DNA from: Nitrospirota bacterium
GTDB lineage: Bacteria > Nitrospirota > Thermodesulfovibrionia > Thermodesulfovibrionales > UBA6898
Reading direction: 5' to 3'
NCBI GenBank assembly: GCA_016235245.1
Contig: JACRLO010000037.1
Coordinates: 1 to 44,135, forward strand
Length of the DNA: 44,135 bases
How positions within the stretch are numbered: position 1 is the stretch's first letter; each line of letters starts with the position of its first letter. Made by a program: the position numbers and the translations under genes. Below are positions 1-44,135 of the stretch, one piece after another. The notes beneath the pieces are model-generated. The model had not been told where the DNA came from. It made no database searches and worked only from the letters and a program-made list of their open reading frames with translations.

Positions 1-1
1 A

Positions 2-1219
2 GTGAATATGCGGCCAGAAGTACGCAGAAGAATATTGATCATCACCGTCTCGCTTGCGGTCATTCTTGCTCTCGTATACGGCTTCATGCCGAAGCCTGTG
101 CGGGTTGATCTCGCGCAGGTGAAGAAGGGGGCCATGAGGGTGACCATAGACGAAGAAGGAAAGACGCGGGTAAAAGACCGCTTTATCGTGTCAGCTCCTG
201 TTGCAGGTTTCCTGCGCCGCGTTGAACTTGAAGTAGGGGATGCAATAAAGAAGGGGCAGGTTGTGGCCGAGCTTGAGCCGCTCCGTTCTTCAGTCCTTGA
301 CCCAAGGAGCAGGGCAGAGGCCCTTGCTGCTGTTTCAGCAGCCCAGGCAACGCTCAATGCGGTCAGGGAGGAAGAACGTTCTGCAGAGGCATCTGCTGAT
401 TATGCAAGAAAGAACATTGAGCGTCAGAAAAAGCTTTTCGAATCGGGCTATGTTGCCAAGGACACCCTCGATCAGGCTGACGCTGACGCAAAGAGGACCG
501 AGGCGGGCCGCCTCTCGGCAGAGGCGCGGGTAAAGGCTGCGCGGGCAGAGCTGGAGCGCGCAAGAAGCCTGTTGGGCCATTCTGCTGCTGAAGGGACTGT
601 TGACCGGGAGAGGGTCGTGACAGTCAGGGCGCCGGCTGCGGGCAGGGTTCTGAAAATCAATCACGAGAGTGAAGGCGTGATTGCTGGCGGCGAGCCGGTG
701 ATCGAGATCGGGGACCCCGAGACGATCGAGGTGAAGGCAGAGGTCCTTTCTGCGGAGGCAGTAAAGATCAAGCCGGGCGGGGCCGTACTCTTTGAGCGCT
801 GGGGAGGCAGTGAACCGCTCTCCGGCCTGGTGCGGGTCATCGAGCCTGCGGCATTCACGAAGATATCGAGTCTCGGCGTGGAGGAGCAGAGGGTGCTGGT
901 GATAGCAGACATAACCTCAGTGCCTGAGGCCTGGAAAAGGTTAGGAGACGGGTATCGGGTCGAGGCGAGCTTTGTGATATGGGAGGGCAGGGATGTTCTG
1001 CAGGTACCTTCGAGCGCACTCTTCAGAAAGGGTGAGGGATGGGCGGTTTTTGTTGCTGATAAGAACAGGGCACGTCTGAGAGAGGTCAATGTCGGCCATA
1101 GAAACGGCCTTGTGGCAGAGATCGTTTCAGGTCTGACCGGGAAGGAGCAGGTCATCACTCATCCAGACGAATTGATAAAGGACGGTGTCAGAGTGCGCCT
1201 GAGAAATAGCGGGAAATAA
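2..1219 (+). CDS. HlyD/RND-type membrane fusion (periplasmic adaptor) protein
   Basis: A 405-residue periplasmic adaptor of the kind that bridges an inner-membrane transporter (RND pump or ABC exporter) to an outer-membrane channel. A single N-terminal membrane anchor lies at about residues 10-28 after an Arg-rich start. It is followed by a lipoyl/barrel-sandwich half (about 60-95), an Ala/Glu/Arg-rich coiled-coil hairpin (about 100-195), the second lipoyl half (about 205-240) and beta-barrel/membrane-proximal segments to the end. The start is a GTG at the second base of the window, with an ATG two codons later. The ribosome binding site lies outside the window, so the start is uncertain. The transporter partner is not in view; the gene downstream is not a pump. 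The substrate cannot be told from sequence. Confidence 0.85.
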   Translation: MNMRPEVRRRILIITVSLAVILALVYGFMPKPVRVDLAQVKKGAMRVTIDEEGKTRVKDRFIVSAPVAGFLRRVELEVGDAIKKGQVVAELEPLRSSVLDPRSRAEALAAVSAAQATLNAVREEERSAEASADYARKNIERQKKLFESGYVAKDTLDQADADAKRTEAGRLSAEARVKAARAELERARSLLGHSAAEGTVDRERVVTVRAPAAGRVLKINHESEGVIAGGEPVIEIGDPETIEVKAEVLSAEAVKIKPGGAVLFERWGGSEPLSGLVRVIEPAAFTKISSLGVEEQRVLVIADITSVPEAWKRLGDGYRVEASFVIWEGRDVLQVPSSALFRKGEGWAVFVADKNRARLREVNVGHRNGLVAEIVSGLTGKEQVITHPDELIKDGVRVRLRNSGK

Positions 1220-1341
1220 TGGAGAGGACAGAAGTCCTTTATCTGTCAAAGAACATAAAACAGGACATTAGAGATTATTTCGATGTAAATCCTGTTTGGA
1301 GACTGTTAATATATGCAGCGATGAAGGAGAAGAGGAATTGA
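1219..1341 (+). CDS. Possible 40-residue leader ORF coupled to the upstream stop
   Basis: An ATG overlaps the TAA of the adaptor gene (TAATG) and opens a 40-codon frame ending in TGA at 1339-1341. The peptide begins MERTEVLYLSKN and ends AAMKEKRN. It overlaps the N-terminal part of the next gene in a different frame. It may be a short coupled ORF that hands ribosomes to the next gene, whose internal ATG at 1353 lies 11 bases past this stop. It may also be the true N-terminus of that gene separated by a frameshift, or chance. No family is recognised. Confidence 0.3.
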   Translation: MERTEVLYLSKNIKQDIRDYFDVNPVWRLLIYAAMKEKRN

Positions 1342-2360
1342 GGAAATATGTTATGGAAGCGTCTCCGCTTGGGCCTTCGCGAAAGGTGAAGGCAGCTATC
1401 CGCAAAGCCGTCAAGGACATTAATATGCAGCCAGAGGAAGGGTGGGCGCGTCTTGAGCGGCTGTTTCTTTCAAAATTTGGAATTGGCAAAGAAAGTCTTC
1501 TCTTTGCCAATTCACTGAAAGAGCTTTTGTTTGCCATCTGCCGGAGTCTCAGGCCAAGGAGAATACTGATTATTGGTCCTGCATTAAACATCTACCGGGA
1601 GGCTGCCCAGGCTGCCGGTGCGGTTATTGAATCTCTGTGTGGCAAGGAAGAGGGCTTCTTTCTTCCTGATATGTGCGCCCTTGTCGAAAAGGCCGAGGGC
1701 TCAGACCTCGTCTTTATCGCAAACCCCAACAGGATCAGCGGCAAAGTTATGTCCGACGCAGTGTTGAAGCAGCTGCTCGCAGCTCTTGCCCTGAAGGACT
1801 GTGTTACGGTAATTGATGAAGCGCTTATGGAGTTTGTAGAGGAAGAGGGTTTTATCCGGAGAGCCGGACAGAACGGCCGTATTATTGTTCTCAGGACTAC
1901 AGCCTATTACTTTGGTCTGCCTGGGCTTGAGCTTGCCTGTGCAGTGTCAGCTCCGAAGGCGATTGCGTCCCTGAGGCGGCAGTTGCAGAGTGATCCGAGC
2001 ATCCCTGCGATGGAGGCAGCACGCACGGCACTCAAGGACAGGACGTACAGAAGAGTAATGGACAAATTTATGAAAGAAGAGAAACTGCTCTTAAGAAAAG
2101 CGATCAGCAGAATGCCCGGAATGGTTATGTTTGATTCTGATACCAATATCGTTCTTCTGAAGGCTGTTAATCTTGCTGTTGAGATTGCCCGTAAGGCAGC
2201 TGGGGCGGGGCTTGCCGTTGACCCCTGTTCTGATTGTGACGGACTTAATGATGCATTTCTCAGAATCTCGGTGATGAAGCATGATCATAACCGTAAACTT
2301 ATCAAGCTGCTCAATGGGATCAGTCTGGAAGATGCAGAGAAGAAGAGCGGCGCTGCTTAA
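1296..2360 (+). CDS. CobD/HisC-like fold type I aminotransferase homologue lacking the PLP lysine
   Basis: A 354-residue protein with the layout of histidinol-phosphate aminotransferase or CobD (threonine-phosphate decarboxylase). It has a PLGPS motif near residue 24, NPN at 143-145, and the cofactor-contacting Asp in VIDEALMEF at about 172-180. Where CobD/HisC carry a Ser/Thr-x-Lys before F-x-L-P-G-L-R, this protein reads RTTAYYFGLPGLEL (200-213). The Schiff-base lysine aligns with Tyr204 and the following Arg with Glu. The glycine-rich phosphate site is also altered (ANSLKEL, 71-77). It may therefore not be an active PLP enzyme; this is inference from motif alignment by eye. TTG at 1296 is the longest start and has no clear ribosome site. 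ATG at 1353, after an AGGA, is a good alternative. The gene converges on the next one with an 11-base gap. Confidence 0.75.
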   Translation: METVNICSDEGEEELRKYVMEASPLGPSRKVKAAIRKAVKDINMQPEEGWARLERLFLSKFGIGKESLLFANSLKELLFAICRSLRPRRILIIGPALNIYREAAQAAGAVIESLCGKEEGFFLPDMCALVEKAEGSDLVFIANPNRISGKVMSDAVLKQLLAALALKDCVTVIDEALMEFVEEEGFIRRAGQNGRIIVLRTTAYYFGLPGLELACAVSAPKAIASLRRQLQSDPSIPAMEAARTALKDRTYRRVMDKFMKEEKLLLRKAISRMPGMVMFDSDTNIVLLKAVNLAVEIARKAAGAGLAVDPCSDCDGLNDAFLRISVMKHDHNRKLIKLLNGISLEDAEKKSGAA

Positions 2361-2371
2361 CACGTAAGGGG

Positions 2372-4351
2372 CTACGAGATGCTGTGTATTTTGGTGTAAC
2401 CGGATGCACTGAGCAGCGACTCTCCCCTGAGATTGATCATTTCGATAAAAGACTCAACCACATAGGGATCAAATTGTTTACCTGCGTTGAGGAAGAGCTC
2501 CTCCTTGACCTGATAGATCGAGAGGGCTTTCCGGTAAGACCGCTCCGACATCATGGCATCAAAAGTATCAACCACAGAAAGAATCCGTGCCTTAAGCGAT
2601 AGTTCCTCTCCTCTTAGCCCATAAGGATAACCCGCGCCGTCATAGCGCTCGTGGTGCTGGATGATAGTCTGCCTTACTCCTTCGAGGGTGTCGATCGGGC
2701 TCAGGATCTCTTCTCCGATGAGCGGATGAGATTTGATCAAACTGTATTCTTTTGACGTGAGTTTGCCCTGCTTCTGCAGGATGAAACTCTCGATACCGAT
2801 CTTGCCGATGTCGTGCAGAATGGATGCATGCTCGAGGATCTCAAGCTCTTTATAATCAAGGCCGATGAACCTGCCGAGTTCAAGGGCAAGGAGCTTGACT
2901 CTTTCTGAATGCCCCTTTGAGTAAAGATCGCTTGCCTCGAGGGCATTGACCAAAGACTGAATAGTGGCAAAATAGTTTCTTTTCACACTTTCATAAAGCC
3001 AGGCATTTTCCATCGAAACGATCGCCTGGTTTGAAAGGGTTGTCAGGATTTCCATGTCCTCGTCAGAAAAGGCTGATCCATTCTGCTTCATTTCGAGGAT
3101 CATTGTCCCTATAATCTCCCCTTTCATCTTAAGCGGCACCCCTATTTTTGACAAAGGGTCATTGCCATGCTGAAGCAGGATTGGCTTGCCCTGAGCCATA
3201 ACTTCGGTGTAATAAGCCTGATATTCCAGAGGCACATCTACGATGCTCTCTGTGCCAAGTCCCCTCCTGTACTGAATAATGAGGGGAGGCTGATTTGCGT
3301 TGCGGATGTGAAGAATGGCCCGTTCCGTGTTGAAGAGGTCAGCGGTGGTCCTGGTGATGATCTTCATGACCTCCTCAGTTTCGACAATGGAGGTCAGAAT
3401 CCTGCCGACCTCGTTCATTTTTTTGAGGCGCTCGACGACCTTTTCAAGTTCCTTGTTCTTTCCCTTAACTTCTTTTGACAGCGAGGTGATAGCTTTGTTT
3501 GCCGTCTCGAGTTCCTTAAGTCTGAACTCAAGCTGGGAGTTGAGGTCCTCGACCTTGTTCTTATGCTCGAGATCCATCCTGATTCTGGAAAGCTCCCGTT
3601 CTTTGGAGAGATTTTTTTTATACAGTTTGTTCATCTCATCGATCATCCTGTTAAAGGCAGTACCGATGGTGCCAAGCTCATCTTTGCTTGATCCCTGAAC
3701 GGTGGCGTTCCAATTGCCTCCCTCAACTTCCTGAATCGTGGTGAGGAGGTTCTTAAGCGGCGTCATCACGAAACGAGAGAAGAGCAGGCTCAGAACAACC
3801 GATATCACGATTACAATAATGATGTTCGAAAAGACGAGCATTCTTTTGATGGACAGCATTGTTGAGAAATTCCTCGATACGTCAAGCTTTACCTGGATGA
3901 CACCGATAATCATTTCCCTGCTGTCATGACAAGCAAAGCATTCCTGTCTGTTTGCAATGTTACGGAAATAGCTGATCGTGCTGTTGTTCTGGACAACCGG
4001 CTTCTGGTGTATTTCATGTGTCGCAATCTTCATATAATCGGGGGATTTGGCGCCAATCTCCGACATGTTGGTAGATTTCAGGATTGTGCCGGCAGGCGAA
4101 AGTATCCTGACATGCACGATTTCCTTATTCTTTCCGATATTTTCGAGGATCTTCTGGACTTCCTGGGTGTTACCCAATTTCATGTCGTGAGCTATGGTGC
4201 GCTCGATGATATCACCTAAAAAAATGGTGTCATCGACCTTTGATTCGATCATCTTGGTGTTCTGCATTCTGAGAACGACAGCTGTCGTGATGCCGACCGT
4301 AATGATGATGGTGAAGGCTATTACCGCAATAATCTTGGTTTTGATAATCAT
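2372..4351 (-). CDS. Membrane HD-GYP c-di-GMP phosphodiesterase with periplasmic c-haem (CXXCH) sensor
   Basis: A 659-residue signalling protein. TM1 lies at about 5-27 and is followed by a periplasmic sensor (28-170) containing one covalent-haem motif, C138-F-A-C141-H142. TM2 is at about 171-194, then HAMP (192-245), a coiled coil (245-315), a GAF domain (315-450) and an HD-GYP domain (455-650). The HD pair is H513-D514 and the signature region reads HHERYDGAGYP at about 566-576. HD-GYP domains hydrolyse cyclic di-GMP; haem-bearing periplasmic sensors of this layout usually respond to redox state or small gaseous ligands. The ligand here is inference. The gene is transcribed divergently from der. 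PilZ proteins encoded nearby could read the c-di-GMP level. All domain landmarks are intact. Confidence 0.9.
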   Translation of the reverse strand: MIIKTKIIAVIAFTIIITVGITTAVVLRMQNTKMIESKVDDTIFLGDIIERTIAHDMKLGNTQEVQKILENIGKNKEIVHVRILSPAGTILKSTNMSEIGAKSPDYMKIATHEIHQKPVVQNNSTISYFRNIANRQECFACHDSREMIIGVIQVKLDVSRNFSTMLSIKRMLVFSNIIIVIVISVVLSLLFSRFVMTPLKNLLTTIQEVEGGNWNATVQGSSKDELGTIGTAFNRMIDEMNKLYKKNLSKERELSRIRMDLEHKNKVEDLNSQLEFRLKELETANKAITSLSKEVKGKNKELEKVVERLKKMNEVGRILTSIVETEEVMKIITRTTADLFNTERAILHIRNANQPPLIIQYRRGLGTESIVDVPLEYQAYYTEVMAQGKPILLQHGNDPLSKIGVPLKMKGEIIGTMILEMKQNGSAFSDEDMEILTTLSNQAIVSMENAWLYESVKRNYFATIQSLVNALEASDLYSKGHSERVKLLALELGRFIGLDYKELEILEHASILHDIGKIGIESFILQKQGKLTSKEYSLIKSHPLIGEEILSPIDTLEGVRQTIIQHHERYDGAGYPYGLRGEELSLKARILSVVDTFDAMMSERSYRKALSIYQVKEELFLNAGKQFDPYVVESFIEMINLRGESLLSASGYTKIHSIS

Positions 4352-4534
4352 ATAGTTATCTGCTTATTTGCAAGATATATGCCCGAAAAAGAGTTGAAAC
4401 GCCTTGAAATACAAGCAATTTATGGCAAAATTAGCGCTTCTGTGGTGTATTTCACCCATTATTGTTTGAAAACTCGCAGTTATGAATGCATCTTTATGAA
4501 ACTAATTTTGTGCATTAGTATAGAATAATAATCT
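4352..4534. promoter_or_regulatory. Divergent intergenic region between HD-GYP gene and der
   Basis: 183 bases of AT-rich sequence that must carry the promoters of both divergent genes. A TAGAAT close to 4521 could be the -10 for der, but I find no convincing -35. No hairpin or tRNA is evident. Confidence 0.35.
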
Positions 4535-5851
4535 ATGAGAAAACCTTTTGTTGTGATTGTAGGCAGGCCAAACGTCGGGAAGTCCACCCTCTTTAACCGG
4601 ATGACCGGAACACATTCAGCAATTGTTGAAGACATCCCCGGTGTTACACGGGACCGGAACTACCTTGACGCAGAGTGGGAAGGCAAAAGCTATATGCTGG
4701 TCGATACCGGAGGTTTTTATATCGACCCGCCTGAGGACATCTTTGCCCAGGCCAAGGAGCAGGCTCTCTTTGCCATTGAGGAGGGCGACATTATCCTTCA
4801 CCTCCTTGACGGCAAGGATGGCCTCACACCTGCTGACATGGAACTGGCCCGCCTTATCCGCACCTCGGGCAAGAAAGTCATCTGGCTGGTAAACAAGATC
4901 GATGCACCGGTAAGGGACGAAAGGTTCTATGATTTTTATGCCATCGGCGCGGATGACCTTTATCCCGTTTCTGCAGCCACCGGATACGGGTATGACGACT
5001 TCATGGACATCCTGGGTGCGTTGCTTCCGGAATACCATGAAGAAAAAACCGAATATCCCAAGATAGCGGTTGTCGGAAGGCCGAATGTCGGCAAGTCGAC
5101 ACTGGTCAATGCTCTAACGGGCAAGAAGCGTATGGTCGTGAGTGACGTGGCAGGGACTACAAGGGATTCTATTGACAGCCCCTGTACCTTCCACGGCAAG
5201 AAGTATATGATCATCGACACGGCAGGGCTCAGGAAAAAAGGCAAGGTCGGGTACTCGCTTGAGCGGTTCTCCATGGTGCGGGCGGTCAGGAGCATTGAAC
5301 GCTGCGATGTTGCGCTCGTTGTTCTGGACATGAGTGTCGGAATTACCGAGCAGGACCAGAAGATCGCCGGCATCGTCAAGGACTACAATAAGGGTGTCGT
5401 ATTCCTCCTCAACAAATGGGACCTTGTGACTAATCCTGAGGAGACCTTTAAAAACGTTCTGCCTGAACTGTACCGGAAGGTCTGGTTCGCTGAATATGCG
5501 CCGGCGATCACCATATCCGGAGTCTCTAAAAAAAGGATTACCAAGGTTTTTCCGGTGATCGATGTTATCATCGAAGAACGACGGAAGCGAATCACAACAG
5601 GAGAACTGAACAGGTTTTTCCGCGAGATCATTGCAACAATTTCACTTCCTATGTATAAGGGCAAGGAAGTAAAGATGTACTATATGACCCAGGTGGGTAT
5701 CGAGCCTCCGGCATTTGTTGTTTTCTCGAATTACCGAAACGCGGTGATGGACTCTCACCTCAGATATATCGAGAGGAAGCTGCGGGAGTATTTCGGCTTC
5801 GGGGGAACGCCGATCAAGATCCATGTGAGGCCAAAAAAGAGAGATGCCTGA
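4535..5851 (+). CDS. der: Ribosome-assembly GTPase Der (EngA)
   Basis: A 438-residue double GTPase needed for 50S subunit maturation. Both G domains are complete. The first has GRPNVGKST near residue 10, DTGG and NKID. The second has GRPNVGKST near residue 185, DTAG and NKWD. A KH-like C-terminal domain (about 355-438) ends in a basic tail. Length is normal for the family. The start ATG has no strong Shine-Dalgarno sequence. The gene is followed almost immediately by the YihY-family gene, so der probably heads this operon. Identification is secure. Confidence 0.97.
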   Translation: MRKPFVVIVGRPNVGKSTLFNRMTGTHSAIVEDIPGVTRDRNYLDAEWEGKSYMLVDTGGFYIDPPEDIFAQAKEQALFAIEEGDIILHLLDGKDGLTPADMELARLIRTSGKKVIWLVNKIDAPVRDERFYDFYAIGADDLYPVSAATGYGYDDFMDILGALLPEYHEEKTEYPKIAVVGRPNVGKSTLVNALTGKKRMVVSDVAGTTRDSIDSPCTFHGKKYMIIDTAGLRKKGKVGYSLERFSMVRAVRSIERCDVALVVLDMSVGITEQDQKIAGIVKDYNKGVVFLLNKWDLVTNPEETFKNVLPELYRKVWFAEYAPAITISGVSKKRITKVFPVIDVIIEERRKRITTGELNRFFREIIATISLPMYKGKEVKMYYMTQVGIEPPAFVVFSNYRNAVMDSHLRYIERKLREYFGFGGTPIKIHVRPKKRDA

Positions 5852-5859
5852 GGGTGAAG

Positions 5860-6681
5860 ATGGTCAGGGTTATTGGCAGAAGCGTCCTCGATTTTTTCAG
5901 GGACAACGGCTTGATGCTCGCCGGTTCGATGTCCTATTTTACCATGATGGCGCTGGTGCCCCTCTGTCTTTTCCTGGTAACGGTATTCGGTTATTTCCTT
6001 GGACAATATCCTGATTTTTATAATTTCTTTATTGCAAAACTGGCAGGTTTTTTTCCTGCGGTGACACAGAATATTACCGATGATCTCACGAAGATCATCT
6101 CCTACAAAGGACTTGGAAAGTTCAGCCTTTTCCTTTACGGGGTCCTTTCTTTCCAGGTCTTTGCTTCTATGGAAGCAGCGCTGAATACCATTTTTAAGGT
6201 TAAGAAAAGAAGGCATTTTGTCGTCTCCGTAATTGTCTCTCTTGTCGTCGTGACGTTGATCATCGCGCTGCTGACCGCTTCCTTTGCAGCAGCCTCGCTT
6301 ATACCGCTTTTAAAGACCCTCGGATCGGATTTTTCCGGTATCAGGATCGGCAAGATCACAAAGTTTCTTCTGCAGTTCGTTCTTCCTTTTGTGCTTGTTC
6401 TGTTTTCGATCATGCTTCTCTATGTTGTCGTGCCGAAGACGCGCGTTGCACTCTCTTCGGCGTTGAGGGGCGCTTTCTTTGCAACCGTCATGCTGGAGAT
6501 TGCAAAGCATGCCTTTACGTGGTATGTGATCAACGTAGCGCATTTCGGGAAGATCTATGGCCCGCTGACCGCATTTGTCATGTTCCTGCTCTGGATGTTC
6601 TATTCCTCCGGCATCTTTTTAATCGGCGCCGAAATAGTGCATAATTTGGGGAGTCAAAAGCAGATAAGGAGCGTCAAATGA
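5860..6681 (+). CDS. YihY/UPF0761 (RBN/BrkB) family inner-membrane protein
   Basis: A 273-residue polytopic membrane protein of the YihY family. It has about six hydrophobic segments, including MLAGSMSYFTMMALVPL near the N-terminus and FVMFLLWMFYSSGIFLIGAE near the C-terminus; the latter region is the typical family signature. These proteins were once called RNase BN, but that activity belongs to another gene; their role is unsettled, with transport or envelope roles proposed. I place the start at ATG 5860, five bases after GAGGG, rather than GTG 5854. The stop overlaps the next start (ATGA). Its position between der and a MinD-like ATPase is notable. Confidence 0.88.
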   Translation: MVRVIGRSVLDFFRDNGLMLAGSMSYFTMMALVPLCLFLVTVFGYFLGQYPDFYNFFIAKLAGFFPAVTQNITDDLTKIISYKGLGKFSLFLYGVLSFQVFASMEAALNTIFKVKKRRHFVVSVIVSLVVVTLIIALLTASFAAASLIPLLKTLGSDFSGIRIGKITKFLLQFVLPFVLVLFSIMLLYVVVPKTRVALSSALRGAFFATVMLEIAKHAFTWYVINVAHFGKIYGPLTAFVMFLLWMFYSSGIFLIGAEIVHNLGSQKQIRSVK

Positions 6682-6860
6682 TAGACCTGATCGGGACGAT
6701 CGTTGAAGTGGGCACTGGTGAAGCCCTTTATGTGGGGAAGCTTGTCGAGATGAACGAATATGAAATTCATCTTGAGGCAGAGTCTGGCTGGGTCGTGGTC
6801 CCGATAGAACGGATCGCCTTTGTGCGGCCCAAAGAAGAAGCGGACTGGATAGCGCCGTAA
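6678..6860 (+). CDS. 60-residue small protein of unknown function (compact beta-rich)
   Basis: A short acidic protein with no recognised name. It begins MIDLIGTIVEVGTGEALYVG and ends in a Pro/Lys/Glu tail (FVRPKEEADW). Alternating hydrophobic residues and glycines suggest a small beta-barrel similar in size to Sm-like folds; that is inference only. It is translated in a tightly coupled block: its ATG overlaps the TGA of the YihY gene, its TAA overlaps the ATG of the MinD-like gene (TAATG), and an AAGGAG ribosome site lies six bases before the start. The perfect packing and clean ribosome site argue that it is real. Confidence 0.8.
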   Translation: MIDLIGTIVEVGTGEALYVGKLVEMNEYEIHLEAESGWVVVPIERIAFVRPKEEADWIAP

Positions 6861-8230
6861 TGTTATTTCTGAAGAACATATGGGCAATTGGCGGCGGCAA
6901 AGGCGGCGTCGGCAAGAGTGTTATGGCCGCAAATCTTGCGTGCGGTCTTGCCCGGCAGGGAAGCAGGGTGACCCTTATTGACGCGGACCTTGCGGGAGCA
7001 AACATCCATACGCTTTTCGGCATCCGGTATCCCGAGGTCACGCTTGCAGACTATCTGAAGAAAAGGGTCGCCAAATTCTCTGATGTCCTTATTCCGACGG
7101 CCCAGGAGAACCTTAACCTTATCTGCGGAGCTTCTGATCTCCTGGAGATGGCAAACCCGAAATATGCCCAGAAGCAGAAGCTGATGCGCGCCATTGCTGA
7201 TCTCGATGCAGACTACATAATCATCGACATCGGTGCCGGTTCAACGCTGAACAATCTTGATTTCTTCAATGCAGCACATATCGGCATTCTTGTTACGACT
7301 CCCATGCCGACCGCGGTCCAGAATGCCTATACGTTTTTAAAGATGGCACTGCACCGGAGAGTCCTTTCGCTCTTTTCCGACGAGCCGGCGCTCAGGAGCG
7401 AGATAGCCTCTGCGCTGGAAGACGGCAATGGGACCAAGAGCATGATCGAGCTCGTGGCAGATGTCAAAAAGATGGATGAAGCGGCTTCCTGGAAAATCAT
7501 CAAGACCCTGGTCGAAAGCCGGTATCGCCTGATCGTTAATATGTCATCAGAGATGGACGGCCAGAGAATAGCGAATGCGCTTGCGGGACTCGCCTATCAG
7601 TTTCTGCGGCTAAAGCTTCCCTGCTTTGGGACGGTTGGCGTCAGCGCGGACATCGAGCAGTCCGTCCGCAAGCTGCAGCCACTCATGTTAAGCGGCAATA
7701 CGGTTACTTCTCAGGCGATCAGGAAGATCACGCTGAAGATGAAAGACGAGACAATGCAATTCGCTGTCCGTGACCAGGTGGAGAAGAAGAAAGACGAACG
7801 GCAGCCCAAACCCGGGATTGAGGTCGCAGGAGAAAAACAGACGGCAATTGACAAAAGCGCTGCAGACCGTATCGGTCCCGGCGCAATGGAGGGAAGGATT
7901 ACGAAGGAACCGGATGTTGCAACCCGGTATAAGGCTTCAGAGACTGAATCGACGGTCCAGCTCTGCATGAATGACGAATTTGTGCACGAGGGCATCAGGC
8001 TTCATATCCAGACCGAAGACCTAGGGATCAAAAAAGCCAAGGTCTTGACCCTTGTCTTCAGGGGAGGACGTATTCTTTTTTCAAAGGAAACCGACTATGG
8101 CCAATTTGCAGACCAGCAGCATCTGGAACGGTCAGTCGCGGAACGGGTACGCTGGCAGCACAAGGCGATACTTGCCGGTATACATGCCGGAAAGCTGGGC
8201 GACAGACTTAGCGCGGAAGGGGGAGCCTGA
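6860..8230 (+). CDS. FlhG/MinD-like ATPase with C-terminal extension
   Basis: A 456-residue SIMIBI-class ATPase. The deviant Walker A motif GKGGVGKS is at 13-20, with the signature lysine at 14. A Walker A' DADLAGAN is near 41, and a DIGAG switch follows near 127. The first 290 residues resemble FlhG/FleN/MinD, which position flagella, pili or division proteins at membranes. Residues 305-365 are a charged, low-complexity linker. The last 85 residues form a separate conserved-looking domain (HIQTEDLGIKKAKVLTLVF, then an RWQHKAILAGIHAGKLG stretch). No C-terminal MinD amphipathic helix is apparent. Start and stop both overlap neighbours, and a PilZ gene follows, so a role in c-di-GMP-linked spatial control is a reasonable inference. 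Confidence 0.85.
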   Translation: MLFLKNIWAIGGGKGGVGKSVMAANLACGLARQGSRVTLIDADLAGANIHTLFGIRYPEVTLADYLKKRVAKFSDVLIPTAQENLNLICGASDLLEMANPKYAQKQKLMRAIADLDADYIIIDIGAGSTLNNLDFFNAAHIGILVTTPMPTAVQNAYTFLKMALHRRVLSLFSDEPALRSEIASALEDGNGTKSMIELVADVKKMDEAASWKIIKTLVESRYRLIVNMSSEMDGQRIANALAGLAYQFLRLKLPCFGTVGVSADIEQSVRKLQPLMLSGNTVTSQAIRKITLKMKDETMQFAVRDQVEKKKDERQPKPGIEVAGEKQTAIDKSAADRIGPGAMEGRITKEPDVATRYKASETESTVQLCMNDEFVHEGIRLHIQTEDLGIKKAKVLTLVFRGGRILFSKETDYGQFADQQHLERSVAERVRWQHKAILAGIHAGKLGDRLSAEGGA

Positions 8231-8946
8231 TGGCAATTGGACGGATAGGTCTGTTGATTGAGGATGATTTTTGTGCAAAGACACTGAAGCAGATCCTTGA
8301 AGACGCCGATTTTGATGTTGATTTGCCGAAGATCGAGATTTCGAAAGTCCAGGATGCGTCGGTGCTTGACCCCTACGATCTTGTGATCCTGAACAGTGAA
8401 GTGGCCCAGAGAACGGAGGAGGGTTTTTTCTCGCTGATCCTCTCTGCGCGCGGGTTTATCCTCGTTGATTCAGCCAAAAATATCGCCGATTTATCAATAT
8501 CTTCGATGCGGTATATCGATCCCTATATGAGTCCTGAAGAGATCGTCTCAAGGGTCAACAGCGTTCTGTTCCAATATAAGAATATCCGCAAATCTCCGAG
8601 GATTAGCGTGAATCTTCCTGTGGACTATCGCTGCGGCTCATCCTGGTTTCAGAGCAATATACAGAACCTGAGTCAAAATGGGGCGTTTATCGCCTCACTG
8701 AATCCGCCGGAAAAGAACGAACTTATATCGGCGCATTTTACCCTGACGGGCGATGAAAAGCCGATAAGCGTTATCGGGCGGGTGTTGTACAGCATTGGCT
8801 ATGATCTTGACCGTGGCATCATTTCACACCCAGGGTCTTCAGACCGAAAGATTGTCGCCATGCCGGGGATGGGGATCTTCTTCGAGAAGATCTCGGACGA
8901 GGACCGTGAGGCCATAAGAATCTTTGTAGACGAAAGGGCGTTTTGA
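8230..8946 (+). CDS. PilZ domain protein with receiver-like N-terminal region
   Basis: A 238-residue protein. Residues 1-115 look like a degenerate receiver fold (GLLIEDDFCAKTLKQIL, then VILNSEVAQ where a phosphorylatable Asp would be expected). Residues 115-235 form a PilZ c-di-GMP-binding domain: the RXXXR motif is in NIRKSPRISVNLP and the second motif is NLSQNGAF, a variant of D/NXSXXG. Both ligand motifs look functional. The ATG overlaps the TGA of the MinD-like gene (TGATG) and follows an AAGGGGGAG ribosome site, so it is translationally coupled. It is a likely effector reading c-di-GMP in this cluster. Confidence 0.85.
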   Translation: MAIGRIGLLIEDDFCAKTLKQILEDADFDVDLPKIEISKVQDASVLDPYDLVILNSEVAQRTEEGFFSLILSARGFILVDSAKNIADLSISSMRYIDPYMSPEEIVSRVNSVLFQYKNIRKSPRISVNLPVDYRCGSSWFQSNIQNLSQNGAFIASLNPPEKNELISAHFTLTGDEKPISVIGRVLYSIGYDLDRGIISHPGSSDRKIVAMPGMGIFFEKISDEDREAIRIFVDERAF

Positions 8947-8951
8947 GCGCT

Positions 8952-9731
8952 ATGAAAATTAAGGTTCCCGAAAATTCTCCGGTGAGAGTCGATTTCAGAG
9001 AGCCCCGTCTGGAGCAGCTCTCCGATATGCTGAAAGTCCTTTTTATCAGCGAATCGGACATGGATATTGAAGTGCCGAAGGCTGAGGCCTATTTTCGGGT
9101 GGGTATGACCATCGAAGGGACTGTTGTTTCCTTTCCCGGGGTCGGCACCAGCGGTATCAAATGCTTTGTGAAGGCGGTGAGCAGCAACCGGTGCAATCTG
9201 GTCATTGAGAAGGCAGAACCCCGCAAACCGCTGCTTGACTATCTGCAGCAGCGGGAAAGTCTCGATAAGCTCAATCAGCAGACCTACAAGCCTGCCGTGG
9301 ATGTTGGCGGCGTTATGTTCAATAAATTCATGGAGGAGCAGAAACAGCCGAAGGAGCTGCCCAGAAAGAAGGTGCTGATAGTCGATGACGCCATCTCTGT
9401 GCATGACCGCTTCAGGACTGCCTTTGTTGACAACGGCTTTGAAGTGCTCCAGGCAGTGGATGGCATGGAAGGTATCAAGCTGGCGCTTGAGGCGCATCCC
9501 GACATTATTCTCATGGATGTGAATATGCCGAAGATGTCAGGCGTTGAGGCAACAAGGATAATCAAGTCAAATCCGCGTACCAGCAGTATTCCGATCTGCA
9601 TGTTCACGACAGAAGGCGAGCAGGATTTTATCATGCAAGCCATAAAGATCGGGGTAAAGGATTATATCATCAAGACCTCGGATGCAGCGCTCGTGATACA
9701 GCGGATACGCAAAATCATCGGAGATGGATAG
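8952..9731 (+). CDS. PilZ/YcgR-N-like domain fused to a response-regulator receiver
   Basis: A 259-residue protein. The N-terminal part (1-115) contains a beta-rich segment (YFRVGMTIEGTVVSFPGVG) resembling the N-terminal domain of YcgR-type c-di-GMP effectors. After a linker comes a full receiver domain (about 137-259): KKVLIVDDA with the acidic pair, phospho-acceptor Asp in IILMDVNMP, Thr in MFTTEG, and Lys in YIIKTSD. No output domain follows the receiver. ATG 8952 is used here; TTG 8943, overlapping the previous stop, is an alternative with similar support. It ends the operon that begins at der and converges on the kinase gene with a 20-base gap. Confidence 0.82.
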   Translation: MKIKVPENSPVRVDFREPRLEQLSDMLKVLFISESDMDIEVPKAEAYFRVGMTIEGTVVSFPGVGTSGIKCFVKAVSSNRCNLVIEKAEPRKPLLDYLQQRESLDKLNQQTYKPAVDVGGVMFNKFMEEQKQPKELPRKKVLIVDDAISVHDRFRTAFVDNGFEVLQAVDGMEGIKLALEAHPDIILMDVNMPKMSGVEATRIIKSNPRTSSIPICMFTTEGEQDFIMQAIKIGVKDYIIKTSDAALVIQRIRKIIGDG

Positions 9732-9751
9732 ACATTACAGGCAATAAGGCG

Positions 9752-10474
9752 TTATGGCAGATAGATCGAAAAGCAGCCGCCCCCGCTTGTTTCGCAGTTT
9801 GCCGTTCGGATAAAGCCTTTTCTGTTTTTATTCCTGTGCATAGTTGCTACGATTGATGCGAAATAGAGGCCAAGTCCTGTACTTCCACTCGAAAAACTTA
9901 CCCTGCTTGATCCTGCGGCTCCTTCGGTAATCATATGCTCAGGATACCCTTCGCCATTGTCCCTGATATGAATGGCAAGATATCCGTTTTCCTCTCGTGC
10001 CGTTATCCATATCCTGCTGTCAGCATACCGATATGCATTGTTCATGACATTATTGATCACGCCAGCCACAAGGTCGCGGTCAAAAAACCACGCCAGCTCT
10101 TCTGGGCAGTCCGCTTCTATGGAAATACCCTTACATTCCAGCAGGGGCTTGTTCTGGAGTGCAGCGTCCTCAAGAAATTCCGATACCGAGTGATATTCGA
10201 TAGTAAGCGTGTACCGGTCCTTATCCATTTTATAGAGGGTAAGCAGCTGAATCAGGTTGTTGTTCACCCTCTTGGCCTCATACTGGAGATTGGAAAGAAG
10301 AGGGTGGGAAGGGCAGTTCTTTCCTGAGCAGTTGCCCAGGATCTCTTCCGTTGTATTGATCAGCATGCCGAGTGAGTTTTTCATGTCATGGGCGATCGAT
10401 GCCAGAAACGCAGGGAACTGCATGTCCTGCTTTTCCATATCCGGCCCTTTTTTGTCTTTATTGGTCATCATCAA
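9752..10474 (-). CDS. Soluble sensor histidine kinase (dimerisation + ATPase only)
   Basis: A 240-residue histidine kinase with no transmembrane or sensory domain. The phospho-accepting histidine is H29 in SIAHDMKNSLG. The ATPase lobe shows the N box (NNVMNNAYRYA), G1 (DNGEGYP) and G2 (GSTGLGLYF). A Cys-containing stretch (NCSGKNCPSHP, about 48-58) sits between the two dimerisation helices. Its start overlaps the 3' end of the receiver-TPR gene by 17 bases, so the two are co-translated and probably act together. Three consecutive ATG codons open the frame; the first is used here. Confidence 0.9.
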   Translation of the reverse strand: MMMTNKDKKGPDMEKQDMQFPAFLASIAHDMKNSLGMLINTTEEILGNCSGKNCPSHPLLSNLQYEAKRVNNNLIQLLTLYKMDKDRYTLTIEYHSVSEFLEDAALQNKPLLECKGISIEADCPEELAWFFDRDLVAGVINNVMNNAYRYADSRIWITAREENGYLAIHIRDNGEGYPEHMITEGAAGSSRVSFSSGSTGLGLYFASIVATMHRNKNRKGFIRTANCETSGGGCFSIYLP

Positions 10475-11861
10475 CCTGCCAGGAGCTTCTCATACATGCC
10501 GAGGAGGTTTTGATACTTGGGATGATCTCGTGCTGGGCATGAGATACAATGCTGGCGCCCTCAGTCTCCATCTGGGTATCCTTGAATACGTCCTGGACCT
10601 TCTTAATGACATCCTCGTCCTCATGGTTGTTCCTGACAACCTCCTGAACGAGTCTGGTTCCTGCCGCCTTGTCGCCGAGTTCAAAGCAGACCTTTGCCAG
10701 ATCTATGGCAATATCTTCGGAGATGCTGCCGGAGGACTCGTCCATAAGCTGCATCGCCTCCCGGATTGCCTTCTTTGCCTCCTCGGGCCGGTTCATTTCC
10801 TTAAATACGATGCCCTCCATGGCAGAAGCCTGCATGGACGCATCTGCATTGCCTTTGAAATCCTTGCGCACATCTTTCAGTACGTCAAGGGCTCCTTCAG
10901 GCGTCTTTTTTTCGACGAGCACTTTCGCAAGACTCGTGTAATGGGACGGATTTTTGAAATAGGAGTACTGGCCCAGATCGATTGCCTTCTTGAAAGATTT
11001 TTCCGAGACGTCAAGATCATTCATCTTGAAGGAAATATCCCCGATCGTCTTGTGCCGGAAGATAGATTTGGGAGACAGCTGGGCAGCTGTCATCAGGACC
11101 TGCTGTGCTTCCTCCAGGGACTGCTGTGCTACCAGAGATTTGGAAAGCCAGTCATAGGCCTCGATATACATGCCATTGTCCTCTACCAAAGCTCGAAAGG
11201 TCTCAACCGAACCTGCATAGTCCCCCGTATAGAATTGGACCTTGCCCATCCCCAGCTTTGCCCAGGAGATGTCACGTATGGCAAGTATCTTTTCATATAC
11301 CGCTCTGGCAGTCTCGTAGTCTCCGGTGGTAATGCAGAGGTCCCCCTTGAGTTTAAGATATTCAAAGATATTCTTCGGGATCTTCTGGATGTACTGGTCG
11401 CAGAGAGATATGGCACGGAGATATTCCTTGTTTGCAATGGCATGTTCAATGATCTCGAAGTCGCTTTTCCGTCTGATGGCCCGCTCAAGCCGGGTGCTTA
11501 ATACTTCACGGGAAAAGGGTTTGATAAGGTAGTCATCGGGTTGATATTCAACTGCTCCCATGACCATCTGCATGCTGTTTTCAGCCGTGATCATCATAAA
11601 TACCGTCGAAAACTTGATCAGGCCGCGTTGTCTGGCTTCCTCAAAGACCTGCTGTCCGTCCTTGCGGTTGTATCCGAGATTGTAATCACAGAGGATTACG
11701 TCATAGGATTTACTCAGCATCAGCTCGATGGCGGCTTCGCCATGGGCAGCATCATCGATATCCTTGGCGTTAAAGCCCCAGAGCATACGGCGCAGAGATG
11801 ACCGGAACTCTCCGAAATCATCGATGATAAGAAATTTCTTGTAGCTGAAGTCGAGTGACAT
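10458..11861 (-). CDS. Receiver domain fused to TPR repeats
   Basis: A 467-residue response regulator. The receiver (about 6-130) has the acidic pair in FLIIDDFGEF, phospho-acceptor Asp in VILCDYNLG, Thr/Ala in MMITAEN, and Lys-Pro in YLIKPFSRE. Residues 150-440 are helical tetratricopeptide-type repeats (for example KMNDLDVSEKSFKKAIDLGQ). This suggests phosphorylation-dependent protein binding rather than DNA binding. It overlaps the following kinase gene by 17 bases. A candidate extended -10 (TGC-TAAGAT) lies 13-21 bases before the ATG. Related TPR receivers occur beside motility and chemotaxis genes; no such gene is in this window. Confidence 0.88.
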   Translation of the reverse strand: MSLDFSYKKFLIIDDFGEFRSSLRRMLWGFNAKDIDDAAHGEAAIELMLSKSYDVILCDYNLGYNRKDGQQVFEEARQRGLIKFSTVFMMITAENSMQMVMGAVEYQPDDYLIKPFSREVLSTRLERAIRRKSDFEIIEHAIANKEYLRAISLCDQYIQKIPKNIFEYLKLKGDLCITTGDYETARAVYEKILAIRDISWAKLGMGKVQFYTGDYAGSVETFRALVEDNGMYIEAYDWLSKSLVAQQSLEEAQQVLMTAAQLSPKSIFRHKTIGDISFKMNDLDVSEKSFKKAIDLGQYSYFKNPSHYTSLAKVLVEKKTPEGALDVLKDVRKDFKGNADASMQASAMEGIVFKEMNRPEEAKKAIREAMQLMDESSGSISEDIAIDLAKVCFELGDKAAGTRLVQEVVRNNHEDEDVIKKVQDVFKDTQMETEGASIVSHAQHEIIPSIKTSSACMRSSWQVDDDQ

Positions 11862-11873
11862 ATTTCAGCTAGT

Positions 11874-11882
11874 ATCTTAGCA
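11874..11882 (-). promoter_or_regulatory. Candidate extended -10 of receiver-TPR gene
   Basis: On the minus strand this reads TGC followed by TAAGAT (four of six matches to TATAAT with the TGn extension). No clear -35 is present, and the implied leader is only about 10 bases. Weak evidence. Confidence 0.3.
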
Positions 11883-11985
11883 CAAATATTTCAGATGAGT
11901 AACCAAAGAGATGGTATTTAAAGGAAAATTCTGACAGGCTTACGGTGCAAGTGCATATCGGATAGTGGTTACCCTGCAGGAAAAA

Positions 11986-12717
11986 TTATGTGCGCCCTGA
12001 CAGATCACCAAGAACATATTGACTAATGGCAATTGCAGATATGGCAGCAGTCTCCGCGCGGAGTATGCGCTTGCCTAAAGATGCAACTGCAAACTCACGA
12101 CTTTCGGCTTGCCTGACCTCTTTTTCGGAGAATCCGCCTTCAGGTCCTATACAGAGAACGATCTGTTTTTGTCCTTTCAGCGCCTCAAGTGAGGAAGAGA
12201 ATGGGAGTACCCCTTCTTTTTCCCAGCAGATGATGCCTTTGGGGAGTCCGTCGGCCATTATCACCGATTCAAATGCAGCGGGTTCGTGGATAAGGGGAAT
12301 CCTGTTCCTGCCGCACTGGCGCGAAGACTCAACTGCAATCTTCTGCCAGCGCTGGAGTTTTCTGGTCTCCCTGACCTGGCTCCTCTCGGTAATCATCGGA
12401 ACGATCTCTGTCGCCCCCAGCTCGGTTGACTTCTGGATAACCAGGTCCATCTTTTCGCCCTTGAGCAAACCCTGGAAAAGGATGATATCCAGGGGAGGTT
12501 CGTTGTCCTGGTTGAATGGGCCTGTGATATTGAGTGTTGCCTGCTTTTTTGTGATGGCTGAGATCGTTGCAGCATAGACAGAGCCGCTGCGGTCTGTTAC
12601 GAGAAGATTGTCGTGGGCTTTACACCTGAGAACGGCTGAAAGATAGTGGGCCTTTTCTCCGGTGATATAAACGATTTTCTCTGCCAAAATGGCTTCGTCA
12701 AGAAAAAGTCTGGTCAT
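11986..12717 (-). CDS. rsmE: 16S rRNA m3U1498 methyltransferase RsmE
   Basis: A 243-residue SPOUT methyltransferase that methylates U1498 of 16S rRNA. The N-terminal PUA-like part has the RCKAHDNLLVTD stretch. The knotted SAM-binding region carries QKSTELGATEIVPM, RQCGRN and IGPEGGFSEKEV, all typical of RsmE. Length is normal. The gene follows dnaJ by 28 bases and is likely the last gene of the heat-shock operon, an arrangement seen in several phyla. Confidence 0.95.
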   Translation of the reverse strand: MTRLFLDEAILAEKIVYITGEKAHYLSAVLRCKAHDNLLVTDRSGSVYAATISAITKKQATLNITGPFNQDNEPPLDIILFQGLLKGEKMDLVIQKSTELGATEIVPMITERSQVRETRKLQRWQKIAVESSRQCGRNRIPLIHEPAAFESVIMADGLPKGIICWEKEGVLPFSSSLEALKGQKQIVLCIGPEGGFSEKEVRQAESREFAVASLGKRILRAETAAISAIAISQYVLGDLSGRT

Positions 12718-12745
12718 GGAAAACAGGGGATGCTTCCGGTCAGAA

Positions 12746-13852
12746 TCAGTTTTCGACTCCGGTGAAAAGATCCTTCAGCTTGTCCTTAAAGCTCCTATTA
12801 CTGTCATCAATGCTGAGAGCAGCAAACTCCTCAAGAAGGTCCTTCTGTTTTTGTGAGAGCTTTTTCGGGACATCGATATAAACCCTGATGAGCTGATTGC
12901 CCCGCTGCTGGCTGCCGACCCTTGGCGCTCCCTTGGACTTGAGCGTGAAGATTTTTCCTGACTGTGTGCCGGCCGGTATCTTGAGCTTTGCAGAACCGTC
13001 GAGTGTCGGCACTTCGATCTCTGCCCCGAGAGCTGCATTGGTGAAGGATATGGGAAAATCGCAGAAGATGTCAGTGCCCTCTCTTTTGAATATTTCATGC
13101 TCGTTAACATCGAGAATCACATACAGGTCTCCGCTAGGCCCATTATTAAGGCCCGGCTCCCCTTCACCCACGATCTTGAGCCTTGAGCCTGCATCAACGC
13201 CGGCCGGTATCTTGAGGTTAACAGTCTTCTGTTCCTGGACGGAGCCATGCCCCTTGCATTTTTTACAGGGGTTCGAGATAATCTTGCCCGTGCCGTAGCA
13301 TTTGCCGCAGCTTTTGGAAACACTGAAAAAACCCTGCTGATATCTGATGTGGCCCGAGCCCTTGCATGCGCTGCATATCTCAGGCTGCTTTCCCGGTTCT
13401 GAACCGCTCCCGCTGCATTCGCCGCATCTTTGGAGTTTTGGGAACGTAATTACCTTTTCCGTGCCAAAGACTGCTTCTTCCAGAGAAATATCGAGATCAT
13501 ACCTGAGATCATTTCCCTTGGAAGGCTGCTGCCTCCTGTGCCCGCCGAAGTTGCCGCCAAAAAAATCACCGAAGAAGTCTTCAAAGATGTCGCCGAACCC
13601 TGCGCCGCCGGTGAATGGACCCTGACCAGCACCAAAACCGTCTGCCGTGCCGAAACGGTCATAATGCGCCCTTTTTTCGGGATCGGAGAGAACCGAATAG
13701 GCGTGGCTGATCTCTTTGAACTTTTCTTCTGAAGCCTTGTCTCCGGAGTTCCTGTCTGGGTGATATTTCATCGCAAGCTGCCGGTATGCCTTCTTCAGTT
13801 CCTCAGGCGCGGCCTGCCGCGAAACACCAAGCAATTCGTAATAATCGTTCAC
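12746..13852 (-). CDS. dnaJ: Hsp40 co-chaperone DnaJ
   Basis: A 368-residue DnaJ. It has the J domain (HPD in [10 protein letters not shown]), a Gly/Phe region, four zinc-binding CXXCXGXG repeats ([32 protein letters not shown]) and the two C-terminal beta domains. It stimulates the DnaK ATPase and delivers unfolded substrates. The frame is open further upstream to 13912, but the correct start is the GTG at 13852: it sits seven bases after AGGG and gives the canonical N-terminus ([11 protein letters not shown]). Part of the CIRCE-controlled operon. Confidence 0.97.
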
Positions 13853-13967
13853 GGTATTCCCTTCGTTGTTAGTTGTCTCAAAGTATACATGAAAAAGGGT
13901 CCAAGGGCGCAAGCACTTGCAGAGTCAGGCGCTTTTCCCTTGAACCCTCTGACGTTATGGTGAGGCG

Positions 13968-15887
<1,920 letters not shown>

Positions 15888-15888
15888 C

Positions 15889-16497
15889 TTATTGTTCCTC
15901 CTCTATGGAATCGTGTTTTTTGATTTCTGATGCTTCTGCATCATCACTCTGCTGCTTCTGCACTTTTACTGAAACGGCCACGAGAGAGGGTCTGAGCACC
16001 TTGTCGCGATACCGGTACCCGGCCCTGAACTCCTCTGCTATCATTTTATCGTCAATATCATCACGCTCTACCTGTGACATGGCATGATGGACTGCGGGGT
16101 CAAAAGCCCTGCCCATCGCCTCGATGCGGACGAGCCCGAATTTTTCGAGCGTTCTTTGCAATTCCTTGTGGGTCACTTCAACGCCCTGTATCAGACCGTT
16201 GCTTACTTCTCCCGAGGAGTGCTTCAGCGCAAGCTCAAGGTTGTCTATGGCAGGCAAAAGCTCATACAGCAGGGATTCATTTCCGTACCGTATGAGGTCT
16301 TCCTTGTCTTTATTGACGCGCTTCCGGTAATTTTCAAAATCAGCGTACAGCCGCAAGTACCTGCTGTTTAGTTCATCCAGCCCGGAACTGACCGCAGGTT
16401 TCTGCTGTTCAGCTTCCACGTCAGGACTGTCGTTAACAATCTCGATGTCATCCTCTCCGATATCTTCGTTTTCCCTGCCCAGATCTTTTTCTCCCAA
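15889..16497 (-). CDS. grpE: Nucleotide exchange factor GrpE (TTG start)
   Basis: A 202-residue GrpE, the nucleotide exchange factor of DnaK. An acidic N-terminal tail and long dimeric helix are followed by the beta-wing with the signature [20 protein letters not shown] and a C-terminal VSVKVQK. The start is TTG at 16497, six bases after AGGAAGG; no in-frame ATG fits. It lies 11 bases after the hrcA stop and one base before dnaK. The weak start codon could help keep the GrpE dose below DnaK (inference). Confidence 0.95.
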
Positions 16498-16508
16498 AAT
16501 GCACCTTC

Positions 16509-17540
16509 CTATTTGTTGTATGTCAGTATTTCTGTTATGAACCTGGCAGTTGTGTCAACCAGCGTTATTGCCTGCGAGTAATTCATTCTTGTCGGACCGA
16601 TGATGCCGATGGCGCCCATGGGTCTGTTCCCCTCCTTATATCTGGAAGCCACGAGGCTGAACTGTTTCATCTCGTCAAGAGGGTTCTCTGATCCGATGAA
16701 GACCTGAGTGCCGTCCGTATCAGCGATCTTGTCGAGAAAGCCGAGTATGATATGTTTGTCCTCAAGGGTCTTCAGAAGTCCCCGAATTCTGCCGATATCG
16801 CAGAAATCAGGGAGATTGATCATATCAGACAGGCCAGAGATGAAAATGTCGCTGTCCGATATTGCCAAAACGTCTCTGCAGATTCTTGTTGCCTCGCCTA
16901 AGAGGCTGTTGCAGATTACCCGGTCGCTCGATATCTCTTCGATAATGGTCTTTCTTGCCATATCGAGAGAGTATCCTGAAAACCGCTCATTAATGTAGTC
17001 AGAAAGCCGGTTCAGATCGCTCCGCGACATTTCCTGCTCCACTGCTATGATCTTGCTCCTGATGATAGACTCATCAGCAAAGAGAACGACCGCAATCTGG
17101 TTTTTCCGATACGGCACCAGCTCAATCCTGCTCAGGATCGTCCGGTTGGCATTTGGCGATACGGAAATGCCTATATAGTGCGATAGCTCCGAAAGCATCC
17201 GCGACGCATTGTCCAAAAATGAATCGACGTCTTTCCTGAACAGATCAAGCTTTCTGCCCATTTCATTAACAAGCTCTGAATCCGCCTCATTTTTTTCAGT
17301 TGTCAGTGCATCCACATAGAAGCGGTATCCGACGTCAGTCGGCACACGGCCTGCCGAGGTATGCGGCTGGCGCAGAAACCCCATCTCTTCAAGATCGGAC
17401 ATGATGTTGCGTATGGTTGCCGAGGAAAGGCCCAGGGGAAATTTCTTGGTTACTGCCCGCGAACCGACAGGCCCAGGCGAGCTTATATATAACTGAATTA
17501 CAGCCTGTAATATCTGTCCACTTCTTTCATCCAAACCCAT
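16509..17540 (-). CDS. hrcA: Heat-shock repressor HrcA
   Basis: A 343-residue HrcA repressor that binds the CIRCE operator and is itself kept active by GroEL. It has an N-terminal winged helix (GLSSATIRNIMSDLEEMGFL, then PHTSAGRVPTDVGYR), a central GAF-like domain and the C-terminal signature MGAIGIIGPTRMNY. I use ATG 17540 because GGAG lies seven bases upstream; GTG 17546 is too close to it. The CIRCE sequence ends on the first base of this start codon, so the gene is autoregulated. Confidence 0.97.
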   Translation of the reverse strand: MGLDERSGQILQAVIQLYISSPGPVGSRAVTKKFPLGLSSATIRNIMSDLEEMGFLRQPHTSAGRVPTDVGYRFYVDALTTEKNEADSELVNEMGRKLDLFRKDVDSFLDNASRMLSELSHYIGISVSPNANRTILSRIELVPYRKNQIAVVLFADESIIRSKIIAVEQEMSRSDLNRLSDYINERFSGYSLDMARKTIIEEISSDRVICNSLLGEATRICRDVLAISDSDIFISGLSDMINLPDFCDIGRIRGLLKTLEDKHIILGFLDKIADTDGTQVFIGSENPLDEMKQFSLVASRYKEGNRPMGAIGIIGPTRMNYSQAITLVDTTARFITEILTYNK

Positions 17541-17566
17541 TAGCACTCTCCAAGTTAGAGTGCTAA
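17540..17566. promoter_or_regulatory. CIRCE operator (perfect)
   Basis: TTAGCACTC, a nine-base spacer, then GAGTGCTAA: a perfect match to the CIRCE consensus bound by HrcA. It overlaps the hrcA start codon by one base, and the minus-strand spacer holds the GGAG ribosome site. Controls hrcA-grpE-dnaK-dnaJ and probably rsmE. Confidence 0.97.
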
Positions 17567-17567
17567 T

Positions 17568-17597
17568 AATCTAACAGGTAGGGGGTAATCGTGTCAA
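17568..17597 (-). promoter_or_regulatory. Sigma-70 type promoter of the hrcA operon
   Basis: On the minus strand a consensus -35 TTGACA (17592-17597) is followed after 18 bases by TAGATT (17568-17573) with a TGn extension. The -10 ends just before CIRCE, so HrcA binding would cover the transcription start. Confidence 0.75.
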
Positions 17598-17681
17598 GAA
17601 AAATAGAAATATCCTTATATTTTAATGAGTTTAAATATTGCAGGAAGTCTGATAATAGCACTATGAGGATGTTTCGCTGCA

Positions 17682-18836
17682 TCAGATAAGGATTGTCTTT
17701 GGAATGGAAAAGCCGTTGAATTCAGATGCGTAGGAGATGGTATATGCGCCGCTCGAAAGGATCAAAATATAATTGCCGATGGCAGGTTCCGGCAGCATAA
17801 TGTTTTTTTCGATAACGTCAAAACTGTCGCAGCTTGGGCCGGCGAGGGTCCATTTTTTGATCTCTTTTGAGCCCTCGACAACATAGCTGTATTGAATGCC
17901 TCCGATACTCTCCATGAGGCCGTTGAAAACGCCAACATCGATAGAGAGCCATTTTTCGTCACCGCGACTGGTTTTCCCGATTACCTTTGTAACGAATATG
18001 CCTGCATCCCCAACTACCGACCTCCCGGGTTCGATAAGGATGCGGGTTTTTTTCGGAAACTTCTGATAAATCGCCTTATTGATATTCTTCTCGATCGCGG
18101 AGATGCCGACAACATCTTTGGTATACCGTATCGGGTATCCTCCCCCGATATTCAGGAGGGAAAGCTTGATCCCGGCCTTGTCAGCCCTGTCCCAGAGGTC
18201 CTTTGCCTTGTCTAGGGCAGAGTTCCAGTTATACATATTCGTACACTGTGAGCCTACATGAAAAGTGATGCCAACGGGGTTGAGCCCCTTCTTTTTTGCA
18301 AGCACAAGCAGTTCCTCCGCCTCTTCGACCTCGACGCCGAATTTTTTGCTGAGGGGCCACTCGCTGCCTTCATTGGGGACAGTCAGCCGCACATAGACAT
18401 TGGCTCCTGGAGTGTATTCCTTCATCTTGAGAACTTCGGCCTCCGAGTCATAGGAAAAATAGTCAACGCCTGATTTTGCGGCCATCCTCAGAAAACGGAA
18501 GGTCTTGATGGGGTTGCTTGTGATCATTCTGTCACTGGTGACCCCGATGGATTCTAGGACGCTCATCTCTCCCTCTGACGCTATCTCAAAGCCGATACCG
18601 AGGCTGTTGATGAGCTTCAGGGTCTCGATGTCAGGATTTGCCTTGACCGCATAGTAGACTTCGGAATTTCTGATATTTTTGCCTATGGCATGGACTTTCT
18701 GACGCACTTTGGCTTTGTCCATGAGAAGGTAGGGCGGTTCGAGATCTGTTTCACGTATGAAGTCGATCGCCTTCTGGATCGTAGACCTCTGCGTAATCTT
18801 CGTATGTGCTTTTGTTATCCGAAAACGGTGGTTCAT
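17682..18836 (-). CDS. Type III PLP decarboxylase (ornithine/lysine/diaminopimelate decarboxylase family)
   Basis: A 384-residue alanine-racemase-fold decarboxylase. The PLP lysine is K65 in YYAVKANPD. HVGSQ (193-197), the phosphate-binding GGGYP (231-235), EPGR (269-272) and the active-site CDSFD (336-340) are all present. The CDSFD form and compact length fit eukaryotic-like ornithine or lysine/ornithine decarboxylases better than LysA, so polyamine synthesis (putrescine or cadaverine) is the likely role; substrate choice is inference. It stands alone between the hrcA operon and the tlyA operon, with its own promoter and a palindrome at the transcription start. Confidence 0.88.
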   Translation of the reverse strand: MNHRFRITKAHTKITQRSTIQKAIDFIRETDLEPPYLLMDKAKVRQKVHAIGKNIRNSEVYYAVKANPDIETLKLINSLGIGFEIASEGEMSVLESIGVTSDRMITSNPIKTFRFLRMAAKSGVDYFSYDSEAEVLKMKEYTPGANVYVRLTVPNEGSEWPLSKKFGVEVEEAEELLVLAKKKGLNPVGITFHVGSQCTNMYNWNSALDKAKDLWDRADKAGIKLSLLNIGGGYPIRYTKDVVGISAIEKNINKAIYQKFPKKTRILIEPGRSVVGDAGIFVTKVIGKTSRGDEKWLSIDVGVFNGLMESIGGIQYSYVVEGSKEIKKWTLAGPSCDSFDVIEKNIMLPEPAIGNYILILSSGAYTISYASEFNGFSIPKTILI

Positions 18837-18847
18837 GTCGTTATGTC

Positions 18848-18857
18848 CTCACGTGAG
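18848..18857. promoter_or_regulatory. Palindrome CTCACGTGAG at the decarboxylase transcription start
   Basis: A perfect 10-base palindrome 12-21 bases before the start codon, overlapping the predicted +1. A second perfect palindrome, CAAACGTTTG (18894-18903), flanks the -35 on the other side. These are operator candidates; the regulators are unknown. Confidence 0.4.
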
Positions 18858-18862
18858 CATGT

Positions 18863-18891
18863 ATTAAACGGCATTTCTCAAAAAAATTCAA
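18863..18891 (-). promoter_or_regulatory. Promoter of the PLP decarboxylase gene
   Basis: Minus strand: -35 TTGAAT (18886-18891), a 17-base spacer, -10 TTTAAT (18863-18868; five of six matches). This predicts a start near 18856 and a leader of about 20 bases. Confidence 0.6.
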
Positions 18892-18920
18892 TACAAACGT
18901 TTGCATAATGGGATGCGTGG

Positions 18921-19110
18921 TCAGGTGGAAAGCAGGGACTGAACTTTGTCAGCGAGACTATGCAGGGCAAAGGGTTTATTGAAATCCTTCCGGGTATTTC
19001 CATCGACATAGAGAGAGACCATCTGCGGGAGCGATTGTCCGGAAGTCGGGGCTGTTTATCATCTGTTTTGCCCCGGACTTCATGACCGTCTCGTTTATTT
19101 GCTTCTTTTC
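18921..19110 (-). pseudogene. Possible frameshifted receiver-domain remnant
   Basis: Downstream of the helical-repeat gene, one minus frame ends with YVDGNTRKDFNKPFALHSLA and a short amphipathic tail to a stop at 18921. This looks like the beta5-alpha5 end of a response-regulator receiver (KPF-x-L-x-x-L-x-x-K-V). An adjacent frame upstream reads INETVMKSGAKQMINSPDF, also receiver-like. The frames meet near a CTCTCTCT-type dinucleotide run around 19010-19018. No full receiver or phospho-acceptor Asp can be built, so this may be a degraded fragment or coincidence. Confidence 0.3.
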
Positions 19111-19784
19111 TATCGGGGCTTTCTCGCCTGAAGCAGCCGTTTTGATGCGCCACGTATGACTTCAGGCACATTTTTGTTCTTCTCCAGTATGATGAGGTCT
19201 TTGGTCTTGATTTCGCCGATCAGGCCCATGGATATCCCTGGCGGTGTCTTGGGGTTTGTAACCAATGCGTGAACTACTGCGTAGCTCTTGAGCCATTCCC
19301 TGTTCTTCGAGATCCTTCTCAGCGCCTCTTCGTGGATAGAACGGGAGCGGGCGATCAGCTCTATCTCCGTATCGGTGATCTTCTGGTTGTCCAGTACGCT
19401 GAGCATGACCTCCTTGTTCGTGTCCTTGATCAGAATGCCGCGGACTTCCCTGCTGCCCTTCATCGCCAGCTGGACTCTTTCGGATACGGTCAGTGTCTGG
19501 ATCTTCTGGAGGATATTCTGCACACGGACCTCTTTTGGCCTCTCCGTCCGTGCCACGGCTGTTGTCGTTTTGGCGGGAAGATGGAGAGACCCGGAGATCA
19601 GGCTCCTGACGTCAGCAGGAGTGTCCGGATGATCGTACAGCACCTGCAGGATTTCCGGTCTTGTTATATTTGCGCTGGCGATCTCCTGAAAGATATCTGC
19701 GTCATCAGCAGCCTCAATCAGGACCTCTACTACTTCTTTTGATGCGACTGAGTAGTCGAGTCCTATCAGAATTGGCTCATCCAT
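19110..19784 (-). CDS. Alpha-helical repeat protein of unknown function
   Basis: A 224-residue soluble protein that I do not recognise by name. Residues 100-220 consist of short helical repeats of about 20-30 residues with a recurrent pattern of hydrophobic positions and LL/N/P landmarks (NKEVMLSVLDNQKITDTEIE, then NPKTPPGISMGLIGEIKTKD). This resembles HEAT/leucine-rich-variant scaffolds. Residues 1-80 form an acidic N-terminal helical unit with VLYDHPDTPADVRSLI. The ATG overlaps the 3' end of tlyA by eight bases and follows a GGAG, so it is co-translated with tlyA. A protein-binding role is inference. Confidence 0.78.
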   Translation of the reverse strand: MDEPILIGLDYSVASKEVVEVLIEAADDADIFQEIASANITRPEILQVLYDHPDTPADVRSLISGSLHLPAKTTTAVARTERPKEVRVQNILQKIQTLTVSERVQLAMKGSREVRGILIKDTNKEVMLSVLDNQKITDTEIELIARSRSIHEEALRRISKNREWLKSYAVVHALVTNPKTPPGISMGLIGEIKTKDLIILEKNKNVPEVIRGASKRLLQARKPR

Positions 19785-20523
19785 GATTTTTTCTCCTTAG
19801 GTGAATAAAGTATTCTCTGTTGCCCTTCTGCCCCGGAAGCGGCGATTCATAATCTCCCATGACAATGAACCCTGATGCTGCTGAAAAATCGCTCACTTTC
19901 TTCACCGCAGCCAGTCTTTTCGACTCATCCCGTATTACGCCGCCTTTATCGACCATGCCCTTGCCGACCTCGAATTGTGGCTTCACCAGTGCGAGTACGT
20001 CGCCGTCATGACCCAGAAAATCCAGCACTCTCGGAAGCACCTGGGTGAGCGAAATGAATGAGACATCAATAACGACAAGATCGATCGGTTCAGGTATGCG
20101 GTCAGCCTCGAGGTGTCTGATGTTTGTCTTTTCGAGCAGAATAACGCGAGGGTCATTCCTGAGAGACCAGTCAAGCTGGCCATAACCGACATCAATGGCA
20201 TAGACCCTTGCTGCACCTCTTTTTAAAACACAGTCAGTAAAGCCTCCCGTCGAGCTTCCGATATCCATGACGATTTTAGCGGCAAGGTCGATATGGGAGA
20301 ACTCAAGCGCACCTTCGAGTTTGATGCCGCCTCTGCTGACAAAAGGGATGTCGTTCTCCCTGAGCGCAACAACAGCATTGATATCTACGAGAGCGCCAGC
20401 CTTGGATTCCTCTTTTCCGTCAACCAGGACATTTCCGGCCATAATGAGCGCTTTTGCCCTGTCTCTGCTCTTGACGAGCGACCGGTCAACAATGATCTTA
20501 TCTAATCTGTCTTTCTGTTTCAT
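19777..20523 (-). CDS. tlyA: TlyA-family rRNA 2'-O-methyltransferase
   Basis: A 248-residue protein with an N-terminal S4 RNA-binding domain (RLDKIIVDRSLVKSRDRAKA) and an FtsJ-like methyltransferase domain. SAM motif I is MDIGSSTGGFTDC; further motifs are AIDVGYGQLDW, VVIDVSFISL and LVKPQFEVGKG. The K-D-K-E type catalytic residues appear present. TlyA methylates riboses in 16S and/or 23S rRNA; the hemolysin name is historical. A TTG lies one codon upstream, but ATG 20523 is the simpler start. It follows dxs as is common in many bacteria. Confidence 0.93.
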   Translation of the reverse strand: MKQKDRLDKIIVDRSLVKSRDRAKALIMAGNVLVDGKEESKAGALVDINAVVALRENDIPFVSRGGIKLEGALEFSHIDLAAKIVMDIGSSTGGFTDCVLKRGAARVYAIDVGYGQLDWSLRNDPRVILLEKTNIRHLEADRIPEPIDLVVIDVSFISLTQVLPRVLDFLGHDGDVLALVKPQFEVGKGMVDKGGVIRDESKRLAAVKKVSDFSAASGFIVMGDYESPLPGQKGNREYFIHLRRKNHG

Positions 20524-20573
20524 CAATAATTCTAAACGGAATGACGCGGAATATTGTGCGAGATGGTGAGACT

Positions 20574-20579
20574 ATTATA
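20574..20579 (-). promoter_or_regulatory. TATAAT -10 candidate upstream of tlyA
   Basis: A perfect TATAAT on the minus strand about 50 bases before the tlyA start, preceded by a long T-rich run. The -35 is poor (TGTATA at 17 bases). It may give tlyA its own transcript in addition to read-through from dxs. Confidence 0.35.
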
Positions 20580-20629
20580 AAGAAAAAAACAATATTTATA
20601 CAGGAATGCTGTTCATGGAGAGGGCAGAA

Positions 20630-22504
20630 TCATCTGCTGCAAAGAGGTTCTTTTATGAAGGCGAGGGCGGCCTGGTAGATACCTTCTTCATCAATACCGC
20701 AGGCGGCTCTCAGACTGCTCATGCTACCCTGTTCAATAAACGAATCAGGTATGCCGATCCTCTTTATAGCAATGTGGGACATTTTTGCTTCATTAAGGCA
20801 TTCCATCACAGCACTGCCGAATCCTCCCTGGAGGGCGTTTTCCTCAACGGTAATGATCCTGGGTATGCGTGAAGCCATCGACAGGAGGATATCGCGGTCA
20901 AGGGGCTTGATAAACCTCGCATTGACCACTGCTGCCTGAATACCCGCCTCTTCAAGGCGAGCTGCCGCCTTAAGGGCAGCAATAGAAGGATTGCCGATCG
21001 CCATGATCATCATGTCATTACCTTCACGAAGCAGTTCTGCGCAGCCTCGAAAAATGGGAGAAGCTGGAATACCGGACTGTGGAGCCCTGCCGCGCGGATA
21101 ACGGATTGCCACAGGGCCGGCATGGTTCATTGCCCAGGCAAGCATTAGACGCAGTTCTTCCGTATTCCTCGGCGCAAGGCATGTGAGATTTGGAATATGC
21201 CGCAGGAAGGATATGTCAAAAATACCATGGTGAGTGGGCCCGTCTTCCCCTACGAGGCCTGCCCTGTCTATGGCAAAGACAACGGGAAGGTCCTGGAGGC
21301 AGACGTCATGGATTATCTGGTCGTAGGCGCGCTGCAGGAACGTGGAATAGACCGCAACAACAGGCCTGAGTCCCCCTGCCGCAAGGCCGGCAGCAAAGGT
21401 CACGGCATGCTGCTCTGCAATGCCGACATCATAAAAGCGGTCAGGGAAGCGCTCTGCAAAGCAGTCGAGCCCTGTTCCCTCTTTCATGGCAGCAGAGATG
21501 GCGATCACCCTGCTGTCTGCTTCTGCAAGTTCTGTAAGAGCTGCACCGAATGCAGCGCTATAGGTCACGGAGCCTGTGCTGAGCGGTGAGCCGGTCTCCA
21601 CTTCGAAGGGGCCGATGCCATGAAAGACACAGGGGTCCTTTTCAGAGAATTCGTATCCCTTGCCTTTTTTGGTGATCACGTGCACAAGGGTAGGTGATGT
21701 CGAGGATTTTATCCTGTTCAGCGTTTCGATCAGAAGCTCGGTGTTGTGGCCGTCAATTGGACCAATGTAGTCAAACCCCATCTCTTCGAAGAGGATGCCG
21801 GGAAGGATCATGCCTTTGAGGGTTTCTTCAGCCTTTTGCGCTATCTTTGCAACAGAGCCGCCGAGTTTCGGTATGCCTTCAAGGAAGGATTTCGTCTCTT
21901 TCTTGAACTTGCGGTACCGCTCGTCGGTAAGGATCCTGTTCATATATGCGGAAAGGGCCCCGACATTCGGAGATATCGACATCTCATTGTCATTAAGAAT
22001 GACGATGAGGTCCTTTTTGCCGTGGCCGGCATTGTTCAGACCTTCAAAGGCGAGGCCTCCAGAGAGTGCTCCGTCGCCGATTACTGCTATGACCTTGAAA
22101 TGCTCACTGTTTCTGTCGCGCGCCTCAAGCAGCCCAAGCGCAGCGGATATGGATGTTGAGCTGTGGCCGGTGCCGAATGCGTCATGGGGGCTTTCGGATA
22201 TTTTTGGAAAACCCGAAATGCCCTTCTCTGTTCTGAGTGTCGAGAACTGTTCCTTGCGGCCGGTAAGAATTTTGTGGGCGTAGGATTGATGGCCGACATC
22301 CCAGACTATCCTGTCCAAAGGGGAATTGAAGGCATGGTGAAGAGCAATGGTCAGCTCAATAATGCCGAGGTTTGATGCTAGGTGGCCGCCATTTACCGCT
22401 ACGGTCTCAATGATCAGGGTCCTGAGCTCATCGGCAACGGTCTTGAGCTCTTCATTGCTGAGCGTCCTGAGGTCTGAGGGTGAAGATATTTTATCGAGAA
22501 TCAT
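20630..22504 (-). CDS. dxs: 1-deoxy-D-xylulose-5-phosphate synthase Dxs
   Basis: A 624-residue thiamine-diphosphate enzyme that condenses pyruvate and glyceraldehyde-3-phosphate, the entry step of the MEP isoprenoid pathway. Landmarks: WDVGHQSYAHKILTGR, the ThDP motif GDGALSGGLAFEGLNNAG with NDN, the central pyrimidine domain (DVGIAEQHAVTFAAGLA) with its catalytic Glu, and the C-terminal transketolase domain. Length is normal. The ATG overlaps the ispA stop (TGATG), so the two precursor-supply genes are translationally coupled. Confidence 0.97.
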   Translation of the reverse strand: MILDKISSPSDLRTLSNEELKTVADELRTLIIETVAVNGGHLASNLGIIELTIALHHAFNSPLDRIVWDVGHQSYAHKILTGRKEQFSTLRTEKGISGFPKISESPHDAFGTGHSSTSISAALGLLEARDRNSEHFKVIAVIGDGALSGGLAFEGLNNAGHGKKDLIVILNDNEMSISPNVGALSAYMNRILTDERYRKFKKETKSFLEGIPKLGGSVAKIAQKAEETLKGMILPGILFEEMGFDYIGPIDGHNTELLIETLNRIKSSTSPTLVHVITKKGKGYEFSEKDPCVFHGIGPFEVETGSPLSTGSVTYSAAFGAALTELAEADSRVIAISAAMKEGTGLDCFAERFPDRFYDVGIAEQHAVTFAAGLAAGGLRPVVAVYSTFLQRAYDQIIHDVCLQDLPVVFAIDRAGLVGEDGPTHHGIFDISFLRHIPNLTCLAPRNTEELRLMLAWAMNHAGPVAIRYPRGRAPQSGIPASPIFRGCAELLREGNDMMIMAIGNPSIAALKAAARLEEAGIQAAVVNARFIKPLDRDILLSMASRIPRIITVEENALQGGFGSAVMECLNEAKMSHIAIKRIGIPDSFIEQGSMSSLRAACGIDEEGIYQAALAFIKEPLCSR

Positions 22505-23391
22505 CAGTTTTTCCTTGCAAGGAGATAGTCGGCAATTTCTCTGAGCGCATCAGCTTCCGATGAAAAGACAGAGAGTGCTGACTTTGCGTCTGCAATAAGA
22601 CCTTGGGCTATATCTTTTGATCGCTGCAGGCCATAATATCGCGGGTAGGTCATCTTGTGGATCTTTTCATCCGAGCCTGCCGTTTTGCCCATTTCTTCGG
22701 TATCGCCCTCTATGTCAAGTATATCATCAATTACCTGAAACGCAAGGCCGATGCTGTTTCCATAAGCGGTTAACGCATCAAGTACGGTCTGGCTGCCCCC
22801 ATAGAGGATTGGGCCGATACGCACCGATGCGCGAAGCAGAGCGCCGGTCTTATGCGAATGAATGAACTTCAGGGTTTCTCCATCAGGTTCCTTGTTTTCA
22901 GAGAGCATATCCTGAACCTGCCCTGCCACCATGCCGTCAAGGCCGGAGGCAAGTGCGATCTCCCGCAAAGCTCCCATCAGATGAGAAACAGAAACCATTG
23001 ATGACAGGGAAGGGTCCGAGAGGATACTGAACGCCTCGGTAAGGAGAGCGTCACCGGCAAGAATTGCGATCGCCTCGCCATAGACCTTGTGATTCGTAGG
23101 CTTGCCTCTTCTCAGATCATCATTGTCCATGGCAGGAAGATCATCATGGATCAGGGAATAGGTATGGATCAGTTCGAGTGCTGATGCATAAGGAACTATA
23201 TCCCGCGGATTGCCGCCGCAGGTTTCGTATGCGGCGAGTGCAAGGATAGGCCGTATGCGTTTTCCGCCTGCAAAGAGGGAGTAGAGCATTGCTTCCTGCA
23301 AAACAGGGGGGTTGCGCTGTATACGGTAGAATTCCCTGAAGAATGAATCTACCAGTGTCTGTTTATCTTTTAGGTAAGCTTTGATGTCCAT
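22504..23391 (-). CDS. ispA: Short-chain polyprenyl diphosphate synthase (IspA-type)
   Basis: A 295-residue all-helical prenyltransferase. The first aspartate-rich motif is DDLPAMDNDDLRRG (about 88-101), with the two-residue insertion typical of bacterial farnesyl/geranylgeranyl synthases; the second is DDILDIEGD. GGKRIRP near residue 42 binds pyrophosphate. It makes FPP or GGPP for quinones, undecaprenyl phosphate or hopanoids. Exact chain length cannot be fixed by eye. It lies directly upstream of dxs with a one-base overlap. Confidence 0.92.
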   Translation of the reverse strand: MDIKAYLKDKQTLVDSFFREFYRIQRNPPVLQEAMLYSLFAGGKRIRPILALAAYETCGGNPRDIVPYASALELIHTYSLIHDDLPAMDNDDLRRGKPTNHKVYGEAIAILAGDALLTEAFSILSDPSLSSMVSVSHLMGALREIALASGLDGMVAGQVQDMLSENKEPDGETLKFIHSHKTGALLRASVRIGPILYGGSQTVLDALTAYGNSIGLAFQVIDDILDIEGDTEEMGKTAGSDEKIHKMTYPRYYGLQRSKDIAQGLIADAKSALSVFSSEADALREIADYLLARKN

Positions 23392-23457
23392 AGCGAAACC
23401 TGCCGCGAAAGGATAAAGGAAAATACGGTTTCCGGCCCCTTTACCGTCAGCCCTTTC

Positions 23458-24996
23458 TTACTCCCACTCTATCGTGCCCGGAGGTTTTGAGGTTACGTCA
23501 AGAACTACCCTGTTGACGCCTTTCACTTCATTGATGATGCGGTTCGAGATCCTTCCCATCACGTCATAGGGGATCTTGGCCCAGTCTGCGGTCATTCCGT
23601 CCACGCTGGTGACCGCCCGTACCGCCACCACATTGTCGTACGTGCGTTCATCTCCCATGACCCCGACGCTCTTGATCGGGAGGATCACGGCAAAGGCCTG
23701 CCATATCTCGCGGTACAGATCTGCAGCCTTGATCTCGTCGAGCACGATCGCATCAGCCTCCCGCAGGATATGAAGCTTCTCTGCGGTAATATCGCCGATG
23801 CAGCGTATGGCCAGTCCCGGACCGGGGAAAGGGTGGCGCCAGCAGATCTCCTCAGGCAGGCCGAGTTCTTCGCCGAGAAGGCGGGCCTCATCCTTGAAGA
23901 GTTCCCTGAGGGGTTCGACGAGCTTCAGCTTCATCACCTCAGGCAGGCCGCCGACATTATGGTGGCTCTTGATCACGGCAGAGGGCCCCTTGAAGGATAC
24001 GCTTTCTATCACATCCGGATAGAGCGTGCCCTGGGCAAGAAATTCTGCATCTGCAATCTTCTTTGCTTCTTCTTCGAAGAGGGCGATGAACTCGTTGCCG
24101 ATGATCTTTCTCTTCCTCTCCGGATCAGTAATGCCGCTCAGCTTTTTGAGGAACCGCTCCCGTGCATCGATATAGATGAGCCTGATATGGAAATGACCCT
24201 CAAAGGTCTTTTTCACCTTTTCAGCCTCTCCCTTGCGGAGAAGACCGTTGTCGACAAAGATGCAGGTCAGGCTGTCGCCGACCGCCCGGTGCAGCAGGAG
24301 CGCAACAACCGATGAGTCCACACCGCCGCTTAATGCGCAGACGATCTTCTTGCCCTCTGTTTTTTTCCGTATGTCTGACACAGACCATTCGATGAATGAT
24401 GCCATCTCCCACGTAGGCTTGCAGCCGCAGATCGTATGCACAAAGTTCTGGAGTATGCGCGTGCCTTCATCGGTATGGACCACCTCCGGATGGAACTGGA
24501 CCGCATAGAAATGTCTTTTGACGTCTGCCATTGCAGCAACCGGTGAATTGGCTGTGTGGCCGATGACCGAGAAGCCTTCAGGCAGCTGTTCTATCTTGTC
24601 TCCATGGCTCATCCAGACCTTGGTTTCCTGTGAGACGCCCCAGAGGAAGTCCTTGTCGCTGTCGATCACAAGCTCGGCATGGCCGTACTCCCTCTTTGTG
24701 GACCGGGCGACTTTACCTCCGAGATAATGTGCCATCACCTGCATGCCGTAGCATATGCCGAGCACCGGTATGCCGAGTTTGAACACTTCCAGATCTGGCG
24801 CAGGGGCCCCCTCGTCGTACACGCTCGAAGGTCCGCCTGACAGTACAATACCCTTGGGGTTAAAGGCCCTGATCTTTTCCATAGGTGTATTGAACGGAAA
24901 GATCTCGGAATACACTTTGCCGTCGCGGATTCTGCGTGCAATAAGCTGTGTATACTGCGAGCCGAAATCAAGGACTAATATCTTTTCTTCATGCAT
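23458..24996 (-). CDS. guaA: GMP synthase (glutamine-hydrolysing)
   Basis: A 512-residue GuaA converting XMP to GMP. The N-terminal class I glutamine amidotransferase has the nucleophile in GICYGMQ (about 82) and HPEV for the His-Glu pair. The ATP-pyrophosphatase domain has the P-loop SGGVDSSV. The C-terminal dimerisation domain ends in the invariant KPPGTIEWE. It follows guaB by 38 bases, so the two last steps of GMP synthesis form an operon. Confidence 0.98.
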
Positions 24997-25034
24997 GGCT
25001 GTTCATCTCTCTCCCTGCGGGCATGGTGAGGGTA

Positions 25035-26782
<1,748 letters not shown>

Positions 26783-27100
26783 ATGAAGAAGACAGTATTA
26801 TTTGTTGCTCTGCTCGTTATCGTGGCATTTGTAGGCAGCGCGTTTGCAGTTCCTGCAGGAAAGAATGTAGAGTTCGCAGGCGGCAGCGCAGGCAAGGTCG
26901 TGTTTGATGGCAAGACCCATGCAGACAAAGGTCTGAAGTGCAATGACTGCCATACCAAGATTTTCCAGATGAAGAAGGGCTCAGCCAAGATGACCATGGC
27001 TGACATGAACGCAGGCAAGAATTGCGGCGAGTGCCATAACGGCACCAAGGCATTCAAGACCAGTGATGCAGCTAACTGCGGTAAGTGCCACAAAAAATAA
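26783..27100 (+). CDS. Secreted triheme c-type cytochrome (cytochrome c7-like)
   Basis: A 105-residue precursor with a signal peptide (1-22, cleavage after AFA) and three haem-attachment motifs: C53NDCH57, C81GECH85 and C99GKCH103. An upstream His (H46) could be a distal haem ligand. About 83 mature residues with three haems fits the cytochrome c7 class of periplasmic electron carriers. The mature protein is rich in Lys and Gly. It is monocistronic: its own promoter lies upstream and a strong terminator follows. Its role is probably periplasmic electron transfer; the partner is not in this window. Confidence 0.92.
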   Translation: MKKTVLFVALLVIVAFVGSAFAVPAGKNVEFAGGSAGKVVFDGKTHADKGLKCNDCHTKIFQMKKGSAKMTMADMNAGKNCGECHNGTKAFKTSDAANCGKCHKK

Positions 27101-27115
27101 GGTAATTTAATTCAA

Positions 27116-27150
27116 TAAAAAAGCCCCCTGTTTTTCAGGGGGCTTTTTTA
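27116..27150. terminator. Intrinsic (bidirectional) terminator
   Basis: A perfect 10-base stem AAGCCCCCTG/CAGGGGGCTT (27121-27130/27136-27145) with a TTTTT loop, flanked by A and T runs on opposite sides. It terminates the cytochrome transcript and could act on minus-strand transcripts as well. Confidence 0.95.
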
Positions 27151-27228
27151 TTGGGTATTTGGAACTGCGTAGGCCGAAAGTCTGAAGAACTACAGGCTAA
27201 ACAATCTGAACAGGCACAGCGCGCCGGA

Positions 27229-28143
27229 TTAGATGCGTGTGAGCCAGGACTTGTATTTCCTGTTTTTGCCTTTTACGACATCAAAAAATATGGACTGCAG
27301 TTTCTTCGTTATCGGGCCGCGGCTTCCTGAGCCGATCTTTCTGTTGTCTATTTCCCTGATTGGCGTTACTTCAGCCGCAGTGCCGGTAAAGAATGCCTCA
27401 TCGGCGATATAAATTTCATCGCGGGTGAAACGTTCTTCAACTACCGGGATCTTGTTGTCCCTCGCGATTTTGATGATGCTGTCACGGGTGATGCCCTCAA
27501 GGATGGTGGTAAGAGGTGTGGTCTTGATCTGTCCGTTGCGAACGATAAAGATATTCTCGCCGCTTCCTTCAGAGACATAGCCCTCAGGGTCAAGGAGCAA
27601 GGCTTCGTCATACCCGCTGGCAATGGCTTCTTTCTTGGCGATTTGAGAATTTACGTAATAACCGCAAATCTTTGCCCGCGTCATGGCAGAGTTGACATGA
27701 TGACGCGTGAATGAAGAGACCTGAATCCTGATGCCCTTGTCGATACCTTCGTCGCCGAGGTAAGCGCCCCAGGGCCAGGCAGCAATGGCAACGCTGATCG
27801 GGTTTCCTTTGGGATAGAGCCCCATGGCGCCGTATCCTATGTACACCAGCGGTCTGATGTAGCACTCCTTCAGCTTATTGACCGTGACCGTTCTGATGAT
27901 CGCATCCCTGATCTCTTTTTTGGAATAGGGTATCTCGATAGTATAGATATGGGCAGATGCAAAGAGCCTGTCGACATGCTCGTCAAGCCTGAAGATAGCC
28001 GAGCCCTTTTCCGTTTTGTAGCAGCGGATTCCCTCGAACATGCCAAGGCCATAGTGGAGGGTGTGTGTAAGTACATGAACCTGTGCCTTGTCCCAGTCAA
28101 CAAGTGTTCCATCCATCCAGATTTTATCAGATTTTTTAATCAT
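27229..28143 (-). CDS. ilvE: Branched-chain amino acid aminotransferase
   Basis: A 304-residue class IV (fold type IV) PLP aminotransferase that interconverts Val, Leu and Ile with their 2-oxo acids. The PLP lysine lies in [12 protein letters not shown]. The C-terminal signature includes [14 protein letters not shown] and GITRDSI. Length and the N-terminal [20 protein letters not shown] are typical of IlvE. It lies 51 bases downstream of argS and is probably co-transcribed with it. Confidence 0.95.
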
Positions 28144-28194
28144 AGTACGTTATTAAATCAGGATGTCCAGAGCTCTGTCAACCCGCCTGAGTTC

Positions 28195-29832
28195 CTACAT
28201 TTTTTCCGGAGCATTGACGCCGAGGATGCCGAGCGCATCGCCTATGACGATTTTGATGCCGCTACAGAGAGCGAGACGTGCGCTGGTCAGTCCGGGATCA
28301 TCGCCGACGACGCGGTGGTTATGGTAATACGTATGGAACATGGCTGCCAGTTCCTGGAGATAGAAGGTTATCCTGTGCGGCTCAAATGCGCGTGCTGCGC
28401 CTTCGAGGACCATAGGGTAGGTCAGAAGCTTTTTGATAAGGCTAAGTTCTGCCGGTTCTGACAGCAGGGAGAGGTCTGCATTGTCCGCACTGATGCTCTT
28501 TTCCATGGCATTGGCAAGGATGCTGTTGATCCTGGCATTTGCATACTGGACATAAAAGACAGGGTTTTCCGCCGTGGTTGCGGTCACGACTTCGAGGTCA
28601 AAATCGAGATGGCTGTCGGCCTTTCTCGTAAGGAATATGAACTTGGTCGTGTCCGGACCGACAAGGTCCATAATGTCGCTCAGGGTGACAAAGGTGCCTG
28701 CCCGTTTTGACATCTGGAACGGTTGTCCGTGTTTCAGAAGATTGACCATCTGTACGAGGATGACCTTGAACCTGCTGATATCGTAACCAAAGGCCTGCAT
28801 CACTGATTCGATCCTTGGGATGTACCCGTGATGGTCAGCGCCCCAGATGTATATAATGATGTCAAAATGCCGGTCGAGCTTGTTCTTGTGGTAGGCAATG
28901 TCAGACGCAAAATAGGTGTGCTGTCCGTCGCTCTTGATCACTACCCGGTCTTTGTCATCACGAAAATCCGTGGACCGGAACCAGAGTGCATGACCGCTTT
29001 CATACAGGAAGCCTTTCTGTTGCAGGGCGTCAATCGCCTGCTGTACCTCGCCCTTTTCGAAGATCTCTTTTTCGCTGATCCAGGTATCAAAATCCCTGAT
29101 GCCGAAACGGCCGAGATCGCTCCTGATAAGCACGAGCATCCGTTTATAGGTCCATCGGGTGATCTCATCGCCGCACGTTTCAAAGGGAATGCCTTTGTAT
29201 GATTCGCCTTTCTCTGTCTGCAGCGCAGCTGCCTCTTCATCTATATACTGGCCCCGGTACCCGTCTTCAGGGAAGGGTTGATCAAGCCCGAGGATCTGCT
29301 GATATTTGGCATGCACGGACTGACCGAGGAGCTTCACCTGTCTTCCGGCATCATTGATGTAGTACTCGCGGTCGATGCAATAGCCTGACTCCTCGAGGAG
29401 ATTGCAGAGTGCATTGCCGATTGCCGCCCCCCTGGCATGGCCGATATGAAGCGGTCCTGTCGGGTTTGCACTCACATACTCGATCAGGACCTTGCGACCC
29501 TGTCCCACATTTTCGCGCAGATAGGACTTCTCGGCCTTGAGCAGTTCCCTGAAGGATGCCACGAGATATTCTCTGGTAAAGGTGAAGTTGATGAAGCCGG
29601 GGCCGGCAATTTCGATCTTCTCAAATTTGCGCCTGTCCGTGATCGCATTTGCGATATCTTCTGCTATTATTTTCGGCGCTTTTTTAAAAGCCCGGGCAAG
29701 TCCCATGGCAAGCGGTGTTGAGAGATCGCCAAAGGATTCCTCCCGCGGCGTTTCGATCTCGATGGCCGGCAGCGGTGAAACTCCGAGCGATTCAAGGGCC
29801 TTTGTCAAAACTGCAATAAGGTCTTTTTTCAT
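28195..29832 (-). CDS. argS: Arginyl-tRNA synthetase
   Basis: A 545-residue class I synthetase. It has an N-terminal Arg-tRNA-specific domain, the HIGH motif in PTGPLHIGHARGAA, the KMSKS-equivalent QMSKRAGTFV, and a C-terminal anticodon-binding DALR domain (NARINSI, then AAMFHTYYHNHRVV). It attaches arginine to tRNA-Arg. No Shine-Dalgarno is visible before the ATG, and a predicted promoter sits so close that the mRNA may have almost no leader. Confidence 0.97.
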   Translation of the reverse strand: MKKDLIAVLTKALESLGVSPLPAIEIETPREESFGDLSTPLAMGLARAFKKAPKIIAEDIANAITDRRKFEKIEIAGPGFINFTFTREYLVASFRELLKAEKSYLRENVGQGRKVLIEYVSANPTGPLHIGHARGAAIGNALCNLLEESGYCIDREYYINDAGRQVKLLGQSVHAKYQQILGLDQPFPEDGYRGQYIDEEAAALQTEKGESYKGIPFETCGDEITRWTYKRMLVLIRSDLGRFGIRDFDTWISEKEIFEKGEVQQAIDALQQKGFLYESGHALWFRSTDFRDDKDRVVIKSDGQHTYFASDIAYHKNKLDRHFDIIIYIWGADHHGYIPRIESVMQAFGYDISRFKVILVQMVNLLKHGQPFQMSKRAGTFVTLSDIMDLVGPDTTKFIFLTRKADSHLDFDLEVVTATTAENPVFYVQYANARINSILANAMEKSISADNADLSLLSEPAELSLIKKLLTYPMVLEGAARAFEPHRITFYLQELAAMFHTYYHNHRVVGDDPGLTSARLALCSGIKIVIGDALGILGVNAPEKM

Positions 29833-29840
29833 AGGGATAC

Positions 29841-29870
29841 AGTGTAAATTCCCATTTGGCGTAAAGTCAA
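29841..29870 (-). promoter_or_regulatory. Candidate argS promoter close to the start codon
   Basis: Minus strand: TTGACT (29865-29870), an 18-base spacer, TACACT (29841-29846). The implied transcription start lies only two or three bases before the argS ATG, which has no ribosome site. Confidence 0.4.
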
Positions 29871-29995
29871 ATCCCGGACCTGATCCGGTGCGAAAGAGAC
29901 TGCAATGCGGCTTTCGGCATGTCGCCGATCATTGACGCGTCTGCCGAACAAGCCCCGAACCCCTGGCATATCTGACGCTGACCGCCGGGGTGCTG

Positions 29996-30024
29996 TTGGT
30001 CTTCTCTGATTTATTTGATACAAT
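29996..30024 (+). promoter_or_regulatory. Promoter of the rng/tatA operon
   Basis: TTGGTC (29996-30001), a 17-base spacer, TACAAT (30019-30024). The -10 matches five of six positions, the -35 three. Leader of about 15 bases to the ATG at 30045. Confidence 0.5.
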
Positions 30025-30044
30025 GGCTGTGAGGAACCTCAATT

Positions 30045-30365
30045 ATGGAGCAATTACAGGAACTCATTCGAAAATATGGTCTTGAGGAAGATCCTGAACA
30101 TGTTATAATCCCTCTGGTTTCAGAAGACGGCAGGCCGAGACGCTGCTTTCTGCTGAAACGGAGATTTTTGAGGATCCTGTTCGCGGACGGCCATTTCCAT
30201 GATTATCCCCTTGAGGAGATGATTGAGGCGACGGTCCTGTATCAGAACATGCCGCTGAGAGAATCAATACTGCTGGTTCACAAAGACCCGGACTGGGATG
30301 CAGATGAACCGGACAAGAAGAATACTGAACAACGAGGTGAAGGTGAAAAAAAGAATACTGATTAA
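30045..30365 (+). CDS. 106-residue protein of unknown function upstream of rng
   Basis: A small charged protein that I do not recognise. The first 85 residues look folded (CFLLKRRFLRILFADGHF, then YPLEEMIEATVLYQN). The last 20 are a hydrophilic Lys/Glu/Asp tail whose codons overlap the start of the ribonuclease gene by 23 bases. It lies first in the operon and is translationally coupled to rng, so a link to RNA metabolism is possible but unproven. The ATG has GAGGA about nine bases upstream. Confidence 0.75.
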   Translation: MEQLQELIRKYGLEEDPEHVIIPLVSEDGRPRRCFLLKRRFLRILFADGHFHDYPLEEMIEATVLYQNMPLRESILLVHKDPDWDADEPDKKNTEQRGEGEKKNTD

Positions 30366-32115
30366 CGCTGCGCATTCAGAGGAAAAACGCGTGGCTATTG
30401 TTGAGGGCGATGTTCTGATCGATTTCTATGTTGAGACTGCAGGCAAGGAGCATCTCAAAGGGAATATTTATAAGGCGAAAGTGGTGAGGGTTGAGCCCGG
30501 TCTTCAGGCCGCTTTTGTTGATTTCGGCCAGAAGAAGCACGGCTTCCTGCAACTGCGCGAGATCAAACCTGAATTTTATCAGCATCAGGTCGAAGGCAAC
30601 AAGAAGCCGAGGATGCAGGACGTCATATCTAAGGGTCATGAACTTATTGTCCAGGTCGAGAAGGACGAACGCGATAACAAGGGCGCAAGTCTTACGACCT
30701 ATCTCTCTATTCCGGGGAGGTACATTGTCATGATGCCGGGCCAGGAAAAGGTCGGCGTATCGAGGAAGATCGAAGACCGGGAAGACCGGGGAAGGCTGAA
30801 GGAGATCTTCAACTCGTTGAAGCTTCCGAAGAAGATGGGTTTTATCCTGCGGACTGCGGGCAGTGACAAGACAGAAGAGGACCTTGATAATGACCTGAAA
30901 TACCTGACCAAGCTCTGGGCAAAGATACAGGCAGAGTCAAAGAAGGTGCATGCCCCGGCCCTCATTTATAAGGAGCAGGATTTTGCGGTCAAGACGGTCC
31001 GTGACTATCTCACCTCTGATGTAGACGAGGTCCTGATCGATGACCCAACGGCGTTCAAGAACACCAAGGAATTTCTTCGAAAGACAGTCCCCTGGCGCAA
31101 GATAAACATAACGCTGTACAAGGACAAGAAGCCTATCTTTGCCTGTCATAACATCGAGGCACAGATTGCCAAGATCCATGAGCGTTTTGTGTACCTTCCT
31201 TCACGCGGATATATCGTTATTGACAAGACAGAGGCATTGACCGCTATTGATGTCAACTCTGGCAGGTCGCGCAAAGAGGAGCATATCGAGGCGACTGCGC
31301 TCAACACGAACCTTGAAGCTGCTGATGAGATAGCCCGGCAGCTCAGGTTCCGTGATCTGGGAGGGCTCGTTGTAATCGATTTTATCGACATGGAATCCTC
31401 GAAGAACCGGCGGGAGGTCGAGCAGCGGCTGAGGGATGCGATGAGTCCGGACAAGGCTCATTTTGAAACGACACCAATTTCGAAATTCGGCATTGTCGAG
31501 ATGACGCGGGAACGCATGCGGCCTGCGTATCAGGAGTCGAGCCACCATAAGTGTGAGCTCTGCGGGGGGACCGGCGTTGTCAAAAGCGATGAGATGGCAG
31601 CGGTTGCTGCGCTCCGCGAGATGCATGTGCAGGCAACCAGGGAAGGAACCAGGGCGATCACCTGCCGTCTTCCGGTGGAAAGCATGAATTATATGATCAA
31701 TACCTGGCGCACTGATATTGCCGCCACGGAAAAGGAATTCGGCATTACCGTCACGCTTCTTGCTGACCCGAAGCTCCTGACCGGCCAGTATAAACTTGAG
31801 GCGGACAGACCGGAAGCTCCCAGGGAGCATGTCAGGCCGGAACAGAGACATGACCAGCATAAGCCGGCCCATCAGAAACAGATGCCCCCTAAACATGCAA
31901 AGGCTGCGGAACCGGCCCAAGCTGCAGAGCCGGCTGAACAGGGAGCCGCACAGCCCGAAGCAGTTCCTGCTGAGCCGCAGGAGCAGAAGAGACGCAGGAA
32001 GCGGAGACCGCGCAGAGGGAAGAAGCGTCCGGCCGGGGGGGAGGCTTCTTCTGCGGAACCGGCTGAAGCTGCCCCTGAAGGTGTGCTCCACGACCCGATC
32101 CAGGAAGGGGTATAA
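30343..32115 (+). CDS. rng: Ribonuclease G/E
   Basis: A 590-residue endoribonuclease that cleaves single-stranded AU-rich RNA and matures rRNA. From GTG 30343 (five bases after GAGG) the catalytic Asp residues fall at D303 (AIDVNSGR) and D346 (VIDFIDM), and the zinc-link cysteines at C404 and C407 (CELCGGTG). These are the same numbers as in E. coli RNase E, which supports this start. The S1 domain spans about 35-120. After residue 490 comes an Ala/Pro/Glu-rich tail with a very basic stretch (KRRRKRRPRRGKKR), a likely RNA-binding or degradosome tail, much shorter than in RNase E. An in-frame upstream ATG (30304) is less likely. Confidence 0.95.
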   Translation: MKKRILINAAHSEEKRVAIVEGDVLIDFYVETAGKEHLKGNIYKAKVVRVEPGLQAAFVDFGQKKHGFLQLREIKPEFYQHQVEGNKKPRMQDVISKGHELIVQVEKDERDNKGASLTTYLSIPGRYIVMMPGQEKVGVSRKIEDREDRGRLKEIFNSLKLPKKMGFILRTAGSDKTEEDLDNDLKYLTKLWAKIQAESKKVHAPALIYKEQDFAVKTVRDYLTSDVDEVLIDDPTAFKNTKEFLRKTVPWRKINITLYKDKKPIFACHNIEAQIAKIHERFVYLPSRGYIVIDKTEALTAIDVNSGRSRKEEHIEATALNTNLEAADEIARQLRFRDLGGLVVIDFIDMESSKNRREVEQRLRDAMSPDKAHFETTPISKFGIVEMTRERMRPAYQESSHHKCELCGGTGVVKSDEMAAVAALREMHVQATREGTRAITCRLPVESMNYMINTWRTDIAATEKEFGITVTLLADPKLLTGQYKLEADRPEAPREHVRPEQRHDQHKPAHQKQMPPKHAKAAEPAQAAEPAEQGAAQPEAVPAEPQEQKRRRKRRPRRGKKRPAGGEASSAEPAEAAPEGVLHDPIQEGV

Positions 32116-32190
32116 CAGCTTTGTTTATTTCGGATTCGTCTTTTCAGGCGATAGATAGCGCATAGCGGCATGGCATTATAAGGAGGCGAG

Positions 32191-32364
32191 ATGTTTGGAC
32201 TTGGATTACCTGAGATGATCGTTGTTTTGGTGATAGCGCTTGTTTTCTTCGGCCCCAGTAAACTGCCTGCTGCGGGAAAGAGCCTCGGCGAGGCGATCAG
32301 AAATTTTAAAAAGGGCATAGCTGAGGGAGTAACAGAGGACAAGGAGAAGGTGGAAGGCAAGTAG
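32191..32364 (+). CDS. tatA: Twin-arginine translocase subunit TatA
   Basis: A 57-residue TatA/E protein. It begins MFGLGLPEMIVVLVIALVFF, a single membrane helix, followed by the FGPSKLP hinge, the amphipathic helix (GKSLGEAIRNFKKG) and a charged tail. It forms the pore or membrane-weakening component that exports folded twin-arginine substrates. A strong AGGAGG ribosome site precedes the ATG. It is short for TatA but complete. No tatB or tatC is in the window. Confidence 0.93.
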   Translation: MFGLGLPEMIVVLVIALVFFGPSKLPAAGKSLGEAIRNFKKGIAEGVTEDKEKVEGK

Positions 32365-32405
32365 CAGCGATGCTATTATGCCTGTTCTTTCGTAGGATTT
32401 GAATC

Positions 32406-34511
32406 GTGCTTGATACACTTTTCTATCCAAAGTCTGTGGCTGTAGTCGGTGCTTCTCAGGACCCGCAGAAGGTCGGCTATGCAATCCTTGACAACCTGCT
32501 CAAATTCGGGTATCAGGGCAGGATCTATCCCATAAACCCCAAGGCAGACGAAATCCTCGGCGTCAAGGCTTACAAAAGCATCTTTGATGTGCTGGATGAG
32601 ATAGGTCTCGCTGTTGTCTCGATACCCGCTGCCATGGTGCCTGACTGCATCAGGGACTGCATAAAGAGAGGGATCAGATCAGCGGTGATCATCAGCGCCG
32701 GATTCAAGGAGGCTGGCTCTGCAGGAATTCTGCTTGAGGAAGAGCTCAAGGCTCTCAGAAAAACCGGCAATATCCGAATACTCGGCCCCAACTGTCTCGG
32801 CATCATCAATACAGCAAACGACCTGAATGCCACCTTTGCAGCAGGAATGCTCCCCAAAGGCAGGCTTGCATTTTTTTCCCAGTCAGGGGCCCTCGGCATT
32901 GCGATACTTGACTGGGCGATCGGCAACAAGATCGGTTTTTCAAAGTTCATCAGCCTCGGCAACAAGGCAGATCTGAACGAAACGGACTTCATAGAATATT
33001 TTATGCAGGACCCTGAGACAGATATTATCCTGGGGTATATCGAGGATGTGGTTGAGGGCAGGCGATTTCTTGAGATTGCGAAAAAAGCGACAAAGCTCAA
33101 ACCCATTATCCTTGTCAAATCCGGCGGTACTCAGGCAGGAGCACGCGCTGCATCGTCCCACACCGGTGCCCTTGCAGGGTCTGAAAATGCCTTTAACGCT
33201 GCATTCAGGCAGACAGGGGTTATCAGGGCCGAAGGCGTAGAGGACCTCTTTGAGTCAGCATTAGCATTTCATTCCGGCAAGGTGCCCAGCGGCAACAACC
33301 TGCTGATTATTACGAACGCAGGCGGCCCTGGTATCATTGCTGCAGATACAGCAGAAAAGCTCGGCATCAATCTGCCGCAGCTTTCAAAGGAAACGGTTGA
33401 GCAGCTTATGAAAGTGCTTCCGAAGAACTCGTCGCTCTATAATCCTGTTGACATCATCGGGGATGCGACATCTGAGCGGTACGCTGCAGTGCTCGAGCGC
33501 ACGCTGAATGATCCGAATGTGGACGGCATATTGATTATTCTGACTCCGCAGGCCATGGTGAATGTTGAGGAGACTGCAAAGATCGTTATCGGGTCATCGA
33601 AGAAGACCGACAAGCCCCTGATCACAAGCTTTATGGGAGAGGAGAGGGTGCGGTCGTCAGTGGCCATGCTCAAGGCTGCTGCGATAACGAACTTTTCCTA
33701 TCCTGAGCCGGCGGTGAAGTCCTTCAGAAAACTTTACAATTACGGACTCTGGAGGAAAAAGGCAGAGGAAATACCTTTCTCGCCGGAAGTGAACAGGGAT
33801 GCCGTTGCAGAGATCATCAGAAATGCACGCCAGAATAATCAGATCCAGTTTGCAGAGGACGCGTCACGCGAAATTCTGACGCACTATGGATTCAGGTTCC
33901 CGAAGAAGCAGCTGGTAAAGATGCCGAATGAGGCTGCCAGGGCTGCCGCTGCCATAGGGTTTCCGGTTGTCATGAAGATCTCCTCGCCTGATATCCTTCA
34001 CAAGACCGATATCGGCGGGGTAAAACTCAATATCAGTTCGAAAAAAGAGGCAAAGGATGCATTTACCGAAATAACCCTGAATGCCAGGAAATTCATGCCA
34101 AAGGCATTCATTAGTGGCGTTACGATCTATGAGACGGTGCCAAAGGGCAAAGAGGTTATTCTTGGCATCACCTTTGACAGGACCTTCGGCCATATGATCA
34201 TGTTCGGTCTTGGCGGCATCTACGTTGAGGTGTTGAAGGATGTCTCTTTCAGGATCGTGCCGGTCAGTCTGTCAGAGGCCAGCGAGATGATCCATGAGAT
34301 CAGGACAATCCGGCTCCTTCAGGGTGTTCGAGGAGAGCAGCCTGCGGACATTGATGCTATTGTCCAGAGCATTGTGAGGCTCTCGATGCTCGCAACCGAT
34401 TTTCCCGAGATCCATGAGCTTGATATCAATCCACTCGTTGTGTTTGGAAGCGGGGCCATTGCCCTTGATTCAAGGATCATCCTCAGTCATGAAAATAAAG
34501 GAGGCACGTAA
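32406..34511 (+). CDS. ADP-forming acetyl-CoA synthetase (acyl-CoA synthetase, NDP-forming)
   Basis: A 701-residue fused alpha-beta enzyme. The CoA-binding Rossmann domain (1-125) has SVAVVGAS. Two ligase-CoA domains follow, with the phospho-histidine H252 in SSHTGALAGS. The C-terminal ATP-grasp half (about 475-700) contains FPVVMKISSPDILHKTDIGG and ends HELDINPLVV. These enzymes make ATP while releasing acetate (or another acid) from an acyl-CoA, typical of fermenting anaerobes and archaea. GTG start with AGGA nine bases upstream. The gene is abutted by the DRTGG protein. Acetate as substrate is likely but not certain. Confidence 0.93.
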   Translation: MLDTLFYPKSVAVVGASQDPQKVGYAILDNLLKFGYQGRIYPINPKADEILGVKAYKSIFDVLDEIGLAVVSIPAAMVPDCIRDCIKRGIRSAVIISAGFKEAGSAGILLEEELKALRKTGNIRILGPNCLGIINTANDLNATFAAGMLPKGRLAFFSQSGALGIAILDWAIGNKIGFSKFISLGNKADLNETDFIEYFMQDPETDIILGYIEDVVEGRRFLEIAKKATKLKPIILVKSGGTQAGARAASSHTGALAGSENAFNAAFRQTGVIRAEGVEDLFESALAFHSGKVPSGNNLLIITNAGGPGIIAADTAEKLGINLPQLSKETVEQLMKVLPKNSSLYNPVDIIGDATSERYAAVLERTLNDPNVDGILIILTPQAMVNVEETAKIVIGSSKKTDKPLITSFMGEERVRSSVAMLKAAAITNFSYPEPAVKSFRKLYNYGLWRKKAEEIPFSPEVNRDAVAEIIRNARQNNQIQFAEDASREILTHYGFRFPKKQLVKMPNEAARAAAAIGFPVVMKISSPDILHKTDIGGVKLNISSKKEAKDAFTEITLNARKFMPKAFISGVTIYETVPKGKEVILGITFDRTFGHMIMFGLGGIYVEVLKDVSFRIVPVSLSEASEMIHEIRTIRLLQGVRGEQPADIDAIVQSIVRLSMLATDFPEIHELDINPLVVFGSGAIALDSRIILSHENKGGT

Positions 34512-35573
34512 ATGCACTACCTGTATATTGGCTCCACCACAGGGTTCTCAGGCAAGAGTCTGATCACTCTTGGGCTGGGCCTTATGTTGAAGGAAAAGGG
34601 CCTTTCGATCGGTTATATCAAACCGTATGGCAAGATCCCTCTGCAGCAGGAAGGAAGTATTGTTGATGCTGATGCCGAGTTCCTGCGCAAGGCCCTTGAT
34701 ATCAGCGAGCCGGCAGGGGTTGTATCGCCCTTTGTTGTGACGTATGAGCTTCAAAATAATCTTCTGAAGGGCAGGCCATCAGATAAATTTGATGCCGTCA
34801 ATAAGGCGTTTTCTTCCATTCCCGACAAAGATGTTGTGCTGGTTGGCGGCGCTACTGATCTTTATGACGGTGTTACCTTTGGTATTAATGGTCTGAAACT
34901 GATCCCCTACCTTAAGGCAAAGGCGCTTGTCGTAGAGCCGTGGAACGGCGACAGTTCCATTGACGCAATTGTCGGTGCAAAGGAGCAGCTCGGTCCGCAT
35001 TTCCTGGGCGCTGTGATCAATAAAGTGCCTGAGGCAGTCCATGACTATATAAAGAATTCTGTCCGTCCGTTCCTCGAAAAGAGGGGCATTGCGGTCTTTG
35101 CTGCTCTCCCCATGGACAGACTGCTTGATGCGATTACCGTGCGGCAGCTCAACGAGATCCTTGGCGGCAAGGTGCTCTGCTGTGAAGAGGGGCTGGATGA
35201 GTTCATTGAATCTTTTTCGATCGGCGCCATGGATGTTGACAGCGCGCTGAAATATTTCCGGAGAACACCGAACAAGGCGGTTATTACAGGTGCGCATCGC
35301 TCTGACATTCAGCTTGCTGCACTGGAAACCTCAACGAGATGTATTATCCTTACCGGCGGGTTATATACGAATGACGTAATCATAGGCAAGGCGAAAATGA
35401 CCAAAACACCCATCATTTCCGTGCATGAGGACACGTTTGCTACGGTGCAGAAGATCGAATCCGTGATGGGCAAGATCAGTATCAGGGAGCAGAAGAAGGT
35501 GCAGAAGACGAAAGAGCTCATCGAGCGGGAGTTTGATCTTGCAAGGCTGCTGAAAGAGCTGAAACTCGGATAG
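34512..35573 (+). CDS. BioD-like/DRTGG domain protein (phosphotransacetylase N-terminal-like)
   Basis: A 353-residue protein matching the N-terminal regulatory half of long phosphotransacetylases but with no Pta catalytic domain. A P-loop GSTTGFSGKS (7-16) opens a dethiobiotin-synthetase-like NTPase fold (1-205), followed by a DRTGG domain (about 210-320; AHRSDIQLAALE, then CIILTGGLYTND). The ATG is immediately after the stop of the acetyl-CoA synthetase, with GGAGG seven bases upstream, so the two genes are coupled. A regulatory role in acetyl-CoA/acetate flux is inference from this context. Confidence 0.88.
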   Translation: MHYLYIGSTTGFSGKSLITLGLGLMLKEKGLSIGYIKPYGKIPLQQEGSIVDADAEFLRKALDISEPAGVVSPFVVTYELQNNLLKGRPSDKFDAVNKAFSSIPDKDVVLVGGATDLYDGVTFGINGLKLIPYLKAKALVVEPWNGDSSIDAIVGAKEQLGPHFLGAVINKVPEAVHDYIKNSVRPFLEKRGIAVFAALPMDRLLDAITVRQLNEILGGKVLCCEEGLDEFIESFSIGAMDVDSALKYFRRTPNKAVITGAHRSDIQLAALETSTRCIILTGGLYTNDVIIGKAKMTKTPIISVHEDTFATVQKIESVMGKISIREQKKVQKTKELIEREFDLARLLKELKLG

Positions 35574-35590
35574 CAGGGGAGAAGAACGAT

Positions 35591-36271
35591 ATGGAAGACC
35601 TTAAGACATCTGAGACATGGCGCGTATTTCGGATCCAGTCAGAACTTGTAGAAGGGTTTGAGACCCTGAATGACCTCGGCCCTGCGGTCACGATTTTCGG
35701 CAGCGCGCGGCTGAAACCGGGAAATGCGTATTACGACGATGCCGTGACTGTTGCAAGAAAACTTGCCGATGACGGGTTTGCTATTATCACGGGCGGCGGC
35801 CCCGGTATTATGGAAGGAGCGAATAAGGGAGCAAAAAAGGGGAAAGCCCATTCTGTGGGGCTGAATATAGAAATCCCGAGTGAACAGGTCCCCAACAAAT
35901 ACCAGGATATCAGCCTTTCATTCCGTTACTTTTTCATCAGGAAACTGATGTTCATAAAATACGCTATTGCGTATATTATATTCCCCGGCGGATTTGGGAC
36001 CATGGACGAACTTTTCGAGGCGCTTACCCTTGTGCAGACAAAACGCATCAAGTCATTTCCGATCATCCTCTATGGCACTGAATACTGGGAGGGGCTTATT
36101 GACTGGATGAAAAAAACGCTCGTTGCGCAGGGGACGATTGACCGCGAGGACTTCGCACTTTTTTCGCTGGTAGATAAGCCTGAGGAAGTGCTATTTCTTA
36201 TTAATGAGCATTTCAGGGTCTTTGCAGACATCAGGCCGAAGATGAGGGCAAAGAAGCGGCCCGGAAAATGA
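35591..36271 (+). CDS. LOG-family nucleotide 5'-monophosphate nucleosidase-like protein
   Basis: A 226-residue member of the LOG (lysine decarboxylase-like, TIGR00730-type) family. The two diagnostic motifs are GGGPGIMEGAN (68-78) and PGGFGTMDE (132-140), which bind the phosphoribose and carry the catalytic Glu. Family members cleave the ribose from AMP or cytokinin ribotides; they are not lysine decarboxylases despite old annotation. It is followed after one base by the methyltransferase gene, so the two are coupled. Confidence 0.92.
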   Translation: MEDLKTSETWRVFRIQSELVEGFETLNDLGPAVTIFGSARLKPGNAYYDDAVTVARKLADDGFAIITGGGPGIMEGANKGAKKGKAHSVGLNIEIPSEQVPNKYQDISLSFRYFFIRKLMFIKYAIAYIIFPGGFGTMDELFEALTLVQTKRIKSFPIILYGTEYWEGLIDWMKKTLVAQGTIDREDFALFSLVDKPEEVLFLINEHFRVFADIRPKMRAKKRPGK

Positions 36272-36272
36272 T

Positions 36273-37436
36273 ATGCTCATGAATAAAAACAGAATATTCA
36301 TCACCTGCGGCCGCGGTATAGACCCTTATCTTGAGCAGGAAGTGGCTGAGCTCGGTTTCCCGATCTTTTTTAAGACACAGGCAGGCATAGAGACCGAGGG
36401 GACCATGAAGGATGCCATGGACCTAAATCTTCGGCTCAGGACAGGGCTTAGAGTATTATTTCTTGTTGACGAGTTTACTGCTGACAATCCTGAGGCGCTT
36501 TACCGGAAGATCCATGCCATACCATGGGAAGAGTTCATCAGCCCAAACGGTTACTTCAGCATCACCTCAACGGTTGATACCCCTACGATAGACAATACGG
36601 TATATGCAAGCCAGAAGTGCAAAGACGCGATTGTCGATCGTTTTATGAAGAAGTTCAATAAACGGCCTGACTCCGGGCCGGACCGCAGCCGGGCCGTGTT
36701 TCATCTGCACTGGCAGGGGGAGGACTGTCGGATCTATATCGATACCTCTGGCGAGCCGCTTTCTAAAAGAGGATACCGCAAGCTCCCTTACAAGGCCCCT
36801 CTGCAGGAGTCGCTTGCTGCTGCTATCGTTAAGGCCTCCGGGTGGAACGACAGCGGCCCGTTTATTAACCCCATGTGCGGCAGCGGAACGATTGCCATTG
36901 AAGCAGCGCTTATTGCCCTGAACCGGCCCTCAGGCATCCTCAAGGTCAACTTCGGGTTTCAGCATCTGAAAGGCTATGATGCCGAAGCCTGGGAAGAAAT
37001 ACGAACCAGGGCCAAGTCAGAAGTCCTGAAAAACCTGAAGTCTAAAATCATTGCCACTGACACAAGCGATGAGGCTGTCGATGCAGCCCGGAAAAATGCT
37101 CTGACAGCAGGAGTGGAGCATCTGATCGAATTCAGTGTTTGTGACTTTGCAGACACTCTGGTCCCTGAGGGCGGCGGTGTTTTGGTGATGAACCCCGAAT
37201 ATGGTGAGCGGCTGGGTACAGTCGCGGATTTGGAGAATGTGTATAGAAGGATAGGGGATTTTCTGAAACAGAAATGCCGGGGTTATTCAGGGTATGTGTT
37301 AACCGGCAATCCCGAGCTTGCCAAAAAGATAGGTCTCAGGTCCAGAAGAAAGATGCTTTTTTTCAACGGACCCATTGAATGCCGCTTGCTTGAATATGAA
37401 CTCTACAGCGGCAGCAGGAAGAGAAAAGAAGAATAA
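36273..37436 (+). CDS. RlmL-like THUMP domain 23S rRNA N2-guanine methyltransferase
   Basis: A 387-residue protein with an N-terminal THUMP domain (about 40-165) and a class I SAM methyltransferase. Motif I is FINPMCGSGTIAIEAAL; motif IV reads VLVMNPEYGERLG. In the E. coli RlmL N-terminal half motif IV is NPPYGERL; NPEY is a variant I recall from other phyla. It lacks the RlmK half of the E. coli fusion. Likely methylates a 23S rRNA guanine at N2; the exact position is inferred from the family. Start ATG 36273, with a second ATG at 36279. Last gene of the plus-strand operon before a terminator. Confidence 0.9.
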   Translation: MLMNKNRIFITCGRGIDPYLEQEVAELGFPIFFKTQAGIETEGTMKDAMDLNLRLRTGLRVLFLVDEFTADNPEALYRKIHAIPWEEFISPNGYFSITSTVDTPTIDNTVYASQKCKDAIVDRFMKKFNKRPDSGPDRSRAVFHLHWQGEDCRIYIDTSGEPLSKRGYRKLPYKAPLQESLAAAIVKASGWNDSGPFINPMCGSGTIAIEAALIALNRPSGILKVNFGFQHLKGYDAEAWEEIRTRAKSEVLKNLKSKIIATDTSDEAVDAARKNALTAGVEHLIEFSVCDFADTLVPEGGGVLVMNPEYGERLGTVADLENVYRRIGDFLKQKCRGYSGYVLTGNPELAKKIGLRSRRKMLFFNGPIECRLLEYELYSGSRKRKEE

Positions 37437-37456
37437 CGGGCATTTACGGAGTATAG

Positions 37457-37492
37457 CAACAAAAGGCATGCTGATTAGCATGCCTTTTGTTG
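37457..37492. terminator. Perfect inverted repeat, bidirectional terminator between convergent genes
   Basis: A 16-base perfect stem CAACAAAAGGCATGCT/AGCATGCCTTTTGTTG with a GATT loop. It lies between the stop codons of the plus-strand methyltransferase and the minus-strand attachment gene. The stem ends in AAAA/TTTT, so a short U tract is available in both directions. Confidence 0.85.
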
Positions 37493-37514
37493 TGAATAAG
37501 GAAGTTAGCGTCTG

Positions 37515-37955
37515 TTACTCAAAGTGCTTCATAATGTCTGATTTGTCGGTATTTGTAAGGTTTGACATAATGTTCTTGTCAAGTTTTGCCTTTACTGCGG
37601 CATCGAGATTGTCAAGGATCTGGTTGTTGATCATCTTGCTCGCAGCAAGGTGCCATTTGGGCAATCCTTCTTTTTTGATAATGGCGTTGATATCGTTCGA
37701 AATAAGCTTTGCAGCCTTTTTTTCCATTTCAAGTGCTATATTGTGCGGCTCGCCGTATCCTTTAGCTGCCCCGTTTTTCCCTCCTCCCTCAGCGAAACGA
37801 CCGGCTGAGTCGCTCAGCTTGTCGCTCAATTTTCCATGGGCCTCCATTGAATCATAACTTTCGATAAGTTCTATTTTGGGGCTTTCATGCTCCTGTTTGG
37901 TGACCTTGTACGCCTTGAAATGTCCCAGATCAACTGCAATGATAACTTTATCCAT
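37515..37955 (-). CDS. Host-attachment-type (PF10116-like) small protein
   Basis: A 146-residue cytoplasmic-looking protein beginning MDKVIIAVDLGHFKAYKVTK, the typical opening of the bacterial 'protein required for attachment to host cells' family. It continues with ESYDSMEAHGKLSDKLSD, a Gly-rich loop (FAEGGGKNGAAKG) and a helical C-terminal half with LPKWHLAASKMINNQILDNL. Function is unknown; the family name comes from one plant-associated case. The frame is open up to 38102, but ATG 37955 follows AGGAGG and an extended -10 promoter, so the longer reading is wrong. No signal peptide. Confidence 0.82.
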   Translation of the reverse strand: MDKVIIAVDLGHFKAYKVTKQEHESPKIELIESYDSMEAHGKLSDKLSDSAGRFAEGGGKNGAAKGYGEPHNIALEMEKKAAKLISNDINAIIKKEGLPKWHLAASKMINNQILDNLDAAVKAKLDKNIMSNLTNTDKSDIMKHFE

Positions 37956-37976
37956 TTTTATTCCTCCTTTTTGACC

Positions 37977-37985
37977 ATTATAGCA
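37977..37985 (-). promoter_or_regulatory. Extended -10 promoter of the attachment-type gene
   Basis: Minus strand TGC followed by a perfect TATAAT, with no good -35. It lies 22 bases before the ATG with AGGAGG in between, giving a leader of about 15 bases. Confidence 0.7.
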
Positions 37986-38173
37986 GTATATTGCAAGGGT
38001 GCATAGAAGGAAAGGGTTATTGTAAAAGAGGCATAAGTGCCACTGCGCGATTGTAATCATGAATCGTAATCGTGGATGCCATGTGGTCTCTTGACGATTC
38101 ACTTATTCAGAACATGATCATCTCGCTACGGAGTCACTTGGCATGCCGTGGCGTGAGACAAAATAAAAACTTA
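37986..38173. other. Intergenic stretch without a gene
   Basis: Part of the 468-base gap between divergent genes. I see no ORF, RNA gene or repeat. An eight-base palindrome GGCATGCC occurs at 38140-38147 and a TTGACG at about 38092, neither with a convincing partner. Remainder is ordinary AT-rich sequence. Confidence 0.5.
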
Positions 38174-38201
38174 TTGACATAATATTTCGCAATGCTATAC
38201 T
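38174..38201 (+). promoter_or_regulatory. Strong promoter of the secretion/surface island
   Basis: Consensus TTGACA (38174-38179), a 16-base spacer, then TATACT (38196-38201) with a TGC extension. Predicted transcription start near 38208, leaving a leader of about 215 bases before the first gene. Confidence 0.8.
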
Positions 38202-38207
38202 TAAATT

Positions 38208-38423
38208 CAAGTTAGATTTATCAAGTGATCTGTTCTTTGGGGGTCTTGGATTCAGCTTATAATCTCTGCGGTAGAGGGAGGTTATTACGAAAGACATTTT
38301 TTTAAAATTGTAGCATACCCTTTCGCAGTACTTTTGCGTAGACTTCCCGGAAGGGAATCTATATAGTCATTGAACTCAGGTGTGACGTGGAGACTGAAAG
38401 TCCTGTCTCCGTGAAAGGACTCT
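38208..38423 (+). promoter_or_regulatory. Long structured 5' leader; candidate cis-regulatory RNA
   Basis: The leader can fold into several elements. One is a stem ATAATCTCT/AGAG...TTAT near 38259-38285. A stem CGCA/TGCG lies near 38323-38338. A hairpin TTCCC-GGAA-GGGAA (38344-38357) has a GNRA tetraloop. The last is a possible H-type pseudoknot: stem 1 GGAGAC/GTCTCC (38389-38394/38405-38410), and stem 2 AGTCCT (38399-38404) with AGGACT (38416-38421). The latter includes the ribosome site AAGGA of the first gene, so stem 2 would block translation. I do not recognise a known riboswitch class. Confidence 0.45.
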
Positions 38424-39401
38424 ATGAAATGTAGCAGAACGCTTCCTGCCGGATTTGCAGGAGTTCTGGTCTGTGCCGTGTTAGTTCTGTGTGGGGGCCG
38501 AACTGCCGTTGCTTTTGCTGAAACTGACCAGCCTCTTGCGGTAATTGGCAGCGTAAAAGTGACAGAGAAGGACTTTAGGTCCGAAATGGACAGAGGCGGA
38601 TACGGTCTTTCGGGCAGGTTTGAACGACCTGAACAGAGAGAGGCCCTGCTTGAGGACATGGTAAGATCTGAAGTGCTTTATGCCACGGCCATAAAGGATG
38701 GATATGACAGGAGGCCTGTGGTGCTCGATGCGCTTAAGCGGATCATTATCAATCATTACCGACAGGATCATCTTGATCGGGAGCTATCAAAAATTACGGT
38801 AACGGAAGATGAGATTCGTGCGTTTTACAATGAACAAGCCAGTGAGTATTCCACTCCACAGATGGTGCGGGCTGCGGTCATTGAAATAGCTGTCCCGGCA
38901 AAAGCCTCTGATGAAAAGAGAGCAGAATTTCAAAAAAAAGCAGAAGATGCAAGGGCAGATGCTCTGAGCATTGATCCTGCTGTTCTTTCTTTCGGATCGG
39001 TTGCGGTTAAATATTCGGATGACCAGGTAGGCCGTTACCGGGGCGGCGACACAGGGCTCATGAAACGGGCGGATGCGGTTGCCAGATGGGGAAAAGAGAT
39101 TGCTGACGCCATATTTTCCATTACGGATCCCGGGCAGATCAGTCCGGTGATCGTTTCTCCAGCAGGGTTTTACGTTGTGAAATTGATGGAGAGAAAAGAA
39201 AGTGTCCGTCGTCCCCTTGCAGAGGTAAATGAGATCATACGCAGCAGGCTTTTCTTCGAAAAGAAGGTGCAGAAAGAGAAGGAATTCTACGGGAAACTCT
39301 CTGCCGCACTGAACGTGGAGATAAACAGAGATCTTCTTGGCAAGATACCGCTGCCGGCAGGAGGACCCAGATTCGCTCCTCCTGCATTGCCGAGACAATA
39401 A
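38424..39401 (+). CDS. Secreted parvulin/SurA-like peptidyl-prolyl isomerase or chaperone
   Basis: A 325-residue periplasmic protein with a signal peptide (about 1-32, ending AVAFA). A SurA/PrsA-type helical N-terminal chaperone region (35-125) has AVIGSVKVTEKDF and REALLEDMVRSEVLY. A parvulin domain (about 140-275) has GRYRGGDTGLM, AIFSITDPGQISPVI and GFYVVKL. The first parvulin His motif is replaced (RAAVIEIAV), so isomerase activity may be weak and the protein may act mainly as a chaperone. The C-terminus is Pro-rich. First gene of the surface island; it probably assists export or folding of the proteins encoded behind it. Confidence 0.88.
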   Translation: MKCSRTLPAGFAGVLVCAVLVLCGGRTAVAFAETDQPLAVIGSVKVTEKDFRSEMDRGGYGLSGRFERPEQREALLEDMVRSEVLYATAIKDGYDRRPVVLDALKRIIINHYRQDHLDRELSKITVTEDEIRAFYNEQASEYSTPQMVRAAVIEIAVPAKASDEKRAEFQKKAEDARADALSIDPAVLSFGSVAVKYSDDQVGRYRGGDTGLMKRADAVARWGKEIADAIFSITDPGQISPVIVSPAGFYVVKLMERKESVRRPLAEVNEIIRSRLFFEKKVQKEKEFYGKLSAALNVEINRDLLGKIPLPAGGPRFAPPALPRQ

Positions 39402-39410
39402 GGAGAAATT

Positions 39411-40435
39411 ATGGCGTATGATCCACGGAAATATTTACGTCCCTGGTTTACCGGGGCGGCTTGTAAAGGAGATACTGTGAAGAAGAATATTATTGCCCGC
39501 ACGAAGGAATTACTGGTATCCGTAGTCTTTATTCTGCTGATCACTTCTGCCTCAGTGCATGCCGGTCCGGTGGTGACACAGACATTTAACCTGCATCCGG
39601 GCTGGAATGCGATATTCCTTGAGGTTCAGCCTGAGCAAAAAGATATGGAGATCCTTTTGCAGTTCAGGACCCGAGTGAAAGACTGCTCGGAGTGCAGGGC
39701 TAGCATGTCTATTTCCCAAAGTCCAGAGGGGAAGAGAATCAATTAAGCAACCTCTTTGCCCTTCAGGTTAACCGTGCATATCTCATAGAAATACAGGGGA
39801 CCAATACTGTCACCTGGAATGTGACCGGACGGCCATCGCTCAATCGTCAGGCATGGGAACCGAATTCCTTTAATCTTACAGGATTTTCCGTTAACGGACA
39901 GAGCAGTCCATCATTTGCAGATTTCTTCAGTGGCTCCACCGCCCATGCCGGACAGGCTATTTATCGCCTCAGCGATGCCGGTGTCTGGGAAATTCTCCAG
40001 AACCCTGCTGCTATGCAGATGCGCTCCGGAGAGGCCTTCTGGATTTATACCGAGGGCGCTTCAGCATATTCCGGCCCTATCACAGTCCGTACTGATTTTG
40101 GTGACGGACTTGATTTCCATAAAATACTCATGGAGAACAAGCTCTGGATAAAGAACGTTTCTTCCTCTGCAAGGACTGTTACGGTCAAGTTTATTCCCAT
40201 GGAGAATCCCGTGCCTCTCGTAAAGTTTTCGGTAGGACCTAAGGGCGGAATTACGTGGCCTTCTTTTGATGCAGACGAGACTTTCACTGTCACTGCAGGC
40301 CAGGAGAAGTTTTACCGGTTCGGTCTTAAAAGGGCTGGTATATCAACTCCGCGAACTGAGTCGATGATCGAGATACTTGATGATATGGGGAGCAGATACC
40401 TTGTTCCAGTCAGCGCTGAGAAAGGCGGGTTTTAA
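39411..40435 (+). pseudogene. Secreted-protein gene broken by a frameshift and an in-frame TAG
   Basis: Frame 1 (39411-39746) encodes a signal peptide (SVVFILLITSASVHA) and QTFNLHPGWNAIFLEVQPEQ. The continuation is in another frame, from just after an AAAAA run (39637-39641). It reads RYGDPFAVQDPSERLLGVQG, then TAG at 39701-39703, then HVYFPKSRGEEN and SNLFALQVNRAYLIEIQGTN, and runs on to 40435 (ending RYLVPVSAEKGGF). One added A and a TGG in place of TAG would give a single secreted protein of about 320-340 residues. Two ribosome sites precede two in-frame starts, ATG 39411 (AAGGAG) and GTG 39477 (AAAGGAG). Two lesions favour a true pseudogene over one sequencing error. Function unknown; envelope or surface location inferred. 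Confidence 0.75.
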
Positions 40436-40493
40436 GATGGCAGAAGATAATAGTGTTCAAAATTGCAATACGGTACAAGGGGGAAGATTACCC

Positions 40494-41363
40494 ATGAAGG
40501 TCTTCAGTTATATGTTTCTAATGGTCTGTATCTGTATGCTGAGTGCTGCCGGAATAGTTCATGCCGCACCTTCTTATACCGGCCTGTGGGTTGGCAGCGT
40601 GTCTGTTGATAAGGTTTCTGAGTCCCAGATTCCGTCAAATAACGCCTTTACGGATCCAACACCGGTTTCTTCTCCGTTTAATTTCCGGATACTGCTGCAT
40701 GTGGATTCCGCAGGAAATACACGGCTCATAAAGGATGTGATTCAGATGTGGAAGTCCGGATCCCCCGGTCATTATGCACTTGTTACTGACGATTCGCTTA
40801 TCCCTGCTAATTTTGTATGTGACAATCTGGCTGATACGGAGTTTTGCCACCGGATCAGTACTGCAGCGTATGACTTTGACGGTCTGCACCTGAGCATGAT
40901 CGGCACGTTTTCCCTTGGCGGTCTGCTCACTGGCCAACTAATACTTACTCCTGAGAATCCGACAAATCCTTTCCTGCACCGGTTTAATCCTGAGCATGAC
41001 AATTTGACTGAGGAATTTAAACCTCTCAAAAACGTTGCGGTCTTTGATGCCGATGGCAATGAGGCAAAGAGGGTCTGTTCATTGACTCTGCCAAGAAGAA
41101 GCTGCACGGTAGATGCAGACTGCCCTGCCGGAGAAATATGCGCGGTAAACACCCCTATTCTTGAGGTCTATCGGGTCACCAGAGACATGACCCTGACATT
41201 CAGCACTGACCCGAACGGCTCGAATGCATCACCTGCCTGGGGCAGCAGCCTGATGGGGGGCATCTATCAGGAGACGCTTAAAGGTCTGCACAAAAATACC
41301 ATATATGTGTCCGGCACCTTCCGGCTGCAGAGGGTGACCGATATAGGGGAGTTAAACCAATGA
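40494..41363 (+). CDS. Secreted protein of unknown function with DXDCPXGXXC motif
   Basis: A 289-residue exported protein with a signal peptide MKVFSYMFLMVCICMLSAAG ending VHA, followed by YTGLWVGSVSVDKVSE. The body is beta-rich, with repeated phrases such as NFRILLHVDSAGNTRLIKDV. Near residue 215 is a small Cys module, RSCTVDADCPAGEICA, of a type common in secreted proteins of myxobacteria and related groups. An in-frame ATG at 40437 is possible, but ATG 40494 follows a GGGGGAAG site and gives a clean signal peptide. Its TGA overlaps the ATG of the next gene (ATGA), so the two are coupled. No enzyme motif seen. Confidence 0.8.
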   Translation: MKVFSYMFLMVCICMLSAAGIVHAAPSYTGLWVGSVSVDKVSESQIPSNNAFTDPTPVSSPFNFRILLHVDSAGNTRLIKDVIQMWKSGSPGHYALVTDDSLIPANFVCDNLADTEFCHRISTAAYDFDGLHLSMIGTFSLGGLLTGQLILTPENPTNPFLHRFNPEHDNLTEEFKPLKNVAVFDADGNEAKRVCSLTLPRRSCTVDADCPAGEICAVNTPILEVYRVTRDMTLTFSTDPNGSNASPAWGSSLMGGIYQETLKGLHKNTIYVSGTFRLQRVTDIGELNQ

Positions 41364-44135
41364 AAACATTCACCGGAAAAAAACAGTGTGAGATCATAAA
41401 ACAGGTGCTGACCAAGTCTTTGACTTTAATTGTTCTGCTATTTTCCTGTCTATTCTGGGTGAATGCAGGGCAGGCTCATGCAGATTCCGGATGGCCGCAG
41501 AGGGCTGGTGGTTCGCTGAATGACCAGGTCCTCGCAACCACAGTAGACAAGAATGGGAGTGTCTATGTGGCCGGCTATTTTACCGGCACCGCGACCATTG
41601 GGACAACAACTCTCCAGGCTCCGCCAAACGGCAGCTGTACAAACGGCTATTGCTCGGACATTTTTGTGGGGAAACTTGATGCAGGAGGCGGCTGGGACTG
41701 GGTCGTCAGTGCAGGCGGCATATGGGAAGACACTGCTGACGCCATTGCGGTTGACCATGAGGGCAATGTCTATATAACGGGAAAGTTCGGTGGGTCATCA
41801 AATTTCGGAAATTTTATTCTTAACTCGCAGGGGTTGCATGATGTTTTTGTTGCAAAGCTGGATACGAACGGGACCTGGCTCTGGGCGAAAAGCATCCCCG
41901 GGGACTGGCAGGGATATGGGACGGCTATAGGGGTCACTCCTATAGGGAGTAATCCAACCCGGGACATTGAAGTCTATGTTGCCGGGACATTTTCCGGAAA
42001 TCAGATATTTCAGATTTTAAACGACAATGGGACCATTACAACAAAGGAACTGAAAACTCTGAGTTATCTCTCTAACAAACCAAACAATCCTGATTTTGAT
42101 GTATTCATTGCAAAACTGACCAAGAACGGCGACTGGAAATGGGCGCTTTCAGGGGGCGGCACTTTCCCCGGCATAGAATGCCTGACCGGAAACTGGTGCT
42201 GCAACTCATCGAATGCATACTACAAGCACGATCACTCAGGCGCAGCGCCCTGGGCTTCCTATAATTATCATCATGCCTGTGAAATAGGGTATTGGGACTC
42301 CAACTGGGGTATGAGCGAAAACGAATGCAGGCACTGGTATGGACAAAACCCGACGCCGGCATATTCAGCCCCATTTTCTTTTTCCAGTTATCTCGATTTC
42401 GACACGGGGATCAGTAAGCCTGCAATTCCGGCAAACTACACTGAGGACCGTGCAGCGCAGTATCTGTATGGCCATAATGTCTGTTACCTGAGCGCTTCCG
42501 GATATCGTGATAGCGATGACCGGGCCACGGGTCTTGTGGTGAAATATGATGAGTCCGACTATACAACCCCCAAAACAACGGTCTATGTGACCGGATATTT
42601 TCAGGGAGGCAATTCGGACAGCAGCAGCACCTTTGACTTCAGTTTTTCTGATGGGGTAAATGTAAAAACGGCCATGACCTCAGGTATTGGCAACAAGGAC
42701 CTCTTTGTCCTGAAAATTTATGACCAGGGGCCTAACATGTTCGGCAATCCTGCCCCGACTCCGAACCCGTCGGTACGGTGGCTTATTGATTCTGCAAATA
42801 CCACCTCGACCGATTCAATATGGGCGAATGCCATTGCAATGGATTCTGACGGAGACCTGTATATTGCAGGCGGATACAAGAATTCCCCCAAGCTTGGGGC
42901 AACACAACTCAATGATACGACCGGCGGTATCAATGCCCCGGTACATGCCTTTGTCGCAAGACTCAACGGTGGGAGCAATGTTTCAGCAGATTGGCAATGG
43001 GCCAGGTCAGCAGGCCCTTCATCAACGGCAAACTCTGCCGAGGCATTCTCTCTGTCGGTCGATAAAATGGCATTGGCCGAACGGGGCGTTTATGCAACCG
43101 GCAATTTCAGGGGCAACCTCCAGCTGTTTGAAAATGGCAGTGTTATCAAGACGATATATGCAAAGGGTACTTCCCAGAACGATGCCTTTGTTTTGAAATA
43201 TTTGGCCAGCAGCGGCAGTCTGTCATGGGCTACGAGGGGTGGGTTGTATGATGATGAAAATGCCCGGGGCATTGTTGCTGATGGATCGGGCACGACCTTT
43301 GTTGCGGGCAGCTTCAGAACAGCCTCGAGTTTTATAGAAGGCTCGACCATGAATTTTGACGGCAGCAAGAGTCAGTATATCTTTGGTGAAGAATCTGTCA
43401 GTGATACCAGTTACTCTGTTGCATTCTGGTTCAAAACGAGCGATCAAAATGCCGGCATTCTTTCGATAACAAATGGTGCAAAGGTTGCAAACGGGGACAG
43501 AGACATCTGGCTCTCAAACGGCAATCTGAAGGCCAAGGTGTATAACGGAACAGAAGAGGTTATTCAGACTATCGGGACCAATTTTGCAGACGGTAATTGG
43601 CACTATGCCGTACATACCTTTGGCGGAACGGTGGCACAGAAACTCTATGTTGACGGGCTGGAACGGGCATCAGGAACAAAAACAAGCTCCACAAAAACAG
43701 TACATTCCGGGGTGACGATAGCCTTTGCAAGCAGTGTCAGCGGTACAAATTACTATACGGGTATGATCTCCGGTCTGGAGTTCGGGAATGTGCTGAGCGC
43801 ACTTGCGATAATGAATAATTATATAGACCCGAATAAAAAGCCGAACAATATATCCAGCGGCAAAATCCTCTTTTCAGATGGGAATGCCGATATTTTTCTC
43901 GCTAGCGTGAGTCAACTCGGACGCTGGAGGGAAAGCGAGATTTGGACTGTCGGACAAGAAGTCCCCATGCCTGACGGAGCAATTGCCGTGAAGCCGGAAT
44001 TCATGTCGCCTCCTGATGCAGAGAATAACTTTTTCTGGAGCGAGTACAGCAAAAAACTGTATTCCGTCTGGGGTGACAAGGGCGCAGTGATCAAATGGCG
44101 TGTCTCAGCTGACCTGCTAAACACCACACGGGTGC
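41360..44135 (+). CDS. Giant secreted propeller-LamG surface protein (3' end outside window)
   Basis: An uninterrupted frame of 925 codons to the window edge. Signal peptide about 1-41. Seven copies of a V/L-Y-V/I-A/T-G strand motif begin at residues 68, 137, 205, 408, 500, 577 and 647 (for example VYVAGYFTGT, VYITGKFGGS, LYIAGGYKNS). This matches one seven-bladed beta-propeller of the SBBP kind. Between copies 3 and 4 is an extra stretch of about 130 residues rich in Trp/Tyr/His with six Cys (274, 280, 281, 307, 323, 375). Residues 664-820 form a LamG/concanavalin-like domain (SYSVAFWFKTSDQ, then GNWHYAVHTFGG, then LYVDG). More sequence follows beyond the edge. Likely a cell-surface or extracellular adhesin; translationally coupled to the preceding gene. 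Confidence 0.88.
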   Translation, partial: MKTFTGKKQCEIIKQVLTKSLTLIVLLFSCLFWVNAGQAHADSGWPQRAGGSLNDQVLATTVDKNGSVYVAGYFTGTATIGTTTLQAPPNGSCTNGYCSDIFVGKLDAGGGWDWVVSAGGIWEDTADAIAVDHEGNVYITGKFGGSSNFGNFILNSQGLHDVFVAKLDTNGTWLWAKSIPGDWQGYGTAIGVTPIGSNPTRDIEVYVAGTFSGNQIFQILNDNGTITTKELKTLSYLSNKPNNPDFDVFIAKLTKNGDWKWALSGGGTFPGIECLTGNWCCNSSNAYYKHDHSGAAPWASYNYHHACEIGYWDSNWGMSENECRHWYGQNPTPAYSAPFSFSSYLDFDTGISKPAIPANYTEDRAAQYLYGHNVCYLSASGYRDSDDRATGLVVKYDESDYTTPKTTVYVTGYFQGGNSDSSSTFDFSFSDGVNVKTAMTSGIGNKDLFVLKIYDQGPNMFGNPAPTPNPSVRWLIDSANTTSTDSIWANAIAMDSDGDLYIAGGYKNSPKLGATQLNDTTGGINAPVHAFVARLNGGSNVSADWQWARSAGPSSTANSAEAFSLSVDKMALAERGVYATGNFRGNLQLFENGSVIKTIYAKGTSQNDAFVLKYLASSGSLSWATRGGLYDDENARGIVADGSGTTFVAGSFRTASSFIEGSTMNFDGSKSQYIFGEESVSDTSYSVAFWFKTSDQNAGILSITNGAKVANGDRDIWLSNGNLKAKVYNGTEEVIQTIGTNFADGNWHYAVHTFGGTVAQKLYVDGLERASGTKTSSTKTVHSGVTIAFASSVSGTNYYTGMISGLEFGNVLSALAIMNNYIDPNKKPNNISSGKILFSDGNADIFLASVSQLGRWRESEIWTVGQEVPMPDGAIAVKPEFMSPPDAENNFFWSEYSKKLYSVWGDKGAVIKWRVSADLLNTTRV

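Follow-up and report, generated by a model that had tools for sequence, protein, structure and literature searches.

The gene analyzed here lies in a 44,135-nucleotide stretch of Nitrospirota DNA (the window) and probably encodes a PLP-independent pseudoenzyme from the CobD/HisC branch of the fold-type-I aminotransferases, with a rebuilt cofactor pocket and maintained by purifying selection; we put the probability of this reading as a whole at roughly 0.7. Its core, a pseudoenzyme that works without PLP, is highly probable from the comparison of sequences: the catalytic residue has been lost throughout a clade that evolves under purifying selection, and the protein presumably does not bind PLP. 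With less certainty, it would be a binding or regulatory protein rather than a catalyst. A search of the literature available to us found no paper on this Nitrospirota pseudoenzyme family; YwlG (PMC9522360), which turned up in it, was set aside as having an unrelated fold.

Gene, start codon and fold

The mechanical open reading frame listing gives an intact frame at 1296-2360 on the forward strand, beginning at a TTG at 1296, and the first-pass annotation had taken its 354 codons as they stood. The frame is indeed intact, but the TTG at 1338 is the likelier start, because the orthologue L034 begins with MKRYVMETSPLGPS, to which the window protein aligns as (TTG)RKYVMEASPLGPS, and because a sequence resembling a ribosome-binding site, AAGGAG (1324..1329, +), can be read directly 8 bases before it. 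With this probable start the gene spans 1338..2360 (+) and encodes 340 amino acids, so that the residue earlier numbered Tyr204 becomes Tyr190. Near the N-terminus lies a hyperconserved block, PLGPSRKVKAAIRK (1365..1406, +), in which G12, P13, S14, R22 and K23 are invariant in the clade. Nothing resembling a sigma-70 promoter was detected upstream of the gene, and Rfam and tRNA searches over the whole window gave no matches. An exact 8-base inverted repeat, AAACAGGA ... TCCTGTTT, at 1258-1297, lies between the preceding adaptor gene and the pseudoenzyme gene, and may be due to chance or may be an operator.

The CobD/HisC scaffold that had been proposed for the protein is borne out. It matches the Pfam family Aminotran_1_2 (PF00155) with 70.9 bits against a cut-off of 19.7 (E 1.5e-19), and its closest solved relative is CobD of Salmonella (1lc5; phmmer E 1.5e-27). 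An AF2 model (pLDDT 89.6) superimposes on 1lc5 with a Z score of 36.8 and an rmsd of 2.3 over 326 residues at 23% identity, and Foldseek concurs. By its superfamily domain and predicted fold, the protein is thus aminotransferase-like, of fold type I and nearest to CobD, the L-threonine-O-3-phosphate decarboxylase. Judged by its sequence, it is nevertheless not a CobD. Among NCBIfam equivalogs the CobD profile, TIGR01140, scores it best, but the 140 bits obtained, like the values of the orthologues tested (at most 193), miss the cut-off of 290.55, which the CobD of the window's own genome exceeds (340.5 bits). The pseudoenzyme shares with CobD (PDB 1lc5/1lc7/1lc8/1lkc) the fold, the length and the equivalents of Asp185 and Arg337; it lacks K216, R224, N157, F188 and the cup glycine, its gene is not found beside CbiB, and it occurs in genomes without B12 genes. 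With HisC it has in common the fold, the superfamily and an N-terminal PLGPS, but it falls below the cut-off of TIGR01141 (132 bits, with a range of 132-179 overall, against 276.55), has no PLP lysine and belongs to a separate clade.

A cofactor site changed residue by residue

Active-site residues were compared in an alignment of 1lc5, 29 CobD-type rows and 21 orthologues of the window protein; reference positions below are those of CobD. The Schiff-base lysine (K216) is replaced by Tyr190 (1905..1907, +; codon TAT), and the arginine that binds the PLP phosphate (R224) by Glu198 (1929..1931, +; codon GAG). Both replacements had been noticed on first reading, and both agree across pairwise, multiple and profile alignments. 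Glu198 is invariant (21/21). At the lysine site, Asn is found in seven orthologues, Tyr in four, Cys in three, Ser, Leu and Phe in two each and His in one, the codons being one to three substitutions away from Lys, and that of Asn, the commonest, one away. The first-pass annotation had named another lysine at this site as what would count against it, and none is present there in any orthologue. It had also proposed looking for the same Lys-to-Tyr change in orthologues: lysine is absent from all 21, but tyrosine itself is not conserved. What is conserved in the alignment is Glu in place of the arginine and Arg in place of the asparagine, not specifically Tyr in place of the lysine.

The second of these concerns the NPN motif, described earlier as kept. 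The preceding NPN segment is retained, but the PLP-contacting asparagine (N157, the second Asn of PNNPTG) has become Arg132 (1731..1733, +), with Arg in 19 of the 21 orthologues and Leu in the other two. The alteration of the phosphate-cup glycines was correctly called: G82-N83-G84 of CobD reads A-N-S in the window protein, and Ser59 (1512..1514, +), in place of G84, is found in all 21. Likewise invariant (21/21) are Leu163 (1824..1826, +) in place of F188, the counterpart of Tyr225 in aspartate aminotransferase, and Thr187 (1896..1898, +) in place of S213. Two functional residues are kept without exception: Asp160 (1815..1817, +), equivalent to D185, which in PLP enzymes pairs with the pyridine nitrogen, and Arg309 (2262..2264, +), equivalent to the substrate-carboxylate arginine R337. 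At the mouth of the pocket, Y56, F108 and R323 drift freely in the clade; conservation of the aromatic ring-stacking residue (F108) and of Tyr56 is lost, the latter being Tyr in 5 of 21. Among the 29 CobD-type rows, lysine is kept in all but one and Arg224 in all, and the CobD proper of the same genomes has all catalytic residues.

The cofactor site thus reads in the alignment as not merely eroded: Ser59, Arg132, Leu163, Thr187 and Glu198 have been fixed anew, and Asp160 and Arg309 retained. Fixation to a new identity affects 5 of 13 PLP-contact positions, a set that we chose from general knowledge of the family, versus 6 of the 315 positions mapped elsewhere (p 1.7e-5 by Fisher's test). Contact positions are thus strongly over-represented among the newly fixed residues: the lysine site itself drifts, yet the floor of the pocket, its geometry taken by homology, appears rebuilt and held. 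What the sequence shows directly is loss of the Schiff-base lysine, inversion of charge at the phosphate arginine, loss of the PLP asparagine, and new residues fixed along the floor of the former cofactor pocket; the protein accordingly would not bind PLP. It may still bind PLP, PMP or another phosphate weakly and non-covalently, because the Asp185 and Arg337 equivalents are kept and the change of Ser213 to Thr is conservative.

These residues also bear on other readings of the protein. Enzymes of this fold without the lysine are known: the nucleotide-sugar 3-dehydratases ColD, E1 and SpnQ use PMP and have a fixed catalytic His instead (PMC8987622). An enzyme of this type, using PMP or PLP, would be in keeping with the retained Asp160, but we regard it as highly improbable, given that His occupies the lysine site in a single orthologue of 21, that this position varies freely, that the phosphate-binding arginine is Glu in every member, and that the PLP asparagine and the phosphate cup are changed. 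Five pocket residues fixed to new identities, one of them an invariant acid, might also suggest that the former cofactor pocket now carries out a new chemistry without PLP. No catalytic or metal site was recognised in it, we know of no precedent for such chemistry in this fold, and we find the idea hard to credit.

More weight is due to a ligand-free scaffold or interaction protein, in which the new residues merely fill the empty cofactor cavity. In its favour, Arg132 and Glu198 could pair in a buried salt bridge where PLP once sat, the mouth of the pocket drifts freely, and the basic N-terminal helix, with its invariant R22 and K23, is hyperconserved. Two members with Leu132 keep Glu198, so that a strict pairing of Arg132 with Glu198 is unnecessary, and the invariant Arg309 would not be needed in a filled pocket. 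We hold this explanation to be possible but tentative.

A single clade under purifying selection

An orthologue was found in 21 of the 27 genomes searched from the same GTDB family of Nitrospirota. In a class-level search of 230 genomes, 20 matches had E values of 1e-124 or below, followed by a gap down to values of at most 1e-84. CobDs sit below this gap, and the top two proteins there (from G192 and G064), read directly, are CobD with the lysine. The 21st member of the clade (L071/L072, G021:C94) misses about 55 internal residues ahead of the NPN loop and retains RTTANFYGLPGLELA. In the tree, the 21 orthologues form one clade with support of 100/100, apart from the 29 CobD-type rows and 2 HisC rows, and they span nine genera of the family. 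No member outside the family turned up among about 85,000 species scanned, in the class or in 395 genomes from the phylum, in searches aimed at the clade itself as distinct from distant lysine-less paralogues. As far as its sequences tell, the clade probably arose once, within one family of Nitrospirota. Six family genomes gave no match to the gene: G005 (same genus, 96% complete) and five less complete ones.

Separately from the clade, a CobD-like protein (L024/L094; G036:C32, about 33352-34356, minus strand) has Phe at the catalytic lysine (RSMSFFYALPGLR, codons TCT TTT TTC) and is otherwise complete, with Arg224, Asn157 and the cup glycines kept. This is either an isolated loss of the lysine or a sequence error.

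Values of dN/dS (NG86) between the window gene and its two closest orthologues are 0.18-0.24, and those of four other close pairs 0.19-0.31; CobD itself gives 0.14-0.16. With such values, the gene is under purifying selection and not decaying, judging from its codons. The loss of catalytic residues might recall a decaying pseudogene, and the named records of the clade, from Nitrospirota, including Thermodesulfovibrionales, are nearly all metagenome assemblies, as an assembly artefact might have it. The frame is nevertheless open in all 20 full-length members checked, dN/dS is well below 1, and identical substitutions recur in nine genera and in independent studies; decay or artefact is refuted as far as sequence allows, and we give it a negligible chance. 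The original suggestion of a conserved, cofactor-dead homologue is thereby strongly supported, with 21 orthologues in one clade, none with the lysine and all with the glutamate, under purifying selection.

CobD and CbiB occur together in 12 of the 27 family genomes, and 10 of the 21 genomes with the pseudoenzyme lack both. A role as a CobD subunit or as an enzyme of B12 synthesis was therefore rejected. More generally, the protein could join an active aminotransferase (HisC, CobD or another) in a hetero-oligomer as its catalytically dead subunit, on the model of LCB1 in serine palmitoyltransferase. LCB1 shows that lysine-less partner subunits of fold type I exist, since it does not have the PLP lysine of LCB2 and works with that active partner (PMC3794620). 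The pseudoenzyme is like LCB1/SPTLC1 in its fold type, in the loss of the PLP lysine and in being conserved for another role; it is unlike it in subfamily, and whereas LCB1 forms a heterodimer with LCB2 (PMC3794620), no such partner was found here. Potential partners are at hand in the window's own genome, which has one CobD and two HisC-type paralogues. Against a dead subunit, the absence of CobD from 10 of the 21 genomes rules CobD out as an obligate partner, leaving HisC and others as candidates, and the pseudoenzyme gene adjoins cobD in no locus read. Tyr56 in this fold reaches into the active site of the partner (Tyr70* in aspartate aminotransferase), and its equivalent is Tyr in just 5 of 21. 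We therefore consider a dead subunit quite unlikely.

Gene neighbourhood and possible role

Neighbours were counted in the stretches read around the 21 loci, several on short contigs, so that the counts are lower bounds. The gene upstream in the window (2..1219, +) encodes an RND/HlyD-type periplasmic adaptor, and this adjacency had been given weight earlier. The adaptor is present here, but it is a neighbour in this genome only and outside the conserved context: across the stretches read, none of the other 20 orthologues has a homologue of the adaptor close by. A link to efflux was rejected. Downstream, on the opposite strand, lies a HAMP-GAF-HD sensor protein (2372..4351, -), a neighbour common to several orthologous loci. 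CFACH, which fits the CxxCH motif for c-type haem, occurs in its sensor segment, and the class 40H chemoreceptor sensor domain matches with 25.8 bits, below the cut-off of 27; the protein is possibly a haem-sensing HD phosphodiesterase, by these motifs. The GTPase gene der (EngA; 4535..5851, +) is a downstream neighbour in 10 of the 21 loci, and yihY lies near the pseudoenzyme gene in nine.

The aconitase-family and Rid-family genes leuC-leuD-RidA are nearby in at least 11 of the 21 loci; seven of these 11 have them upstream in the same orientation as the pseudoenzyme gene and separated from it by no other conserved gene. In the window's own genome, leuCD-RidA is on another contig. In G002 alone, RidA and the pseudoenzyme are separated by a gene (L035:10694-11911) whose product has a Fic-like motif (HPFLDGNGRVAR). 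A DUF815 AAA ATPase is encoded head-to-head with the pseudoenzyme in 8 of the 21 loci (e.g. L045:10936-11814), with a possible shared promoter. In five loci a histidine kinase gene follows the pseudoenzyme in operon-like fashion, and then a response regulator gene where the contig continues. In G016 (L042:1555-3484), and in the same order in G015, G019 and G022, both follow the pseudoenzyme immediately and in its orientation; this type of kinase has no Pfam-recognised sensor domain, and the C-terminal region of the regulator is unmatched in Pfam. The kinase was rejected as an obligate partner, as it occurs apart from the pseudoenzyme in G004, G005 and G020, and at E 1e-45 it was not detected in 14 genomes that carry the pseudoenzyme. 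Overall, the context suggests housekeeping or regulation, and the neighbours (leuC-leuD-RidA, DUF815, Der) point to no single pathway.

For the pseudoenzyme, a regulatory or sensing role is suggested by the conservation of the pocket together with this gene context. The ligand of the rebuilt pocket would be small and either amino-acid-like or carboxylic, Arg309 taking the carboxylate and Glu198 and Asp160 a positively charged group, and occupancy would be relayed to a partner protein. Such a ligand-sensing step with regulatory output is our best guess at the function, though less likely than not, and naming any particular ligand would very likely be wrong. A metabolite sensor with a pocket charge-inverted for an amino-acid-like ligand, signalling in some lineages to partners encoded next to it, is unlikely as a full account; candidate partners would be the histidine kinase and response regulator, the DUF815 ATPase, or RidA/LeuCD.

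To our knowledge, little has been written about stand-alone pseudoenzymes of the aminotransferase fold that have no evident active partner. Automatic annotation would tend to label genes of this family "aminotransferase" or "threonine-phosphate decarboxylase", probably in error. The clade offers a natural series beside the active CobD of the same genomes, in which the cofactor site has been changed residue by residue, and the fate of a cofactor pocket after loss of its cofactor becomes directly testable. In one family of Nitrospirota, an aminotransferase-shaped protein has been kept intact, probably for a different job.
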